Assembly (NCBI RefSeq): GCF_003352465.1
Contig: NZ_CP031153.1
Coordinates: 1,168,465 to 1,232,464 of the forward strand
DNA from: Kordia sp. SMS9
GTDB taxonomy: Bacteria > Bacteroidota > Bacteroidia > Flavobacteriales > Flavobacteriaceae
Direction of reading: 5' to 3'
Length of the DNA stretch: 64,000 bases
The position numbers and the translations under genes were made by a program. The notes under the pieces are model-generated. The model saw only the letters and a program-made list of their open reading frames with translations, made no database searches and was not told the origin of the DNA. Positions 1 to 64,000 of the stretch are shown here, one piece after another. The first letter of the stretch is position 1, and every line of letters starts with the position of its first letter.

Positions 1-2
1 AT

Positions 3-1643
3 GAAGTATATGTACGTGCCATCTGTGGATTAGATACCAGTATTTGGGGCGGACCTTTAACCTTTACAACAGCTGTACCACCACCACCAGCTACTTTTAC
101 AACCTCAACAGTGAGTACCAGTGGTAGCCAAAGAGCCGCTGTGGATATGAATGGTGACTTTTTAGACGATGTGGTTTCTATAAGTTCTACAAATATCAAT
201 ATTTTTTATCAGCAAGCTTCTGGAGGATTAAGTACGACGCCAACAAACATTACGACAACTGCTGCCGATTTTACACCTTCTTGGAGTTTGGCTGCTGCCG
301 ATTATGACAGAAACGGATTTACCGATTTACTATACGGAGGTGGAAGTGGTGTTACCTTTATGAGAGCCAATGCTACAGGAACTGCTTTTACTGAAATTTC
401 AGGATCAGAATATGTATTCTCTCAGCGTTCTAATTTTGTCGATTTAAACAACGACGGAAACTTAGATGCCTTTGTATGTCATGATGTGGATCCAAATGTA
501 TATTATACCAATGATGGAAACGGAAACCTAACTTTTAATCAAGGTGGATTGGGAGATATTGCTGGTGGAGGAAACTATGGTTCTATTTGGATTGATTATG
601 ACAACGATAGAGACATGGACATGTTTATCGCGAAATGTCGTGGTGGTTCCTCAGCAATCAACATCAATGAAATGCACGAAAATGATGGAAGCGGAAACTT
701 TATGGAAGTAGCTTCTGCCTTAAACTTAGCAGATCCAATTCAAACGTGGTCGTCTGCTTGGGGCGATTTTGACAATGACGGAGATATGGACGTTTTTGTA
801 GGCGCAAGTTCAACTTCTAATGGAACGCATAAATTGATGCGAAATAACGGAAATAGTACGTTTACTGATGTAACTGCGGCTTCAGGAATATTGCCAGCCT
901 TAACAAATATTGGAATTGAAAATGCTACGCACGATTTTGACAATGACGGAAACCTAGACATTGCCTCTAACGGAAGTATTTTATTTGGAAATGGTGATTT
1001 AACATTTACCGTATATGACAATATCCTTTCTGGAAGTAACGGTTCGTTTGGTGATTTGAATAATGACGGATTTATGGATGCCATTTCTGGGACAACCTTG
1101 TATACAAACACAGCCAACAGCAACAATTGGGTTAAAATTACCACAACGGGAGTCGCAAGTAATATTAACGGAATTGGAGCTAGAATAGAAGTAGTTACTG
1201 CCGCAGGAACTCAAATTCGCGATGTGCGAAGCGGAGAAGGTTTCCGCTTTATGAGCTCATTAAATACGCATTTTGGTTTAGGAACGGAAACTAACATTAC
1301 CAACATTATCATTTACTGGCCATCGGGAACAGTTGATAACTTGGTAAATCCTACAATTAATACGCATCATATTATTACGGAAGGACAAACGTTAAGTATT
1401 CCAGATGAAACACTAGAAAAGGTGGCAATTCATCCAAATCCAGTTGGAAACATTATGAACATCAACAGTCCTGTGAATTTGGTTGGAAAAATTGCAACGA
1501 TCTTCAATATAGAAGGAAAACGTGTGATGAACTTAAAACTAAAACAACATGCTATTGATGTTTCAAGATTAACCACAGGAAATTACATCCTTCGTTTAGA
1601 ATCAGACGGAAAAGTATTTACACAAAAATTCATTAAGCAATAA
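3..1643 (+). CDS. T9SS-sorted surface protein with FG-GAP/VCBS repeats and ASPIC/UnbV domain (5' end missing)
   Basis: This is the C-terminal part of a large secreted protein; the frame is already open at base 3, so the start lies before the window. The first residues (to about base 85) look like the last strands of a fibronectin type III domain ending GPLTFTT. Then come about seven FG-GAP/VCBS-type repeats with calcium-loop signatures such as DLNNDGNLDAF, DYDNDRDMDMF and DFDNDGDMDVF (bases 130-1110). An ASPIC/UnbV-like domain follows (about 1125-1390, IYWPSGTVDNL). The end is a Por-secretion/type IX sorting domain starting near HPNPVGN (about 1430) and closing with KFIKQ. By family knowledge it should be exported through the outer membrane and attached to the surface or released. 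Its binding partner is unknown. An ATG-like codon at 111 (GTG) is internal, not the start. Confidence 0.9.
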   Translation, partial: EVYVRAICGLDTSIWGGPLTFTTAVPPPPATFTTSTVSTSGSQRAAVDMNGDFLDDVVSISSTNINIFYQQASGGLSTTPTNITTTAADFTPSWSLAAADYDRNGFTDLLYGGGSGVTFMRANATGTAFTEISGSEYVFSQRSNFVDLNNDGNLDAFVCHDVDPNVYYTNDGNGNLTFNQGGLGDIAGGGNYGSIWIDYDNDRDMDMFIAKCRGGSSAININEMHENDGSGNFMEVASALNLADPIQTWSSAWGDFDNDGDMDVFVGASSTSNGTHKLMRNNGNSTFTDVTAASGILPALTNIGIENATHDFDNDGNLDIASNGSILFGNGDLTFTVYDNILSGSNGSFGDLNNDGFMDAISGTTLYTNTANSNNWVKITTTGVASNINGIGARIEVVTAAGTQIRDVRSGEGFRFMSSLNTHFGLGTETNITNIIIYWPSGTVDNLVNPTINTHHIITEGQTLSIPDETLEKVAIHPNPVGNIMNINSPVNLVGKIATIFNIEGKRVMNLKLKQHAIDVSRLTTGNYILRLESDGKVFTQKFIKQ

Positions 1644-1664
1644 CAAATAAACTTTTAGATTGCC

Positions 1665-1698
1665 AAACTCCAATGCTGTATAGTGTTGGAGTTTTTTT
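1665..1698 (+). terminator. Rho-independent terminator of the T9SS protein gene
   Basis: A 9-bp stem, AAACTCCAA (1665-1673) with TTGGAGTTT (1686-1694), is followed by a T run. It lies 22 bases after the stop codon of the upstream gene. Confidence 0.85.
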
Positions 1699-1770
1699 GT
1701 TTGAAAAAGTAATGAGATATGAGTATTGAGCGTTTATCAAAGTACAGTAGCGTTTCCACTAGAAGAAAAT

Positions 1771-1797
1771 TGCCGCGTCATGCTTCCTCACAGCGAC
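1771..1797. repeat. Dispersed GCGAGG-type intergenic repeat, copy 1
   Basis: The stretch TGCCGCGTCATGCTTCCTCA followed by CAGCGAC resembles, in reverse orientation, the intergenic sequence at 22115-22150. It also shares parts with 49602-49640. It sits between two convergent transcription units and is not coding as far as I can see. Confidence 0.4.
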
Positions 1798-1814
1798 ATA
1801 TCAAAAAAACAAGT

Positions 1815-2264
1815 TTAAACAATCTTCTCAATTACAAACGATTGATTTCTAAAGGTAATGGTGTCTCCTACTTTTTTTCCCAATAACAACTTTCCAATGG
1901 GCGTATTGGTGGCAATGGCGTAGAATTTTTGATGATTGACAGTAATTTCGCCAACGCTGACCGAAATAAAATAATTAGCCTGCGAAGTATACACCAAACT
2001 TCCCAAACAACCTTGTGAAACCGTAGATTTTGAATCAACTTTATGTAGAATTTCCTTGACTTTTTGAATTTCCAACAACTGATTTCCCAGCTTTTCTCGT
2101 TCTAGTTGCAACATCGCGCGACCTGTTTCATGTTTGTCGCCAGCCGAACTTTTGGTTTCCGATAGCATCGCTTCTTGAATGCCCGAAAAACGATCTTGAA
2201 TGTTGGCTTGCCGCTCATTTACGATTTCCAAACACGCGTTGTATAAAGATTCTTTGACTGTCAT
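1815..2264 (-). CDS. GreA/GreB C-terminal-domain-like protein
   Basis: 149 residues from the ATG at 2264. The first 85 residues are a charged, probably coiled-coil region (NERQANIQDRF, REKLGNQLLEIQKVKEIL). The last 60 resemble the FKBP-like C-terminal domain of transcript cleavage factors GreA/GreB, including TPIGKLLLGKKVGDTI. It is shorter than a true GreA and lacks the N-terminal acidic pair that I would expect at the coiled-coil tip, so RNA-polymerase binding is inferred rather than shown. Similar proteins in flavobacteria often carry the misleading label 3-oxoacyl-ACP synthase. The start was chosen because it overlaps the upstream oxidoreductase stop by four bases (ATGA), a sign of translational coupling. 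A longer frame to 2405 would run far into that gene. It is the last gene of a three-gene minus-strand operon. Confidence 0.75.
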   Translation of the reverse strand: MTVKESLYNACLEIVNERQANIQDRFSGIQEAMLSETKSSAGDKHETGRAMLQLEREKLGNQLLEIQKVKEILHKVDSKSTVSQGCLGSLVYTSQANYFISVSVGEITVNHQKFYAIATNTPIGKLLLGKKVGDTITFRNQSFVIEKIV

Positions 2265-3373
2265 ACCAATGCTGCTAATTCTTTCCCAACCAAACTCCCA
2301 ATAGCAACGCCCATTCCGCCTAAGCGAACGCCGCAAAATACATTGTTTGATAAGGGTTTTACAATCGCTTTTTTCTGTGAGCCAACACCCATAATGCCAC
2401 TCCAACGGTGTTCTATTTCAAATGTGGTGTTGGGCAAAATCGTTGTTTGTAAAAGTGCTTCCAGCTTTTGCTGAATGATTTCCGTTTGGTCAAATTCGGT
2501 CGTTTCTTCGGTTGCAAAATCCAGATTTCGTCCACCACCAAATAGAATGCGATGGTCTATGTTTCGAAAGTAATAATACCCTTTGTCCAAGTGAAACGTT
2601 CCTTTGATGTGTAAATTCGGAATCGGTTTGGTAATCAATACTTGCGCACGCGCCGGTTTTACAGATTCATCTAGCAATTGCGACGCAAAACCATTGGTTG
2701 CAATGAGCAATTTTTTCGTAGAAAAGTCAAACTGATTGGTGTGTACATGTACTGCATTTTCAGTTTCCGTGAACCCATCAACCGAAACGGAATTTAAAAT
2801 CTGAATGTGATTGGATACTGCCTTTTTCAAGAGTGATTGCATCATTTTTCCCGTATCAATTTGTCCTTCAAACTGATTAAAAATATAATGCGGCCGAATC
2901 CGTTCAAACTGAAACTTATTTTCAACTTCGCTAAAGACATTTCCATCAAAAACCGAATGTAACAATTGATTGATCGCGTCTTTTTTCGCCAAACAGGTTT
3001 CATACAGCGCTTCATCTTGTTCTGTAAACAATTCGTATCCGCCCAACGCCTGATAATCAATCGCATTGTCGCCTAAAGTTTCACGAAGTAATTGCAAGCC
3101 TTTACAGCGCCTTTTGACAAGGTTTATGACTTCTTCTTCTGAATGTGTCGTAAGATCGTCTAAAATCTCAGAGAGACTTCCAAAACAGGCAAAACCCGCA
3201 TTTTTAGTACTTGCGCCTTGTGGTAAGATTCCTTTTTCTAGAATGATAATTTTTGCCGTTGGATAGTGCTTTCGAAGTTGCAACGCGCAATTCAGTCCTA
3301 CAATACCGCTTCCCACAATAGTGAAATCGACATTAGTCAGCCACGTTTTGTATTCCCAATAGCTTAATTGCAT
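2261..3373 (-). CDS. FAD-dependent oxidoreductase, DAO/DadA family
   Basis: 370 residues. The N-terminus carries a Rossmann dinucleotide fold with GSGIVG (residues 21-26) and the acidic end of the second strand in IIILEKG, as in the D-amino-acid oxidase/glycine oxidase superfamily. The C-terminal HRWSGIMG and the closing GVRLGGMGVAIGS match the region that closes the FAD site in this family. It probably oxidises an amine or amino acid with FAD in the cytoplasm; the substrate cannot be told from sequence. It begins two bases after the stop of the membrane-protein gene upstream (3376) and overlaps the GreA/GreB-like gene by four bases downstream, so all three genes are very likely co-transcribed. 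Confidence 0.85.
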   Translation of the reverse strand: MQLSYWEYKTWLTNVDFTIVGSGIVGLNCALQLRKHYPTAKIIILEKGILPQGASTKNAGFACFGSLSEILDDLTTHSEEEVINLVKRRCKGLQLLRETLGDNAIDYQALGGYELFTEQDEALYETCLAKKDAINQLLHSVFDGNVFSEVENKFQFERIRPHYIFNQFEGQIDTGKMMQSLLKKAVSNHIQILNSVSVDGFTETENAVHVHTNQFDFSTKKLLIATNGFASQLLDESVKPARAQVLITKPIPNLHIKGTFHLDKGYYYFRNIDHRILFGGGRNLDFATEETTEFDQTEIIQQKLEALLQTTILPNTTFEIEHRWSGIMGVGSQKKAIVKPLSNNVFCGVRLGGMGVAIGSLVGKELAALV

Positions 3374-3375
3374 AG

Positions 3376-3981
3376 TTACGATGTTATAATTGGCAGTAAT
3401 TTAGGACCAAGATACGCATACCATAAAAATAAACTTAACACACTTGCAGGAAAAGCGATGAAAACGAGTTGTAAGCGTTCTTTTTTGCCGAATATTTTAA
3501 AGAAAATGTGAATTCCCAATCCAAAAAAGATAACAAACGGAACGAATGAAAGTACAATTTCCGTGTTGATGTATGTAATCATCGTGAGAAAATATTCAAG
3601 TTCGCTCGCCAAATAAAATGCAAAAATAACCACGTAAATCCAATAGTGTGTTTTAAACGCGTTGGTCTTTCTTGTTTTTAGATAAAGTACCAACCAAAAA
3701 AGTCCTGAAATGACCATCCGCAACCAATACATACCTCTTTTTTGAAAGATATTCGCGGTTTCTTCGTATGCTCTCAATGTCATCAATTCGTTACAGCCTA
3801 GCAACTCGCCAAAGTAATTATACGTGTAAATTTTGGTCATAATTCCATCCGTAAATAATTGATCGAATACATAAGTAAACGCGTTGTAAAATTGTGTTTT
3901 TAGTGGAAAAAATAATACAAACAGGATGAAAATAAAAAGTGCTTGTTTTGTGGTAAAAAAAGATATAATTTTTGAGATCAT
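3376..3981 (-). CDS. Multi-pass membrane protein of unknown function
   Basis: 201 residues from the ATG at 3981 (MISKIISFF). About five hydrophobic segments are visible, near residues 13-28, 83-100, 112-128, 142-163 and 170-188, so it is an inner-membrane protein. I do not recognise a family. A longer reading from 4134 would overlap the start of the divergent AraC gene at 4127 and adds a non-hydrophobic, poorly coding stretch, so I chose the internal ATG. The gene heads the operon with the FAD oxidoreductase and the GreA/GreB-like protein. The 145-base gap to the AraC gene must hold both divergent promoters. Confidence 0.65.
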   Translation of the reverse strand: MISKIISFFTTKQALFIFILFVLFFPLKTQFYNAFTYVFDQLFTDGIMTKIYTYNYFGELLGCNELMTLRAYEETANIFQKRGMYWLRMVISGLFWLVLYLKTRKTNAFKTHYWIYVVIFAFYLASELEYFLTMITYINTEIVLSFVPFVIFFGLGIHIFFKIFGKKERLQLVFIAFPASVLSLFLWYAYLGPKLLPIITS

Positions 3982-4126
3982 TCGCTTAATGTTAACATTT
4001 TCAAGATAGGACTTTTTGGTAAAATGGTATGTTAAGTGAATTGTTAAAGTGTGTGATCCCTGTTTTATTTTGATGGAAAACACGATCAAATTTGTATTTT
4101 TAGCTTGACAGAAACGACCAAATTTT

Positions 4127-4969
4127 ATGAACATTTTTACGTTGCCCGATTATTTGACTGCTGAAACAAATTGCTCGATTCAGTTGTTTGATTATGAATC
4201 GACAACTGAACACTTGAACAACAAGATCAATCTCACCAAAAATACCTTTAGCTTTTTGCAAGAAGGGTTTAAGAAAGTTTCCACGAGTCATCAACCGATT
4301 TCCATCACGAATGACGCGTTTTTAATCATGAAATCTGGGCATTGTTTGATGACGGAGAATTTGTCGGAACACCACCATTTTTACCGAAGTATCTTATTGT
4401 TTTTTTCGGATGAAGCTTTGTTTCAATTTCTTGAGAAGCATCAAATTACCAGCAAACGCATTGCCGCTACAACGGCCGCAAAATCGTGTGTGTATGATGA
4501 TTTTATTTGTTCATTTGTAAAAAGCCTGGAAGACATTCATAAGCTTCCGCAACACGTACAACAACAACTTTTACAGGTAAAGCTAGAAGAAATATTGCTG
4601 TATTTAGTCGCAACTAAAGGCCCTGATTTTTTATTGTTTTTAATTGCTTCTAAAGACGATCAAACGAGTCATTTTATCAATGTGGTAGAAAGTAATAAAC
4701 TCAACAAATTGACATTGAAAGAACTCGCATTCCTAGCAAACATGAGTGTTTCCACGTTTAAGCGTGAGTTTGAAAAGCACTTTCAACAATCGCCTATTAA
4801 ATGGTTTCAACAACAACGTTTGGAACATGCTGCTTTTTTATTGAAGAACGAAGCCAAACGACCTTCCGATATTTTTGAAGCGATTGGTTACGAGAATTTG
4901 TCCAACTTCGTATACGCGTTTAAAACTAAATTTGGCGTAACTCCAAAACAGTATCAATTGCAAGATTGA
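4127..4969 (+). CDS. AraC-family transcriptional regulator
   Basis: 280 residues. The C-terminal 95 residues form the two helix-turn-helix AraC/XylS DNA-binding domain: first helix set around LTLKELAFLANMSVSTFKREF, then the signature end KRPSDIFEAIGYENLSNF leading to FGVTPKQY. The N-terminal 180 residues are a ligand- or partner-sensing domain without a recognisable cupin signature (HHHFYRSILLFFSD is the nearest). It is divergent from the membrane-protein operon and lies 33 bases before a promoter for a PEBP-family protein, so either unit could be a target; neither is proven. Confidence 0.9.
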   Translation: MNIFTLPDYLTAETNCSIQLFDYESTTEHLNNKINLTKNTFSFLQEGFKKVSTSHQPISITNDAFLIMKSGHCLMTENLSEHHHFYRSILLFFSDEALFQFLEKHQITSKRIAATTAAKSCVYDDFICSFVKSLEDIHKLPQHVQQQLLQVKLEEILLYLVATKGPDFLLFLIASKDDQTSHFINVVESNKLNKLTLKELAFLANMSVSTFKREFEKHFQQSPIKWFQQQRLEHAAFLLKNEAKRPSDIFEAIGYENLSNFVYAFKTKFGVTPKQYQLQD

Positions 4970-5000
4970 ACTTTTAGCACTACTTTTTGAACTGACTGAT

Positions 5001-5032
5001 TTGTGATAATTTCTTCACCATCTATACTTTTG
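5001..5032 (+). promoter_or_regulatory. Bacteroidota-type promoter of the PEBP gene
   Basis: TTG (5001-5003), 21 bases, then TACTTTTG (5025-5032). This fits the TTG-N17-23-TAnnTTTG promoter known from Flavobacterium. The predicted transcript would begin near 5039, 18 bases before the ATG at 5057, which also supports that start. Confidence 0.65.
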
Positions 5033-5056
5033 TATTCAAATCAAATTAGTTCAATT

Positions 5057-5614
5057 ATGAAGAAAATACACACTTTTTTAGCATTCTTTGTGTTGATGGC
5101 TACCACAGCTTTCGCACAAAATACATTTACCTTAACCAGCAAAGATTTGGGCGGACAAGCTACGAAAGCACAAGAGTTTAGTGGTTTTGGTTGTACAGGA
5201 AACAACGAATCGCCCCAGTTATCATGGGCAAATGCGCCCAAAGGCACTAAAAGCTTTGCCATTACTATGTACGATCCAGACGCGCCAACAGGAAGTGGTT
5301 GGTGGCATTGGGTAGTTTTTGACATTCCATCAAATATCAACGAATTGGTAAGCAATGCAGGAAATATTACCATGAATCTTGCTCCTAAAGGAAGCATTCA
5401 AAGCATTACAGATTACGGTAGTGCAGGTTACGGTGGTCCATGTCCGCCAGAAGGTCACGGATGGCATCAATATATTATTACGGTGTATGCTTTAAAAACA
5501 GATTCGTTAGGATTGACAAAAGATACCAATGCGGCAGTTGTTGGGTATTATTTGTGGAACAACACAATTGCGAAAGCAAGTATGGTAGCGTACTATCAAA
5601 GAGAGAAGAAATAG
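5057..5614 (+). CDS. Secreted PEBP / YbhB-YbcL family protein
   Basis: 185 residues with an N-terminal signal peptide (MKKIHTFLAFFVLMATTAFA, cleavage likely before QN). The mature part shows the phosphatidylethanolamine-binding-protein signatures: ESPQLSW, MYDPDAPTGSGWWHW and YGGPCPPEGHGWHQY, which form the anion-binding pocket in this family. Bacterial members (YbhB, YbcL) have no firmly known substrate. The location here should be periplasmic. The start at 5057 is preferred over a longer frame from 5003 because it gives a clean signal peptide and follows a good promoter at 5001-5032. No clear terminator follows. Confidence 0.9.
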   Translation: MKKIHTFLAFFVLMATTAFAQNTFTLTSKDLGGQATKAQEFSGFGCTGNNESPQLSWANAPKGTKSFAITMYDPDAPTGSGWWHWVVFDIPSNINELVSNAGNITMNLAPKGSIQSITDYGSAGYGGPCPPEGHGWHQYIITVYALKTDSLGLTKDTNAAVVGYYLWNNTIAKASMVAYYQREKK

Positions 5615-5660
5615 GTTTATATCTAAATTACTTCAAAAGAATAAAGATTAAAAGTAGCAT

Positions 5661-5694
5661 AAAAAAAAGACAGGATTTTATACAATCCTGTCTT
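5661..5694 (-). terminator. Terminator of the lanthipeptide-like gene
   Basis: An 11-bp perfect stem AAGACAGGATT (5667-5677) with AATCCTGTCTT (5684-5694) and a 6-base loop. Read on the minus strand it is followed by eight T. It ends the transcript of the small gene at 5714-5923. Confidence 0.85.
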
Positions 5695-5713
5695 CGATAC
5701 CTAACTTTAATGT

Positions 5714-5923
5714 CTAACAATGTTCTGTGCACTCTAAAAAAGTAGCACAAATAGCTTGTGGAAGTGTTTGGTTACAAACAAGACAAAGTGTTTGTTCAGA
5801 CGGACTACAAGGGTCACACTCGGTTCTATTAAATGACCTTGGTGTCTTTCCTCCAATAACTGGTTTAAGGTTTGAAACTTTACTTTTGTTTAAACTTAGG
5901 TTTTTTAACTTTCTTTTTTTCAT
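5714..5923 (-). CDS. Class I lanthipeptide-like RiPP precursor peptide
   Basis: 69 residues. The N-terminal 25 residues look like the leader of Bacteroidota lanthipeptide-type precursors: a lysine-rich start with the LSLNKSKVSNL motif, ending in a Gly-Gly pair (24-25). The putative 44-residue core is full of modifiable residues: seven cysteines (36, 39, 47, 50, 59, 65, 69) and nine Ser/Thr. By family knowledge Ser/Thr would be dehydrated by a LanB-type enzyme and joined to Cys as (methyl)lanthionine, then exported with leader removal at GG. None of the modification or export genes is in this window, so the product is an inference. The gene has its own strong terminator (5661-5694) and shares a gap with the divergent sensor kinase at 6294. 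A non-modified, disulfide-rich secreted peptide is the main alternative. Confidence 0.6.
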   Translation of the reverse strand: MKKRKLKNLSLNKSKVSNLKPVIGGKTPRSFNRTECDPCSPSEQTLCLVCNQTLPQAICATFLECTEHC

Positions 5924-5991
5924 AATGTATAGTTTTAATATTAATAAATGTTAATAAGATTTGTAACGAATAGAAATTCGCTTGTAATTGA

Positions 5992-6087
5992 CTAGATACC
6001 TATTGCATCTTCTTCAACAATTGAACCTCAAATCATTAATTGAGGTTTTTCTATTTGGTAATTTTCAAATTGTTTTAATGTTTTCAT
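5992..6087 (-). pseudogene. Remnant of a second small leader-type peptide, broken by TGA
   Basis: From the ATG at 6087 the frame reads MKTLKQFENYQIEKPQLMI, then TGA (6028-6030), then GSIVEEDAIGI and TAG (5992-5994). The beginning is like leader peptides of Bacteroidota RiPP precursors, and a single base change of TGA to GGA would create the Gly-Gly pair usual at the leader/core border. A hairpin (AACCTCAA 6024-6031 with TTGAGGTT 6040-6047) lies exactly across the stop codon. It is 68 bases upstream of the lanthipeptide-like gene on the same strand. It could equally be a 19-residue ORF occurring by chance. Confidence 0.3.
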
Positions 6088-6231
6088 AATGTGTATTTTT
6101 AAATTCAATCAAATCTTCAAAATAAAATCTCAAAAAGAAGAAAAACGGTTCTATTAAAAATTAAACGTGTTTGTTTTTCTATTTTCAGTGTAAGCTTGGT
6201 TATTTAGCTCATAAATACTTGTTTAGCTAAT

Positions 6232-6239
6232 TATATTTG
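6232..6239 (+). promoter_or_regulatory. Possible -7 box of the sensor kinase gene
   Basis: TATATTTG matches TAnnTTTG and lies 54 bases before the ATG at 6294. No TTG is found at the proper distance upstream, so this is a weak call. Apart from this box, the peptide remnant and its hairpin, I see nothing else in the 5924-6293 gap. Confidence 0.3.
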
Positions 6240-6293
6240 AGTTGCTTTGTAAGAAAGGATCTAGTTTTTAAGCTAGATTTTCAGCAAACCTCT

Positions 6294-9083
6294 ATGTATA
6301 CATCACAACAACTATTCATCTTATTTTTTGTAACTCTATTCGTGTCAAGTTTGTCAACGGCTCAGAATTTAGGGTTTAAATCATATCAGTTTGATACGGA
6401 CGATGGTTTGCCGAGTTCGGAGATTTATGACTTATATGAAGATATTGAAGGAAATATTTGGCTTACTACTGATAGAGGGATTGTAAAGTACGATGGATAT
6501 GATTTTAAAAGCTATGGCACCAAAGATGGCTTAGCTAATCTTGTAAATTTCAGTTTTCAACCCATGAATAATAATACTTTTTGGGTAAATGGACTCGATG
6601 GTTCATTGAGCTACTGGAATGGAAGTTTTTTTGAACCTTTTGCATTTAATGAAGAATTAAAAAGTTTAAGACCTGACCAAGAAGGTTGGTTAGACTTCAT
6701 TGGGCTACACGAAAACACCTTATTTTTTCAACTTATTGCATCAGACTATTGGGAAATAACTTATCCTATATATTCAATTAATACCTGTGATGGTACAACA
6801 GCTACGCACGGTGAAGAAATTCTTGATTTTCTTAACAATACAGCACCAACAGATCAAATAATAAAGAGAAGAATTAATATTGCTAAAAACCTACAAGCAG
6901 TCAAAGATTCATTAAAAACACTTAATGTTGAATTAAGGAAAATATCTGAGGTGCATTTTCAATGGAATGCTCAAAGTAAAATCAAAAATGTAAAAAATAT
7001 TACCAAAGAGATCATTGGCTTATATATTGATGAAAATAACAATGAATGGATTGCTACAAAAGCAGGTGTTTTTTATTTTAAAAATGGAGACCTATCTGCT
7101 GAACCTATTATTATTCTTGAAGGAATAGGAGTTACTGTCATCTCTAAGTCTAAAGACGGTTCTCTTTGGGTCACTTCTACAGATAATGGCCTTTTTCATA
7201 TTCCAAATATTACTATCAAAAAATTTAAATCAAAAGATTGGCTAGATGGAGAAACTTTTTATAAGCTAAAAAAAGCAGACAATTACTTGGTAGTAATGAG
7301 TGAAAAAGGCAGGACTTTTTTATTAACGAAAAATCAATTAAATGCTCAGGTTGATGATAATATAATCGTTGATAATTTAACTAATGAAAAAAGAAAAATC
7401 ATAAGCTCATCAGTACATAATTATAAAGGCATTTTTAACATGCTTCAAGTTGAAAATAAAACTTTTCTAGTATACAATTCTACTGGATTTAATATCAATA
7501 CTGATAAAAACTATATTCCTACTCTAAAATACAAGTTTCGTACATTATCGGCAACGATAGATCGTAAAAAAAATATATGGATTGCAACTACGGAAGGTCT
7601 TTTTAAGTGGAAAAACGAATATAAAAAAACAGAACCCGCTTTAGTTCCCATTCAAGGAATTCGTGATTTTAGAGTAAATGATGTAAAAATGGATAACGAT
7701 GGTATTTGGCTCGCAACACCTAAGTTTGGATTGGTATATAAGAGAGATTCTCTTGAGTATACTTTTAAGCATGAAAAATTAAGTAATAAAGTACTTCAAG
7801 CTATTTACAAGCAAAACGATTCTACCTTGTGGCTTGGCTCTAATAGAGGACTTTTAAAAGCTAAATATACGTTTAAAAATAACATTCCTATTATTGAGAA
7901 AATGGATGTATATACCATAAAAAACGGACTCATATCAAACTATATTAACGATGTTTCTTTTTGGAATGATGAAATTTGGTTAGCTACCGATAATGGTCTT
8001 TGTCATTTTAAACCGTCGCAATTGTCTGTAAGTCATACTATTCCTTCATTGCAAATTGATTTTATAGAAACAGATAAAAAGCAAGCTGTACACACAACCC
8101 AGGTTACGCTTCCTCATAATGAAAATGACGTCACTATTCATTACACAGGGATTTCACATAACAAACCCAAAAAAGGGTTTTACAGGTATAAAATAAATGA
8201 TAAACCTTGGGTGGAAACCAACGAAAGAAAAGTTAGTTTTTTAGATTTAAATCATGGTGAATATGCGTTTAAAGTGCAATGTCGTAGTGATAACAGCCAG
8301 TGGAGCAACACAAAACAACTCGTTTTTACCATAGAACCACATTTTTTAGAACGTATTTGGTTTAAAATTGCTATGATATGTAGTGTCTGTATTATCATTT
8401 TCCTAGTAATAGTACGCTATAAGAAGAATTGGCAGAAAAAACTTGAAAATGAAAACAGACTTAGAAAATCTGAACTCACGACACTCAGAAATCAAATGAA
8501 CCCGCATTTTATGTTCAATTCGCTTACAGCAATTCAAGGACTAATTTACAAAGGAGAAAAACTAGAAGCCAATACATACATTGGTGAATTTTCTAGACTG
8601 ATGCGAAAGAGTTTAGAATACTCAAAACTTGAAAACATAGTACTTGAAGAAGAAATTCAGTTTATTGAAAATTATTTAGAACTCGAAAAAAAGCGATTTA
8701 AAGAGTTATTTGAGTATCATATTATCATTGATCCAGAATTATCTAAAAGTGCGCTACAAGTTCCACCATTGCTTATTCAGCCATTGTTAGAGAACTGTAT
8801 TAAACATGGGTTTCGCGGAATGGATAAGAACAAGCTAATTGAAATATCGATTCAAAAACATGAACACATCAACGATATTTTTGAAGTAATTATAAAAGAT
8901 AATGGAGTTGGGTTTGATTTGTCACAATTATCAAATTCTAGCAAATCTGTGGGATTGGGAATTGTAAAAGATCGTATTAGCCTGATTCGAGAAAATCTCA
9001 ACAATAAAGAAGTTGCTTTTTACATTGACAGTGAACTCGGTAAAGGAACTACCATTCGCTTATTATTACCATTAAACACCTAA
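6294..9083 (+). CDS. Two-component propeller sensor histidine kinase (LytS type)
   Basis: 929 residues from the ATG at 6294, which opens a signal peptide ending near STAQN. A frame from TTG at 6237 is possible but hides the signal peptide. The periplasmic part carries two-component-regulator propeller repeats (GNIWLTTDRGI, NNEWIATKAGV, KNIWIATTEGLF, STLWLGSNRGLL, DEIWLATDNGL) and then a Y_Y_Y domain (about residues 585-680, HGEYAFKVQ). One membrane helix follows (about 688-712). The cytoplasmic part is a His_kinase domain with NQMNPHFMFNS (phospho-acceptor His738) and a HATPase with N box PLLENCIKHG and G boxes DNGVGFDL and GLGIVKDRI. The ligand is unknown. Its regulator starts one base after the stop (9085). 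Confidence 0.95.
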   Translation: MYTSQQLFILFFVTLFVSSLSTAQNLGFKSYQFDTDDGLPSSEIYDLYEDIEGNIWLTTDRGIVKYDGYDFKSYGTKDGLANLVNFSFQPMNNNTFWVNGLDGSLSYWNGSFFEPFAFNEELKSLRPDQEGWLDFIGLHENTLFFQLIASDYWEITYPIYSINTCDGTTATHGEEILDFLNNTAPTDQIIKRRINIAKNLQAVKDSLKTLNVELRKISEVHFQWNAQSKIKNVKNITKEIIGLYIDENNNEWIATKAGVFYFKNGDLSAEPIIILEGIGVTVISKSKDGSLWVTSTDNGLFHIPNITIKKFKSKDWLDGETFYKLKKADNYLVVMSEKGRTFLLTKNQLNAQVDDNIIVDNLTNEKRKIISSSVHNYKGIFNMLQVENKTFLVYNSTGFNINTDKNYIPTLKYKFRTLSATIDRKKNIWIATTEGLFKWKNEYKKTEPALVPIQGIRDFRVNDVKMDNDGIWLATPKFGLVYKRDSLEYTFKHEKLSNKVLQAIYKQNDSTLWLGSNRGLLKAKYTFKNNIPIIEKMDVYTIKNGLISNYINDVSFWNDEIWLATDNGLCHFKPSQLSVSHTIPSLQIDFIETDKKQAVHTTQVTLPHNENDVTIHYTGISHNKPKKGFYRYKINDKPWVETNERKVSFLDLNHGEYAFKVQCRSDNSQWSNTKQLVFTIEPHFLERIWFKIAMICSVCIIIFLVIVRYKKNWQKKLENENRLRKSELTTLRNQMNPHFMFNSLTAIQGLIYKGEKLEANTYIGEFSRLMRKSLEYSKLENIVLEEEIQFIENYLELEKKRFKELFEYHIIIDPELSKSALQVPPLLIQPLLENCIKHGFRGMDKNKLIEISIQKHEHINDIFEVIIKDNGVGFDLSQLSNSSKSVGLGIVKDRISLIRENLNNKEVAFYIDSELGKGTTIRLLLPLNT

Positions 9084-9084
9084 C

Positions 9085-9828
9085 ATGATAGATGTACTAG
9101 TTATAGAGGACGAAATTGAAATTCAAAATTTCATTGTAAGTTTGCTTTCTACATATTGCAAAGACTTACAAATTGTAGGAACAAGCAGTTCTGTGGCAGA
9201 AGCAACATCATTAATAAAAATCAAAAAACCAGAATTGATATTCCTAGATGTAGAACTAAAAGACGGAAAAGCTTTTGATCTTTTAAATTGTTTTGATGTC
9301 AATGATTTTGTTACCATTTTTTTAACAGGATATTCAAAATATGGAATTAATGCTGTCAAATATGGCGTCAGTGATTATCTTTTAAAACCAATTATTCTAA
9401 AAGAACTTATTGAATCTGTTGAAAAAGCAAAGGCAAAAGTGAAGGAAAAACACATGCTAAGAAAATTCTATACAGATGCTACTATTGAAGAAGTTTCTGG
9501 GAAGATTTTAGTCCAAAAAATTAATAAGTTAAAGGTTCTTTTAAATTATGCTGAAATTTTAAATTGGACAAGTGAGGAAGGTTTTACACGCGTATATCTC
9601 AATGACAATCAAAGTTTTTTGTTAAATGGAACCTTAAAATCATTTTATGACAAATTGCCTTCTTTTTTTATCAAAATACACAGATCACATGCCGTAAACC
9701 TACATTTTGTGCAATCGTATGGAATGAATAGAAATGGTTGGGTAAAACTAAATAATGGAACTATATTGCCTGTTTCCTCCAGGAATAAGCGTGCTTTTTT
9801 AGCAGCAATCAATGCTTTCTCTGATTAA
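9085..9828 (+). CDS. LytTR-family response regulator
   Basis: 247 residues. The receiver domain (1-120) has the acidic pair E8/D9, phospho-acceptor D55 (IFLDVEL), T81 and K101 (LLKPI). The C-terminal LytTR DNA-binding domain (about 145-245) includes the signature IKIHRSHAVNL and ends with PVSSRNKRAF. It is the partner of the propeller kinase immediately upstream, from which it is separated by one base. Targets are unknown. LytTR regulators often act on nearby promoters, and the divergent small-peptide region at 5.7-6.1 kb is a candidate by position only. Confidence 0.95.
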   Translation: MIDVLVIEDEIEIQNFIVSLLSTYCKDLQIVGTSSSVAEATSLIKIKKPELIFLDVELKDGKAFDLLNCFDVNDFVTIFLTGYSKYGINAVKYGVSDYLLKPIILKELIESVEKAKAKVKEKHMLRKFYTDATIEEVSGKILVQKINKLKVLLNYAEILNWTSEEGFTRVYLNDNQSFLLNGTLKSFYDKLPSFFIKIHRSHAVNLHFVQSYGMNRNGWVKLNNGTILPVSSRNKRAFLAAINAFSD

Positions 9829-9833
9829 GAACT

Positions 9834-10003
9834 CATACCAATTTACATTTAAAATGGTGTTTTGGATACGAAGTTGCTTTGGCTGTATAGGATGCTGTGT
9901 ATGGTTTGCAAAGCCGTAGCTACGGAAAGTATTCGCAAAGAACTAAACTGCCAAATGAACGAGTTTATAAACATCATTTTATGTGTAAATTGGTTTGGTA
10001 TCA
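9834..10003. repeat. 170-bp palindromic element with CATACCAATTTAC ends
   Basis: The left end CATACCAATTTACATTTAAA (from 9834) is mirrored at 9969-10003 by CATTTTATGTGTAAATTGG followed by TTTGGTATCAG. The result is imperfect terminal inverted repeats of about 30 bases around a 100-base non-coding middle. Similar ends occur at 34342-34353 (one end) and as a 41-base palindrome at 51743-51783. It looks like a small non-autonomous mobile or structural element. Confidence 0.5.
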
Positions 10004-10010
10004 GAACTAA

Positions 10011-10045
10011 AAAAGCTCCTTTTCGCAATTGAAAAGGAGCCTTTT
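10011..10045. terminator. Bidirectional terminator between LytTR gene and accC
   Basis: GCTCCTTTTC (10015-10024) pairs with GAAAAGGAGC (10031-10040). There is a T run on the plus side and six T on the minus side, so it can stop both convergent transcripts. Confidence 0.85.
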
Positions 10046-10067
10046 ATATATAGTTTTGAGTTGAAGT

Positions 10068-11417
10068 TTACTCTGCTTCTGGTTGCATTTCAAAGTCTTC
10101 CATAAATTTTGTCGTATAGTTTCCAGCTACATAATCTGGATGATCCATTAATTGTCTGTGGAATGGAATTGTTGTTTTAATGCCTTCAATCACAAACTCA
10201 TCCAACGCACGTTTCATCTTATTGATAGCTTCTTCACGCGTTTGTGCTGTGGTGATCAATTTTGCAATCATAGAATCGTAGTTCGGAGGAATGGAATAGC
10301 CAGCGTATACATGCGTATCTAAACGAACTCCATGTCCGCCAGGCGCATGCAACGTAGTAATTCTTCCCGGAGAAGGTCTAAAATTATTATAAGGATCTTC
10401 TGCGTTAATTCTACATTCAATTGAGTGTAAGTTTGGCGTATAATTTTTACCTGAAATTGGCACGCCAGCCGCTACTAATATTTGTTCACGAATCAAATCG
10501 AAATCAATTACTTGTTCGGTAATTGGATGCTCTACTTGAATACGTGTATTCATTTCCATAAAGTAGAAATTTCTATGCTTATCTACTAAAAATTCTACTG
10601 TTCCAGCACCTTCATAGCTAATGAATTCAGCTGCTTTCACGGCAGCATCTCCCATACGTTGACGTAAATCGTCGGTCATAAATGGCGAAGGTACTTCTTC
10701 TGTTAATTTTTGGTGACGACGTTGCACAGAACAATCACGCTCAGACAAGTGACATGCTCTTCCTGAAGAATCGCCTACTACTTGAATTTCGATGTGTCGT
10801 GGCTCTTCAATAAGTTTTTCCATGTACATATCGTCATTTCCAAAGGCAGCTTTTGATTCTTGTCGAGCAGAATCCCAAGCATCTCTCAAGTCTTCTGGTT
10901 TCCATACAGCACGCATTCCTTTTCCACCACCACCAGCAGTTGCTTTCAGCATCACAGGATATCCTGTTTCTACCGCTAGTTTTTCACATTCTTCAAAACT
11001 TTCAATGATTCCGTCACTTCCTGGAACACATGGAACGCCTGCTGCTTTCATCGTAGCTTTTGCAGAAGCTTTGTCTCCCATTTTATCAATCATTTCGGGC
11101 GAAGCACCAATGAATTTGATATTGTGTTCTCCACAAATTTTTGAGAATTTGGCGTTTTCAGATAAGAAACCGTATCCTGGGTGAATGGCATCTGCGTTGG
11201 TAATTTCGGCAGCAGCAATAATATTTGACATTTTTAAATACGATTCGCTACTTGGCGCAGGTCCAATACAAACTGCTTCGTCGGCAAAACGTACGTGAAG
11301 GCTATCAACATCGGCTGTAGAATATATAGCAACGGTTTTGATACCCATTTCTTTACAGGTTCTAATAACTCTTAAAGCTATTTCACCTCTGTTGGCAACT
11401 AATATTTTTTTAAACAT
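10068..11417 (-). CDS. accC: Acetyl-CoA carboxylase, biotin carboxylase subunit
   Basis: 449 residues, the usual length of AccC. It carboxylates the biotin on AccB using ATP and bicarbonate, the first half-reaction toward malonyl-CoA in fatty-acid synthesis. Visible signatures are [14 protein letters not shown] at the start, the glycine-rich ATP loop [12 protein letters not shown] (158-169), the ATP-grasp metal/catalytic segment [13 protein letters not shown] (287-298), and the C-terminal biotin-carboxylase C domain with INAEDP. It is the last gene of the fabH-accB-accC series on the minus strand and ends at a bidirectional terminator (10011-10045). The Acc carboxyltransferase subunits are not in the window. 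Confidence 0.97.
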
Positions 11418-11505
11418 CTTTTGAAATTTTAAATTTTGAAATTAAAATCTGTAACTTTTCGAGGGGTACAAAGAGTAGTGTACGTCAAGTGTTATTTAAA
11501 ATTTC

Positions 11506-12000
11506 TTAGGATGGATCTACTAAGAATAATGGTTGATCAAATTCTACTGGAGAAGCATCGTCTACTAAGACTTTCACTATTTTTCCTGAAACTTCTGATT
11601 CAATTTCGTTGAAAAGTTTCATCGCTTCAATCACACATAAAACACTTCCTTCAGAAATGCTGTCTCCAACCTCTACAAAGTTTGGTTTATCAGGAGAAGG
11701 TTTTCTATAGAAAGTACCAATAATTGGTGATTTTATAGTAATATATTTTGCGTCATCGCTTGCTGGTGCTGCGGGAGTTTCTGGTGCTGCAGGTGCTGCG
11801 GGTTGTGCTGGTGCAGGAGCTGCTGCGGGTTGAGGCATGCCTGCCATTGGTATTTGTTGCACTACAGTTGTCGTTTCGCCTTTTGAATCGCTACTTCCAG
11901 TTTTAATGGTGATTTTTACATCTTCCATTTCAAGTTTTACTTCACTTGCTCCAGATTTGGCTACGAATTTAATTAAGCTTTGAATTTCTTTTAAATCCAT
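11506..12000 (-). CDS. accB: Acetyl-CoA carboxylase biotin carboxyl carrier protein
   Basis: 164 residues. It carries the biotin that shuttles carboxyl between AccC and the carboxyltransferase. The order is an N-terminal helix domain, an Ala/Pro-rich hinge (about 55-82), and a C-terminal biotinyl domain with the invariant EAMKLFNE motif, in which K128 is the biotin-accepting lysine. It sits 20 bases after fabH and 88 bases before accC on the same strand; co-transcription is very likely. Confidence 0.97.
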
Positions 12001-12020
12001 GAGATAGGTTTTAGTCGTTT

Positions 12021-13019
12021 CTAGTTAGAATTATATGCCCATTTAAGGTAAATTGCGCCCCACGTAAATCCACCACCAAAGGCAGCAAAGATGAGGTTAT
12101 CTCCTTTTTTGAGTTGTTTTTCATAGTCATGTAAACATAATGGCAACGTTCCAGAAGTTGTATTTCCATAACGTTGAATGTTCATCATCACTTTACTTTC
12201 ATCTACGCCCATACGCCTTGCAGTGGCATCAATGATACGTTTATTGGCTTGGTGAGGAACCAACCATTGTACGTCTTCATTCGTCAGATTGTTGTCTTCC
12301 ATAATTTTGGCGCTCACATCTGCCATATTGGATACTGCGAATTTGAAAACAGTTTTTCCGTCTTGAAATACGGTATGTTGTTTGTTTTTTATAGTTTCTT
12401 CTGAAGCTGGCAATATGGAACCTCCAGCATCAATTTTTAAGAATTCACGACCAATACCATCACTACGAAGGTATTCGTCTTGCAATCCGAGTCCTTCTTC
12501 ATTCGGTTCAAACAGTACAGCTCCGGCTCCATCACCAAAAATGATACAGGTAGCTCTGTCTGTATAATCAATAATAGAAGACATTTTATCGGCTCCTATC
12601 AATAATACTTTCTTATAACGCCCCGATTGGATATAACTTGCTGCAGTAGACATTCCGTACAAAAAGCTAGAGCATGCCGCTTGCAAATCGAACGCAAAGG
12701 CATTGGTAGCTCCAATTTTACTAGCGGTATATACTGCGGTGGAAGCTACAGGCATGTCTGGTGTTGCTGTAGCAACAATAACCATGTCTATTTCCTTTGG
12801 GTCTAAATTTTTCTTTGTAATAAGGTCTTGGGCAGCTTTGATCGCTAAATATGAAGATCCCGCTCCTTCTTCTTTCAGAATTCTGCGTTCTTTGATACCT
12901 GTTCGAGTTGTAATCCACTCATCGTTAGTATCAACCATTGTTTCAAGTATCTTGTTGGTTAATACATAATCAGGAACATACGCTCCTACAGCTGTTATTG
13001 CTGCTGTAATTTTGGTCAT
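12021..13019 (-). CDS. fabH: Beta-ketoacyl-ACP synthase III
   Basis: 332 residues. It condenses acetyl-CoA (or a branched starter) with malonyl-ACP to begin fatty-acid synthesis. The catalytic triad is visible: C116 in [10 protein letters not shown]256 in VPHQANKRI and N286 in RYGNTTSGT. Further family features are GGGFTWG at the C-terminus and the N-terminal [10 protein letters not shown]. It lies downstream of rpmF but after a terminator (13146-13175), so it may have its own promoter in the 175-base gap as well as read-through. It is followed closely by accB and accC, which supports a fatty-acid initiation operon. Confidence 0.97.
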
Positions 13020-13145
13020 ACCTTAACGTTGGTTTGGTTTATTTTTAACAAAAATTCATTAAAAATTAAACGAAATTACTAAAATTCTCCGATAATCACG
13101 GTAAAATATGTCGTTTTTACAATTTTAACAAAAAAAACGAGCAAA

Positions 13146-13175
13146 CAAAAAACTCTCACGAAAGTGAGAGCTTTT
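13146..13175 (-). terminator. Terminator after rpmF
   Basis: CTCTCAC (13153-13159) pairs with GTGAGAG (13164-13170) around the tight loop GAAA. On the minus strand a run of T follows. It separates rpmF from fabH. Confidence 0.8.
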
Positions 13176-13194
13176 ATGACTAAACATGTGTGTG

Positions 13195-13395
13195 TTATGC
13201 TAAGTTTTCTTCTGTTGTATTATCAATCAATACTTTTCCTCTGTAATATAATTTTCCTTCGTGCCAGTGCGCTCTGTGATATAAGTGTGCTTCACCAGTA
13301 GTTGGGCACGTAGCAATTTGAGGAGCAGTAGCTTTATAGTGAGTTCTTCTCTTATCTCTTCTTGTTTTCGAGATTTTTCTCTTTGGATGTGCCAT
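13195..13395 (-). CDS. rpmF: 50S ribosomal protein L32
   Basis: 66 residues. The start [17 protein letters not shown] is the standard L32 opening, and the body [17 protein letters not shown] keeps one cysteine and the His-rich stretch but lacks the complete four-Cys zinc site of some L32 forms (a zinc-independent type, by inspection). It is 8 bases downstream of the DUF177 gene, a pairing found in most bacteria, and is followed by a terminator. Confidence 0.97.
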
Positions 13396-13403
13396 TTTCT
13401 ATG

Positions 13404-13952
13404 TTATTTATTATCCGTTAATAGTTTTTTTAATGTATTCCAACGAGGATCAATGTCCTCTTCAGTTTCTTTTTTCTCTGTACCAGGTTGTAATTCTTCT
13501 AACTTTTCGAGTATTTCCGATTGCAATGTGCCATCTTCAATACCAGGATGAATTCGTTTTGAAGGAACCGCTAACACAATCATTTCATATATATATTGTG
13601 CAACATTGATTTCATATTCGCCATGCGGAACAATGAGAATTTCTTCGTTTTCATCGTTGTATTCATGTCCAAACTTGACAATTAAGTCTAAATTTCCATC
13701 AATTGGTTGCTCAAAAGGCTCATTGGTTACATCACAATTTACATTGACCGTACCAGAAGCCGTAAAGGTTAATTCGAGCAGGGTTGCTTTTTTGTGAAAT
13801 TCCAATGTTGCGTTTACGGCAGTTTCATTGAATTCATCAAATTCAAAAAGTGCAAAGAACGTATTATCAATTTGATAATCAAACTGGTGTTTTCCTTCTT
13901 TTAATCCTATAAAAGGAATTGTAAAGTCCTTTAGTTCCATCATCTTAAACAT
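13404..13952 (-). CDS. DUF177/YceD-family protein
   Basis: 182 residues from 13952, or 178 if the start is the MELKDF methionine at 13940, which matches the usual start in relatives better. The YceD/DUF177 region is seen in NCDVTNEPFEQPIDGNLDLI. In plants and bacteria the family is linked to 23S rRNA or large-subunit maturation, consistent with its place directly before rpmF. It lies downstream of pdxA with a 65-base gap. The exact role here is inferred from synteny. Confidence 0.85.
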   Translation of the reverse strand: MFKMMELKDFTIPFIGLKEGKHQFDYQIDNTFFALFEFDEFNETAVNATLEFHKKATLLELTFTASGTVNVNCDVTNEPFEQPIDGNLDLIVKFGHEYNDENEEILIVPHGEYEINVAQYIYEMIVLAVPSKRIHPGIEDGTLQSEILEKLEELQPGTEKKETEEDIDPRWNTLKKLLTDNK

Positions 13953-14017
13953 CAGTTTCGAGCGTGCAAAGATATAAATTTTTTTGTATCAACGTAAAGT
14001 TGTCAACATTTTTTTGT

Positions 14018-15064
14018 TTATATCTTACTTGGCTGTTTTTTTAAAGGGTTTTCGGCAATCTCTTTGTATATATTTCTGTTTCTAAAAATCTGTATGCCAG
14101 TGAATACTGCTTCTTTGAACGAGTTGTAATCTGCTTTGTTTTTTCCTGCAATTTCGTACGCCGTTCCATGATCGGGTGAAGTGCGTATTTTATTGAGTCC
14201 TGCCGTAAAGTTTACACCTTGTCCAAAAGATAAGGTTTTAAACGGAATGAGTCCTTGATCGTGATATGCTGCTAAAACCGCATCAAAGTTTTTATAATTG
14301 CTCGACGCGAAAAAACTATCAGCTGCATACGGCCCAAACACAAGTTTGCCTTCGTTTTTTATCTTTTCTAAGGTAGGTTTTAATACTTCATCATCTTCTA
14401 CTCCAATAACACCATTGTCACCAACATGCGGATTGATGCCCAATACGGCAATTTTTGGTTTCGAAATTCCAAAATCCTGTTTTAGCGTATTGTATATAAT
14501 GTTTACTTTCTTTTCAATCAGTTCGGGTGTAATTGCTGCAGAAACATCTTTTACCGCCACATGATCCGTTAGCAAACCTACGCGAAGTGTATCACTCACC
14601 ATCAACATCAAACTATCGCCTTCTAAGTTTTCGCCCAAATAATCGGTGTGTCCGGGAAAAGTAAATTCTTCCGATTGCACATTGTGTTTGTTAATCGGTG
14701 CAGTGACCAAAATATCAATCGTACCTTCTTTCAACGCATTGGTCGCTTCTACAAACGATTTTATAGCAAACTTCCCTACTTCTTCCGTTGATTTCCCGTA
14801 TTCAATCGTAATCGGATCTTTGTAGATATTGACCACATTTATTTTTCCATGTTGTGCCTTTTCTGCATTGGGAACACCATGAAGGTTCGTATGTATGTTG
14901 AAATGCTTTTTTTGAAATGATAAAATTTTGGTAGACCCAAAGATCACTGGCGTACATAATTCCAACATCCTAATATCCTTGAAGGTTTTTAAAATTACCT
15001 CTGTTCCGATACCGTTTAAGTCACCAACTGAAATTCCAACTTTTATTTTTTCCTCTTTCTTCAT
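14018..15064 (-). CDS. pdxA: 4-hydroxythreonine-4-phosphate dehydrogenase
   Basis: 348 residues. It oxidises 4-phosphohydroxy-L-threonine with NAD(P) in the DXP-dependent pathway to pyridoxal phosphate. Typical PdxA signatures are GISVGDLNGIGTEV near the start, the metal-binding histidines in FPGHTDYL, LLTDHVAVKD and AAYHDQGLIPFK, and TSPDHGTAYEIAGK near the end. It is divergent from ribE across 58 bases and is followed by DUF177 and rpmF on the same strand, an order I know from flavobacteria. Confidence 0.96.
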   Translation of the reverse strand: MKKEEKIKVGISVGDLNGIGTEVILKTFKDIRMLELCTPVIFGSTKILSFQKKHFNIHTNLHGVPNAEKAQHGKINVVNIYKDPITIEYGKSTEEVGKFAIKSFVEATNALKEGTIDILVTAPINKHNVQSEEFTFPGHTDYLGENLEGDSLMLMVSDTLRVGLLTDHVAVKDVSAAITPELIEKKVNIIYNTLKQDFGISKPKIAVLGINPHVGDNGVIGVEDDEVLKPTLEKIKNEGKLVFGPYAADSFFASSNYKNFDAVLAAYHDQGLIPFKTLSFGQGVNFTAGLNKIRTSPDHGTAYEIAGKNKADYNSFKEAVFTGIQIFRNRNIYKEIAENPLKKQPSKI

Positions 15065-15122
15065 TTACCTAATTCAGACTTTTATTTCTTAATTTTACAT
15101 GCAAATTTAACGAAATAAATAG

Positions 15123-15719
15123 ATGTTTACAGGGATTATTGAAGAATTAGGTGTGATTACACAGTTGGAGCGCGAAAAAGAAAACCTCCACGTGACGGTT
15201 CAGAGTAGCTTAACGAACGAATTAAAGATTGATCAAAGTGTAGCGCACAATGGTGTTTGCTTGACGGTTGTTGGTAGAAATCTCGATGAAAATACATACG
15301 TTGTCACAGCGATTCAAGAAACGTTAGAGAAAACAAATTTAGGAACTTGGAACATACATGATCGTGTGAATTTAGAGCGCGCTATGAAATTAGGCGATCG
15401 GTTAGATGGACATATTGTACAAGGTCATGTAGATCAAATTGCAACGTGTACTTCTGTTAGAGAAAGTGACGGAAGTTGGTATTACACCTTTGAATACGAT
15501 CCTACACTAAACAATATTACCATTGAAAAAGGTTCTATTACAATAAATGGTACAAGTTTAACGGTTGTAAATTCAGAAAGAAATTCATTTTCGGTCGCTA
15601 TAATTCCATACACATATAGCCACACTACGTTTCAATATTTGGTAGTAGGTTCTATTGTAAATTTGGAATTTGATGTTATAGGGAAATATGTTGCAAGACT
15701 TCAGGGGCTATCGAAGTAA
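15123..15719 (+). CDS. ribE: Riboflavin synthase, alpha chain
   Basis: 198 residues. It dismutates two molecules of 6,7-dimethyl-8-ribityllumazine to riboflavin. Two homologous lumazine-binding barrels are visible: the first begins MFTGIIEELG and contains NGVCLTV, the second contains GHIVQGHVDQ and INGTSLTV. Length is normal. It is a single gene convergent with the small PID-CTERM-like gene, whose stop codon is immediately adjacent (15720). Confidence 0.95.
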   Translation: MFTGIIEELGVITQLEREKENLHVTVQSSLTNELKIDQSVAHNGVCLTVVGRNLDENTYVVTAIQETLEKTNLGTWNIHDRVNLERAMKLGDRLDGHIVQGHVDQIATCTSVRESDGSWYYTFEYDPTLNNITIEKGSITINGTSLTVVNSERNSFSVAIIPYTYSHTTFQYLVVGSIVNLEFDVIGKYVARLQGLSK

Positions 15720-15914
15720 TTACTTTTTCACTTTTTTCCGTATACCATACAAAAGTCCAGCAGCAAGCACACCAATGAGTCCAGCATCAATCGGGAATCC
15801 CGGTGGTGGTGGTGGTAGTGGCGGCGGAGGTACGATTTGGGCGTGTGTTTGCGTTAAAAAAGTTAACACTAGTACAACAAAACACAACAGGGTCTTTTGG
15901 TTTAATTTTGCCAT
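15720..15914 (-). CDS. Small PID-CTERM-like secreted protein
   Basis: 64 residues from the ATG at 15914 (MAKLNQKTLL). It has a signal peptide ending near THAQ, a proline-rich linker (PPPPLPPPPPGF), then PIDAGL, a hydrophobic helix IGVLAAGLLYGI and a basic tail RKKVKK. This layout of PID motif, helix and basic tail matches the small Bacteroidota proteins called PID-CTERM, thought to be a sorting or membrane-anchoring signal. Nothing remains between signal and anchor except the linker, so the protein itself has no evident enzymatic domain. It is tail-to-tail with ribE, with no bases between stop codons. Confidence 0.7.
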   Translation of the reverse strand: MAKLNQKTLLCFVVLVLTFLTQTHAQIVPPPPLPPPPPGFPIDAGLIGVLAAGLLYGIRKKVKK

Positions 15915-16184
15915 AACGGTGTAAAAGTATAAAAATATAAGGTTTGACAAAATATTTTAGGTTATATCATTGTAAAAATATCCATGAAATAACATAAAAT
16001 AGCGTCGAATGCACAAATTCCTTTGATTTTATGTACGTAATTTTCTTAATCCTGGATTTTAAAAAGTACAAAAATATAAAAACCTGCCACATTTCTTCCA
16101 CAGTTGCATCAAGAAATCGTGTGTTTTGCAAGCGTTTCTTCATTAATTAAGTTTTTTTTAAGAAAGTTAGCCACAAGTTATGGA

Positions 16185-16192
16185 TAAATTTG
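16185..16192 (+). promoter_or_regulatory. Possible -7 box of the first RND operon
   Basis: TAAATTTG matches TAnnTTTG 30 bases before the adaptor ATG at 16222. No proper TTG is present 17-23 bases upstream. Nothing else is seen in the 15915-16221 gap. Confidence 0.35.
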
Positions 16193-16221
16193 CAGCTTAA
16201 CCATCAAAATGATCCCGCCAA

Positions 16222-17361
16222 ATGCGAAATATTATACTTTCGATTCTTGGAGTAGTACTAATTGCTGGTGCGTTGTATTTTGGAAATATGATAGCCAGTG
16301 GTAAAGAAAAAAGAAAACCTATCCCTAAAAAAGTTGTCAAAACAATCTACACAGATACGGTTCAAAACAAAGTAATTCCAATTATCATTCCTGCTAATGG
16401 AAATTTAGTGGCAAAAAGACGCGTGGAACTCTATGCCGAAGTGCAAGGAATTTTTAAAGGTGGTAGAAAATTATTTAAACCTGGGCAAAAATACCGCAGA
16501 GGCGAAACACTTATTCGTATTGATGCTGCCGAATATTTTGCCAATGTACAATCGTCCAAAAGTAATTTGTACAACTCTATTGCGGCAATTATGCCCGATT
16601 TACGATTAGATTTTCCAGAAATATATCCCAAATGGCAACAATACCTCAGTAGTTTTGATATGAATAAAACCACGCCGAAACTGCCTGAAATGACTTCTGA
16701 AAAAGAAAAATACTTTATTACTGGACGTAATATTGTAACCAATTATTACAACGTTAAAAACTTAGAACAACGTTTGACAAAATATACGATTAGCGCGCCC
16801 TTTTCAGGAATTTTAACAGAAGCCTTGGTCACAGAAGGTTCTTTGATTCGCAACGGACAAAAATTAGGCGCATATATTGATGATTCTGTTTATGAAATGG
16901 AAGTCGCGCTCAGCAAACAATATGCAACTTTGTTAAAAGTAGGTGAAAAAGTAGCGTTAAACAATTTAGATCGTACAGAAAGCTTCTCAGGAATCGTTTC
17001 CCGTGTCAACGGAAGTATTGATGCTACCACACAAACACTTACCGCATACATTGAAGTAAAAGACGACAAACTCAAAGAAGGCATGTATTTGGAAGCCAAT
17101 TTGAATGCAAAAGATGAAAAAAATGCCATTGAAGTCGATCGGAATTTAGTGATGGACAACGATCAAATATTTATTGTACGCGACAGTGTGTTGGATGTTA
17201 TAAAAGTAACTCCCGTGTATTTCTCAGATACTAAAGCCGTGCTAAAAGATATTCCTGACGGAACCATTATTTTGTCAAAATCTGTTCCTGGAGCCTATGC
17301 AGGAATGTTGGTGAAACCTTTGACGAAAGACAAGAAAACAGCATCTAAAAAAACAGAGTAA
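16222..17361 (+). CDS. RND efflux periplasmic adaptor (HlyD/AcrA type), system 1
   Basis: 379 residues. An N-terminal anchor helix (about 5-24) is followed by barrel-sandwich (lipoyl) halves, with a short alpha-hairpin in between and the beta-barrel domain after (LVTEGSLIRNGQKLG, then the region up to EGMYLEANL). It bridges the inner-membrane permease and the outer-membrane channel of the operon. The next gene begins three bases after the stop. No regulator gene is adjacent. Confidence 0.92.
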   Translation: MRNIILSILGVVLIAGALYFGNMIASGKEKRKPIPKKVVKTIYTDTVQNKVIPIIIPANGNLVAKRRVELYAEVQGIFKGGRKLFKPGQKYRRGETLIRIDAAEYFANVQSSKSNLYNSIAAIMPDLRLDFPEIYPKWQQYLSSFDMNKTTPKLPEMTSEKEKYFITGRNIVTNYYNVKNLEQRLTKYTISAPFSGILTEALVTEGSLIRNGQKLGAYIDDSVYEMEVALSKQYATLLKVGEKVALNNLDRTESFSGIVSRVNGSIDATTQTLTAYIEVKDDKLKEGMYLEANLNAKDEKNAIEVDRNLVMDNDQIFIVRDSVLDVIKVTPVYFSDTKAVLKDIPDGTIILSKSVPGAYAGMLVKPLTKDKKTASKKTE

Positions 17362-17364
17362 GTC

Positions 17365-20300
17365 ATGAGAAAACTAATTGCTTACTTTATAAAACACAGC
17401 GTTGCCGTAAATATCGTGATTGCCTTATTTGTGGTTTTCGGAATTTATGGAGCTTTTACCTTAAATTCTTCATTTTTCCCTTTGGTAGACTCCAAAAATG
17501 TAACCATCAATGTTACGTATCCTGGTGCTTCTCCACAAGAAATTGAAGAAGGAATTGTACTCAAAATTGAAGACAATCTAAAAGGATTGAACGGTGTAGA
17601 ACGTGTTACATCCACTTCTAACGAAAACAGCGGTGTCATCAATGTTGAAATTGAAAAAGGAAAAGACATTGATTTTATGCTGCTGGAAATAAAAAACGCT
17701 GTAGATCGCGTGCCTTCGTTTCCAACAGGGATGGAACCTTTGGTGGTTGCCAAGCGAGAAGCCGTGCGTGAAACAATCTCTTTTGCGGTAAGTGGCGACG
17801 GAATTCCTTTAGTAACCTTGAAACAAATAGGACGCCAAATAGAAAACGATTTGCGCGGCATTGACGGAATATCACAAATCAATATCACAGGATATCCCGA
17901 TGAAGAAATAGAAATTGCCATCAACGAATCAAATTTACTAGCATACAATTTATCCTTTGCGGAAGTTTCAGACGCTATCAATCAAGCGAGTTTGATTACG
18001 ACAGGAGGAACGATTAAAACAAGTGCTGAAGAATATTTAATTCGCGCCAACGCACGTTCGTATTATGCGGACGAATTGTCCAACTTGGTGGTAAAATCAG
18101 ATGCTTCTGGTCGCATTATTCGCTTAAAAGATGTTGCCAGCGTCCGCGATCAGTTTTCGGAAACACCAAACGCGAACTACTTTAACGGCAATTTGTCCAT
18201 CAATATCAGCATTACAAGTACCAATACCGAAGATTTAATTTCTTCAGCAGAAAAAACAAAAGAATATATTGAGGAGTTCAATCAAAAATATGAAAATGTT
18301 CAATTAGATGTTGTAGGTGACCGATCTAAAACCTTGGTGCAACGAACTGAATTGTTGACCGAAAACGCCATGATTGGAATGGCGCTTGTCCTCATCTTTT
18401 TGTCTCTATTCCTAAACACACGTTTGGCATTTTGGGTAGCGTTTGGCTTGCCTGTTGCCTTTTTGGGAATGTTCATGTTGGCAGGTTATTTTAATGTTAC
18501 CATCAATGTATTGTCCCTTTTCGGGATGATTATCGTAATTGGAATTTTGGTGGATGACGGAATTGTCATTGCAGAAAACATCTATCAACAATATGAAAAA
18601 GGGAAATCGCCAGAAGAAGCCGCTATTGACGGTGTGATGGAAGTATTGCCTGCTATTATTTCGGCAATCGTCACTACCATTCTCGCCTTTAGTATCTTTC
18701 TCTTTTTAGATGGTAGAATTGGTGACTTTTTTGGAGAAGTTTCAGTCGTCGTAATGCTTACGCTCATTGTATCTTTGGTAGAAGCATTAATCATTTTACC
18801 TGCGCATTTGGCACATTCCAAAGCATTGCGCATTCAAAATAAAGAACCGAAAGGATTGTTGCCACGATTGTTTTCAAAATTGCGATACATCAACACACTT
18901 GGTGACGCTATTATGAAGTGGTTGCGTGACAAAATGTACAGTCCAACATTAAAATTTGCACTAAAACATAAATTTTTAACCTTTTCATTCTTCATTGTCT
19001 TTTTAATTCTAACACAAGCAAGTTTTCAAGGAGGAATTATCAGAGGTGCATTTTTCCCAAGAATTGCTAGTGATCGTGTCACGATTACACTGAACATGCC
19101 TAACGGAACCAATGAAAAAGTAACCGACAGCATCATTTCATTTATAGAAGAAAAAGCCAAAATGGTGACCAAAGAAATCAATGACGAATATCTCGGTGAA
19201 GATTCTGAAAAGTATTTAGTAGAAAACATCATTCGAAAAATTGGTCCTGGATCGGCGGCGGCATCTTTAGAGGTAAATTTATTACCTGGAGAAGAACGCC
19301 CAAATGAAATTACGTCTGGTTTGGTTTCCAATCGTATTGAAGAAGCTGTAGGTCCTGTAATTGGTATTGAAAGTTTGGTATATAATAATGGAGGAAACTT
19401 TGGCGGACTTCCTGTTTCTGTTTCCCTTTTAGGGAATAATATTTCGGAATTAAAAGCCGTAAAACAAGAACTCAAAGAAGTCCTTAAAAACAATATTTTA
19501 TTAAAAGATGTTACCGATACGGATCCTGCGGGAATTAAAGAAATACGCCTACAACTCAATAAAAGTGCGTATGCCTTAGGTTTAAACCTACGTTCGGTGA
19601 TGACACAAGTACGATCGGCATTTTTTGGCGCACAGGCACAACGTTTTCAGCGTGGACAGGATGAAATTCGAGTTTGGGTGCGTTATGACCGACCAAATCG
19701 TTCTTCCGTGAATGATTTGGACGATATGCGCATCATCACACCAACGGGACAACGTGTGCCATTAAAAGAAATTGCAAGTTACAGCATTGCCCGCGGAGAA
19801 GTTGCCATCAATCACTTGGAAGGTCGTCGTGAAATTCAAGTATCTGCCGATATTAAAGATCCCAAAAAGACCAGTTCTACAGACATTATGGCTGAACTTC
19901 AAAATGAAATCATGCCTGAAATTTTATCGCGATATCCAACAGTAACTCCATCATACGAAGGACAAAATAGAGAACGTAACAAACTATTTGATTCGTTAGG
20001 TCCTGTTGGAATTACCGTGCTGATTTTAATTTACATCGTCATTGCATTTACCTTTAGAAGCTACAGTCAGCCATTACTATTGTTACTATTAATTCCGTTG
20101 AGTTTGCCAGCCGTCGCTTGGGGACATTGGATTCATGATTTCCCTGTAAATATTTTATCCATGCTTGGGATTATTGCCTTGATCGGAATTATGGTGAACG
20201 ATGGGCTCGTTCTGATTGGAAAATTCAACAACAATCTGCGGGAAGGTATGTTGTTTGATGAGGCTTTGTATGAAGCAGGGCGGGCGCGTTTTAGAGCCAT

Positions 20301-20658
20301 CTTTTTAACTTCTCTTACAACCGTTGCAGGATTGGCGCCTTTAATTTTTGAAACGAGTAGACAGGCACAATTTTTAATTCCAATGGCAATTTCTATTGCG
20401 TATGGAATTGGGTTTGCCACTGTATTAACCTTGATTGTGTTGCCAATATTTTTATCGTTTGGAAATTATGTAAAACAACAAGGAAAATGGTTGTATTACA
20501 ATAGAGACATTACCAAAGAGGAAGTAGAGCGTGTGGTGCGTGTAAAACGCCATGAAGAACAACAACTTTTAAAAAAGGAACACGCTGAAGAACTTTTAAA
20601 AGCGGAAATACCAACCACAGAAAACGAACTAAACGAAAACGAAGCAAATGTACACTAA
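17365..20658 (+). CDS. RND efflux transporter permease, system 1
   Basis: 1097 residues, the full length of an AcrB/MMPL-type RND pump. It begins with a TM1 segment, then two large periplasmic loops, and has the proton-relay motif GILVDDGIVIAENI in TM4. The second half repeats the pattern (GIMVNDGLVLIGKF). It should export substrates, driven by protons, with the adaptor before it and the TolC protein after it. The substrate class is unknown, and the sequence is clearly different from system 2 at 29.4-32.6 kb. The C-terminus is a charged tail of about 60 residues (KEEVERVVRVKRHEEQQLLK). The last 11 bases overlap the TolC gene. Confidence 0.95.
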   Translation: MRKLIAYFIKHSVAVNIVIALFVVFGIYGAFTLNSSFFPLVDSKNVTINVTYPGASPQEIEEGIVLKIEDNLKGLNGVERVTSTSNENSGVINVEIEKGKDIDFMLLEIKNAVDRVPSFPTGMEPLVVAKREAVRETISFAVSGDGIPLVTLKQIGRQIENDLRGIDGISQINITGYPDEEIEIAINESNLLAYNLSFAEVSDAINQASLITTGGTIKTSAEEYLIRANARSYYADELSNLVVKSDASGRIIRLKDVASVRDQFSETPNANYFNGNLSINISITSTNTEDLISSAEKTKEYIEEFNQKYENVQLDVVGDRSKTLVQRTELLTENAMIGMALVLIFLSLFLNTRLAFWVAFGLPVAFLGMFMLAGYFNVTINVLSLFGMIIVIGILVDDGIVIAENIYQQYEKGKSPEEAAIDGVMEVLPAIISAIVTTILAFSIFLFLDGRIGDFFGEVSVVVMLTLIVSLVEALIILPAHLAHSKALRIQNKEPKGLLPRLFSKLRYINTLGDAIMKWLRDKMYSPTLKFALKHKFLTFSFFIVFLILTQASFQGGIIRGAFFPRIASDRVTITLNMPNGTNEKVTDSIISFIEEKAKMVTKEINDEYLGEDSEKYLVENIIRKIGPGSAAASLEVNLLPGEERPNEITSGLVSNRIEEAVGPVIGIESLVYNNGGNFGGLPVSVSLLGNNISELKAVKQELKEVLKNNILLKDVTDTDPAGIKEIRLQLNKSAYALGLNLRSVMTQVRSAFFGAQAQRFQRGQDEIRVWVRYDRPNRSSVNDLDDMRIITPTGQRVPLKEIASYSIARGEVAINHLEGRREIQVSADIKDPKKTSSTDIMAELQNEIMPEILSRYPTVTPSYEGQNRERNKLFDSLGPVGITVLILIYIVIAFTFRSYSQPLLLLLLIPLSLPAVAWGHWIHDFPVNILSMLGIIALIGIMVNDGLVLIGKFNNNLREGMLFDEALYEAGRARFRAIFLTSLTTVAGLAPLIFETSRQAQFLIPMAISIAYGIGFATVLTLIVLPIFLSFGNYVKQQGKWLYYNRDITKEEVERVVRVKRHEEQQLLKKEHAEELLKAEIPTTENELNENEANVH

Positions 20659-21967
20659 AAGTTACCTCACTTATATTTTAGTTTTCTTCGGAATCTATAT
20701 GATAAATGCACAAGAAGTACTTTCGCCAGACAAAGCGATTCAATTAACCTTGGAGCATAATTACGGTATTCAGATCGCAAATAATACGGTGAAAGTTGCC
20801 GAAAATAATACGAGTATTCTAAATTCTGGCTATTTGCCAACTGTCACTGGAAATGCAGGTGCCACGTATAATTTGGACAACACGGAAGCCGAATTTTCCA
20901 ATGGAGAATCTACCGTGTTGAATGCAGCAGAAAGTTCGCGTTACAATGCTTCTGTCAACCTAAATTATACACTTTTTGATGGTTTGGGCCGATTGTACAA
21001 TTACAGACGACTGAAAGAACAATATCAATTATCCGAATTGGAAGCGCGTGAAACGATTGAAAACACCTTACTTCAATTATTTTCGGTGTATTATTCGGTA
21101 GCACAACTTTCTGAAAATACAACTGCCATTCAAGAAACGTTTGAAATTTCGAAAGAACGTTTGACACGTTCGGAATATCAATTTGAATATGGTCAAAACA
21201 CAAAACTAGATGTGTTGAATGCAGAAGTTGACATTAATAATGACAGCATCAACATTGTCAATACAGAACAACAACTCATCAACGCCAAGCGTGATTTGAA
21301 CGTGATTTTAGGAAATAAATTGATGGAAAATTTTAATGTGGACACCAACATTATCTTTTTATTTCAGTTAGATAAAGAAGATTTATGGACAAAAACGAAA
21401 GCGAACAATGTGTCGTTGTTACAAGCAAATAAAAATATTGACATTAGCTCGTTGGATGTACAATCGAACCGATCGCAGTATTTGCCAACCGTTGGATTAA
21501 CAGGAAGTTATGGTTGGAATCGAAATAACAACAATGCAGCGGCATTCGTGGCAGTTTCTACCAATACAGGACTTTCGGGCGGCATTAATTTAACCTGGAA
21601 TTTGTTTGACGGTGGCGGAACAATTACACGTGTCAAAAACGCAAAGATTGCCTTGGAAAATCAGCAGTTGCAAAAAGAACAGATTATGATCGACTTGGAA
21701 CGCAATTTCAACAACGCTTGGGACGATTATCAAAATAAAGTGTTGATTTTTCAATTGCAGGAAGAAAATATTAAAACGGCAGAAAATAACTTTAATCGTA
21801 CCCAAGAAAAGTTCAAAATTGGACAAGTAAATTCTATTGAATTTCGACAAGCACAATTAAATTTACTCAACGCCGAACTGAGCAAAAACCAAGCAAAATA
21901 CAATGCAAAATTGGCAGAATTGGTTGTACTACAATTAAGTGGAGATTTGTTGAATGTGAAGTTTTGA
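20648..21967 (+). CDS. TolC-family outer-membrane efflux protein, system 1
   Basis: 439 residues with an N-terminal signal peptide (cleavage near INAQE). Two repeats of the outer membrane efflux protein fold are seen, each with a long alpha-helical stretch (KAIQLTLEHNYGIQIA and the later QNKVLIFQLQEENIKTAE). It forms the trimeric exit duct for the pump encoded just before it and overlaps the permease by 11 bases, so translation is coupled. No lipobox is seen, in contrast to the TolC protein of system 2. Confidence 0.93.
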   Translation: MYTKSYLTYILVFFGIYMINAQEVLSPDKAIQLTLEHNYGIQIANNTVKVAENNTSILNSGYLPTVTGNAGATYNLDNTEAEFSNGESTVLNAAESSRYNASVNLNYTLFDGLGRLYNYRRLKEQYQLSELEARETIENTLLQLFSVYYSVAQLSENTTAIQETFEISKERLTRSEYQFEYGQNTKLDVLNAEVDINNDSINIVNTEQQLINAKRDLNVILGNKLMENFNVDTNIIFLFQLDKEDLWTKTKANNVSLLQANKNIDISSLDVQSNRSQYLPTVGLTGSYGWNRNNNNAAAFVAVSTNTGLSGGINLTWNLFDGGGTITRVKNAKIALENQQLQKEQIMIDLERNFNNAWDDYQNKVLIFQLQEENIKTAENNFNRTQEKFKIGQVNSIEFRQAQLNLLNAELSKNQAKYNAKLAELVVLQLSGDLLNVKF

Positions 21968-22403
21968 TACTAGATTTTAGACTCGCTGTCGCTGTTAGAT
22001 ATTAGACCGGCTTTGCCTGTTAGACTCGTTTCTGCTTTCGCAGAAATCTCTTAGAACGCTGTCGCTTTTAGACTTTTCTTTGTTGTTTTTTGGGTTTGTC
22101 TATTTGTTTTTTGATGCGTCACTGCGAGGAGCTTGCGACGTGGCAGTCTGTTTCTAATATAAACGAAGCTTTCTTTGAAAAAATCTCACTACTCAATACT
22201 TATAGCTACTATCTCTTTCACCACGAATACATGAATTTTTTCTTTGTTGATTTAATCTGTCATTCCTAAGATGATACGTTTTGAATTGCTTTCTTCTCTA
22301 AAAAACATACACAACTAAACCAATAAACTCTCACTCACTGTTATGTGAAGTTGAATCAAGTTCAACTTGACGAAGACCTTTCATCTAAAAGGCAAAGCCG
22401 CGT
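21968..22403. repeat. Intergenic repeat cluster (TTAGAC units, palindromes)
   Basis: No gene. The first 115 bases hold four adjacent short palindromic units, each opening and closing with TTAGA: TTAGACTCGCTGTCGCTGTT, TTAGACCGGCTTTGCCTG, TTAGACTCGTTTCTGC with its mirror, and TTAGAACGCTGTCGC. A further inverted copy lies at 22384-22407. Also present are a GCGAGG-type repeat (22115-22150) and the palindrome AAGTTGAA-5-TTCAACTT (22348-22368). The last belongs to the family also found at 28.7 and 59.2 kb. Confidence 0.6.
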
Positions 22404-23285
22404 CTAACTCCCAAGTTCCAACTTATACCCAACACCGTGCACATTGGTGATTTTGATGCGTTCGTCGTCTTTGAGTTTTTTACGGAGTTTGGAAATGTAG
22501 GTGTCTAAACTTCTTCCCACGATCACGCCATTGTCTTCCCATACTTTTTTGGTCAATTCGTCGCGGGTAACAACTTGATTTAAGTTAGCAGCAAAAATTT
22601 GTAATAGCTCACATTCTTTTTTGGAAAGATTGATTTCTACAGCTTGCATTACCAATTTGTTTTGTGTCGGATAAAAATAGAAGCTTCCGATTGTGGCATA
22701 ATTCTCTGTCGTTTCATCGAACGCTTTTTGGTTGTCATTTTTGCTCGTTTTCTTTCGGAAGAAGAACAATTCCATCACAATGAAAATTAACAAAATGAGT
22801 CCATATAGTATAGCAGAAATCGTGAAAATGGATGCTTTTTTAGACGTGAATCGCACGTGAATCGTATAACAGTTGCTCGGTAAGTAGCGACTTGCACAGG
22901 GAATGATGGTATTTTCTTCTTGGAGACTCATTTCGTAACTGTACGCTACTTCTTCATCTGTACATTGCAATACTTCTACACGGTATTTTTCAGGCAATTT
23001 GGAGCGTTTGAAGCTTTCTGCAATGATAGAAACCATTGCATGAGGTTCAAAAGTTAACTGCTTTTGAAACGAAAGTTTGTAGGTATAGTTTTTTATTTCT
23101 CTGATCGGCAAAATTAACGACGTAGAATCTTGTTCAGACAGTAATAATTTATTGCCTACATCGCGCAACGCAATTTTTACCTTTTCTGAAAATTCTTTTT
23201 GTTGCTCATTTTGGGTTGAAAATATCCACACACTCAATGCCGCAATTACCAATATGCTATAAATATAGATTCTCTTTTTACTCAT
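22404..23285 (-). CDS. Membrane-anchored winged-helix transcriptional regulator
   Basis: 293 residues from the ATG at 23285. A first helix (about 5-22) and a second (about 154-176) enclose a periplasmic domain of about 130 residues with three cysteines (108, 130, 139). The C-terminal 95 residues are an OmpR/PhoB-type winged helix (SKKECELLQIFAANLNQVVT, the Leu-Thr-rich recognition end SLDTYISKLRKKL and NVHGVGYKLE). This is a ToxR-like idea with the DNA-binding domain at the C-terminus instead of the N-terminus, so membrane sensing would be relayed directly to DNA without phosphorylation. It is divergent from YceI across about 130 bases, so the YceI operon is the obvious candidate target. Confidence 0.85.
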   Translation of the reverse strand: MSKKRIYIYSILVIAALSVWIFSTQNEQQKEFSEKVKIALRDVGNKLLLSEQDSTSLILPIREIKNYTYKLSFQKQLTFEPHAMVSIIAESFKRSKLPEKYRVEVLQCTDEEVAYSYEMSLQEENTIIPCASRYLPSNCYTIHVRFTSKKASIFTISAILYGLILLIFIVMELFFFRKKTSKNDNQKAFDETTENYATIGSFYFYPTQNKLVMQAVEINLSKKECELLQIFAANLNQVVTRDELTKKVWEDNGVIVGRSLDTYISKLRKKLKDDERIKITNVHGVGYKLELGS

Positions 23286-23412
23286 AACGACCGTAAATAA
23301 CAGACAATTTCGCGACTTTTTACAACTGTTGACACTTCTTTTACACTTTTTTGACATTTTTTAATACGACTCCAAGCTAGTTTTACTTCGAAATCAAAAA
23401 ATTATAGAACAG

Positions 23413-23982
23413 ATGAAAAATTTAGTACACCTTATCGCATTGGTTTTTGTGACACAACTTTATGCGCAAGAAGTTTCAACCAGCGAAAAATTGCCAATCA
23501 ACACTTCCAAAAGTGACATAAAATGGTCGTGCGATTATAGTTTTTATTTTAATGGTCATTATGGATTGGTGAATTTTGAAGAAGGTTATTTTACGAAAAC
23601 TGACGGCAAAATTTCAGGCGGCAGTTTTGTAATTGACCTCAACACTATTCGCGCAACAGACATGGAAGCTGAAGGCAATGAAAGCTTGACGAAACATTTG
23701 AAAGATCCTGATTTTTTTGATGTGAAACGATTTCCAAAAGCGACTTTGGTGATTACCGATATTACCTATCATGACGCCACACATTTTGAAGCAAAAGCTG
23801 ATATGACCATTAAAGGTGTTACGGAACCTGTAAAATTTCAGGCGGAACTTGATTTTGCGACTAAAACGATGACAACAAAGTTTAAAATTGATCGTACGCG
23901 TTGGGGAATTAATTATAATAGTGCAATAAAAGATAGCGCCATTTCCGACGCTGTTGGTTTTGAAGTGAAATTAAGTTTGTAA
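23413..23982 (+). CDS. YceI-family periplasmic lipid-binding-like protein
   Basis: 189 residues with a signal peptide ending near YAQE. The mature part is the YceI lipocalin-like barrel: SKSDIKWSCDY at the start, GSFVIDLNTIRATDME, HLKDPDFFDVKRFPKATL and the closing DRTRWGINY. The family binds polyisoprenoid-type lipids; the physiological ligand here is unknown. It stands nine bases before the next gene and is divergent from the membrane-anchored winged-helix regulator. Confidence 0.9.
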   Translation: MKNLVHLIALVFVTQLYAQEVSTSEKLPINTSKSDIKWSCDYSFYFNGHYGLVNFEEGYFTKTDGKISGGSFVIDLNTIRATDMEAEGNESLTKHLKDPDFFDVKRFPKATLVITDITYHDATHFEAKADMTIKGVTEPVKFQAELDFATKTMTTKFKIDRTRWGINYNSAIKDSAISDAVGFEVKLSL

Positions 23983-23991
23983 TTTGTAGGT

Positions 23992-24585
23992 ATGAAAAAT
24001 AGGATATTCTTTATAGTATCGTTTTTGATCTCTTTTGTAAATTTTGCACAAGAGCTTAAACCACCTGATTTGTTAACGTCTGAAGCTTCTTGGGGAAAAG
24101 AAATTATTCAGATGCCAATACATTTTGCGCCACAAATTCCGTATAAAGGTGTAGAAGAAATCCGTTTTTCACCCGATTGGTCCAAACAAGACAAAGATGG
24201 GTATTGGTCGTATGTATTTGTGTGGGATATTGATTTAAAAACGCTATTAACTTCCCAACAACTCGAAATTGATGTGCAATACTATTTTGACGGATTGATG
24301 GCAGTTGTAAATAAAGATAAAGACAAAAAACTACCAAAAACCGTTGCGCTATTTCTAAAAAAAGAAGTCAAACCGAATTATGTTTCTTTTGTTGGAAAGC
24401 TTCAAATTTACAATTCATTTCACACCAAAGATATCATGGTACTTAACTGTACTGTAGCACAATTTTATTGTCCGAAAAAGCAAAAATCGATAGTGTTGTT
24501 TCGTTTTTCTCCGAAAGAATTGGAACACAACATTTGGAACGAATTGAATGCAGTTACACTTGCAAAGAAACCTTGTAAACACTAG
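23992..24585 (+). CDS. Secreted protein of unknown function, co-transcribed with YceI
   Basis: 197 residues with a signal peptide (cleavage near FAQE). I do not recognise a domain. The mature part is rich in aromatic residues and beta-prone, with conserved-looking segments EASWGKEIIQMPIHFAP, GYWSYVFVWDI and RFSPKELEHNIWNEL. Since it follows YceI by nine bases on the same strand, it is probably a functional partner in the periplasm. It is convergent with the VOC gene, with four bases between the stops. Confidence 0.7.
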   Translation: MKNRIFFIVSFLISFVNFAQELKPPDLLTSEASWGKEIIQMPIHFAPQIPYKGVEEIRFSPDWSKQDKDGYWSYVFVWDIDLKTLLTSQQLEIDVQYYFDGLMAVVNKDKDKKLPKTVALFLKKEVKPNYVSFVGKLQIYNSFHTKDIMVLNCTVAQFYCPKKQKSIVLFRFSPKELEHNIWNELNAVTLAKKPCKH

Positions 24586-24589
24586 TTGT

Positions 24590-24973
24590 TTAAACATCAT
24601 CATTCACTTCAATCCAATAGCCGTTTGGATCTTGAAAGTACACTTGTTGAATGCCGTCTTTGCGAACATAGTCTTTGGTTGGCGTGCCACGCCAATCGGA
24701 ATACGGAATTTCTAATGCTTTTAAAAACTTTACAAAGCCAATAAAGTCCACTGTTGCCAAGGCAAAATGAACGGCTTTATTGGTTTTTATGTCAGCATTC
24801 GGACGCGGAATTAAGTGCAACTGTTTGTTTTCTCCCATTGACAACCATCTCGTTTTAGAATCGGAAGCTGTGTTTGGAATTTCTTCAAATTGAAATACTT
24901 TTTGATAAAACGCAACAGACGCGTCCACATCTTTTACGGAAAGTGCAATATGATTGAATGAGAATGTGTGCAT
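24590..24973 (-). CDS. VOC-family (glyoxalase/bleomycin-resistance fold) protein
   Basis: 127 residues from the ATG at 24973. A single-domain vicinal-oxygen-chelate fold is seen in two beta-alpha-beta-beta halves: NHIALSVKDVDASVAFYQ, with the first metal His, and QVYFQDPNGYWIEVND, with the final Glu. The candidate metal ligands are the N-terminal His, the HFALATV His and the Glu of IEV. The substrate is not identifiable. It follows the SDR gene on the same strand after about 80 bases. Confidence 0.85.
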   Translation of the reverse strand: MHTFSFNHIALSVKDVDASVAFYQKVFQFEEIPNTASDSKTRWLSMGENKQLHLIPRPNADIKTNKAVHFALATVDFIGFVKFLKALEIPYSDWRGTPTKDYVRKDGIQQVYFQDPNGYWIEVNDDV

Positions 24974-25056
24974 GTTTAGATTTTGCTGAATTTGGATGAA
25001 AATCAACGTAAATATAAAAGGAATACGTTCACTTTAAAACTTTACAGCAACCTAAA

Positions 25057-25728
25057 TCATACAGACACTTCATGCGTTTCTAATAATTGTAAAAAACTTT
25101 GCGTGACTTCTTGACAAATTTTTACATCGTTGTGTGTGCAATTCTTCATTAAAATTGGATCAAACGTGTGAATGTGAAGTGATGTATTTTTAAATTCTTT
25201 CGCAAGTAAAACAGTTAACATTTCCAACGAAGCTTTCGCAGTTGCATACGCTGTCATTTGGTAATCTCCATAACAGAAATCACTTTTTTTCATGTTTTCA
25301 ATCTGTCCCATCGCACTGGAAATATTCACAATATGCGCTTCTTCGCTTTGTAATAACAACGAATGCATGGTTTGAATGGTTTGCAATACAGAGAAATAAT
25401 TTTCTTCGTACAATTCTTTGATCTCATCTATATTCAATTGCGCAACTTTCTGACCAAAACCATTCGCAATTTCAGCATTGTTGACCAATACATCCAATTT
25501 CCCGTATGCTTCTTCAATATATTTTACGAGATTTTGAATATCATTTTTATTTGTAAAATCAATGGCTACGACTTGTATATTTTCAAGTTGTTGCTGCATT
25601 AATTGTTCATACATTTTGCCTTTAGCGGCTAGAATTACGGTGTAGTCTTGTTTTTGTAAAATAGAAGCAAATTTATAGCCTAAATCGTTTCCTGCTTCTG
25701 TAACTAATGCTATTTTCTTTCGGTTCAT
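25057..25728 (-). CDS. Short-chain dehydrogenase/reductase with weakened cofactor motif
   Basis: 223 residues. A Rossmann SDR fold with catalytic Ser in VNISSAMG and the YxxxK pair in AYATAK. The nucleotide-binding motif is altered: TEAGNDLG in place of TGxxxGIG, and NNAE instead of NNAG. It is slightly shorter than typical members (about 245). Activity is therefore uncertain, but the Ser-Tyr-Lys set is kept. It lies downstream of the AraC regulator on the same strand, which suggests co-regulation with the efflux system, although the gap of 94 bases leaves room for a separate promoter. Confidence 0.85.
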   Translation of the reverse strand: MNRKKIALVTEAGNDLGYKFASILQKQDYTVILAAKGKMYEQLMQQQLENIQVVAIDFTNKNDIQNLVKYIEEAYGKLDVLVNNAEIANGFGQKVAQLNIDEIKELYEENYFSVLQTIQTMHSLLLQSEEAHIVNISSAMGQIENMKKSDFCYGDYQMTAYATAKASLEMLTVLLAKEFKNTSLHIHTFDPILMKNCTHNDVKICQEVTQSFLQLLETHEVSV

Positions 25729-25822
25729 ACGGCATCTTTTTTTAATTAATTACATCACAAAGTTCCGAAGAAGTTGTATAAAGAAATAACCAATTTGTAA
25801 TGCATACTGACACAAATAGCGA

Positions 25823-26713
25823 CTATTGTGCTTGGCGGAATTTATTTGGTGTCAATCCACTAAATTTCTTGAAGAAACGCGTAAAATGTGTAGGTTCTTG
25901 AAAATTGAGTTGGTACGCAATTTCAGCAATGTCCATTGCCGTAAAAGACAACATCGTTTTGCTCTCTAAAAAAACACGTTCTTGGATGATGTCTTTGGCG
26001 GTTTTTCCCGTAATTTTTTTTACGATTGTCGTCAAATAGTTTGGAGTTACGTTGAGTTGTTCCGCATAATCACTCACGTTTTTAGAATCTACATAGAGTT
26101 TGTCTACCAATTGTTGAAACTGCTGCGTCAATATTTGACCGCGTGATAAATGACTTTCTGTAGTTTTGTAACGCTCGTAAATAGATTTACAATTATACAA
26201 TACTGAAACGAGCATTCCTTCTAGCATTTTTTCTTGATACGGATGCGGGTTTTGAAACACTGAATGCATGCGCTTCATATCAAATTCTAACGAAGCTTGT
26301 TCTTCAGACGTCATTAAAAAAACGCTGTTTTCTGAAAGTTTTAAAAAAGGAAATTCTTCTGTTAGATTGGTAACCGTTGACGAAATAAATTCTTTTCTAA
26401 ATTGAATGTGATATCCTTTTGTTTCTGAATCGCGAACCCAAGAAAATACTTGTCCTGGCACCACAAACCAAAGTGGTAATTGCTCTAGCGCCACTTCATT
26501 GGTGTTCAAATTTATTTTGCTGTTTCCAGTAGCACTCAGAATGCCAATTTGATAAAATCCCTGTCGGTATGGTGGCATACACTTTCTACAACTCGGATCT
26601 AGTGATTCTAACGTGAAGATATCAAACGCTGGAATATGGCTTTTATGGTCGTATCCTGTAGCTTCGTGCAAATCATTGCTAAAATTGAAAACAGGAATGT
26701 CTTTTTTTGTCAT
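25823..26713 (-). CDS. AraC-family regulator of the second RND system (inferred)
   Basis: 296 residues. The N-terminal sensing half contains a CRKC-like pair (residues about 42-45) and a cupin-like stretch (LWFVVPGQVFSW). The C-terminal half is a complete AraC/XylS domain, including VSDYAEQLNVTPNYLTTIVKK and the signature end IAYQLNFQEPTHFTRFFKKF. A GACCAAAAT half-site lies 29 bases upstream of its start (26742-26750), and three promoters in the next 8 kb carry paired sites, so it is the most likely activator of the pump genes. This is a positional inference. Confidence 0.9.
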   Translation of the reverse strand: MTKKDIPVFNFSNDLHEATGYDHKSHIPAFDIFTLESLDPSCRKCMPPYRQGFYQIGILSATGNSKINLNTNEVALEQLPLWFVVPGQVFSWVRDSETKGYHIQFRKEFISSTVTNLTEEFPFLKLSENSVFLMTSEEQASLEFDMKRMHSVFQNPHPYQEKMLEGMLVSVLYNCKSIYERYKTTESHLSRGQILTQQFQQLVDKLYVDSKNVSDYAEQLNVTPNYLTTIVKKITGKTAKDIIQERVFLESKTMLSFTAMDIAEIAYQLNFQEPTHFTRFFKKFSGLTPNKFRQAQ

Positions 26714-26737
26714 AAAGTAAAGTTAGACAATTATCAC

Positions 26738-26753
26738 AAATGACCAAAATCTA
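26738..26753. promoter_or_regulatory. Single operator half-site before the AraC gene
   Basis: AAATGACCAAAATCTA, the same as one half of the paired sites at 26944, 28597 and 34019. The second half is not present at the usual 21-base spacing, and the position is too close to the start codon for activation. An autoregulatory role is possible. Confidence 0.45.
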
Positions 26754-26782
26754 CGGAAAGATGATTTTTTAGTGCTTATTTG

Positions 26783-26875
26783 TTATAAAATATTCGTCGT
26801 AAGAATTGTCCAAATTAAAATACTTGCGCTTGCTAATAGTACGTTGATTAAGGTAACTTTGATTGCATTTTTCAT
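26783..26875 (-). CDS. 30-residue hydrophobic peptide in the efflux regulon
   Basis: ATG at 26875, TAA at 26783-26785. The peptide starts MKNAIKV and continues with a single hydrophobic helix (LLASASILIWTIL) that could span the membrane. It is too short for standard gene finders. The reason to take it as real is its promoter: 38 bases before the ATG there is a -7-like box (26913-26920) and, at the same distance as in two other genes of the region, the paired AraC sites (26944-26972). Small membrane peptides modulate RND pumps in other bacteria (AcrZ is the known example), but no similarity is claimed here. A regulatory RNA read from the same promoter is an alternative. Confidence 0.45.
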   Translation of the reverse strand: MKNAIKVTLINVLLASASILIWTILTTNIL

Positions 26876-26912
26876 GATATTGAGTTTTTAGTGAGTGTTA
26901 ATTTGTATAGTA

Positions 26913-26977
26913 TAAAAGTACTACCGATTACAGGTATTTGGTTAACCAAAAAAAGGGGTAAAATGACCAAAATCTAA
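26913..26977 (-). promoter_or_regulatory. AraC-type promoter of the 30-residue peptide
   Basis: The plus strand has TTAACCAAAA (AACC at 26944) and AAATGACCAAAATCTAA (GACC at 26965), exactly 21 bases apart. On the minus strand these are direct repeats of TTTTGGT. The -7-like box TACTTTTA (26913-26920, minus) lies 23 bases further on. The spacing is identical to the promoters at 28566 and 33988. The remainder of the gap 26714-27057 contains only the peptide gene and the half-site. Confidence 0.55.
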
Positions 26978-27057
26978 TCATAAAAAAACAGCGACACTCA
27001 TTGCTGAGAAATCGCCGTTTCTGTCCAACACTAAATGATGTCGTTATGAATTTTATA

Positions 27058-28524
27058 TTATTTTGAAGTCTCTTTTGTTTGTAAGTCTTGGTACTTTTGT
27101 TGTAATTCTTGATCAGAAATGATTTCCCATCCGCCACCTAAAGCTTTGTAAATAGCAATTAAAGACGTCATAGATTGCGTTTCGCTGATTGCCAATCGGT
27201 TTTCGGCTTGAAGCAAGGTGTTATCAGCGTTTAAATAATCAATAAAATTATCCAATCCTGCGTTGAAGCGTTGTTGCGCAAAGTTTTTTGCTGTAGCGCT
27301 CGCTTCTGAGGATTGACGCAATAGTTCTCTACGTTGCAACTCGTTGGTATAATTGCTCATCGCCGTTTTGATTTCTTCCAAGGCTTCCAAAACCGTTTTT
27401 TCATAGTTTTGTAGCGAAGCTAATGTTAAAGCATCTTCTTTGTTAATTTGTTGTTTGACGCGACCTAAATTAAATGCTGCCCAACTGATGCTTGGAAATA
27501 TATTCCAGGTAAATGATTCATTGCTTCCAAAGTTGGAGAAATCTACCGCAGAAAATCCAATGCTTCCGCCAAATTGAATTTTTGGGTACAATTCCGCTAC
27601 CGAAAGATTGTATTTCGCAATTTGAATCTGCAATGCTGCTTCCGCTTTGCGCACATCGGGACGACGACGTACTAACTCAGAAACATCACCTACAGAGACA
27701 CTTGTTGGTAAACTTGGCAATGGTTTTTTATTGATAATTGTAGTGTCTAAATTTCCAGGAATTTCTCCGATTAATACGCTCAAACTATTTTTTAAAGCTT
27801 CAATTCGCGCGGTTAATGGCGGAATGGTCGCACGTGTATTTTCTAACTGTGCCAAGGCTCTAGAAACATCCAAATTATTGTTGATTCCTGACTTGGAAAG
27901 TCGCACGGTTAAATCATAGGTTTCTTGTTGCCCTTGTAAATTTCGTTGTGCAATGTCCAGTTGATATTGTGTGCCGCGCAGTTCCATATAATTACGTGCT
28001 ACTTCTGCAAAAATCAATATATACGTAGCTTGCATGTCTGCGATGGCTACTTGTTGATTGGCATACGCGCCTTTGATTCGGTTAGAAACTCTTCCAAACA
28101 AATCGGTTTCCCAAAACGCATCAAAACTGCTATTATACGTCGTAAATGTAGGATTGCTTCCTGGCACAAAAATATTTTCCCCTAAACGTGTTCTGGTATA
28201 ATTTCCATTGGCAGTTACCGTTGGGAATCGGTCAAATTTTGTACCTTTTAAGGTAGCGCGTGAAGCATACAAATTGGCAACTGCCGCGTTGATATCTAAG
28301 TTGTGTTTTCTTGATTTTTCGATTAAGCTATCCAACACAGGATCGTTGAATTTCGTCCACCATTCAATAGTGACAGCGGTGCTTTCAAAAGCTTCGTCTG
28401 CTAAGTTTTCGGTTAAATATTCTTTGTTAATGTCAACATTAGAATTGACTTCAAAATCTCGCTTTGTGATTCCACATGAAACCAAGATCAGCGAAACAAT
28501 CGTAATTAGTGTTAGATTTTTCAT
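27058..28524 (-). CDS. Outer-membrane efflux lipoprotein, OprM/NodT type, system 2
   Basis: 488 residues. It is a lipoprotein with lipobox VSC (Cys at 17), then two RND-outer-membrane-protein repeats with long helices (NNLDVSRALAQLENTRA and QQRFNAGLDNFIDYL). The length and NodT-like motifs GEIPGNL and RRRPDVRKAE are typical. It completes the tripartite pump with the adaptor and permease at 29.4-33.9 kb. It is separated from them by the sensor fragment and has its own promoter with the same operator (28566-28637). Confidence 0.94.
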   Translation of the reverse strand: MKNLTLITIVSLILVSCGITKRDFEVNSNVDINKEYLTENLADEAFESTAVTIEWWTKFNDPVLDSLIEKSRKHNLDINAAVANLYASRATLKGTKFDRFPTVTANGNYTRTRLGENIFVPGSNPTFTTYNSSFDAFWETDLFGRVSNRIKGAYANQQVAIADMQATYILIFAEVARNYMELRGTQYQLDIAQRNLQGQQETYDLTVRLSKSGINNNLDVSRALAQLENTRATIPPLTARIEALKNSLSVLIGEIPGNLDTTIINKKPLPSLPTSVSVGDVSELVRRRPDVRKAEAALQIQIAKYNLSVAELYPKIQFGGSIGFSAVDFSNFGSNESFTWNIFPSISWAAFNLGRVKQQINKEDALTLASLQNYEKTVLEALEEIKTAMSNYTNELQRRELLRQSSEASATAKNFAQQRFNAGLDNFIDYLNADNTLLQAENRLAISETQSMTSLIAIYKALGGGWEIISDQELQQKYQDLQTKETSK

Positions 28525-28565
28525 TGTAGTATGTTTTTGTAAATTCTTTTATTTTTTTGATACTA

Positions 28566-28637
28566 CAAATGTACTTTGCCAAACAGCTTCATGGATAACC
28601 AAAAACAAGCTAGGAATGACCAAAATGTAAGATTTGG
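28566..28637 (-). promoter_or_regulatory. AraC-type promoter of the outer-membrane efflux gene
   Basis: On the minus strand the -7 box is TACATTTG (28566-28573). Upstream of it by 23 bases lies the repeat AACCAAAA (from 28597 on plus), and 21 bases further GACCAAAATGTAA (from 28618). The layout matches that at 33988-34052. The remaining bases up to 28740 hold a palindrome of the intergenic family (AATCTGAA-5-TTCAGAAT, 28715-28735). Confidence 0.65.
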
Positions 28638-28792
28638 GGAAGATTGGTTTGTTTTTTGGTATTTTATAGTGTAGGATGAAAAATGTAATTCGGTCTCGTA
28701 TACCAAAATATAGGAATCTGAATTGAGTTCAGAATGACAAATTTGTTTTCCTTCCGAGGATCGAAAAGTAAACAGTTACGTTGACAAAAAAT

Positions 28793-28822
28793 AAAAAAAG
28801 TAAACAGTTGCGTTTACTTTTT
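28793..28822 (-). terminator. Terminator after the sensor fragment
   Basis: AAAGTAAAC (28797-28805) pairs with GTTTACTTT (28812-28820), with seven T on the minus strand. A similar unpaired copy (AAAGTAAACAGTTACGTTGAC, split here as AAAGTAAAC and GTTGAC) precedes it at about 28765-28784, as if the hairpin had been duplicated and one copy decayed. Confidence 0.7.
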
Positions 28823-28829
28823 ATAAAAT

Positions 28830-29333
28830 TCACAAGACAATGTTCAAATAATTAGCAATGATTTCTTTGGACGTTTTATGATTGAGTTGGTGTTCTTCAA
28901 ACATATCCAAAAATAGTTTTTTGATGTTTTCGGCTTCTGCATCGCTCATGTTTACCGGCAATGTTTTGTCTGCCAATAAAAACGGGTAGGCTTCTGTGAT
29001 GCGTTTCCGCGAAAGCGTTCTTCTATAAAAATCTTCTGAAAAAATGATATAGAAACCTTCCCAATTGGGCGCAATGTCCCACTGTAATATTTGATAGGGC
29101 GAATTGAAAAAAACGGTTACTTTTAAATTTTCTGTAGAGAAATTGCCTGTTTTCGCAAAACCTTCTCCGTCCAATTTGATGGCAATGGCATAAAACTCAT
29201 GTTTAAAAGGCTCCATACGTTGCTGCACCGTTTTCATATTGTCTTGAAAGTCACGAATGTCAAAATCGTTCCATTGTGGCGGTGAAATATTGATGCCTTT
29301 GCAATACGCTTCTAATGTGGAAAAATGATTCAA
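28830..29333 (-). pseudogene. AraC-type sensor domain without DNA-binding part
   Basis: 167 residues. The sequence resembles the N-terminal half of flavobacterial AraC regulators (MKTVQQRMEPFKHEFYAIAI, then VTVFFNSPYQILQWDIAP and WEGFYIIFSEDFYRR). It stops at NYLNIVL, where the family continues with a linker and the two HTH motifs. The DNA after the stop encodes no HTH remnant, and a terminator follows at once. The only possible start is TTG (29331-29333); an upstream stop blocks any ATG. So both ends are abnormal, which fits a decayed gene. A functional sensor-only protein that competes with the full-length AraC protein is the other reading. Confidence 0.55.
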
Positions 29334-29368
29334 AGAATGTTGTTTCTATCTTATAAAAATACACAAAA

Positions 29369-29398
29369 AAATCCGCTTCGATTGTGAAGCGGATTTTA
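29369..29398 (-). terminator. Terminator after the system 2 permease
   Basis: A strong stem, AATCCGCTTC with GAAGCGGATT, is followed on the minus strand by seven T. It lies just after the permease stop (29417). Confidence 0.85.
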
Positions 29399-29416
29399 TA
29401 GTTATGAGAAATCTGA

Positions 29417-32400
29417 TTACGTCAACACTACATTTTCTGTATTTGTTGTTTCAACAGATATTGTTGGTTCTTGTGTTGATTTTCGCGTTGTTAATTTTCT
29501 ACCTAAGTAATAGAAAACTGGCGTTAAGAAGATTCCGAAAATGGTAACTCCCAACATTCCACTAAAAACTGCAATTCCAAGAGAAACTCTCAATTCAGAA
29601 CCTGCACCCGTTGCAATTGCGAGTGGCACAACTCCTAAGATAAACGCCATTGCCGTCATTAAGATTGGACGCAAACGCAGTTTTGAAGCTTCTATGACTG
29701 CCGTTTTTAAGTCTTTTCCTTGGTCTTCTAGTTGCTTGGCAAATTCTACAATTAAGATGGCATTTTTACTTGCCAAACCTACCAACACAACGAGTCCGAT
29801 TTGTACCATGATGTTGTTGTCTAATCCTGCTAAGTCAATTCCGATCATCGCAGAAAGTAAGACCATCGGTACAATAAAGATGACAGCTAATGGAAGTACG
29901 AGACTTTCAAACTGTGCCGCTAAGAGTAAGAATACAAAGATAACTGCGAGTAAAAAGGCAATTGCTGCGGTGTTTCCTGTTTGTTTTTGTTGGTATGCCA
30001 TTTCTGTCCATTCAAAGGAGATTCCTTGTGGCAACACTTCTGCCGCTAAGGCTTCCATTTTGTCCAACGCTTGACCTGTACTGAAACCTGGCGCAATGTC
30101 TCCCACTAAAGAAGCCGAAGGATATAAGTTGAAACGTGCAATACGATTGGGACCTGCAATGTCTTTTTGTGTACTAATGGTTCCGAGTGGCACCATTTCA
30201 CCTTTGTTATTTCGTACTTTGATGCGAGAAATATCGTCTGCCGTCAATCGGTTTGGCGCATCGGCTTGTGCCGTTACTTGATAGGTTCTGCCTAAGTAAT
30301 TGAATTCGTTTACAAACGCTGATCCCATGTACACTTCTAGTGATTGAAATACGTCACCAACATCAATCCCTAATTGTGCTGCTTTTACGCGATCAATGTC
30401 TAAATATACTTGTGGTGTTTGTGTGTTGAAGAACGTAAATACACTACTCAACGCTGGATCTGCATTTGCTGCGGCAGCCAAGCTATACGTTGCGTTTAGT
30501 AAAGCTTCTGAACCTAAATTTGCTTTGTCTTGTACCATCATTCTGAATCCTCCCGCATTTCCAATTCCTCGTACCGATGGTGGCGGAATTACCACGACAA
30601 ACGCATCGTCTACTTGCGACATTTTTCCTCTTAATGTTCCTAACAATTCTTTGTAACCAATTCCTTTTTCGTTACGAATATCAAAATCTTCAAGTGTTAC
30701 GAATATTGCTGCTGCGTTGGATGCGTTGGTAAAGGAAGCGCCGTCAAATCCTGTGAAAGATACGGCAGTTTCTACACCGTCAACTTCTAATAAAACATCT
30801 AAGGCTTCTTGTACTACTTTGTCCGTTCTGCTTAAAGAAGATCCTGGTGGTAATTGAATCGCCGTAATGAAATATTGTTGATCCATTGCTGGTACAAACC
30901 CTGAAGCGACACGGTTAAATTCAAATCCCGTAAAGGCAATTAATCCAAAATATACAAACATGACCATGGCACTTGCACGAACGAGTTTGCGAACGCTGTT
31001 TCCATAACTTTCCGAAAGCCAATCCATAAAACGATTGAAACGATCGCCAATAAATTTAAAAGGACGTAGTAAAAATGGTTTTTTCTTGTCTGGATTATGT
31101 TCCTCGTGACGCATCAATAAAGCTGCCATGGCTGGACTTAAAGTCAACGAAACAAATACGGAGATTGCCGTTGCAACCGCAATGGTTAATCCGAATTGCT
31201 TGTAAAATTGGCCTGAAATTCCGTCTAAAAATGTCGTTGGAATGAAAACGGCAATCAATACGAGTCCTATCGCGACTAACGCGCCACCAACTTCATCCAT
31301 CGTTTTACGAGCGGCTTCTTTTGGTGAAAATCCTTCTTTTAAATAGCGTTCCATGTTTTCTACCACCACAATCGCATCATCCACTACAATTCCAATGGCT
31401 AATACCAATCCGAATAAAGTTAAGTTGTTGAGTGAAAACCCTAATAGTTGCATCACGGCAAACGTGCCAATTAAAGAAACTGGAATGGCTAAGATTGGAA
31501 TAATTGCGGCTCTCCATGATTGTAAGAAGAGTAAAATGACAAAGATAACTAACAATACGGCTTCAAAGATCGTGTGGTATACTTCGTCTACTGATTTTTG
31601 TACAAATTCCGTTGGATTGTAGGCAATTTTATAGGCTAAATCTTCTGGGAAATTTTTTGATAATTCGACCATTTTTGCTTGAATTTCAGCAGCAGTTTCC
31701 AACGCGTTTCCGCCAGGTTGTTGAAATATTGGCATCGCAATCGCAGGATCTTTTCCTAAGTATCCTTTGGTTGCATAGTTTTGTGCGCCCAATTCGGCAC
31801 GACCGACATCTTTTAATTGAACTATACGACCGTTTTCTCCCGATTTGATAATGATGTTTTCAAAATCTTCTGTGGTTACTAATTTTCCTTGTGTTTGAAT
31901 GTTGATTTCAAATGCGGATTGACTTCCAGATGGTAAGGTGTTTAATGTACCACTCGCAATTTGTACGTTTTGAGAACGCAATGCGGCAACAACTTCACCA
32001 GCTGTCATGTTGAAACTGGCAACTTTATCAGGATCTAACCAAATGCGCATGGCATATTCTGCAGCACCAAATAATTGAATGTCTCCAATTCCCTTGATTC
32101 TGGCTAATTCATCTTTTAATTGGAGTGTTGCATAGTTTCCAATATAAGTTTGATCGTAGGTTTTGTTTGGTGAATACATATTGACCACTAGTAAGATGTC
32201 TGGCGCAATTTTTTTCGTGGTAATTCCCAAACGACGTACCGATTCTGGTAATCTTGGTTCGGCAATCGCTACACGGTTTTGTACTTGCACTTGCGCTCTG
32301 TCTAAATCGGTTCCGAGTTCAAAGGCAACTTGTAGTGTTACACGTCCGTCCGCAGATGATTGCGACGTCATGTAAATCATGTTTTCTACACCATTGATTT

Positions 32401-32608
32401 CTTTTTCTAAAGGAGAAGCAACCGTTTGTGAGAGTGTTTCCGCGTTGGCTCCTGGATAGGTAGCAACTACCTCAACAGTTGGTGGCGCTACGTCTGGAAA
32501 TTGTGATACGGGAAGCGACACGTATGCTAATCCGCCGACGATGAGAATTAAAATGCTCAATACGGCTGCGAAAATGGGTCTTTTGATAAATATATGACTG
32601 AATTTCAT
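29417..32608 (-). CDS. RND efflux permease, HAE1 (AcrB/MexF) type, system 2
   Basis: 1063 residues. It opens MKFSHIFIKRPIFA, with the first helix and the DVAPPTVEVVATYPGA region of HAE1 pumps. The TM4 relay motif GIVVDDAIVVVENMERYL, the PAMAALLM end of TM6 and the TM10-11 motif GLASKNAILIVEFAK are all present. It is a proton-driven exporter of drugs or other amphipathic compounds. It follows the adaptor by 107 bases on the same strand; the terminator at 29369-29398 stops the transcript before the sensor fragment. Confidence 0.96.
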   Translation of the reverse strand: MKFSHIFIKRPIFAAVLSILILIVGGLAYVSLPVSQFPDVAPPTVEVVATYPGANAETLSQTVASPLEKEINGVENMIYMTSQSSADGRVTLQVAFELGTDLDRAQVQVQNRVAIAEPRLPESVRRLGITTKKIAPDILLVVNMYSPNKTYDQTYIGNYATLQLKDELARIKGIGDIQLFGAAEYAMRIWLDPDKVASFNMTAGEVVAALRSQNVQIASGTLNTLPSGSQSAFEINIQTQGKLVTTEDFENIIIKSGENGRIVQLKDVGRAELGAQNYATKGYLGKDPAIAMPIFQQPGGNALETAAEIQAKMVELSKNFPEDLAYKIAYNPTEFVQKSVDEVYHTIFEAVLLVIFVILLFLQSWRAAIIPILAIPVSLIGTFAVMQLLGFSLNNLTLFGLVLAIGIVVDDAIVVVENMERYLKEGFSPKEAARKTMDEVGGALVAIGLVLIAVFIPTTFLDGISGQFYKQFGLTIAVATAISVFVSLTLSPAMAALLMRHEEHNPDKKKPFLLRPFKFIGDRFNRFMDWLSESYGNSVRKLVRASAMVMFVYFGLIAFTGFEFNRVASGFVPAMDQQYFITAIQLPPGSSLSRTDKVVQEALDVLLEVDGVETAVSFTGFDGASFTNASNAAAIFVTLEDFDIRNEKGIGYKELLGTLRGKMSQVDDAFVVVIPPPSVRGIGNAGGFRMMVQDKANLGSEALLNATYSLAAAANADPALSSVFTFFNTQTPQVYLDIDRVKAAQLGIDVGDVFQSLEVYMGSAFVNEFNYLGRTYQVTAQADAPNRLTADDISRIKVRNNKGEMVPLGTISTQKDIAGPNRIARFNLYPSASLVGDIAPGFSTGQALDKMEALAAEVLPQGISFEWTEMAYQQKQTGNTAAIAFLLAVIFVFLLLAAQFESLVLPLAVIFIVPMVLLSAMIGIDLAGLDNNIMVQIGLVVLVGLASKNAILIVEFAKQLEDQGKDLKTAVIEASKLRLRPILMTAMAFILGVVPLAIATGAGSELRVSLGIAVFSGMLGVTIFGIFLTPVFYYLGRKLTTRKSTQEPTISVETTNTENVVLT

Positions 32609-32715
32609 GAGTTCTAAATGTGTTAATGTTGGACATGCGTATCCTTGTCGCCCTTTGATTTAGTGTGATAATTTACTGTAAAAGCGATCGTTAGATACCG
32701 ATATATTTTTGGTTG

Positions 32716-33942
32716 TTATTCTGCGTTTGCGACAGTTAACAAGGATTTGTTTGTGTATTGAAGTATTGTTTCTATTGGACGTACCACAACGCCTGGACGA
32801 ATTTTTTGAATGTTGTTTGTGATTAATTTGTCTTCGGCTGTTAAACCGTTTCTGATAATTCGTAATCCGTTGGTATGTAATGGACCCAACGTTACGTTTT
32901 TAGTCATTATTTTATTGTCTGCTCCTAAAACATATACATACCGTACCGATTGATTGGTTCCGATGATTTCGTCTGGAATCATGATAGCTTCGTGTTCCGC
33001 ACTTCCTAGTAAACGTGCTTTTCCGAACATTCCTGGCTCTATGAAACCGTCTTTGTTGTCTAAAACAGCACGACCTTCAATGGTTCCTGTGCTTCTGTCA
33101 ATTTCGTTATCTACGAAATCCATCGCACCTTCGTGTGCAAAATCATTTTCGTCTTGTAATTGTAAGAATACTGGATTTGCGGTTGATCGTGAAGATCCGC
33201 GTTCTCCGTTTCGCGCCAAGCGTGCATATTTAAGAAAATCTGCTTCGCTTCCGTTAAAGTAAAAGTGAATTGGACTCGTAGCAACTACCGTTGTGAGTAA
33301 GGTTGAGTTTGCCGATCCGCCATCAATGAGGTTTCCTTCGTTCACCATATCGCGACTTACACGTCCTGAAATTGGTGCTTTTACGTTGGTGAAGTTTAAG
33401 TTTAAACGAGCATTGTCCACAGTAGCTTGTGCTAATTGTACAGCAGCTTTTGCGCCCGCTACAGCTTGACTACGGCGATCGTATTCTTCCATAGAAACGG
33501 CACCAGAAGCTTTTAACGATTGTACTCTGTTAAAGTTGTCTTCGGCTGTTTTTAAGAGTGATTTTGATTGTGCCAACGTTGCTTTTGCTTGCGCTAAGGC
33601 AATTTTGTACGGACGTTGATCTATCGTAAATAAAACGTCTCCTTTGTTGACATGTTGTCCATCTTTGAAGCTTACTTTTTCTATGTATCCGCTGACTCTA
33701 GCGCGAACTTCTACGCGGTTACTGGCTTCAAATCGTCCTGTGTATTCGTCCCATTCGGTAATGTTATCAACTACAGGAGTTGATACTTCCACAGCTAATG
33801 CTGGTGGGATTACTTCTGTTGTTTCTGCTTTTGTGTCATCTGCTTTTGTAAAAGCGACCACTACTAATGCTAGTGAAATCAATCCTACAAATGCGAAGAC
33901 TTGTAGTGTGATTTTTTTGGTGTTTAGATTGAGTGTTTTCAT
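32716..33942 (-). CDS. RND periplasmic adaptor (AcrA/MexE type), system 2
   Basis: 408 residues with an N-terminal helix (about 14-31). The HlyD-like order is clear: barrel-sandwich half (VRARVSGYIEKVSFKDGQHV), alpha-hairpin (QAKATLAQSKSLLKTAEDNFNRV), second half (NVKAPISGRVSRDMVNEGNL), then the beta-barrel and membrane-proximal domain (VYVLGADNKIMTKNVTLGP). It heads the operon adaptor-permease and has the best example of the AraC-type promoter upstream (33988-34052). Confidence 0.95.
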   Translation of the reverse strand: MKTLNLNTKKITLQVFAFVGLISLALVVVAFTKADDTKAETTEVIPPALAVEVSTPVVDNITEWDEYTGRFEASNRVEVRARVSGYIEKVSFKDGQHVNKGDVLFTIDQRPYKIALAQAKATLAQSKSLLKTAEDNFNRVQSLKASGAVSMEEYDRRSQAVAGAKAAVQLAQATVDNARLNLNFTNVKAPISGRVSRDMVNEGNLIDGGSANSTLLTTVVATSPIHFYFNGSEADFLKYARLARNGERGSSRSTANPVFLQLQDENDFAHEGAMDFVDNEIDRSTGTIEGRAVLDNKDGFIEPGMFGKARLLGSAEHEAIMIPDEIIGTNQSVRYVYVLGADNKIMTKNVTLGPLHTNGLRIIRNGLTAEDKLITNNIQKIRPGVVVRPIETILQYTNKSLLTVANAE

Positions 33943-33987
33943 TGTATTATATTTTTAGTTTTTTGTGATTCTATTTTTTTGATGGTA

Positions 33988-34052
33988 CAAATGTAGCTGG
34001 AGACGTATCGCATCTGTTAACCAAAATCACATCATAAATGACCAAAATGTAA
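33988..34052 (-). promoter_or_regulatory. AraC-type promoter of the adaptor-permease operon
   Basis: On the minus strand the -7 box is TACATTTG (33988-33995). The sites AACCAAAA (from 34019) and GACCAAAATGTAA (from 34040) are 21 bases apart, with the nearer one 23 bases from the -7 box, where a -33 element would sit. This suggests an activator replacing the -33 contact. A third, degenerate GACCATTTT lies at 34058. Confidence 0.7.
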
Positions 34053-34257
34053 GATTTGACCATTTTATCACTTTTTTACACTCTTTTTGATCGTTTTTAG
34101 AAATGTTTTTGATCAATTTTTAGGGAAGAAAGTTATTTTGATTGCTTGAATTTTATGTAAATCACTGAAAAACAGCCATGAATTGATTGGTTTTATTTGT
34201 GCTTGTAGCGAATTTTTTAAATGATCAAAAAGTTCGGTTTTTTCACGTTAATGATAA

Positions 34258-34290
34258 CTAAAAAACCTTCCTGTTTCCAGAAAGGTTTTT
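34258..34290 (-). terminator. Terminator of the lipoprotein gene at 34.4-35.2 kb
   Basis: AAAACCTT is paired with AAGGTTTT across a 14-base loop. On the minus strand it ends in six T. The rest of the gap 33943-34375 holds the operator above and an ATACCAATTTAC half-element (34342-34353). Confidence 0.7.
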
Positions 34291-34375
34291 GTCCTTTAAC
34301 ATTGATATCTTATCAAAAGAGGTTTGCTTGGTTTATATAATACCAATTTACCGTGAAAGGATTGAAAATACATTC

Positions 34376-35185
34376 CTATTTTACCGTTAGAGACACTATT
34401 CTTTCCACTTCGGTAAACCGTCTGTCAGGTATCCGGCGTTTCATACTAGTAAGTCTGTACACTTCATTTATTCTAAGCATCACTTTCGTTCCAGGACGCG
34501 ATTGTCTAACTTGAGTTCCTAACGCCACATTTACCCTACTTTTACCCTTTACTGAGACTGAATTTACTTTGGTCGGTGGGCCAAGGCTTAATTGTGCTAA
34601 AACATCAATAGAGGTTATCGAATAGTTTGCTTCTTCTGGCATTAGGGCTGCAAAATTTGGATCTGGAATTATATTAACGATGATTCTAGAAGTTTTGGGA
34701 ACAGGAATGCTACCGTCGGTTTTTTTACTATTAATAAATAATTCTACACTAGGTTTAGGAGGCATTATTACACTAACCGTTTCCGACCAGTTGTATGGAA
34801 TGGTATCCAGTGTAGCGCTGTAGTTAATTGTATGATTTCCTGTAGTTTTTGGAATAATTTCCCAATAATTTGGCGTACTTCCGCTTTTAGGGATCACCAG
34901 AAAATTGGCATCAGTCATTATTTTAAAATCAGAAAACCCTTCTAGCGCATCAAACTGTAGTGTATTCCGGCAATTAGCATATAATACTCTTGATCCTAAG
35001 ATACGAGGCGCTGTCATGATTTTTGGCGGACTTTGTATAAATATCGTATCCGCTGGCATGGTTATAGTTTTGGGTTCTTCGGTCGCTTTTTCTTTAGTAA
35101 TATCAACTTTCTTTTCTTGGGTAGAATTGCACGAATAAGTCAATATGACAACTAGCAAAAACGGAAAAAGGGATTTATTTATCAT
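34376..35185 (-). CDS. Lipoprotein with GldM-C-like beta domains
   Basis: 269 residues. Signal peptide with lipobox YSC (Cys at about 19), then a charged linker and two beta-rich domains. The segment with ANCRNTLQFDALEGFSDFKI, then SGSTPNYWEIIPKTTGNHTI, IIPDPNFAALMPE and a C-terminal ERIVSLTVK recall the tandem domains of the gliding/T9SS protein GldM (defined by NPLDI-like and IPDP-like motifs). This is my reading by eye, not a search result. No other gliding gene is nearby. Otherwise it is a lipoprotein of unknown function, single gene, ending at a terminator. Confidence 0.6.
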   Translation of the reverse strand: MINKSLFPFLLVVILTYSCNSTQEKKVDITKEKATEEPKTITMPADTIFIQSPPKIMTAPRILGSRVLYANCRNTLQFDALEGFSDFKIMTDANFLVIPKSGSTPNYWEIIPKTTGNHTINYSATLDTIPYNWSETVSVIMPPKPSVELFINSKKTDGSIPVPKTSRIIVNIIPDPNFAALMPEEANYSITSIDVLAQLSLGPPTKVNSVSVKGKSRVNVALGTQVRQSRPGTKVMLRINEVYRLTSMKRRIPDRRFTEVERIVSLTVK

Positions 35186-35275
35186 TCAAGTAATTTTTTA
35201 GTACGTACGTATTTAAAATGTGTTAACAAGATACATGATAATTTTTAGTTCCTTTATCGCTTCTTCTTATTGCTT

Positions 35276-35306
35276 AAAAAAAGCCTCTCAATTTCTTGAA
35301 AGGCTT
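35276..35306 (-). terminator. Terminator of the TonB-dependent receptor gene
   Basis: AAGCCT-TCAA (35281-35291) pairs with TTGA-AGGCTT (35296-35306), followed by T on the minus strand. Confidence 0.75.
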
Positions 35307-35334
35307 CTGTATATTTTGAGAATTTTACACTACG

Positions 35335-37686
35335 TTAAAAATCTATTACAATTCCCAAACTTGGAATTACTTGTCCAGAATCGGTTTCTATTTGTTGTAA
35401 ACTTCTTGGTTGTGCAATGTTTCCACTCATATCTCTTGTCAAACCGTATTGTGGGTTTTGCGGAATGTCTTGTCCTAAAATATTTTGCGCTTCTATAAAG
35501 ACGTTTAATGACAGCTTTTCAAAGTTCCACTTTTTATCAATTCGAAGGTCTAACTGACTGAATACATCTAAGTCTTCTTCGCCCAAACGATTATAATCCA
35601 ACACTACTTCTGGATAGTTTGCCAACGTTGCCGCTTCATTTGTTGGCACAAACGGCGTATTTCCTGCAAAACGATAGCGTGCACTTACTTCCCAGTTTTT
35701 CTTTAATTTGTAACCTCCTGTAAAGGAAATTAAATGACGACTGTCCCAAACTGAAGGAATGAACTCATTGCGGTCAAATCCTGTAAATTCACTGTAAAAG
35801 AACGTATACGCAAAAATTCCGTAGAAATTATTAGTCAGCTTTTGCTGAAATTGCAATTCCAATCCGTAGCTTCTTCCTTGTCCAACTGTTTCCACGTCTT
35901 CACTTCCCAATACTTCAAAATCGGCTCCTTTATTTGCTAATGAAACGCCATCTAACACAGAAACTGGGTAATCGTCATATCGTTTGTAAAATCCTTCTAA
36001 AGAAATACTAGATGACGGACTGAAATAATGTTGCAATCCAATGACATAATGATCACTTACGGTGTATTCTGAATTTTGATTGATCAACATTCCCTGACTG
36101 TCTCTAAATCCTAAGATTGTATATGGTGGAAGTTTGAAATAACGCCCAACAGAACCATTTAAACGCCAGTTTTCTGCAAATTCGTACGAAGCAGACAATC
36201 GTGGTGAAAAGGTAGAAAGCAAGTTGTCTTCACTTGTAAATGAATCATCATCCATTCTAAAACCAAAAGAAACATCTAATTTATCATTAAAGAAACTCTT
36301 GGTCACATTCGCAAAGAAACCATATTTCATAAAGTCAATTTCCGTATTGAAAGCGATGTTATCGGTTAGGTTGATCGTGTTATTTTCGTAATCAGAATAT
36401 TGCGCGTTGAAACCTGTCGTAAATTTCCAATCGTCGTAAAATTTGGTGAGTTGATAACGAAGTTTAGTTTCAGACTCGCGCGAATCGTTGTTGAAAAATA
36501 CGCCCGTTTCATTTTCAGGATCGTCATAGCGTGTAAATTCGTTCACCAAGGTATTATTACTCAACGTCGTTTGCATGTATCCTGAACCATCTTTGAAACG
36601 TTTTTTCCATGTTACACCAAGTGCATTGGTTCGCTGATTTATAAACGGTGCTTGTTCTAGCTGTGCTTGTTGTTCCGCATCGAAATCGTCGGGTGCTTCC
36701 ACCGAAAAATCATCAATAGAACCCAAACCGAGCAAACTAACCGTATTAAACGCATCAATTTCATGTGCTACTTTAAATTGATAATCCCAATAATTTGGTC
36801 GGAATGGCAAACCGATCGCTTCAAATAAAAATTGCAAATAACTACGACGTACCGAAGCCAAAATGGTGGTTTTGCTTTCTTCGTTATTTCCTTTAAAAAG
36901 TGGTCCTTCTAGCGTAAGCGCTGCTTCACTGGCACTTACACGAAAGTTTCCCGTAAAATTTCTGGCATTTCCGCTGCGCTGACTGAATTGTAAGGTTCCC
37001 GATAATGGATTGTCATATTGTGCGCCAAACGCCGAAGTAGACAATGTTACATTGTCAATAAATGATACATTAATCATTCCTACAGGTCCGCCCGCACTTC
37101 CTTGTGTACTAAAGTGATTGATGTTCGGAATTTCCATGCCATCCAAATAATACACTGTTTCGTTGGGCGCACCACCACGAATGATTAAATCGTTTCGAAA
37201 TCCACCAATGGATGGTGAAACTCCTGGAAGCGTTTGCGCTACTTGTACCACATCGTTATTACTTCCTGGATACGTTGCAATTTCCACAGCAGAAAGCGAT
37301 TGTGTGGAAAGCGGTGTTTCTTTTGGGCGACTAATTTTGTCGGCATTGGTAATAATTACTGCATCTAAAAATTCTTTGGATTCTTTTAGCGTGAAATTAT
37401 ATGCAGGTGTTCCTTTGGAGCGAACAATAATGTTATACTCTGTCTGGTTTTCAAAACCTTGATAACTTACGGTAAGATTGTATGAACCTGGCGGCACGTT
37501 GGTAATTCGGTAATTTCCGTCAAAATCGGTTTGCGCACCATAAGTGGTTCCATCAATAATAACGTTGGCTCCAGGAATTGGTGTTCCTTTTTCATCCGTG
37601 ACTTTTCCTGCCACTTCTCCTACAACTTGTGCGTTGGTTGTGAAGAACGCACCGAGAGAAATTAATAAAATGATTAGCTTTTTCAT
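35335..37686 (-). CDS. TonB-dependent outer-membrane receptor with carboxypeptidase-regulatory-like domain
   Basis: 783 residues. Signal peptide ending near TTNAQ, a CarboxypepD-reg-like beta-sandwich (residues about 24-105, GAQTDFDGNYRITNVPPGSY), a plug (about 115-225 with NDLIIRGGAPNETVYYLDGMEI) and a 22-strand-type barrel ending IPSLGIVIDF. It should import a large substrate using TonB energy. The ligand cannot be read from sequence. No SusD partner is present, so a polysaccharide-utilisation locus is unlikely; iron chelate or peptide uptake is as likely. Confidence 0.93.
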   Translation of the reverse strand: MKKLIILLISLGAFFTTNAQVVGEVAGKVTDEKGTPIPGANVIIDGTTYGAQTDFDGNYRITNVPPGSYNLTVSYQGFENQTEYNIIVRSKGTPAYNFTLKESKEFLDAVIITNADKISRPKETPLSTQSLSAVEIATYPGSNNDVVQVAQTLPGVSPSIGGFRNDLIIRGGAPNETVYYLDGMEIPNINHFSTQGSAGGPVGMINVSFIDNVTLSTSAFGAQYDNPLSGTLQFSQRSGNARNFTGNFRVSASEAALTLEGPLFKGNNEESKTTILASVRRSYLQFLFEAIGLPFRPNYWDYQFKVAHEIDAFNTVSLLGLGSIDDFSVEAPDDFDAEQQAQLEQAPFINQRTNALGVTWKKRFKDGSGYMQTTLSNNTLVNEFTRYDDPENETGVFFNNDSRESETKLRYQLTKFYDDWKFTTGFNAQYSDYENNTINLTDNIAFNTEIDFMKYGFFANVTKSFFNDKLDVSFGFRMDDDSFTSEDNLLSTFSPRLSASYEFAENWRLNGSVGRYFKLPPYTILGFRDSQGMLINQNSEYTVSDHYVIGLQHYFSPSSSISLEGFYKRYDDYPVSVLDGVSLANKGADFEVLGSEDVETVGQGRSYGLELQFQQKLTNNFYGIFAYTFFYSEFTGFDRNEFIPSVWDSRHLISFTGGYKLKKNWEVSARYRFAGNTPFVPTNEAATLANYPEVVLDYNRLGEEDLDVFSQLDLRIDKKWNFEKLSLNVFIEAQNILGQDIPQNPQYGLTRDMSGNIAQPRSLQQIETDSGQVIPSLGIVIDF

Positions 37687-38471
37687 AACATAAATAGTAA
37701 GTTGTTTCTGTTTTAAGCGTACTTTTGTTTAATATATTTTAATAAATGTTAAACAAAAATAAGGATAATTACTATTTTATCTTGATTTTACGTGATATAA
37801 TGTGAAAAGTAAGCTGCTGAAACTTCTCAAAAAACTAGATGGCTTTCATGAAGATATTTACCATTCTGGCGAAAAAGATTTACAAAAAATTGCAAATTCA
37901 CTCAACAGCGCAGAAGATCAAAATTCATAAAAAAGTCTCCCATATTTCCTATTGAGAATTTGTGAAATCGTATTTTAAAAAAGTTGCTTAGAATACTGTA
38001 CTTGATAGAATACACTTTGATACTATCCCTAAAAACAGTATTTTTATTAAAAAAATTGTATAATTTCTAAAACTGTTTATTAAAAAACGTACACGCATAT
38101 TATTTTACTTTGCTGATACTAATAACGTTAGCAAACTAAAATATAGCGTAATAGTCTGTAAATCTTATAGAAAAATAGGTATCTGATATTGTTATACGTT
38201 GTAAAAATTAACACGTCAGAAAGATTTTAATCTCTATGTGTGTGACAGATTATGTAGTGAATTTTTGATTTCATTCCCTCTAAAAAACAAAAATCATTCA
38301 AGGCTTTTCCCATTATAAGATATTAATTTCATGCTCGTTGCAATGATCACATACTTATGCCGAAAACATTTTTGAAATTATGTTAAACAGTCTCTATCTG
38401 TTTTTGAAGATACGCATTGTTCATCAAACACAATAAGAGCCAACCATGTATCGAATTAATATCAATATTCT
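37687..38471. other. Long intergenic gap with one small possible ORF
   Basis: The 785-base, AT-rich stretch holds a GTG-started ORF at 37802-37930, described separately, and no hairpin or repeat that I can support. It presumably also contains the promoters for the receptor gene and the T9SS protein at 38472. The low coding content is unusual for this window. Confidence 0.5.
37802..37930 (+). CDS. Possible 42-residue charged peptide (GTG start)
   Basis: The frame GTG to TAA gives 42 residues with the composition of a real protein: KLLKLLKKLDGFHEDIY, then GEKDLQKIANSLNSAED. There is a stop just upstream and no ATG in frame. It could be a small protein or the remains of a longer one. I do not recognise it. 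Confidence 0.3.
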   Translation: MKSKLLKLLKKLDGFHEDIYHSGEKDLQKIANSLNSAEDQNS

Positions 38472-41393
38472 ATGAAAAAGTTACTACCAATTCTAATTCT
38501 TTTAAGTGCATCATTTGCATTTTCGCAAAACAATCCTACCGTAATTATTGAAGGTGAGTTTATGATGAAAACCATTCCTCTTAGGGACTTTGTAACAAGT
38601 CAGGATAAAACCTATAAGGTAAATGAAATACGAATCATAGCCAACAACTTACGGGCAAATGAAAAGTTAAATCCCGAAGGTCTTCCGTTGAACGGCGTTG
38701 ACCCATTACGACAAACATCTAATGGGAATTATTCCGCTAGTTTTAATTTAGAAGAAAGTTTTGATGGAGTTTCCATTAATGAATCGGGAGGTTCTATCCC
38801 GCCAGATCCTACTGGTGCCGCTGGCCCTAATCACTATGTGAATGCGGTAAATACAGTAGTAAAGATTTTTGATAAGATGGGAAACACATTGGCAGGGCCA
38901 ACACCGTTGGGTACGTTTTTAGGTTCTGGAAATAATTCAGGAGATCCTATTGTAATGTATGATCATCTTGCGGATCGCTATTTTGTAAGTCAATTTGGAG
39001 CTGCGTCAAACTCGTTGGTTATAGGAGTTTCTGATACGCCAGATCCGACAGGCGCTTATAATGTGTATGAATTTACTTTTGATTCTTTCCCTGATTACCC
39101 ACACTATTCAATATGGCCAGATGGATATTACTTAACCGCTAACAAAGGAGGAACCGAAACTGTATTTGTATTGGAAAGAGATGTGATTATAAATGGTGGT
39201 CCAAATCCTCAAATTGTCGGTTTTGCATTGCCAGGAGTGGTGAATAACCCAAATACCGTTTTTAGTCCTGAGCCCGCAAACTTATTAGGAACTAATTTCC
39301 CTGCGAATGTGCCAGGATATATTGTATATCTACAAGATGACGGATGGAGTACTTCCATAGCCAATGATCATTTGAAAATATGGGAAATTGACATGGATTG
39401 GATCAATGCTGCCAACTCCACAATAACAAACCCAATAGAAGTTCCACTGAATGCTTTTGATGCTGTTTTTGCTCCTTTTGGAACAGGTGATGTTGAACAA
39501 CCTGGAACGACGCAAAAAATTGATATGATTGGTGGAGTGATATCGTATGCCGCAAATTATAGAAGTTTTGGTACACATAATTCGTGGGTAATCACATTTA
39601 ACGTAGATGTAGACGGAAATGACACGTCTGGTGTACGTTGGATTGAATTAAGAAATAATGCATCCGATAATTGGAGCGTTTACCAAGAAGGTACATACGC
39701 ACCCGCAGACGGAAGCAGTCGCTTTATGGGATCTGCTGCCATTGATTTGCAAGGAAATATTGGATTAGGTTTCAACATTGCTAGTAGTACAATACCTGTT
39801 GGTATTTCCTATACTGGTCGTTTTAGTACAGATCCATTGGGGCAAATGACGATTGCAGAAACGAGTATTGTTAATGGTTTTGGAGTGCAAACTTTTACAA
39901 ATAGATTTGGTGATTATTCACACCTTACCATGGATCCTGATGGATTTACATTTTGGCATACGGCTGAATATTTTTCGACTAATAATACTTGGCGATCGCG
40001 CGTAGCTTCTTTTAAAATATCTCCTGGTTTTGATAATGATGTAGGTATAACTGCAATTGTAAGTCCTCAAAATGGAATCTTAACAAATTCAGAAGCTGTA
40101 GAAGTCACTATTAGAAATTTTGGGAATTTAAGTCAATCCAATATTCCCGTAGAACTTAGAGTTGATGGAACATTGGTTGCTTCAGAAGTATTTACGGGTA
40201 CATTGAATTCAGGCGATGCTACAAATTATATATTTTCGCAAACTATTGATTTGTCAAATGCGGGACAAACGTACACTATAGAAGCAAAAACGGCACTTTC
40301 TACGGATCAGTTTGTAACGAATGATCCGTATAGTGAAGATGTGACACATTTATTGAATACTGATGTGGGAGTTATTAGTATTAACGCACCACAAACTGGA
40401 TCGAATCTTGGGAATGAGACTGTAACCGTAATTGTTAGAAACTTTGGTGCCAATCCTCAAAGTAATATCCCTGTGGAATATAATGTGAATGGAGGCGCTA
40501 CTATTTCTGAAACAATCACAGCAACGATTAACCCAGAAGAGACATTGGAATATAGCTTTACACAAACTTCAGATTTTTCAAATGTGGGAGCTTACACCAT
40601 TACAGCTACGACAGTTTTAAATGGTGATGAAATGCCAAGCAATGACAGTACGATTCAAGTCGTTGAAAACTTAATATGTATGTCTACAGCCGATTGTAGT
40701 TTTGGAGATGGTTTTCGACTGTTTTCTGTGGCTGAAATAAACAATACTTCTGGATGTGAAGGCTATGGTGATTTTACGAATCAAATTGCAAACTTAGAAC
40801 CTGGCACTACATATCCATTGACGGTAACAACAAATTATGGCAATCAATATTTAACGGTTTGGATCGATTTTAATGATAATAATGTTTTTGAGATAAATGA
40901 AAAGGTAGTGACTGATTTTATAATTGGAGCAAATCAAAACAACGGTACATTTACTGAAACTGTTGATGTATCTATACCTGCCAATGCAAATACAGGTACA
41001 CACACCATGCGAGCAAAAATAAATTGGAATAATGCAGTTCCTGATGATGCCTGTGAAAATACAGCTTATGGTGAAACGGAAGATTATACCGTAAGTGTTC
41101 AAACCTTGAGTGTTGAAGAGTTTGCATTTGGGAATAACTCTGATTTGAGCATTATAGAAAAAGGAGAAAATCAATTTGAAGCTGTATTAAATACACCTTA
41201 CAATGGTGATGTGTATGCAGCCATATACAACATGAACGGACAGCAATTGAAGTTTAAGAATTTATCCAAATCAGCTCCGAATTCTTATGTGGTTGCATTG
41301 GACATGTCGCAAGCTGCTTCTGGTGTATACACGTTAAAAATTGGAGGAATTAAGACAAGCTCATATATTTCCGAGAAATTTATTGTAAAATAA
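38472..41393 (+). CDS. T9SS-sorted secreted protein with CARDB and GEVED domains
   Basis: 973 residues. Signal peptide to about FSQN. The first 500 residues form a repeat-rich, probably propeller-like domain (PPDPTGAAGPNHYVNAVNT and FGDYSHLTMDPDG). Then two CARDB-type beta-sandwich domains (VEVTIRNFGNLSQSNIPVE and VTVIVRNFGANPQSNIPVE). A GEVED domain follows (YLTVWIDFNDNNVFE, then GETEDYTV). The end is a Por-secretion type sorting domain (DVYAAIYNMNGQQLKF to SEKFIVK). It is secreted by type IX and probably binds to surfaces or glycans. No enzymatic motif is seen. It is a single gene with a terminator behind it. Confidence 0.9.
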   Translation: MKKLLPILILLSASFAFSQNNPTVIIEGEFMMKTIPLRDFVTSQDKTYKVNEIRIIANNLRANEKLNPEGLPLNGVDPLRQTSNGNYSASFNLEESFDGVSINESGGSIPPDPTGAAGPNHYVNAVNTVVKIFDKMGNTLAGPTPLGTFLGSGNNSGDPIVMYDHLADRYFVSQFGAASNSLVIGVSDTPDPTGAYNVYEFTFDSFPDYPHYSIWPDGYYLTANKGGTETVFVLERDVIINGGPNPQIVGFALPGVVNNPNTVFSPEPANLLGTNFPANVPGYIVYLQDDGWSTSIANDHLKIWEIDMDWINAANSTITNPIEVPLNAFDAVFAPFGTGDVEQPGTTQKIDMIGGVISYAANYRSFGTHNSWVITFNVDVDGNDTSGVRWIELRNNASDNWSVYQEGTYAPADGSSRFMGSAAIDLQGNIGLGFNIASSTIPVGISYTGRFSTDPLGQMTIAETSIVNGFGVQTFTNRFGDYSHLTMDPDGFTFWHTAEYFSTNNTWRSRVASFKISPGFDNDVGITAIVSPQNGILTNSEAVEVTIRNFGNLSQSNIPVELRVDGTLVASEVFTGTLNSGDATNYIFSQTIDLSNAGQTYTIEAKTALSTDQFVTNDPYSEDVTHLLNTDVGVISINAPQTGSNLGNETVTVIVRNFGANPQSNIPVEYNVNGGATISETITATINPEETLEYSFTQTSDFSNVGAYTITATTVLNGDEMPSNDSTIQVVENLICMSTADCSFGDGFRLFSVAEINNTSGCEGYGDFTNQIANLEPGTTYPLTVTTNYGNQYLTVWIDFNDNNVFEINEKVVTDFIIGANQNNGTFTETVDVSIPANANTGTHTMRAKINWNNAVPDDACENTAYGETEDYTVSVQTLSVEEFAFGNNSDLSIIEKGENQFEAVLNTPYNGDVYAAIYNMNGQQLKFKNLSKSAPNSYVVALDMSQAASGVYTLKIGGIKTSSYISEKFIVK

Positions 41394-41439
41394 CGTTTAA
41401 ATACAACAACGAATTGTTGGCTTGTAATGGTCTACAAAT

Positions 41440-41479
41440 AAAAAAGCTTCTCGAGAAATTGGGGAGCTTTTGTGTTTTT
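41440..41479 (+). terminator. Terminator of the T9SS protein gene
   Basis: AAAAGCTTCTC is paired with GGGGAGCTTTT (41442-41471), with T after it. Position is about 50 bases behind the stop. Confidence 0.75.
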
Positions 41480-41620
41480 CTATAGTGATTCTATATTTCG
41501 ACATACAGAATAAAAACACTTAGGTTCACTTCTAATTACTGCGTAAGGTGCTTTCGTTGAAAATATATTTCCAACTCACCAATGCTCAGCATAAACTTCT
41601 CGCCACAAAATTCACTTCAT

Positions 41621-41652
41621 AAAAAAAGCTTCTCAATTTCTCAAGAAGCTTT
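41621..41652 (-). terminator. Terminator of the tRNA gene
   Basis: AAAGCTTCT (41625-41633) pairs with AGAAGCTTT (41644-41652); on the minus strand seven T follow. It lies 15 bases behind the 3' end of the tRNA. Confidence 0.8.
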
Positions 41653-41666
41653 ACGTTTTATAAAAG

Positions 41667-41740
41667 TGGTCCCACTTGGGCTCGAACCAAGGACCCTCTG
41701 ATTATGAGTCAGATGCTCTAACCAGCTGAGCTATGGGACC
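41667..41740 (-). tRNA. tRNA with CAU anticodon (Met elongator or Ile2)
   Basis: On the minus strand a 74-base cloverleaf is seen: acceptor GGTCCCA pairing with TGGGACC, D-arm with AGCTCAGCTGGTTAGAGC, anticodon stem TCTGA-TCAGA with loop CTCATAA (anticodon CAT), T-arm GGTTCGAGCCC, discriminator A. CCA is not encoded. From sequence alone I cannot tell elongator Met from lysidine-modified Ile2. Confidence 0.92.
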
Positions 41741-41797
41741 GTAAAAACGGGATGCAATATTACTACTTTTTTTACTTTCGAAAAAATTTATATCGCA

Positions 41798-42199
41798 TTA
41801 AATTCGTTCCTGACACAACTCTATCAGCGTGCCATTGGTTGATTTTGGATGTAAAAAGACCACCAATTTGTTGTCAGCACCTTTTTTGGGAGTTTCATTG
41901 AGTACAACGAAACCTTCTTCTTTTAAACGTGCCACCTCAGCATGAATGTCCGTTACATCAAAGGCAATATGATGCACACCTTCGCCTTTTTTAGCGATAA
42001 ATTTTGCAATGGGACTGTCGTCTCGCGTGGCTTCTAACAACTCTATTTTGCTTTCGCCTAGCTGGAAAAAAGAAGTTTTCACACCTTCACTTTCCACTGC
42101 TTCCATTTTATAATGTTCTTTGTTGAATAATTTGGCAAATAACCGATTGGAAGCGTCAATATCTTTTACGGCGATTCCGATATGTTCTATTTTATTCAC
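41798..42199 (-). CDS. mce: Methylmalonyl-CoA epimerase
   Basis: 133 residues from a GTG start (42197-42199), which gives the family-standard beginning NKIEHIGIAVKD. The longer frame from ATG at 42250 adds unconserved residues. VOC fold with metal-binding His in HIGIAV, His in GEGVHHIAFDV and Glu in TLIELCQE. It epimerises (R)- and (S)-methylmalonyl-CoA in the propionate pathway. It is divergent from rbfA across 86 bases; the mutase genes are not in the window. Confidence 0.9.
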   Translation of the reverse strand: MNKIEHIGIAVKDIDASNRLFAKLFNKEHYKMEAVESEGVKTSFFQLGESKIELLEATRDDSPIAKFIAKKGEGVHHIAFDVTDIHAEVARLKEEGFVVLNETPKKGADNKLVVFLHPKSTNGTLIELCQERI

Positions 42200-42285
42200 G
42201 ATTTTTCTTAATTTAATCGTAAAGTTATTGCAATTCGAGAGTAATGTCAACGTTTTGTAGTGTTATTATTATATTTTTGCAGATT

Positions 42286-42687
42286 ATGAGTGATATCGAA
42301 AGTAACAGACAGAAAAAAATAGCAAGTGTACTACAAAAAGATTTGGTAGACATTTTGCAAGGTGCAGCAAGAAGTGGCGGATTGACGAACGTTATTATTT
42401 CAGTAACAAAAGTGAACGTCACTGTGGATCTTTCCGTAGCCAAAGTATATTTGAGCATTTTTCCACATAATAAATCACAAGAATTACTAAAGGGAATTCA
42501 GTCAAACGCGTCTTTAATCAAACATGATTTAGCACAGCGTGTGCGACACCAATTGCGCAAAGTACCTAGTTTAACGTTTTATGTAGACGATTCTTTAGAA
42601 TACATTGAAAACATTGAAAAATCGTTAAAAGGCGACGAAAACCCAATTGAGGATCGTGATTTATTAGATAAAAGAAAAAAGACGTAA
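42286..42687 (+). CDS. rbfA: 30S ribosome-binding factor A
   Basis: 133 residues from the ATG at 42286. RbfA binds the 30S subunit during late 16S rRNA maturation. Family signatures are NRQKKIASVLQKDLVDIL near the start, VTKVNVTVDLSVAKVYLSI in the middle, and the end LTFYVDDSLEYIENIEK. The stop at 42685-42687 abuts the TTG start of the next gene, so the two genes are coupled. A -7-like TATTTTTG (42272-42279) lies directly before the start codon. Confidence 0.95.
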   Translation: MSDIESNRQKKIASVLQKDLVDILQGAARSGGLTNVIISVTKVNVTVDLSVAKVYLSIFPHNKSQELLKGIQSNASLIKHDLAQRVRHQLRKVPSLTFYVDDSLEYIENIEKSLKGDENPIEDRDLLDKRKKT

Positions 42688-43899
42688 TTGAAATTCGCTT
42701 TGTACATAGCCAAGCGATATTTGCTTTCTAAAAGTTCGCAAAACGCTATCAATATTATCAACATTGTTACAAGTGTCGTAGTAGTGATTGGTGCCTTGGC
42801 TTTGTTCATTGTCCTTGCTGGATTTGCAGGATTAAAAACCTTTAGCTTGTCTTTTAGTAATGATTTTGATCCTGATATTAAGATTGAAGCTGCTATAGGA
42901 AAAACTTTTCGCGTCAACGCTTCACAACGTAATGCGCTAGAAGAAATTCCCGAAATTGTATCGTTTTCACAAGTGGTAGAAGAGCGTGTGGTATTGAGTT
43001 ATAAAAACAAACATCACATCGCCAATATTAAAGGTGTTGATCGCTATTTTAAGGAAGTCAATGCGGTTGACAGTATTTTATATGTTGGAAAGTGGATCGA
43101 TCCAATTCAGTATCAAGAAGCAGTAATTGGTATTGGTATTTCCAATCTTTTAGGTGTCATTGCGAATGATCCTAGTAATTTGCTCGAAATTATTGTTCCA
43201 AAGCCTGGTACAAAAAGTATTACCAGTAGCTCTAAAGCTCCGTATGAGCAAGTAAAAGTGTTCACTAGCGGAATTTATCGTATCAATGAAGATTTGGATG
43301 ATAAATATGTCTTTACCAATTTAGAATTAGCACAGGAATTATTGGAATTGGAAATCAATCAAGTGACACATATTGAATTTAATATTCTTCCAGAAGCTGA
43401 TGAAAGCGCAGTGAAAGCACAAATTTCCACTATTTTTAATGACGAAATTAGTACCAAAAGTCGTATCGAATTAAACGACGCATTGTACAAAATGCTAAAC
43501 ACTGAAAACTTAGCTATTTACCTAATTTTCACTTTAGTATTAATTCTTGCCTTATTCAACGTAGTTGGTGCCATTGTCATGATGATTTTAGACAAACGCG
43601 GCAACTTAAAAACGCTTTTCAGCATGGGAACCACCGTGAAACAAATAAAGCGTATTTTCTTTTTTCAAGGCATTATTATTACCACTTTGGGAGGATTGTT
43701 AGGCATCATTCTCGGAGTTATTGTCGTGTATTTACAATTAGAATACAAACTATTTTACATTACACCAACATTGCCTTATCCAGTAGAATTACAGTTTATG
43801 AACTGCATTACTGTATTCTTCACAATTACGATTTTAGGAATACTCGCTTCATATTTAGCAAGTAGACGAATTACCAAAGGGTTTATTGCAAATTCTTGA
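42688..43899 (+). CDS. FtsX/LolC-like ABC transporter permease
   Basis: 403 residues with an unusual TTG start immediately after the rbfA stop; no ATG exists nearby. MacB-PCD-like periplasmic domain between TM1 (about 22-45) and a C-terminal block of three helices (about 275-400), the FtsX arrangement. By likeness it is an extraction component of the lipoprotein (LolCE) system, or another permease using a separate ATPase. No ATPase gene adjoins it. In flavobacteria the rbfA-permease pair is a usual neighbourhood. Confidence 0.85.
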   Translation: MKFALYIAKRYLLSKSSQNAINIINIVTSVVVVIGALALFIVLAGFAGLKTFSLSFSNDFDPDIKIEAAIGKTFRVNASQRNALEEIPEIVSFSQVVEERVVLSYKNKHHIANIKGVDRYFKEVNAVDSILYVGKWIDPIQYQEAVIGIGISNLLGVIANDPSNLLEIIVPKPGTKSITSSSKAPYEQVKVFTSGIYRINEDLDDKYVFTNLELAQELLELEINQVTHIEFNILPEADESAVKAQISTIFNDEISTKSRIELNDALYKMLNTENLAIYLIFTLVLILALFNVVGAIVMMILDKRGNLKTLFSMGTTVKQIKRIFFFQGIIITTLGGLLGIILGVIVVYLQLEYKLFYITPTLPYPVELQFMNCITVFFTITILGILASYLASRRITKGFIANS

Positions 43900-44120
43900 T
43901 AGGTTTTTTAGACTTGGCTTCGCCTCTTAGTAGGTTAATATCGCTTCGCTCTTAGTATTTTAGTTATGATTTTCGATTGCCTATAGAACTTGACTAATAC
44001 CTAATACCCAAAAGCTAATGCCTAGATTTTAGATGCGTTACATTTTGATTAACGAAGTGTTAGCCATTATACTTTTCAATGGTGTAGATTCCTGCCTTCG
44101 CAGGAATGAAAAAAAGAATT
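43900..44120. repeat. Intergenic repeats behind the FtsX-like gene
   Basis: TTAGAC-type units (TTAGACTTGGCTTCGCCTC and a shorter one with TCGCTTCGCTC) at 43911-43955, like those at 21.97-22.08 kb. A perfect palindrome ATTCCTGC-cttc-GCAGGAAT lies at 44088-44107. No T run follows, so these are not simple terminators. Confidence 0.55.
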
Positions 44121-45113
44121 TTATACAAACTGATGATCCCCAAATTTCTCGTAGACTTCATCCAATACTGTAAAAACACCCGCAGAATCATCCGTAGTGA
44201 CTAACCGTTGGCGATATTCTTTAAAATGTGGAATTCCTTTAAAGTAATTTGTATAATGGCGTCGGGTTTCAAACACACCTAAACGTTCGCCTTTCCAATC
44301 GATAGACATTTGCAAATGACGGCGTGCGGCTTCTACACGTTCATCCATGGTTGGTTTTGCCATGTGTGTTCCCGTTTCAAAATAATGCTTTACTTCTCTG
44401 AAAAACCAAGGATAACCAATACTTGCACGACCAATCATAGCACCATCTAAGCCAAATTCGTCACGCATTAACATCGCTTTTTCAGGAGAATTTACATCGC
44501 CATTTCCAAATACAGGAATATGCATCCGCGGATTGTTTTTTACTGCGGCAATCGGACGCCAATCCGCTTCACCCTTATACATTTGTGCACGTGTACGCCC
44601 GTGAATGGCAATAGAAGCACAACCTACATCTTGCAAGCGTTCGGCAACTTCTACAATTTTGATAGAATTTTCATCCCAACCCAAACGCGTTTTTACCGTT
44701 ACGGGCAATTTGGTATGTTTTACCATGGCTTCTGTTAGTGAAACCATGAGATCAATATCTTTTAAAATTCCCGCACCAGCACCTTTACTGACAACTTTCT
44801 TTACTGGACAACCGAAGTTAATGTCAATAATATCTGGACCTGATTTTTCTACAATCTCTACAGATTTTAACATAGAATCCAGGTTGGCACCAAATATTTG
44901 AATTCCAACAGGACGTTCTTTCTCGTAAATGTCAAGTTTCATAGTGCTTTTCGCGGCATCGCGAATGAGTCCTTCCGAAGAAATAAATTCTGTATATACA
45001 ACGTCAGCTCCTTGTTCTTTGCACAATGCACGAAAAGGCGGATCACTTACATCTTCCATCGGTGCTAAAAGCAATGGGAAGTCTGGCAATTCTATGTTTC
45101 CTATTTTAACCAC
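44121..45113 (-). CDS. dusB: tRNA dihydrouridine synthase DusB
   Basis: 330 residues. It reduces uridine to dihydrouridine in the tRNA D-loop with FMN and NADPH. Visible family motifs are LAPMEDVSDPPFRAL, the catalytic cysteine C102 in INFGCPVKKVVSKGAG, KTRLGWDE, AIHGRTRAQMYKG and GNGDVNSPEKA. The C-terminal part is the usual helical domain. It is a single gene convergent with the FtsX-like permease. Confidence 0.95.
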   Translation of the reverse strand: MVKIGNIELPDFPLLLAPMEDVSDPPFRALCKEQGADVVYTEFISSEGLIRDAAKSTMKLDIYEKERPVGIQIFGANLDSMLKSVEIVEKSGPDIIDINFGCPVKKVVSKGAGAGILKDIDLMVSLTEAMVKHTKLPVTVKTRLGWDENSIKIVEVAERLQDVGCASIAIHGRTRAQMYKGEADWRPIAAVKNNPRMHIPVFGNGDVNSPEKAMLMRDEFGLDGAMIGRASIGYPWFFREVKHYFETGTHMAKPTMDERVEAARRHLQMSIDWKGERLGVFETRRHYTNYFKGIPHFKEYRQRLVTTDDSAGVFTVLDEVYEKFGDHQFV

Positions 45114-45172
45114 AATTTAGTATTCTATAAAGATTTGGCAAAGATACATGAAAAATTAAAATTGTGTGGATA

Positions 45173-47578
45173 CTAGTCCTTCAAACGTTCCTGCTCGGCA
45201 GAAGATTTGGTACGTTGATTGGTTTGCAATTTCGTGTTTCCGAAATTGTAACGGAGTCCTACACGAATGGTTTGCGTGTCGTAGTTAGAAAAGTAACGGC
45301 TATTTTGGTTTACAAATCGGGTCGTATTTGTAAATTCTTGTCCGTTTAAAATATCACTTAGTGTCAATGAAAGTGTTGCTTTTTTATTCCACAATGTCTT
45401 GCGAAGCGACAACGCTACTAGGTTGGTTCCTGAAACTTCTGAAAGTCCTTGAATGTTATCAGAAACATATAAGATGGAAAGATTTGCCGTTAAACTTTTA
45501 TCTTTTAAAAATGTAAAATTATTGTCCAAAGTGGTATATAAAGACCATTTACTTTGCGTCGTTTGCACATTGTCACCTAGTGTAAAGGTATCGCTCATAT
45601 TGAATACAGAGGAGACAAAAGAGACATCCCAAGTGTCTGAAACAGGAAAATAAGTGATAAAATCTAGCCCATAGTCTACATTTTTCTCAATGTTTGAAGC
45701 AAGATATTGTAAAATGTCGCTATCATTGTCTTGTAAAGTGAGTTCAAAAATTGCCGATTTGTTGTATGCATAATAGGCTTCAATAAAAAACGTATCGTTA
45801 ATTTCTACACCTATTTTATACATATTTCTAATAGCAGGCTGCAATCGTGGGTTTCCTGCAGCAAAGGAAAAATCTGTAAAATTGAATCGGAACGGATTCA
45901 AATCGTCAAAGCTTGGACGTTGAATTCTTCGACTGAAATCTGCGTATACATTTACCTTTTCCGATACTTTATGACTGATATACGCCGTTGGAAACAATTC
46001 AAAATAATTTTGCGTATTCACTTGATTGGTACTTACAGAGTTTCCTCTGAGTTCTGTTTGTTCACCTCTAAAACCAACCTTTATACTCCAATCTTCCCAA
46101 CTTTTCGCATAACTCACATACGCTGCATAAATAAATTCATCGTAATCAAATATGTCTGAGTTGTCCACATCAAGTGTGGAAATATCATTGATAATATTGA
46201 ATTGCTGTAAATTACTTTTCGTGTCAATATTTGCTACTTTCGCTCCTGCTTCAAAGTTTGCTGTTTCACTGATGGGCAATTCATAATCTACTTGTCCACT
46301 CAAAATATTCGTGCGTTGATTGGCGTGTGTAGTAAATGCCGTAGAAAAATTAGGATTGGCAACAACCGTATAATCCGTTGCTACAGATTGATCGTTTGCC
46401 TTATCGTAATCTGTATAATGTACATTTGCCGAAAGTTGTTCGCCTTCTTTTTCAAATTTGTGTACGTAATCCAAATTCAATCCTAAGTTATGCTTGTCTT
46501 GATTGAATTTATTAATTGCCTGTAATGAAAAATCTTCGTTGGCTGCGGTTTGATCATCTATCACCGAATTGGTCTCTGTGTCTCGCTTCCAATACGGAAG
46601 ATACAAGAAGCTTCCCGAAAAACGTACGGTGTTTTTTGCGTCAAATTCATAATCGACATTCAAGCTAAAATTATGTTGATTTGAGCGTTCATTTCTGTTA
46701 ATGAGTGAGTTCCAAACGGACGTTGTTGTTGCATTATCCAAATAGTTAATCTCTTCATCATTATCACGATTGAGTTTGTTGTGCGTATAATTATAGTTTC
46801 CGAAAATATTGAACTTTCCACGCTTATAAAACTGATTGATTCCTCCGTTATAACGTGGAAAAACACCTTGTGTAAAGTTTCCATACACACTTCCATGATA
46901 GCCAACAATCAAGTTCTTTTCCATCACAATATTCAAAATCGTGCCACCTTGTGCATCATAGCGCGCTGGTGGATTGGTAATCACCTCAACAGATTTGATT
47001 GTTTCTGCAGGTGTTCCTTCCAACAATTGATAGATTTCACTTGACGAAAGATGTACTTTTCGATCGTTAATGTACACGGTTGGCGAGCCGTTTTTAACTG
47101 ATAATGTATTGTTAATGACAATAACACCAGGTGTTCTACGCAACACTTCCCATGTGTTTTCTTCTGTAAGTGGTGTTCCTTGAATATTGAAAACCAAACG
47201 ATCTATTTCTCGTTTTAATGAGGGTTTTTTATGGGTAATCGTTACGCCGTCCAACGCTTCCATATCTTTTTGAAGCACAATCGTACCTAAATTCAAGTTA
47301 CTACGGACTTCCATAGTTTTGTTATAGGTTTTGTAGCCTAAAAAACTAATGTTTAATGTGTACTTGCCTGCCGTGATATTTTCGATTAAAAAAGTTCCTG
47401 TAGTTTCTGAAGAACTTCCTTTCACCACTTCGCCATCTTGAAGCAATACCGCATTGGCAAATGAGACTGCAGTTTCCGAATCGGAAGCAATCAGTTTACC
47501 TGTGACTTGATAGGTTTCTTGACCTACTGCGGTAAAAAATGTAAAAAGCACAATTAAACTTGTGATTTTTAGGTTCAT
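45173..47578 (-). CDS. Outer-membrane beta-barrel receptor (TonB-like, OMP_b-brl family)
   Basis: 801 residues from the ATG at 47578. Signal peptide to about AVGQ, a CarboxypepD-reg-like domain (about 22-105), a plug-like region (TPAETIKSVEVITNPPARYDAQGG) and a large barrel with aromatic strand ends. It differs from the receptor at 35 kb in the barrel and belongs to the outer-membrane beta-barrel group often found without SusD. The ligand is unknown. It lies divergent from lepA. Confidence 0.88.
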   Translation of the reverse strand: MNLKITSLIVLFTFFTAVGQETYQVTGKLIASDSETAVSFANAVLLQDGEVVKGSSSETTGTFLIENITAGKYTLNISFLGYKTYNKTMEVRSNLNLGTIVLQKDMEALDGVTITHKKPSLKREIDRLVFNIQGTPLTEENTWEVLRRTPGVIVINNTLSVKNGSPTVYINDRKVHLSSSEIYQLLEGTPAETIKSVEVITNPPARYDAQGGTILNIVMEKNLIVGYHGSVYGNFTQGVFPRYNGGINQFYKRGKFNIFGNYNYTHNKLNRDNDEEINYLDNATTTSVWNSLINRNERSNQHNFSLNVDYEFDAKNTVRFSGSFLYLPYWKRDTETNSVIDDQTAANEDFSLQAINKFNQDKHNLGLNLDYVHKFEKEGEQLSANVHYTDYDKANDQSVATDYTVVANPNFSTAFTTHANQRTNILSGQVDYELPISETANFEAGAKVANIDTKSNLQQFNIINDISTLDVDNSDIFDYDEFIYAAYVSYAKSWEDWSIKVGFRGEQTELRGNSVSTNQVNTQNYFELFPTAYISHKVSEKVNVYADFSRRIQRPSFDDLNPFRFNFTDFSFAAGNPRLQPAIRNMYKIGVEINDTFFIEAYYAYNKSAIFELTLQDNDSDILQYLASNIEKNVDYGLDFITYFPVSDTWDVSFVSSVFNMSDTFTLGDNVQTTQSKWSLYTTLDNNFTFLKDKSLTANLSILYVSDNIQGLSEVSGTNLVALSLRKTLWNKKATLSLTLSDILNGQEFTNTTRFVNQNSRYFSNYDTQTIRVGLRYNFGNTKLQTNQRTKSSAEQERLKD

Positions 47579-47704
47579 GGCTATGGTTAGGTTAATTGGG
47601 CGCAAATATATTCATTTTTCTTGAACGTAGAAAAAAAGCTACATCATTAATTAAAAAAAGTTTGTATCTGTCTGTAAAACGCAGGTATTTACTTTGTAAA
47701 AAGC

Positions 47705-47712
47705 TATATTTG
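47705..47712 (+). promoter_or_regulatory. Possible -7 box of lepA
   Basis: TATATTTG, matching TAnnTTTG, 23 bases before the ATG at 47735. A TTG at the expected distance is not evident. Confidence 0.35.
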
Positions 47713-47734
47713 CACATTATTAGCGATGAATTAG

Positions 47735-49531
47735 ATGAAGCACATTAGAAACTTTTGCATTATTGCACATATTGATCATGGAAAGAGTACGTTAGCGGAC
47801 AGATTGTTAGATTTTACAGGATCTGTCACTGAACGAGAAAAGCAGGATCAATTATTAGATAGTATGGATTTAGAGCGTGAGCGTGGAATTACGATTAAAT
47901 CGCATGCCATTCAAATGGAATATACGTATGAAGGACAAGAGTATATTTTAAATTTGATTGACACACCAGGACACGTAGATTTCTCCTATGAAGTATCACG
48001 ATCTATTGCTGCGTGTGAAGGTGCTTTGCTTATTGTGGATGCTGCACAAAGCATTCAAGCACAAACTATCTCTAATTTATATTTGGCTTTAGAGAACGAT
48101 CTGGAAATTATTCCGGTATTGAATAAAGTAGATTTACCAAGTGCCAATCCTGAAGAAGTAACCGATGATATTGTTGATTTATTAGGTTGCGATCCTGAAG
48201 AGGTCATTCACGCAAGTGGAAAAACAGGTTTTGGTGTCGATAATATTTTAGCAGCCGTTATTGACCGTATTCCTCCACCAAAAGGAAACCCTGACGAGCC
48301 ATTACAAGCGTTGATTTTTGACTCTGTATACAATCCATTTCGCGGTGTAGAAACCTATTTTAGAGTCATGAATGGTTCTATAAAGAAAGGACAACTTATT
48401 AAGTTTGTAGCCACTGGAAACGAATACGGTGCTGATGAAGTTGGAACGTTAAAGTTGAGTCAGGTTGTAAAAAAAGAGATTAAAACTGGCGATGTTGGCT
48501 ATTTAATTACTGGAATTAAAGATGCGCGCGAAGTAAAAGTCGGTGATACTATTACAGATGCTAAAACGCCAACTACCAATGCTATTGAAGGTTTTGAGGA
48601 CGTAAAACCAATGGTTTTCGCAGGAATTTATCCTGTAGATACCGAAGATTATGAAGAATTGCGTAATTCGATGGAAAAACTGCAATTGAATGATGCTTCG
48701 TTGGTATTTACGCCAGAAAGTTCAGCCGCATTAGGATTTGGTTTCCGTTGTGGATTCTTAGGAATGTTGCACATGGAAATCATTCAAGAACGTTTGGAAC
48801 GCGAATTCAACATGACGGTGATTACCACGGTTCCTAACGTATCGTATCATGCGTTTTCAAGAAAGAATCCTGAAGAAGTAATCATTGTCAATAATCCTTC
48901 CGATTTGCCCGATCCGTCAAGTTTAGATCGTGTGGAAGAACCGTATATTAAAGCGACGATTATCACAAAATCGGACTTTGTAGGGAATGTAATGTCCTTG
49001 TGTATTGAAAAACGCGGATTGATTACCAATCAAACGTATTTGACTACTGAGCGTGTGGAGTTGTCGTTTGACATGCCATTAGCTGAAATTGTATTTGATT
49101 TTTACGATCGATTGAAAACGGTTTCCAAAGGATATGCGTCGTTTGACTACTCGCCAATAGGAATGCGCAAGTCGAAATTGGTTCGTGTCGATATTTTATT
49201 GAATGCACAATCGGTTGATGCACTTTCTGCGTTGATTCATGCAGATAACGCGTATAACATCGGTAAAAAGATGTGTGAGAAGCTGAAAGAATTGATTCCA
49301 AGACAACAGTTTGATATTCCGGTTCAAGCTGCAATTGGTGCCAAAATTATTTCGCGTGAAACCATCAAAGCACTTCGTAAAGATGTAACGGCAAAATGTT
49401 ACGGTGGTGATATCTCGCGTAAGCGTAAACTCCTTGAAAAGCAGAAAAAAGGGAAGAAGCGCATGCGCCAAGTTGGAAATGTAGAAATACCGCAACAAGC
49501 ATTTATGGCAGTGTTGAAACTGAATGATTAA
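47735..49531 (+). CDS. lepA: Elongation factor 4 (LepA)
   Basis: 598 residues, the normal length. Ribosome-dependent GTPase. G1 AHIDHGKST (11-19), switch region [12 protein letters not shown]3 DTPGH, G4 NKVDLP; then domains 2-3 and the LepA-specific C-terminal domain ending with [20 protein letters not shown]. It is a single gene with a possible -7 box (TATATTTG, 47705-47712) 23 bases before the ATG. Confidence 0.97.
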
Positions 49532-49737
49532 GTAGCATCTAAAGTTTAAAATTTTAGATCGTTTAATTTGAAACTCATACCAACACACAAGCTAAAACTA
49601 TGATTCGTCATTACATTACGAGCGATAGCGAAATACTCTGTTTATAGTAGAACGTACTTCTTCTTTGAAGAAAAAGATTGACACATCATAAATTCCTCGC
49701 AAGGACGTTTCAAATTTGAAATTTTAGATAGCGCAAA
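49532..49737. repeat. Intergenic GCGAGG-type repeats between lepA and the antiporter gene
   Basis: CGTCATTAC-attACGAGCGATAGCG (about 49606-49630) resembles the repeat at 22115; CCTCGCAAGGACG (49695-49707) is a fragment in the opposite direction. Inverted AAAATTTTAGAT/AAATTTTAGAT-type ends are seen near 49546 and 49715. No gene is present. Confidence 0.4.
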
Positions 49738-51588
49738 CTAAATCGTTTCCGTAGTTTCTACATCAAAAGGTTTTCCTAAATAGACAAGCTTCCAGGTTTT
49801 ACCAACTTCTTCAAACTCTATTTCTTGAGAAGAAATAATGTCCAATTCACCGTTATCTTTTTTAATGAATAACGGCACAATGTCTTTATCGTTATGTGTC
49901 TGTTCAATAAGACTTTTATAGTGTGCAATATCTGTGATTTCAATTTCTTGTATGGAAGGATATTTGCGTGTTACTTCGGTGAGAGAGTTGTAATCATCAG
50001 TGCTTGAAAAAAGTCCTTCTGCCGGATTGTTATTTTCGTCTAACATTTCTTCTCTAGTAACCAATCGGAATGAACCATTTTCACCAAACTCAGCACCAAA
50101 TTTGTCAATAGCATATTTGTTAATGCCTGAATTTCCTGTAAGTGCAATTAAATATCCAACATCATTCAATTCGATATTGTCGGTCAATGTGTTGGAATAA
50201 ATATCTGTACTGATCGCTTCTAAACCAAGTTCTTTGGCTCTTTCAATATTGCTTAAATTGCTATCAATTAACACCACATGGCGTCCGTTCGTTTTAAGAT
50301 AATGTCCTAACAAACGAGATACTTTGGAAGCACCCACAATCAGTATTCCTTCTGATTTTGTCAAAAACACACCTGACAATTTTGCAAATAAACGTGCTGT
50401 TGTTGCATTGAGTAACACGGTTCCGAGTACAATCATAAATACTAAAGGTGTAATATATTCTGCACCTTCTACACCTTGCTTAGCCAGCTTGCTACCAAAT
50501 AACGAAGCAATACCAGCTGCTACAATTCCTCGTGGTCCAACCCAACTAATGAAGAGTTTTTCTTTCGTTTTTAATTTTGATTGTGCCGTACTCAAGAAAA
50601 CGCCTATCGGTCGTATCACGAAAACCACCAACGCGAATAAGATGGCGGTTTTCCAATTGTACAGCAACAGTAAATCTTCTATATTGATATTCGCGGCAAG
50701 CAAGATAAAAAGGATGGAAATTAGCAAGACACTCAGCGATTCTTTAAAGTATAAAAGTTCTTTTATGTTTTCTAGTTTTCCATTTCCTAACACCATTCCC
50801 ATCACAACAACTGCTAATAAACCAGATTCATGTGCAAAGATTTCCGATTCTACAAAAACTAATAAAACAACTGATAAAGAAACGACATTTAATAAGTAAT
50901 GTGGAATCAATTTTTTATTGATCGCAAACGCCAACGCATGTGCAAACGTAAACCCGAATGTAGTTCCAAAAAGGATGATTTTTCCAAATTCAATTAGGGC
51001 AGTTTTGGTAAATCCACTATCGCCACCGACACTGATAAATTCAAACATTAAAACGGCAACCAATGCACCAATAGGATCAATTAAAATTCCTTCCCACTTT
51101 AATACCGCAGAAAGGTCTTTTTTTAGTGGAATGTTTCGAAGAATCGGCGTAATTACCGTTGGTCCAGTAACAATGATCAATCCAGAAAATAGAAACGATA
51201 AATCCCAGCTCAACTCAAATACAAAATGTGCGGCAATTCCAGCACCAAAAAAGGTGACTGCGGAACCTAGCGTGATCAATTTTGTAATGACAGGACCTAC
51301 ATTTTTTATTTCAGATCGTTTCAAAGTCAGTCCGCCTTCAAACAGAATGATACTAATGGCAAGCGACACAAAGTTAAAGAGACTTTCTCCGGGAAACAGT
51401 CCTTTTTGTTTGTCGTTATCCCAAATAGGTTCAATCCATTTGGTACCATCTTCCGATAAATATTCTGCAGCAATGGGGCCAACAAGCAGCCCAATTAATA
51501 TTAATGGTAGAATCGCTGGAATTTTAAATTTCCACGCAAACCACTGTGCCAATATTCCTAAAATAATAATCCCAGCTAATTCGAGCAT
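49738..51588 (-). CDS. Cation:proton antiporter with RCK/TrkA-type C-terminal domain
   Basis: 616 residues from the ATG at 51588. About 12 membrane helices form a Na+/H+ exchanger domain (1-400), with the segment VGPRGIVAAGIASLFGSKL typical of CPA1 antiporters. A cytoplasmic NAD-binding Rossmann domain follows (about 410-530, ILIVGASKVSRLLGHYL) as in NhaP2/RCK regulators. It exchanges Na+ or K+ for H+ across the inner membrane. It is a single gene. Confidence 0.92.
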   Translation of the reverse strand: MLELAGIIILGILAQWFAWKFKIPAILPLILIGLLVGPIAAEYLSEDGTKWIEPIWDNDKQKGLFPGESLFNFVSLAISIILFEGGLTLKRSEIKNVGPVITKLITLGSAVTFFGAGIAAHFVFELSWDLSFLFSGLIIVTGPTVITPILRNIPLKKDLSAVLKWEGILIDPIGALVAVLMFEFISVGGDSGFTKTALIEFGKIILFGTTFGFTFAHALAFAINKKLIPHYLLNVVSLSVVLLVFVESEIFAHESGLLAVVVMGMVLGNGKLENIKELLYFKESLSVLLISILFILLAANINIEDLLLLYNWKTAILFALVVFVIRPIGVFLSTAQSKLKTKEKLFISWVGPRGIVAAGIASLFGSKLAKQGVEGAEYITPLVFMIVLGTVLLNATTARLFAKLSGVFLTKSEGILIVGASKVSRLLGHYLKTNGRHVVLIDSNLSNIERAKELGLEAISTDIYSNTLTDNIELNDVGYLIALTGNSGINKYAIDKFGAEFGENGSFRLVTREEMLDENNNPAEGLFSSTDDYNSLTEVTRKYPSIQEIEITDIAHYKSLIEQTHNDKDIVPLFIKKDNGELDIISSQEIEFEEVGKTWKLVYLGKPFDVETTETI

Positions 51589-51742
51589 GTACGCAATTTT
51601 TTTGAAACGTAAATTTAACAATTATAATGGTAAAGTACACCCAATAAAACTCGTATCACAAAAATCTTTGCGATTATTTTATTTTTTTAAATTGATATTC
51701 TGTGTTTTGTGTACTAGTAAAACCTGTTCTTTGTTGTGTTTT

Positions 51743-51783
51743 ATACCAATGCTACTATCATCTGCGATGTATGGAATTGGTAT
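51743..51783. repeat. Palindromic ATACCAAT element
   Basis: ATACCAAT (51743-51750) is mirrored by ATTGGTAT (51776-51783), around a 25-base loop. It is a miniature form of the ends of the element at 9834-10003. The rest of the gap (51589-51852) has nothing I can name. Confidence 0.4.
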
Positions 51784-51852
51784 GAGTTCTTGTAGCTTGT
51801 AAATAAACTTGGTTTCCTAATTTCATAAACAGTACAATAGCAAATCTATAAA

Positions 51853-54270
51853 TTATTGTTCCTTACTGTAATTGACCAAGATGCGAAGTTCATTATATGA
51901 AAAATCCGTGCCTGCAATTTCTTTGAGTTCGTTTAAGCTTTCAAACGTATTGTTTTTAATGATTTCTAATCCTTTGGTTATTTTTGCTTCGGGTAGAATT
52001 TCGGTAATGTCCAACACGCCTTCCACAACAAAATGCCCCAAATGTCCCAAAATAGTGGAAGCCGCCAACCCTCTTTTTTCGGCAATTTCTTCTACAGATA
52101 AACCTTCTTTAAAAAAGTCTAACGAAATTTCTTTGGTATTTTTCTTGGCAACTTCAATCACTACTTCTTCTTGTTTTGGTGACAAATTGTGTTTTGCCGA
52201 ATATTCTTTGATGATTTCTAAGATTTCTTCACCATACTTTTCAACACGCACTTTGCCCATGCCATGTATTTTTCGGAGTTGTTTTGGTGTGGCTGGCAAC
52301 ATTTCGCACATTTCAAATAAGGAGTTTTGTGTAAATACTTGAAACGGCGGAATGTTTTCAGAATTGGAAACGCTCAATCTAAACAATCGTAAATCTTCAA
52401 ACAATTCTTCATGCGTTGTAGAAGTGGCTATGGCGCGTTTTACGACTTTCACTTCTGAAACTTCTAAAATAGAGTTTGCGCGTACTTTTAAGTAGTTTTC
52501 TGTGGAAAAATGACCTGATAATGCCTCTAAAATTTTAGTTTTTACAGCTAATTTATCTTCTAAGTCCTTCAATTGTTTTTCAAAATCTTTGGATACGGCT
52601 TGGTTGTCTGTGGCAAATGTAAGCGTACTTAACACCGTTGTGATATTTTCCTTCGTTTTCTCTTTAAAATAGGCAATCGCTTTCTTAAAACGCGCTTGAA
52701 TCGTAGCATCTTCTTCAGGGTTTTCTACAGTTGCTGACAAGGATTCCAATTGACTTTTGAAGGTGGTATTAATCTTGAGAAAAGGCACAATTCCTTTGTC
52801 TTTAATGGTTTCTAGTGGTTGCAAAATGTGTCCGCTGAGTGTATTTTTATTTTTATAATAAATATCTATCAATCGTTTTACAGGATATAAAAACGGATGA
52901 TAATCAAATACTTCGCTCATTAAATTGAGTTGAAACGCTTTTTTAGACGCTTTCAAATCGGCTTCCGTAGGTTCGTTTTCTTCTAGTTGTGCTGTAAACG
53001 TATCTACCGTAGCATCACTAATAATACTCGCCGCTTTTATCGGAGTTTTTAATACAATTCCTTCCAAGGTTTTACACCGACTCAACGCTACATAGGTTTG
53101 TCCGTGCGCAAAAGAAGCTTCCGCATCAATAATCGCTTTATCAAAGGTTAATCCTTGACTTTTATGAATGGTAATTGCCCACGCCAATCGCAACGGAATT
53201 TGCGTATATGTTCCCTCAATAGTATTTGAAATTTCTTTGGTTTCCTTGTTGAGCGTATATTTTATGTTTTCCCAAGTTTCGTATGTTGCTTCAATAATAT
53301 CATCTTCGGAACATTTTACAGTGACAGTATCTTCATCTAAATAAATTACGGTGCCAATTTTACCGTTGTAATAACGCTTTTCCAGAGAACTATCATTTTT
53401 AATAAACATGACTTGCGCACCTTCTTTCAACATTAAGTTTTCACTATTTGGATAGGTTTTTTCGCTAAAATTCCCTGAAATCTCTGCAATATAAGTGCGT
53501 TCTTGTGTTTCTAAATTGTCTAATTCTTTTTGATTGATAGCATCTGCACGATTGTTATGTGTGGTCAATGTAATGTAACTATCTTCTTTTGCAGGCGTAA
53601 AATCTGGCTGGTATTGTTTGTTTAGTATTTCTGCGGAAGCGGAAGACAATGTATTGGTCCGAATTTCGTTCAAAATCGCAATAAATGCTTGGTTTTGCTG
53701 TCGGTAAATATATTTTAATTCAATCGCTAAAATAGCTGCTTTTTGATACGCTATGCTGCTAAAAAAATAAGCTGTTTTGTAATAGTTTTTAAGCAATTCC
53801 CATTCGTTTGGCCGTACCACTGGCGAGAGTTGTTGCAAATCACCAATCAATAATAATTGTACGCCACCAAACGGTTTTGTGTTATTTTTATACCGACACA
53901 ATACTTCATTAATTCCATCCAACACATCGGCGCGCACCATACTAATTTCATCAATAATCACAAGATCTAACGATCGTATAATATCAATTTTGGTTTTACT
54001 AAACTTGCGTTGAATTTTGGGGTTTCTTCCAGTATTTCCAGGAATGAAAGGTTCAAAAGGCAATTGAAAAAAGGAATGAATCGTGACACCTTTTGCATTG
54101 ATGGCGGCAACACCTGTAGGTGCTACGACAACCAATCGTTTTAAAGAGGTCGCTTTTACTTTATGTAAAAAAGTAGTTTTACCAGTACCTGCTTTTCCTG
54201 TAAGAAATAAATTCCGATTTGTTTTTTCTATAAAATTAAATGCTAACTCTAGCTCCTTGTTCATTTCCAT
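51853..54270 (-). CDS. Pif1/RecD-like DNA helicase with HRDC and HTH C-terminus
   Basis: 805 residues. Superfamily 1 helicase with Walker A GKAGTGKT (25-32), Walker B LVIIDEIS (103-110), motif III region LIGDLQQLSPVV and late motif WAITIHKSQGLTFDKA with ALSRC. The C-terminal part has an HRDC-type domain (MLPATPKQLRKIHGMGKVRVEKYG) and then a helix-turn-helix (EEIAEKRGLAASTILGHLGHF). This arrangement is widespread in Bacteroidota. It probably unwinds DNA in repair or replication. The true start may be the ATG two codons in (54264). Confidence 0.88.
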   Translation of the reverse strand: MEMNKELELAFNFIEKTNRNLFLTGKAGTGKTTFLHKVKATSLKRLVVVAPTGVAAINAKGVTIHSFFQLPFEPFIPGNTGRNPKIQRKFSKTKIDIIRSLDLVIIDEISMVRADVLDGINEVLCRYKNNTKPFGGVQLLLIGDLQQLSPVVRPNEWELLKNYYKTAYFFSSIAYQKAAILAIELKYIYRQQNQAFIAILNEIRTNTLSSASAEILNKQYQPDFTPAKEDSYITLTTHNNRADAINQKELDNLETQERTYIAEISGNFSEKTYPNSENLMLKEGAQVMFIKNDSSLEKRYYNGKIGTVIYLDEDTVTVKCSEDDIIEATYETWENIKYTLNKETKEISNTIEGTYTQIPLRLAWAITIHKSQGLTFDKAIIDAEASFAHGQTYVALSRCKTLEGIVLKTPIKAASIISDATVDTFTAQLEENEPTEADLKASKKAFQLNLMSEVFDYHPFLYPVKRLIDIYYKNKNTLSGHILQPLETIKDKGIVPFLKINTTFKSQLESLSATVENPEEDATIQARFKKAIAYFKEKTKENITTVLSTLTFATDNQAVSKDFEKQLKDLEDKLAVKTKILEALSGHFSTENYLKVRANSILEVSEVKVVKRAIATSTTHEELFEDLRLFRLSVSNSENIPPFQVFTQNSLFEMCEMLPATPKQLRKIHGMGKVRVEKYGEEILEIIKEYSAKHNLSPKQEEVVIEVAKKNTKEISLDFFKEGLSVEEIAEKRGLAASTILGHLGHFVVEGVLDITEILPEAKITKGLEIIKNNTFESLNELKEIAGTDFSYNELRILVNYSKEQ

Positions 54271-54727
54271 AAGATGTTTCTTGTCTTAAAGGTAAAAAAA
54301 TAGATGATATACGGTTTTTGAGCTGTTTTCAGTTTAGTATTCATGATTCCTTATTTCGAAATCGCATTAAATATATAAGAATTTTATGGCATCAAACGTA
54401 CGTTGATATATTTTTTCAAAAATTATCATTATTGTAGCTAAAGCCTTTTGATATTGTTAGAATTGGAGTTGTATTTTTCCAAATCTAAAAGCAAATATCC
54501 TAGAATCTGCCATACTTGCACTTCACTTTAATGCGACATTAATTTTTAATCTGTATTGATAAAAAAACGGTTTATTACTAAAGTGTTTCTACAGATGAAT
54601 TGAATAATTTATATTGAACTGATGCTAAATCATCTTCAAAAGACACCCAGTTTTCTTAATAAAAACTTAACAATTACCTTTTTTTCCTGCGGTTTTGTTA
54701 ATTTGCGAGATAAAACTTGAAACAGAT
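54271..54727. other. Intergenic gap without recognised feature
   Basis: 457 bases, AT-rich. I see no coding potential that can be defended (only a 32-codon ORF near 54621, see the rejected list), no strong hairpin and no repeat. It must hold the divergent promoters of the helicase and the hydrolase. Confidence 0.5.
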
Positions 54728-55585
54728 ATGAAGCTGTATCCCATTGAAGCTGGAAACTTTAAATTAGATGGTGGAGCCATGTTTGGCGTGGTACCAAAAT
54801 CCTTATGGCAACGCACCAATCCTGCAGATGCTCATAATATGATTGATATAGCGGCGCGCTGTTTATTAATTGAAGATGGCAATCGACTCATTTTGGTGGA
54901 TACTGGCATGGGCAACAAGCAAAGCGATAAATTTTACGGCTACTATTACCTTTGGGGCGATGACTCGATAGAAAAATCACTAAAAAAATACGGTTTTCAT
55001 AAAGACGATATTACGGATGTATTTATGACACATCTGCACTTTGATCATTGTGGCGGAAGCATTCAATGGAATAAAGATCGTACTGGGTATGAACCTGCGT
55101 TTAAAAATGCACGTTTTTGGAGCAATGAAAATCATTGGAAATGGGCAACAGAACCCAATAGACGCGAAAAAGCATCGTTTTTAAAGGAAAATATCATTCC
55201 AATGGAAGAAAGCGGTCACCTCAACTTTATTGCACAACCAAAGGTGGATATTTTGGAAAATTCAGCATTAGGTTTTGATGTCTTTTTTGCGAATGGACAC
55301 ACCGACAAACAAATGATTCCCATGATTCAATACAACGGAAAAACCATTTGTTTTATGGCAGATTTGTTGGCAACCGCTGGACATTTACCAATTCCATTTG
55401 TCATGGGCTACGACACCAGACCTTTGCTTACCTTAGATGAAAAAGAAAAATTTCTTAATCTGGCGGCAGACAACAATTTTTACCTCTTTCTAGAACATGA
55501 TGCACACAACGAAATCATCACCGTAAAACACACAGAAAAAGGTGTACGACTCCACGAAGTTTTTACATGTAACGAAATACTTTAA
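54728..55585 (+). CDS. Metallo-beta-lactamase-fold hydrolase
   Basis: 285 residues from the ATG at 54728. Zinc motif THLHFDHCGG (101-110; H102, H104, D106, H107), with further ligands in the later FANGHTDKQM (His) and VMGYDTRPL and LFLEHDAHNE segments. It is of the glyoxalase II / quorum-quenching-lactonase group by motif. The substrate is unknown. It is 30 bases before the S8 protease gene on the same strand. Confidence 0.88.
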   Translation: MKLYPIEAGNFKLDGGAMFGVVPKSLWQRTNPADAHNMIDIAARCLLIEDGNRLILVDTGMGNKQSDKFYGYYYLWGDDSIEKSLKKYGFHKDDITDVFMTHLHFDHCGGSIQWNKDRTGYEPAFKNARFWSNENHWKWATEPNRREKASFLKENIIPMEESGHLNFIAQPKVDILENSALGFDVFFANGHTDKQMIPMIQYNGKTICFMADLLATAGHLPIPFVMGYDTRPLLTLDEKEKFLNLAADNNFYLFLEHDAHNEIITVKHTEKGVRLHEVFTCNEIL

Positions 55586-55615
55586 ACCCACATTTATATT
55601 AAATAACTTAGAATA

Positions 55616-57238
55616 ATGAAAATACTAAAAACCTCAATTTTTGCTGCGTCTTTGCTAATCTTAGCATCCTGTAGTACGACAGCGCCTATATTATCAACTC
55701 CTATTGCAAACATTGATGCAACGCCTTTAAAAGAGCGTACATTGACGAAAGAAGAACTCAAATCTTGGAGTCATAAAGACTTGGTAACGGATACCATTCC
55801 TGGAATGAGTATCGACAAAGCGTATGCAGAAATTCTTAAAGGAAGAAAAGGGAAAAAAGTACTTGTGGCTGTGTTGGACTCTGGAATTGATATTGATCAT
55901 GAAGATTTAAATGACGTAATTTGGACCAATCCGAAAGAAAAGCCTAACAATGGAAAAGACGATGACAAAAACGGATATATAGATGATATTCACGGTTGGA
56001 ACTTTTTAGGCGATTCATACAATGAAAATTTAGAAAAAACACGGATCGTAAAAAGAGGAAAAAGTCATCCCAATTTAGAAGAAGCAAAAACTGGAATTGA
56101 AGATGATTATAATGAATATTCGCAAGGAAAAATACAATTGGAACAAATTAATACGCGCGTCAAAGATGCAAATGCAGCTTTTAAAGCTTATTTTAAGAAA
56201 GATGCGTATACGATGGACGACATCAATAAGATTGAATCGCCAGATGAAACCATGTCACAACACATTTTCATCGCAAAACGTATTATGGGTAATGGACGTT
56301 TTGAAAGCTTAGATGAAGTAGAAAAAGAAATTGATGACAATATCGTTTCGTTTACCGAGCGTTTAAATTACAATTTGAATGTAGATTTTGACGGACGCTC
56401 CGTTGTCGGAGACGATCCGTATGACATTACGGATACTGATTATGGTAACGCAAACGTTAAGCATTCTGTAAAAACAGAATCGCACGGAACACATGTTGCA
56501 GGAATTATTGCTGCCGAACGTAATAACGGAATCGGAATGAATGGTGTCGCAAATAATGTTGAAATTATGGCAGTACGTATGGTACCAAATGGTGATGAGT
56601 ATGACAAAGATGTTGCTTTAGGAATTCGATATGCGGTTGATAATGGCGCACAAATCATCAATTGTAGTTTTGGTAAATACTTTTCTCAAAACAACGAATG
56701 GGTTCGTGATGCCATCGCTTACGCGGGAAAAAACAATGTATTGATTGTAAAAGCTGCTGGAAACGAAAATGAAAATTTAGATATCAAATCGGTATTTCCA
56801 AACGATCAAACACCTACAGGAACTGAAATTTCAGATACGTTTTTAACCGTTGGATCACTTCAAAACAAATATGGTTCGCAAATGGTATCTGGTTTTTCTA
56901 ATTACGGACAAAACAATGTAGATGTTTTTGCACCAGGATCAAGCATTTATTCAACATTTCCAGAGAATGAATACAAGTCTATCGGAGGAACTTCTATGGC
57001 AGCTCCAGGTGTTTCTGGAATTGCTGCATTGATCATGTCTCAATATCCGAAATTGACGGCTGCACAAGTAAAGAAAATCATCATGCAATCTGGATTACCT
57101 ATCAATAGAGATGTGGTTGTAGATCAAAAGAAAAACGCAATGCCATTTTCTCAAGGATCTAAGTCAGGAAAAATAGCAAACGCATACAACGCACTTATTT
57201 TAGCAGATAAAGTAAGTAGAGGAAAAGTTCAGTTGTAA
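55616..57238 (+). CDS. Subtilase-family (S8) lipoprotein protease
   Basis: 540 residues. Lipoprotein signal with lipobox LASC (Cys at 19). Catalytic triad: D88 (VAVLDSGIDIDHED), H290 (SHGTHVAGI) and S460 (GGTSMAAPG), with the oxyanion Asn in AAGNEN (383). Asp and His are about 200 residues apart, against about 30 in subtilisin, because of a large insertion with acidic and lysine-rich stretches. Proteins of this type in Bacteroidota are periplasmic or surface-attached proteases. It is followed by the M1 peptidase after 31 bases, so the two form a peptide-degrading pair with the hydrolase before them. Confidence 0.93.
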   Translation: MKILKTSIFAASLLILASCSTTAPILSTPIANIDATPLKERTLTKEELKSWSHKDLVTDTIPGMSIDKAYAEILKGRKGKKVLVAVLDSGIDIDHEDLNDVIWTNPKEKPNNGKDDDKNGYIDDIHGWNFLGDSYNENLEKTRIVKRGKSHPNLEEAKTGIEDDYNEYSQGKIQLEQINTRVKDANAAFKAYFKKDAYTMDDINKIESPDETMSQHIFIAKRIMGNGRFESLDEVEKEIDDNIVSFTERLNYNLNVDFDGRSVVGDDPYDITDTDYGNANVKHSVKTESHGTHVAGIIAAERNNGIGMNGVANNVEIMAVRMVPNGDEYDKDVALGIRYAVDNGAQIINCSFGKYFSQNNEWVRDAIAYAGKNNVLIVKAAGNENENLDIKSVFPNDQTPTGTEISDTFLTVGSLQNKYGSQMVSGFSNYGQNNVDVFAPGSSIYSTFPENEYKSIGGTSMAAPGVSGIAALIMSQYPKLTAAQVKKIIMQSGLPINRDVVVDQKKNAMPFSQGSKSGKIANAYNALILADKVSRGKVQL

Positions 57239-57269
57239 TCGTTCACAAAAAAAATCTAAACCAAAATAG

Positions 57270-59099
57270 ATGAAAATTTTCAATAAACTAAACATCCTTC
57301 TCGTCTTAGCGTTTATTGCTTGCAGGCCACAACAAGCAGCTATTGGCGGAAGCAAAAGTACCTCAGTATCCGCTACATATTGGCAACAAAAAGTCAACTA
57401 CGAAATGGAAATTGACATGAATGTGGATACCTATCAATACACTGGAACACAAAAATTAGTCTACACGAATAACTCACCTGATGTGTTGGATAAAGTGTAT
57501 TATCATTTATACTTTAATGCGTTTCAGCCAGGAAGTGAAATGGACGTACGTTCCAGAACTATTGCCGATCCTGATAGAAGAGTAGGCGATCGTATTAGCA
57601 AGCTTTCAGATTCAGAGATTGGCTTTTTACGTGTAAATTCATTAACACAAGATGGAAAAAGCCTTTCGTATACTACAGAAGGTACTATTTTAGAAGTCAC
57701 CTTGGCAAAACCTATTCAACCAGGCGCTTCTACCACTTTTAATATGAATTTTAAAGGACAAGTTCCTGTACAAATTCGTCGTTCTGGTAGAAACAGTAGT
57801 GAAGGTGTAGCATTGTCTATGACGCAATGGTATCCAAAAATGGCAGAATATGACTTTGAAGGTTGGCATACACCTCCATATATTGGGAGAGAATTTCATG
57901 GTGTTTGGGGCGATTTTGATGTAAAAATTACCATAGATAAAACCTATATTTTAGGTGGAACTGGCTACTTGCAAAATCCAAATGAAATCGGCTACGGCTA
58001 TGAAACAGGAACTGTAGAAAGACCTGCTGGAGACAAACTGACTTGGCATTTTAAAGCACCAAATGTGCACGATTTTACCTGGGCTGCTGATCCTGAGTAT
58101 GTACATGACACGTATGAAGGTGCCAATGGCGTAAAACTTCACTTTTTGTACAAAAATGATCCTGCAATTAAAGACAACTGGAAAGAATTACAGGTAAAAA
58201 CAGCAGAAATGTTGGTGTATTTTAATAGATATGTAGGACAATATCCGTACAAACAATATTCTGTAATTCAAGGAGGCGATGGTGGAATGGAATATGCAAT
58301 GTGTACGCTAATTACAGGAAAAAGAAGTCTTAACAGTCTTATAGGTGTAACGGCGCACGAGTTGGCACACACATGGTTTCAATTCTTATTGGCAACCAAC
58401 GAATCGAAGCACGAATGGATGGATGAAGGATTTACAACCTATATTTCTAACCGTTGCATGAATCATATTATGGACCGAAATCAAGAGAATCCGTACAAAG
58501 GTTCGTACAGTTCGTATTTTCGTTTGGTAAAATCAGGAAAGCAACAACCGTTGACGACACATGCTGATCGTTACGAATACAACGGAGCGTATGGCGCTTC
58601 TGCATATAGCAAAGGCGCTATTTTCTTAGCACAATTGGAATATGTAATTGGAAAGAAAAATGTTGAAAAAACGTTGAATAAATACTTTGATGATTTCAAA
58701 TTCAAGCATCCTACACCAAACGATATTAAAAGAACGGCTGAAAAAGTTTCAGGAATTCATTTAGATTGGTATTTGACAGATTGGGCTAAAACCACCAATA
58801 CGATTGATTATGGCGTAAAAGAAATCAGTGGAAACAAGGTTGTTTTAGAACGTATTGGATTGATGCCAATGCCGATAGATATTACGGTAACGTATGCGGA
58901 TGGTTCTAGTGAAGAATTTTACATTCCATTGCGCATGATGCGCGGTGAAAAACCAACTTCAGCGACTCAAAAAGCAGATTGGGCTTGGGCATATCCAACC
59001 TATACTTTAGAAACTAGTAAAACAGTACAAAGTGTTGAAATTGATCCATCACAATTGATGGCAGATATCAACAGGGACAATAATGTTGCGCAACAGTAG
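57270..59099 (+). CDS. M1-family zinc metallopeptidase (lipoprotein)
   Basis: 609 residues. Lipobox IAC (Cys 18). Zinc site HELAH (363-367) with the third ligand E386 (HEWMDEGF) at the canonical distance; the substrate-recognition segment GGMEYAM stands for the GAMEN motif. It should be an aminopeptidase of the periplasm. It forms an operon with the S8 protease. The transcript ends in the unusual structured terminator at 59122-59262. Confidence 0.93.
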   Translation: MKIFNKLNILLVLAFIACRPQQAAIGGSKSTSVSATYWQQKVNYEMEIDMNVDTYQYTGTQKLVYTNNSPDVLDKVYYHLYFNAFQPGSEMDVRSRTIADPDRRVGDRISKLSDSEIGFLRVNSLTQDGKSLSYTTEGTILEVTLAKPIQPGASTTFNMNFKGQVPVQIRRSGRNSSEGVALSMTQWYPKMAEYDFEGWHTPPYIGREFHGVWGDFDVKITIDKTYILGGTGYLQNPNEIGYGYETGTVERPAGDKLTWHFKAPNVHDFTWAADPEYVHDTYEGANGVKLHFLYKNDPAIKDNWKELQVKTAEMLVYFNRYVGQYPYKQYSVIQGGDGGMEYAMCTLITGKRSLNSLIGVTAHELAHTWFQFLLATNESKHEWMDEGFTTYISNRCMNHIMDRNQENPYKGSYSSYFRLVKSGKQQPLTTHADRYEYNGAYGASAYSKGAIFLAQLEYVIGKKNVEKTLNKYFDDFKFKHPTPNDIKRTAEKVSGIHLDWYLTDWAKTTNTIDYGVKEISGNKVVLERIGLMPMPIDITVTYADGSSEEFYIPLRMMRGEKPTSATQKADWAWAYPTYTLETSKTVQSVEIDPSQLMADINRDNNVAQQ

Positions 59100-59121
59100 A
59101 AAGTAGCCGCAACTTTTCATA

Positions 59122-59262
59122 AAAAAGAGGCTGACTTAAAGGTCACGATTTCGTCAAACCGAACTTGATTCGGTTTATCATAACAGCTAAAAATCAGCTC
59201 AATGAGATTCTGGATCACGTCCAGAATGACGGCTTTTAAAACTTTTAAGACAGCCTCTTTTT
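59122..59262. terminator. Terminator with a palindrome pair inserted in its loop (both directions)
   Basis: The outer stem is AAAAAGAGGCTG (59122-59133) with CAGCCTCTTTTT (59251-59262), plus CTTAAA (59135-59140) with TTTAAG (59244-59249). Inside it stand two palindromes of the intergenic family: AAACCGAA-5-TTCGGTTT (59156-59176) and ATTCTGG-7-CCAGAAT (59207-59227). It can end the M1 peptidase transcript (plus) and the S24 gene transcript (minus). Confidence 0.7.
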
Positions 59263-59278
59263 ATTGGAGTATATTTTT

Positions 59279-60094
59279 TTAATTTTTCTGTCGGAGTGCG
59301 TTTTCGAGCAGTACAATTTTGCTTTCTAAATCGTGCAATCTGTCATATACATCTACGGGTTCTGGCATTTGTTTGGACGCAAACATCGTTACATACCAAA
59401 CTTCCATGATTTCTTCTGCATTGATGGTGTATGTTGGATAATTTCCATCTTTATTGTCAGACTTTAAAATAAGCTTTCCGCGTTCTTCTATTCTGTTGAT
59501 AACGCGTTTCAGCACAATTCCGTCATTACGACTTACTATCACATATACGCGACCATCTTTTATATCTTGCAAATCTTCTACGTATTTTCCAAATACCAAA
59601 TCGCCATCAAAAAACGTTCGAACCATAGAGTTTCCTTGCACTTCAAAGCAGCGATACGTTCCATTAGTTAGGTGCGGCATGCTAAACGAAGGCAAGGTTT
59701 CAATATAATCGGCATCGCCGTAACCATCTAAATATCCTGCGCGTGCTTTTATGGGCACATACACAACATTTTCTTCTCCTTCTTGATTTACAGCTACTAC
59801 TTGTGGAATTCCAGCATATGTTTGAAGTTCGGGTTTGCTCGATTTAAACATTTGTGAACTTTTACCAAATAAATAATCTGGATTGATATCAAACTCATTG
59901 ATGATACTCGTTAGCAAATCGTAGCCTGGTTTGGTTCTTTTTCTTGATCCGTCGGATTGTGGCCTACCATTCGTAATACTGTCTATCGTTGTGCTAGTGA
60001 CACCTATTCGCTTGGAAAAAGAATTATTATTCAGTCGAAAATGATCAATGATCTGCTTTATTTTTTCATGTATTCCTTCCATATAACGCTCCAT
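59279..60094 (-). CDS. S24-family self-cleaving-type phage-like repressor
   Basis: 271 residues (or 267 if the start is the fifth residue). The N-terminal helix-turn-helix domain (about 8-75: NNSFSKRIGVTSTTIDSI) is followed by a linker with a LexA-like cleavage pair Ala119-Gly120 (KARAGY). The C-terminal S24 protease domain has the Ser156 (QGNSMV) and Lys196 (IVLKRV) dyad 40 residues apart, as in LexA and phage CI-like proteins. The C-terminal 20 residues form a short coiled coil (DRLHDLESKIVLLENAL). By family knowledge DNA damage could trigger self-cleavage and derepression. It is divergent from a small HTH gene, as a phage CI/Cro pair would be. The region upstream has repeated TGTAAT operators. 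Confidence 0.88.
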   Translation of the reverse strand: MERYMEGIHEKIKQIIDHFRLNNNSFSKRIGVTSTTIDSITNGRPQSDGSRKRTKPGYDLLTSIINEFDINPDYLFGKSSQMFKSSKPELQTYAGIPQVVAVNQEGEENVVYVPIKARAGYLDGYGDADYIETLPSFSMPHLTNGTYRCFEVQGNSMVRTFFDGDLVFGKYVEDLQDIKDGRVYVIVSRNDGIVLKRVINRIEERGKLILKSDNKDGNYPTYTINAEEIMEVWYVTMFASKQMPEPVDVYDRLHDLESKIVLLENALRQKN

Positions 60095-60140
60095 AATTTA
60101 AACATTTTACAAAATATTTCTGCTTTATGTTTTAAATAAT

Positions 60141-60174
60141 CTGTAATTTGTTTATATTTGTACTGTAATTTGTT
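60141..60174. promoter_or_regulatory. Operator 1: two CTGTAATTTGTT copies around a -7 box
   Basis: CTGTAATTTGTT stands at 60141-60152 and again at 60163-60174, 22 bases apart. Between them is TATATTTG (60153-60160), a plus-strand -7 box that would drive the small HTH gene at 60352. Repressor bound there would block that promoter. The similar arrangement at 60771-60814 supports a common binding protein. Confidence 0.55.
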
Positions 60175-60351
60175 GCTAATATACGAATTTTTATTGAAAA
60201 TCAAACATTTGTGAGGATAATTGTCGGTTTTATTCTTCATAAATACATAAAAAGCGATACAATATAGACTGACGGTTACGTATTTGAATGTTAAAATTCG
60301 CATACGATTTAAAAAAAGTAGAATAGATAGAACACCATATAATAGAATACC

Positions 60352-60507
60352 ATGAAAAGAAGTAAAGAACTATTAGACAGAAGAAAAAAATTCATTCACA
60401 ACTACGTAGAAGACAATTCTGCAAAACAAATGAAAGTGATTATCAACGAATTGGTTGACAAACTGTTCATTTCAGAAAAGACGATATACAACATTTTAAA
60501 GCAATAA
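60352..60507 (+). CDS. 51-residue HTH-like protein, divergent from the S24 repressor
   Basis: ATG at 60352, TAA at 60505-60507. The peptide is lysine-rich and ends in a helix-turn-helix-like segment (INELVDKLFISEKTIYNIL), the pattern of HTH resolvase or LuxR-like recognition ends. It is too short for standard gene calls. It has a strong terminator (60550-60582). Position and direction opposite the repressor suggest a Cro-like or activator role, but no family is recognised. A structured 5' region of about 185 bases lies between its promoter and start. Confidence 0.6.
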   Translation: MKRSKELLDRRKKFIHNYVEDNSAKQMKVIINELVDKLFISEKTIYNILKQ

Positions 60508-60549
60508 TTCAGCTAGTCACTCAATATGCATTAAAAGATGTATGTCTGG

Positions 60550-60582
60550 AAAACTCCTTTCTTGCCAGAGGAGTTTTTCTTC
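60550..60582 (+). terminator. Terminator of the small HTH gene
   Basis: AAAACTCCT (60550-60558) pairs with AGGAGTTTT (60569-60577), with T after. Confidence 0.85.
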
Positions 60583-60613
60583 TCAACAGCATAAACGCAT
60601 CCTGCAGTGAATA

Positions 60614-60775
60614 TTGTTATTGTACTATGAAAAAAAGTTCTTAGGGTTAATTATCATTCTTCATAGTTGCAATACGTATTCAAAAAATCCCTTCTTCGTG
60701 AAGGGATTTTTTATAGCATATTGTAAAAAGCACACATTCAAACAAAAAACAGAAAAATATATATTATTAGTGTAA
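60614..60775 (+). other. Possible lipoprotein-like ORF disturbed at a 7-A run
   Basis: The only ATG (60627) leads to a stop after five codons. The neighbouring frame reads KKFLGLIIILHSCNTYSK, a lipoprotein-like signal with the box LHSC, and stays open until 60775. It can be reached only from TTG codons (60614 or 60620) or by one extra A in the run of seven at 60630-60636. Since the strong hairpin at 60682-60712 lies within this frame, coding is doubtful. Confidence 0.2.
60682..60712 (+). terminator. Strong terminator upstream of the endolysin promoter
   Basis: A 13-bp perfect stem AAAAAATCCCTTC (60682-60694) with GAAGGGATTTTTT (60700-60712). It insulates the lysis-like genes from the HTH transcript. 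Confidence 0.85.
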
Positions 60776-60814
60776 TATGTTTGTTTTATATTGTAATATG
60801 TTTTATATTTGTAC
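60771..60814 (+). promoter_or_regulatory. Operator 2 and promoter of the endolysin-holin genes
   Basis: TGTAATATGTTT stands at 60771 and again at 60792 (21 bases apart), the second directly before TATATTTGTAC (60804-60814). TTG (60781-60783) with 20 bases to TATATTTG fits the Bacteroidota promoter. The sequence from TGTAAT to TTTGTAC is nearly the same as at 60142-60163. The transcript would begin near 60818 and have a leader of about 275 bases. Confidence 0.6.
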
Positions 60815-61092
60815 TCGCTTTTCTAATGAATAGTACATCATTTTGTACGATTCGTATATTATAATACACTGTTGAGAAGAATCTTAATAGCATGCAAAAC
60901 CTTATTCTGGTTAAGAACATATATAAAAAAGACGTTGCATCATATCTAAGTTTTTACTCTCAAATTAAATTCCAACATTTTCATGAATATATAAACCTGC
61001 ACTGACAATTTCAGTCGCAAAAGGCAATTTTTTGCTCTTTTTTAAGCGATACAAGCAAGCTATTTGTCAGACAATAAAAAAAAGTTAAAACT
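60815..61092 (+). other. Long leader before the endolysin gene
   Basis: 278 bases. A 37-codon ORF (60892-61005) is possible but unsupported. Close to the gene, GCAAAA (61017-61022) pairs with TTTTGC (61030-61035) and is followed by TCTTTTTT, a weak terminator-like form; CTGACAA (61002-61008) can pair with TTGTCAG (61074-61080) around it. This could be an attenuator, but the stems are short. Confidence 0.3.
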
Positions 61093-61527
61093 ATGAGCTT
61101 GATTCAAAAAGCGTTATCACAATATGGAGTCACCGAAGTTGATGGTAAAGCTGATAATCCCCAAATTATACAATATTTTGAAGTTTTAGGATTCGACACT
61201 AATAAGTTACACGATGAAACTGCTTGGTGCAGTGCATTTGTAAATTGGGTTTCTAAAACCGAAAAGTATTCATACAGTGGAAAATTAAATGCTAGGAGTT
61301 GGTTGAATGTAGGTGAATCTACAGCAGCACCCAAACAAGGAGACGTAGTCGTTTTGTGGCGCGAATCTCCTAGTAGTTGGAAAGGACATGTCGGTTTTTT
61401 TGTAAAACAAACCAAGCGATATGTATACATTTTAGGAGGCAACCAAAATAATAAAGTTTCTATTAAAGCCTATCCTAAAAACAGAGTTTTAGATTATAGA
61501 AAACTATCAAAATATGGAGAAGATTAA
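61093..61527 (+). CDS. TIGR02594-type cell-wall hydrolase (endolysin-like)
   Basis: 144 residues, no signal peptide. The NlpC/P60-CHAP-like fold is clear from C46 in AWCSAFVNW, H99 in GHVGFF and N117 in LGGNQNN, the catalytic set of the family TIGR02594, which is common in prophages. It should cut peptidoglycan peptides. The lack of a signal means it needs a holin, and such a gene begins within its 3' end (14-base overlap, 61514). It is the first gene behind operator 2. Confidence 0.85.
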   Translation: MSLIQKALSQYGVTEVDGKADNPQIIQYFEVLGFDTNKLHDETAWCSAFVNWVSKTEKYSYSGKLNARSWLNVGESTAAPKQGDVVVLWRESPSSWKGHVGFFVKQTKRYVYILGGNQNNKVSIKAYPKNRVLDYRKLSKYGED

Positions 61528-61954
61528 ACCATATTTCTTTTGGTTATTTGCCTTATTGGCGCCTATTGTTTCTGTAATGTTAACCGTTGGTTTTTTAATC
61601 AGTGTCAATTTTATTATCGAAACATACGCAGCTATTAAGAAAAATATTCCTATTAAGAAGGAACGCATTGGAAATACAATTTCCAAGTTTTTTATCTATA
61701 ATTTGGTTGTTATGTCTGCCTTTTTATTGGAAAAATATATTGTAAATGAAATTCCGTTTATGCGCATTATTGCTGGATTTATTGCAATTGCTGAAATTAA
61801 ATCCATCCTAGAGAATTTTAATAGCATCTACGGAATCAATCCGTTTAAAGCTTTGGTCAGATTAATTAAAAAAAAGTCTATTGATACTTTAGAAGAAACT
61901 ATTGATGCACTTGTAAATCATAAAGATCAAGATCAAGAAATTCAAAAAAAATAG
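61514..61954 (+). CDS. Holin-like membrane protein
   Basis: 146 residues. Hydrophobic helices near 8-36, 58-75 and 82-97; the segment with KKERIGNTISKFFIYNLV and AEIKSILENFNSIYG resembles the phage holin family (Bacteriophage holin, pfam05105) by eye. The C-terminus is charged and cytoplasmic (DTLEETIDALVNHKDQDQ). It overlaps the hydrolase by 14 bases, the typical endolysin/holin coupling. It should open the inner membrane and let the endolysin through. Confidence 0.7.
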   Translation: MEKIKPYFFWLFALLAPIVSVMLTVGFLISVNFIIETYAAIKKNIPIKKERIGNTISKFFIYNLVVMSAFLLEKYIVNEIPFMRIIAGFIAIAEIKSILENFNSIYGINPFKALVRLIKKKSIDTLEETIDALVNHKDQDQEIQKK

Positions 61955-61963
61955 AAACACTTC

Positions 61964-61994
61964 AAGAGCCTTTGTCTTCCATACAAAGGCTCTT
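61964..61994 (+). terminator. Strong hairpin between holin-like and small membrane-protein genes
   Basis: A 12-bp stem AAGAGCCTTTGT (61964-61975) with ACAAAGGCTCTT (61983-61994). The T tail is weak, so it may only reduce transcription into the next gene or protect the mRNA end. Confidence 0.55.
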
Positions 61995-62010
61995 ATTAAC
62001 TTGTATCCAC

Positions 62011-62211
62011 ATGAAAAAAATACAATTATCTACAGATCGAATATTACTGATTGTAACGTTGTTATTACTTTGGTATATTCATTTAGTAAACGCTTGTGAG
62101 AGTGAAACAGATATACAATTAAAACCCAACTTAACAATTGTAAACGAAGAATCATCTTCAATAAAAACATATCATTCCAACGTAAAAAGAAGAAGGTTTT
62201 ATAAAAAGTAA
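62011..62211 (+). CDS. Small membrane or lipoprotein behind the holin-like gene
   Basis: 66 residues from the ATG at 62011. One hydrophobic segment (about 11-28, ILLIVTLLLLWYIHLV) ends in VNAC, near to a lipobox, then an acidic-polar stretch and a basic tail KRRRFYKK. This could be a small lipoprotein in the manner of an Rz1-like outer spanin, but the family is unknown; a simple single-span protein fits as well. It follows the holin-like gene by 56 bases with a hairpin between. Confidence 0.5.
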   Translation: MKKIQLSTDRILLIVTLLLLWYIHLVNACESETDIQLKPNLTIVNEESSSIKTYHSNVKRRRFYKK

Positions 62212-62222
62212 AGCTGTATGTT

Positions 62223-62534
62223 TTATATGGAAACGATGAATAGAATAATTACAATGATTAACACCAACATTAAAAATTCAAAAATAAAGGGTTTTCTTTT
62301 TAACTTTTCAATGGCATTGAGTGTCTCTTCAGATTCTTTCTCTTTCAAACATTCATTCACGTGTTCTACAAAAGGCAAATCTTTTTCGTGAAAAAAATAT
62401 TCTGTAAATTTTGAATCGGGAATTTCCCTTTTTACAAAATCTACCTGTTGCCTTTCCAACGCATTATCAAAAAAGATTTCGGCTTCTTTATTGGTAAATA
62501 GTTTAAAATATCGCTCTAATTTTACTTTACTCAT
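62223..62534 (-). CDS. Tail-anchored protein with DUF2007-like N-terminus
   Basis: 103 residues. The N-terminal part (FKLFTNKEAEIFFDNALERQ) resembles the ferredoxin-like DUF2007 / putative signal-transducing fold, and the last 20 residues (EFLMLVLIIVIILFIVSI) are a single membrane anchor. Function is unknown. It stands alone on the minus strand, between the lysis-like module and rnpA. Confidence 0.65.
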   Translation of the reverse strand: MSKVKLERYFKLFTNKEAEIFFDNALERQQVDFVKREIPDSKFTEYFFHEKDLPFVEHVNECLKEKESEETLNAIEKLKRKPFIFEFLMLVLIIVIILFIVSI

Positions 62535-62607
62535 TTGTGGTCTGTGTTGAATAAAGATAGTAAATACAATCTTATTTTCTATTTTTACCGCGATTCAATA
62601 CGTTTTC

Positions 62608-63003
62608 ATGAAGTATCGTTTTCCAAAAGAAGAAAAATTAAAAAGCAAAAAATGCATAGAACTTCTGTTTAGTGAAGGAAATTCCGTGTCTAAATTTCCT
62701 TTGAGACTGATTTATATTGCGGCCACTTTGCCAAAAGATGTCCCAATTCAAGCCGGCGTTTCTGTAACGAAAAGACGTTTTAAAAAAGCAGTAACGCGCA
62801 ATCGCATTAAAAGATTGATGCGAGAAGCCTATCGTTTGCACAAAAATGAGGTTTTTAACAGAATATCAACATCCTATGCTTTTATGTTTTTGTATATTGG
62901 AAAACAAGAACCAACTTTTGAAGAAATAGAAAAATCAATGATTCGCTTATTGGAAAAATTTAGTGAAAAAATTGATGCTACAAACACACTTGAAAACGAG
63001 TGA
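62608..63003 (+). CDS. rnpA: Ribonuclease P protein component
   Basis: 131 residues. It assists the catalytic RNA in removing the 5' leader of tRNA precursors. The RNR signature is in KRRFKKAVTRNRIKRLMREAYR (read here as RFKKAVTRNRIKRLMREAY), with the N-terminal KYRFPKEEKLKSKK and FPLRLIY typical of Bacteroidota RnpA. It is directly before an S41 protease, as in other flavobacteria. Confidence 0.95.
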   Translation: MKYRFPKEEKLKSKKCIELLFSEGNSVSKFPLRLIYIAATLPKDVPIQAGVSVTKRRFKKAVTRNRIKRLMREAYRLHKNEVFNRISTSYAFMFLYIGKQEPTFEEIEKSMIRLLEKFSEKIDATNTLENE

Positions 63004-63042
63004 TACAAAAGCTATCTTGCTAATTATTAATGAAGTAAAAAG

Positions 63043-64000
63043 ATGAAGAAATTATTTAAAAAAAGAGTACTAATTCCTGTATTGGCAATTACTTTTTTAT
63101 TGGGAGCTGTAAGTTTTAAAAGTGATTTTTTTGAAATCGCAAAGCAAATTGAAATATTCACCACCATGTTTAAGCAATTAAATATGAACTATGTGGATGA
63201 AACAAATCCTGCAGAATTGATGGATGATGCCATCAAAGAAATGCTAAATGACTTAGATCCGTATACCAAATTTTACAACGAGCAAGATGTAGAAGCAGCT
63301 AAAATTAGAAATGCTGGCGAATATTCAGGTATTGGCGCTTCTGTCCGTAGACAAAAAAATAAAATCACTATTGTAGAGCCGTACAAAGACTATCCGGCAG
63401 ATAAAGCGGGACTGAAAGCCGGTGATGAAATTGTACAAATTGGAGACATCGTGATTGCGAATTTTAAGGAAAACACAGGCGAATTGTTAAAAGGTGCTGC
63501 CAATAGTAAAGTAAAAATCGTCTACAAACGTCAAGGAAAAGAATATACTACAGAGTTAATACGAACTAAAATTGAAGTAGATGCGGTTCCGTTTTATAAG
63601 ATGATTGATGACAAAACTGGATATATTGTATTGGCTAAATTCAACAAAAAAGCAAGCGCTCAAACGAAAGATGCACTCGAACGATTAAAAGAAGATGGTG
63701 CAGAACGTATTATCCTTGATTTGCGTGGAAATCCTGGTGGATTGTTGCGTGAGTCTATCGCAATTGTGAATTTATTTGTGCCTAAGGGCGAAGTGATCGT
63801 CACTACAAAATCGAAAGTAAAGAAATACAACAGAACCTATAAAACCAAAAAGAACCCTGTAGATATGGAAATTCCGTTGGTTGTATTGGTAAACGGAAAG
63901 AGTGCTTCTGCCAGCGAAATTGTTTCAGGAGCCTTACAAGATTTGGACAGAGCTGTCGTAATTGGCGCGCGTAGTTTTGGAAAAGGATTGGTACAACAAC
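63043..64000 (+). CDS. S41-family C-terminal processing protease (3' end missing)
   Basis: The frame is open from the ATG at 63043 to the window end (319 residues seen). Membrane anchor helix about 8-23 (RVLIPVLAITFLLGAVSF), then an N-terminal helical region (PAELMDDAIKEMLNDLDPYT), a PDZ domain (about 95-165, KAGLKAGDEIVQIGD), and the tail-specific protease core with Ser289 in KSASASEI and Lys314 in FGKGLVQQ, the catalytic pair at 25 residues distance. It degrades or trims periplasmic proteins. It lies 39 bases behind rnpA on the same strand. Confidence 0.93.
   Translation, partial: MKKLFKKRVLIPVLAITFLLGAVSFKSDFFEIAKQIEIFTTMFKQLNMNYVDETNPAELMDDAIKEMLNDLDPYTKFYNEQDVEAAKIRNAGEYSGIGASVRRQKNKITIVEPYKDYPADKAGLKAGDEIVQIGDIVIANFKENTGELLKGAANSKVKIVYKRQGKEYTTELIRTKIEVDAVPFYKMIDDKTGYIVLAKFNKKASAQTKDALERLKEDGAERIILDLRGNPGGLLRESIAIVNLFVPKGEVIVTTKSKVKKYNRTYKTKKNPVDMEIPLVVLVNGKSASASEIVSGALQDLDRAVVIGARSFGKGLVQQ

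Follow-up and report, generated by a model that had tools for sequence, protein, structure and literature searches.

The locus described here probably supplies regulation and lysis in a toxin-release system of Flavobacteriaceae that is chromosomal, repressed by S24, and coupled through RNA, and that would operate much as a colicin lysis gene or a type 10 secretion system does. In relatives the corresponding genes occur together with large toxins and a conserved RNA, and the locus therefore probably represents half of such a system, not the leftover of a virus. The features found in the 64-kb stretch of Kordia DNA analyzed (the window) are listed below with the methods that identified them.

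59282..60082, minus strand: S24 (CI/LexA-like) repressor (PF00717, phrog_4, alignment, dN/dS)
60101..60111, minus strand: operator TGTAAAATGTT upstream of S24 (motif scan)
60142..60160, plus strand: operator TGTAATTTGTT fused to the Bacteroidota -7 element TATATTTG, the HTH51 promoter (motif scan)
60164..60174, plus strand: operator TGTAATTTGTT, third copy of the intergenic set (motif scan)
60352..60507, plus strand: HTH51, Cro-like small HTH protein, 51 aa (open reading frame, dN/dS, weak HTH_22 match)
60548..60582, plus strand: terminator-like hairpin after HTH51, T-rich 3' side (sequence; absent from hairpin scan output)
60682..60712, plus strand: second terminator-like hairpin, AAAAAATCCCTTC..GAAGGGATTTTTT (sequence; absent from hairpin scan output)
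60771..60781, plus strand: operator TGTAATATGTT, upstream copy at the lysis promoter (motif scan)
60792..60811, plus strand: operator TGTAATATGTT fused to the -7 element TATATTTG, the lysis promoter (motif scan)
60812..61092, plus strand: lysis 5' leader RNA (covariance model, folding)
60816..60829, plus strand: 5' seed CGCTTTTCTAATGA of the leader, complementary to toxin mRNA leaders of relatives (complementarity comparison)
60828-60853, plus strand: unnumbered leader hairpin (leader analysis)
60836-60985, plus strand: covariance-model match of the leader (covariance model)
60872-60886/60947-60963, plus strand: leader helix P1 (covariance analysis)
60892-60897/60935-60940, plus strand: leader helix P2 (covariance analysis)
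60898-60912, plus strand: leader hairpin P3 (covariance analysis)
61093..61527, plus strand: LYS, TIGR02594 NlpC/P60-CHAP peptidoglycan hydrolase, or endolysin (profiles, alignment, AlphaFold model)
61514..61954, plus strand: HOL, PF05105-type holin (profiles, family alignment)
61964..61994, plus strand: hairpin with a 13-bp stem immediately 3' of HOL (hairpin scan, sequence)
62011..62211, plus strand: LIP, truncated remnant, 66 aa (comparison with relatives)

Repressor and lysis genes

The conserved start codon of S24, ATG at 60082, lies 12 bp into the listed open reading frame (59279-60094). S24 matched PF00717 (E 1.6e-10, profile search) and the phrog_4 repressor (E 2.3e-23). The Ser156/Lys196 dyad and the Ala-Gly pair reported in the initial annotation are present, and these residues (the pair being Ala119-Gly120) were invariant in 10 orthologs. 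With its operators also found, S24 is predicted to cleave itself in the manner of SOS-type repressors. The divergent 51-residue HTH protein reported alongside it is likewise present, with a dN/dS of 0.03-0.06 over its 51 codons versus other Kordia. S24 gave a dN/dS of 0.017 versus L030 (the comparison with L028, being out of frame, was left out), and values for LYS, HOL, HTH51, and S24 overall were 0.02-0.17. Judged by these ratios, purifying selection still acts on the regulator and lysis arm in the window.

The proposed endolysin-like hydrolase was borne out by the TIGR02594 profile, which LYS matched at 100 bits (cutoff 70.6). No signal peptide was seen in LYS, and C46, H99, and N117 were invariant in 29 sequences. 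Its AlphaFold model (pLDDT 89) had an NlpC/P60-CHAP fold, with NlpC/P60 and phage CHAP lysins as the best PDB matches. The holin-like protein was described as overlapping the hydrolase by 14 bases, and the LYS and HOL frames do share 14 bp (61514-61527). The window copy of HOL scored 21.8 bits against PF05105, slightly below the 22.2 cutoff, and PF05105 matched 27/27 HOL family members (best 2.1e-13). The hairpin at 61964..61994 is the probable end of the LYS-HOL operon. The small membrane protein or lipoprotein gene of the initial annotation exists as an open reading frame, but its start had been misplaced (ATG at 62011, not TTG at 61972) and its product is a truncation of a membrane-anchored protein of ~203 aa in relatives. 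No more LIP coding homology was found downstream in the window. The full-length LIP of relatives, which returned no family match, is a candidate spanin.

Operators and promoters

The initial annotation placed the lysis cassette under S24 by adjacency; shared operators now give that claim a stronger form. The composite operator-promoter TGTAAWWTGTT..TATWTTTG occurs at exactly two sites in the 5.48-Mb genome, one at the repressor and the other at the lysis genes. Across 11 Kordia genomes, 30 of 31 composite sites fell inside the island, while the reversed-pattern control gave 1. A third operator, found in 8/11 Kordia genomes, precedes a polymorphic-toxin cassette. At the operator upstream of S24, AACATTTTACA is retained in most relatives. 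LYS promoters of the Psychroserpens/Winogradskyella/Bizionia/Lacinutrix/Tenacibaculum type carried 2-3 operators in 18/18 cases (expected 0.01-0.04), with S24 located up to 15 kb away in relatives. Aquimarina-type LYS promoters mostly had neither an operator nor the modeled leader, so S24 control is not universal. Operators, leader structure, and RNA complementarity are absent from the initial annotation.

Lysis leader RNA and its complementarity to toxin mRNA

Double changes were present in 23 of 26 leader base pairs, with a score of 0.486 versus 0.159 for shuffled alignments, and the covariation signal persisted on an unfitted alignment. The structure emerged only after subgroup alignment and covariance-model building; when all leaders were put through RNAalifold in one plain alignment, none was returned. 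Single-sequence folding z scores were unexceptional (-0.57 for the window, -0.26 for L060, and -1.96 for L049), and the case for the leader structure therefore rests on covariation. In a search of five loci up to E 1, Rfam matched nothing at the leader, and its hits to other parts of the loci were weak, every one under the gathering score. With few candidates per genome scored, the family-wide RNA scan is a lower bound.

Over 12-15 nt, the 5' end of the lysis leader complements the toxin mRNA leader perfectly in 12/12 genomes, with compensatory changes. The seed decayed in G003, a genome without a toxin cassette. The window retains a seed fitting the toxin mRNA of relatives, though it also has no cassette. 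Tenacibaculum seeds diverge (CGCUUUCUAAC, GCUUAUCAAC), and no targets for them were found in the stretches examined; their toxin genes may lie outside those. With a 5' end able to pair with the toxin mRNA leader, the lysis leader probably times lysis or couples it to toxin expression. Alternatively, the two leaders could share a protein-binding DNA site in opposite orientation. A protein site would also covary between both promoters, and the HTH51 coding sequence begins with a stretch similar to the target motif. We consider a shared DNA site rather unlikely, given the antisense orientation in all 12 genomes, the location of the target 42-61 nt ahead of the start codon within a hairpin loop (11/12) and far from the promoter, and the position of the seed at the very beginning of the predicted lysis transcript.

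Toxin cargo and spread among relatives

The expected gene order between the M1 peptidase gene and rnpA held in relatives: the S24/lysis order is conserved at this fixed position in 11/11 Kordia genomes, as suits the domesticated lysis cassette proposed initially. The labels orphan and stand-alone did not survive: in relatives, toxin-immunity cassettes or tail-fibre-like genes also stand under this regulator and these operators. The locus is an orphan only in the window genome and G003, because the cargo is missing there. The Kordia cassette, carried for example by K. algicida, encodes a ~1150-aa protein, a ~680-aa protein, a nuclease or deaminase toxin ending in a WHH nuclease or YwqJ deaminase domain, and SUKH immunity. 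Toxins of other genera end in deaminase or glutamine-deamidase domains. With such cassettes under the same regulator and operators, the earlier suggestion that something bacteriocin-like may be released gains support from the gene content of relatives. The ~1150-aa protein had no notable match in Pfam, NCBIfam, PHROG, or PDB profiles, and its AlphaFold model (four sequences, pLDDT 35) was left out of the analysis. An unlinked ~1161-aa paralog of this protein is encoded in the window strain (C1:2042082-2045567).

HOL was found in 8/299 sampled Flavobacteriaceae genomes, which speaks against the initial idea of a system general to Bacteroidota. S24 orthologs occurred in 8/8 holin genomes and 7/291 others (p 4e-12, uncorrected for phylogeny). 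Since 7 of the 15 S24-bearing genomes have no LYS-HOL, S24 may have another role. HOL was found without an adjacent LYS match at loci L069, L070, and L072.

Proposed mechanism

In the resting cell, S24 would bind TGTAAWWTGTT repeats overlapping the S24/HTH51 and lysis promoters; in the majority of relatives it would also bind repeats overlapping the promoter of the polymorphic-toxin cassette. A signal causing S24 self-cleavage, most likely DNA damage, would open all promoters together. The toxin complex would build up before the holin acts; the holin would then free the cytoplasmic hydrolase, the cell would burst, and the toxins would escape. Pairing of the lysis leader with the toxin mRNA leader would probably time lysis or couple it to toxin expression. 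The island of the window strain has neither the toxin cassette nor the tail-fibre-like genes, and what is left is the conserved regulator-lysis unit. More specifically, and with slightly less than even confidence, we infer a new RNA-coupled system in which one dedicated S24 controls a ~1150-aa toxin-complex family and the holin-endolysin pair, and in which pairing between the lysis-leader seed and the toxin mRNA leader restricts bursting to times when toxin is made. As part of that reading, and just as tentatively, the ~1150-aa family would be previously undescribed and the lysis leader a new structured RNA.

Alternative explanations

Lysis itself could be the function in the window strain, releasing DNA, vesicles, or nutrients or killing infected or damaged cells, with the toxin link of relatives left behind. 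The window genome and G003 keep LYS-HOL intact despite the missing cassette, and dN/dS points to ongoing selection in the window. However, 9/11 Kordia genomes retain toxin cargo with the same operators, as do the Psychroserpens-type islands retrieved, and the window seed still fits toxin mRNA; a cargo-free suicide or vesicle switch is accordingly a minority reading. We find it less likely still that the unit frees extracellular contractile injection systems encoded elsewhere. Tail-like clusters, which the initial annotation proposed looking for, do exist: a whole-genome search for the sheath gene led to two clusters, at 0.4 and 3.1 Mb from the locus, that hold sheath, spike, and baseplate-like genes. 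The sheath gene occurred in 6/8 holin genomes versus 44/291 others (p 4e-4, uncorrected for phylogeny). Yet two holin genomes have no sheath, the clusters carry no composite S24 operator (one single 11-mer lies near one), and it is the toxin cassette that the operators mark.

That the locus is a phage lysis and immunity region in decay, with no function today, is disfavored and very improbable. The S24/HTH51 arrangement is cI/cro-like, LYS, holin, and collar belong to phage families, and LIP is truncated. Against this stand the conservation in all 11 Kordia genomes, strong purifying selection, maintained operators and leader structure, and the distance to the closest phage holins (~27% identical to HOL). 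The reported lack of head, tail, integrase, and replication genes also stood: by eye, no phage ORFs could be made out in the window or across the 31 kb at C1:1231000-1262000, which begins inside the window and extends 29.5 kb beyond its end. No phage structural, packaging, or replication genes, and no full prophage, were seen around the locus over that range.

Comparison with known systems

Systems that release toxins through lysis have been recognized in Proteobacteria (colicins, type 10 secretion), and none is described for Bacteroidota in the literature searched, where we also found no paper on a Kordia-type toxin-release system. Lytic toxin release was shown for YenLC, a type 10 secretion system of Yersinia entomophaga (PMC10847048). 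Like Serratia ChiWXYZ and YenLC, the Kordia-type system places a holin beside a peptidoglycan hydrolase outside a prophage and, in 9/11 Kordia and other genera, near large toxin genes, which are absent from the island of the window. Type 10 secretion has a RoeA/ChiR regulator, whereas the Kordia-type system has S24 and operators of its own, a leader RNA, polymorphic toxins with immunity, and a Bacteroidota host. It has no clear spanin pair, LIP being a candidate that is truncated in the window.

Colicin E2-type operons combine toxin, immunity, and lysis genes under LexA, with release timed post-transcriptionally (PMC5916893, PMC5157957). Relatives of the window similarly carry WHH, YwqJ, or deaminase toxins with SUKH immunity and a lysis unit under a single repressor that is predicted to cleave itself, and post-transcriptional timing is suspected. 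The Kordia-type system differs in being chromosomal, in its dedicated repressor and separate toxin and lysis promoters, in using a holin-endolysin pair instead of a lysis lipoprotein, and in having a structured leader with an antisense seed instead of CsrA control. If real, the combination of a dedicated repressor with few sharply defined sites, a new leader RNA, and predicted lysis-toxin mRNA pairing would bring the timing of lysis in a suicidal producer, an old question, within direct reach of experiment in marine strains that can be cultured.

Lambdoid immunity and lysis regions (cI/cro, holin-endolysin) also have an S24 gene divergent from a small HTH gene and overlapping endolysin and holin genes. 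Unlike them, the present locus shows no replication, packaging, head, or integration genes, occupies a stable chromosomal site, and bears the operators of the repressor at the lysis genes themselves. TcdE-family holins likewise sit with large toxins, and TcdE, we assume, belongs to PF05105, the same Pfam family as HOL. In contrast to TcdE, HOL is paired with a TIGR02594 hydrolase in a Gram-negative host.

Gene content and conservation of the lysis unit

The window covers C1:1168465-1232464 of a single-contig Kordia genome of 5.48 Mb. Its positions 59279-62211 hold five ORFs, all found as the initial annotation had described them. The proposed S24 repressor matched PF00717 and phage repressor families in profile searches, and its Ser156, Lys196 and Ala119-Gly120 pair were unvarying across ten orthologs. 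The endolysin-like hydrolase (LYS) scored above the TIGR02594 cutoff, and the nearest structures to its predicted fold (pLDDT 89) are those of NlpC/P60 hydrolases and phage lysins of the CHAP type. The holin-like protein (HOL) falls slightly below the PF05105 cutoff in the window copy, and 27 of 27 scanned members match this family. The fifth ORF, at 66 aa, is the remnant of a membrane-anchored protein that has about 203 aa in relatives. The flanks are ordinary chromosomal genes (M1 peptidase, rnpA and a ctp-type protease). Inspection by eye showed no phage genes in the window, nor in the 31 kb of C1:1231000-1262000, which start inside the window and reach 29.5 kb past it.

Endolysin and holin were present in all 11 Kordia genomes, with the same order from M1 peptidase to rnpA wherever contigs show it. 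The window genes gave dN/dS values of 0.02-0.17 against other Kordia, so the unit is maintained. Among 299 sampled Flavobacteriaceae, the holin occurred in 8 genomes, all within the 15 carrying an S24 ortholog (Fisher p 4e-12, uncorrected for phylogeny). In other genera with both on one contig, S24 lies 1 to 15 kb from LYS-HOL with variable genes between.

Operators and promoters

The window holds six copies of TGTAAWWTGTT versus 1.0 expected, five of them at the promoters of LYS and of S24 and its divergent 51-aa neighbor (HTH51). Fused to TAnnTTTG, the Bacteroidota -7 promoter element described in the literature on this phylum, the motif is found exactly twice in the whole genome, at these same promoters. 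Of the 31 copies of this composite operator in the 11 Kordia genomes, 30 fall inside this island; the reversed control pattern gave one hit. Because the operators co-locate and occur at S24's own promoter, TGTAAWWTGTT is predicted from sequence to be the S24 binding site. Two or three copies of the relaxed motif TGTAAWWTGWT were found at 18 LYS promoters (Psychroserpens, Bizionia, Winogradskyella, Lacinutrix, Tenacibaculum and others), mostly with S24 not adjacent in the locus. Aquimarina-type LYS promoters mostly have no such copies. Their leaders (LYS upstream regions of L052-L068) have a conserved element of their own replacing the S24 operator: CCCGTAGTTGCAGTA together with ..ACGCTTTTCAACG.., as well as a CCTGCAGG hairpin. 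Another box, TCAAACATTTG, recurs in leaders of operator-bearing transcripts: at 60199-60213 of the window, in Psychroserpens and Tenacibaculum LYS leaders and before genes of about 1150 aa. In L053, L063 and L112 it forms an inverted repeat, TTCAAAC..GTTTGAA.

Toxin cargo in relatives

A close ~1150-aa gene (at least 62% identity) was present in 9 of 11 Kordia genomes, eight of which carry a third composite operator, located roughly 5-8 kb beyond LYS. This operator is absent there from the window's genome and from G003, and G007 reaches its contig end. Wherever read, it stands directly 5' of the ~1150-aa gene. Four cassettes were read from end to end, and each continues with a ~680-aa gene and then a ~270-357-aa gene. 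In two of the four, the latter carries a WHH nuclease or YwqJ deaminase domain, and SUKH immunity genes come after it. In Psychroserpens-type genomes, the S24 promoter directly faces a member of the ~1150-aa family. Beyond it come large variable genes, of which two encode deaminase or glutamine-deamidase toxin domains, and immunity-type genes, then the lysis genes. Kordia and Tenacibaculum islands also contain tail-fibre-like and phage-collar genes with a common N-terminus, ETLKxYFETGDKPT. By eye, viral-contig records place ~1150-aa relatives near lysis-type genes of other kinds as well. One Gram-positive-looking IMG/VR contig (L160:4843-9812) encodes a ~1141-aa toxin-complex relative and a 387-aa ORF, with a holin- and amidase-like pair not far off. 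In a Tenacibaculum bin (L050:2224-4920), the S24 operator faces two DUF2589-like ORFs instead of the ~1150-aa gene, and 10 nt of the lysis seed (the leader's 5' bases) match a site 5' of them.

Leader RNA and complementarity

A conserved leader lies between the LYS promoter and the LYS start. When a covariance model was built solely from Psychroserpens-type sequences, it matched the leader of LYS in both Kordia and Tenacibaculum. Double changes occurred in 23 of 26 pairs, and covariation in the alignment fitted to this model was 0.486 versus 0.159 shuffled and at most 0.094 slid; a plain alignment without structure fitting kept the signal (0.243 versus 0.162). An Rfam search returned no family match. 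The window's genome has one copy. Extra copies lie at L035:4264-4403 in K. zhangzhouensis, 5' of a collar gene and accompanied by operator and seed, and in L059 and L109, 5' of other genes of the island.

In all 12 genomes with both leaders readable, the first bases of the lysis leader show 12-15 nt of perfect complementarity to a site 5' of the start codon of the ~1150-aa gene (shuffles mean about 7). This site lies within a small hairpin (ACUGU..ACAGU), in its loop, and the two clades show compensatory differences, UGA/UCA in Kordia and CA/UG in the Psychroserpens type. In G003, which lacks the cassette, the seed has decayed to CACTTTACTACTGAA in place of the otherwise invariant CGCTTTTCTAATGAA; in the window it is intact. 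A shared protein site could also account for the match, and RNA pairing is the likelier reading of these sequences. Since the target resembles the HTH51 coding start in Aquimarina, the toxin leader looks like a duplicate of the S24/HTH51 promoter in which the coding sequence has decayed except for the target motif.

Proposed mechanism and comparison with known systems

Most likely, S24 would repress the lysis and toxin promoters as well as those of HTH51 and of itself, and its self-cleavage would free them all; HTH51 may act in a Cro-like manner. Toxins would accumulate, the leader RNA may delay or couple lysis, and holin and hydrolase would burst the cell. Use of the lysis unit by contractile-injection clusters, present in 6 of 8 holin genomes versus 44 of 291 others, is a weaker explanation than toxin release. 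Such release would be analogous in mode of working to type 10 secretion, in which holin/endolysin/spanin sets outside phages release toxins by lysis (PMC10847048), and to colicin operons, where lysis is timed after transcription (PMC5916893, PMC5157957). The proposed system differs from both in its regulator, leader RNA, toxin family and phylum. A literature search, with most subscription papers outside its scope, found no description of such a system in Bacteroidota.

Cargo state of the window's genome

The toxin cassette is absent from this genome's island, where the acetyltransferase and rpiB genes, which flank the cassette in relatives, adjoin each other. Elsewhere in the genome (C1:2042082-2045567; L157:8083-11568), the toxin-complex protein has a divergent paralog of ~1161 aa, with no S24 operator and a different downstream gene set. 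The genome also carries two contractile-injection-system-like clusters (L078-L080) with sheath, spike, PAAR-like and baseplate-like genes:

C1:4329654-4349412, first cluster, followed by collar-domain-like genes
C1:1650065-1669526, second cluster
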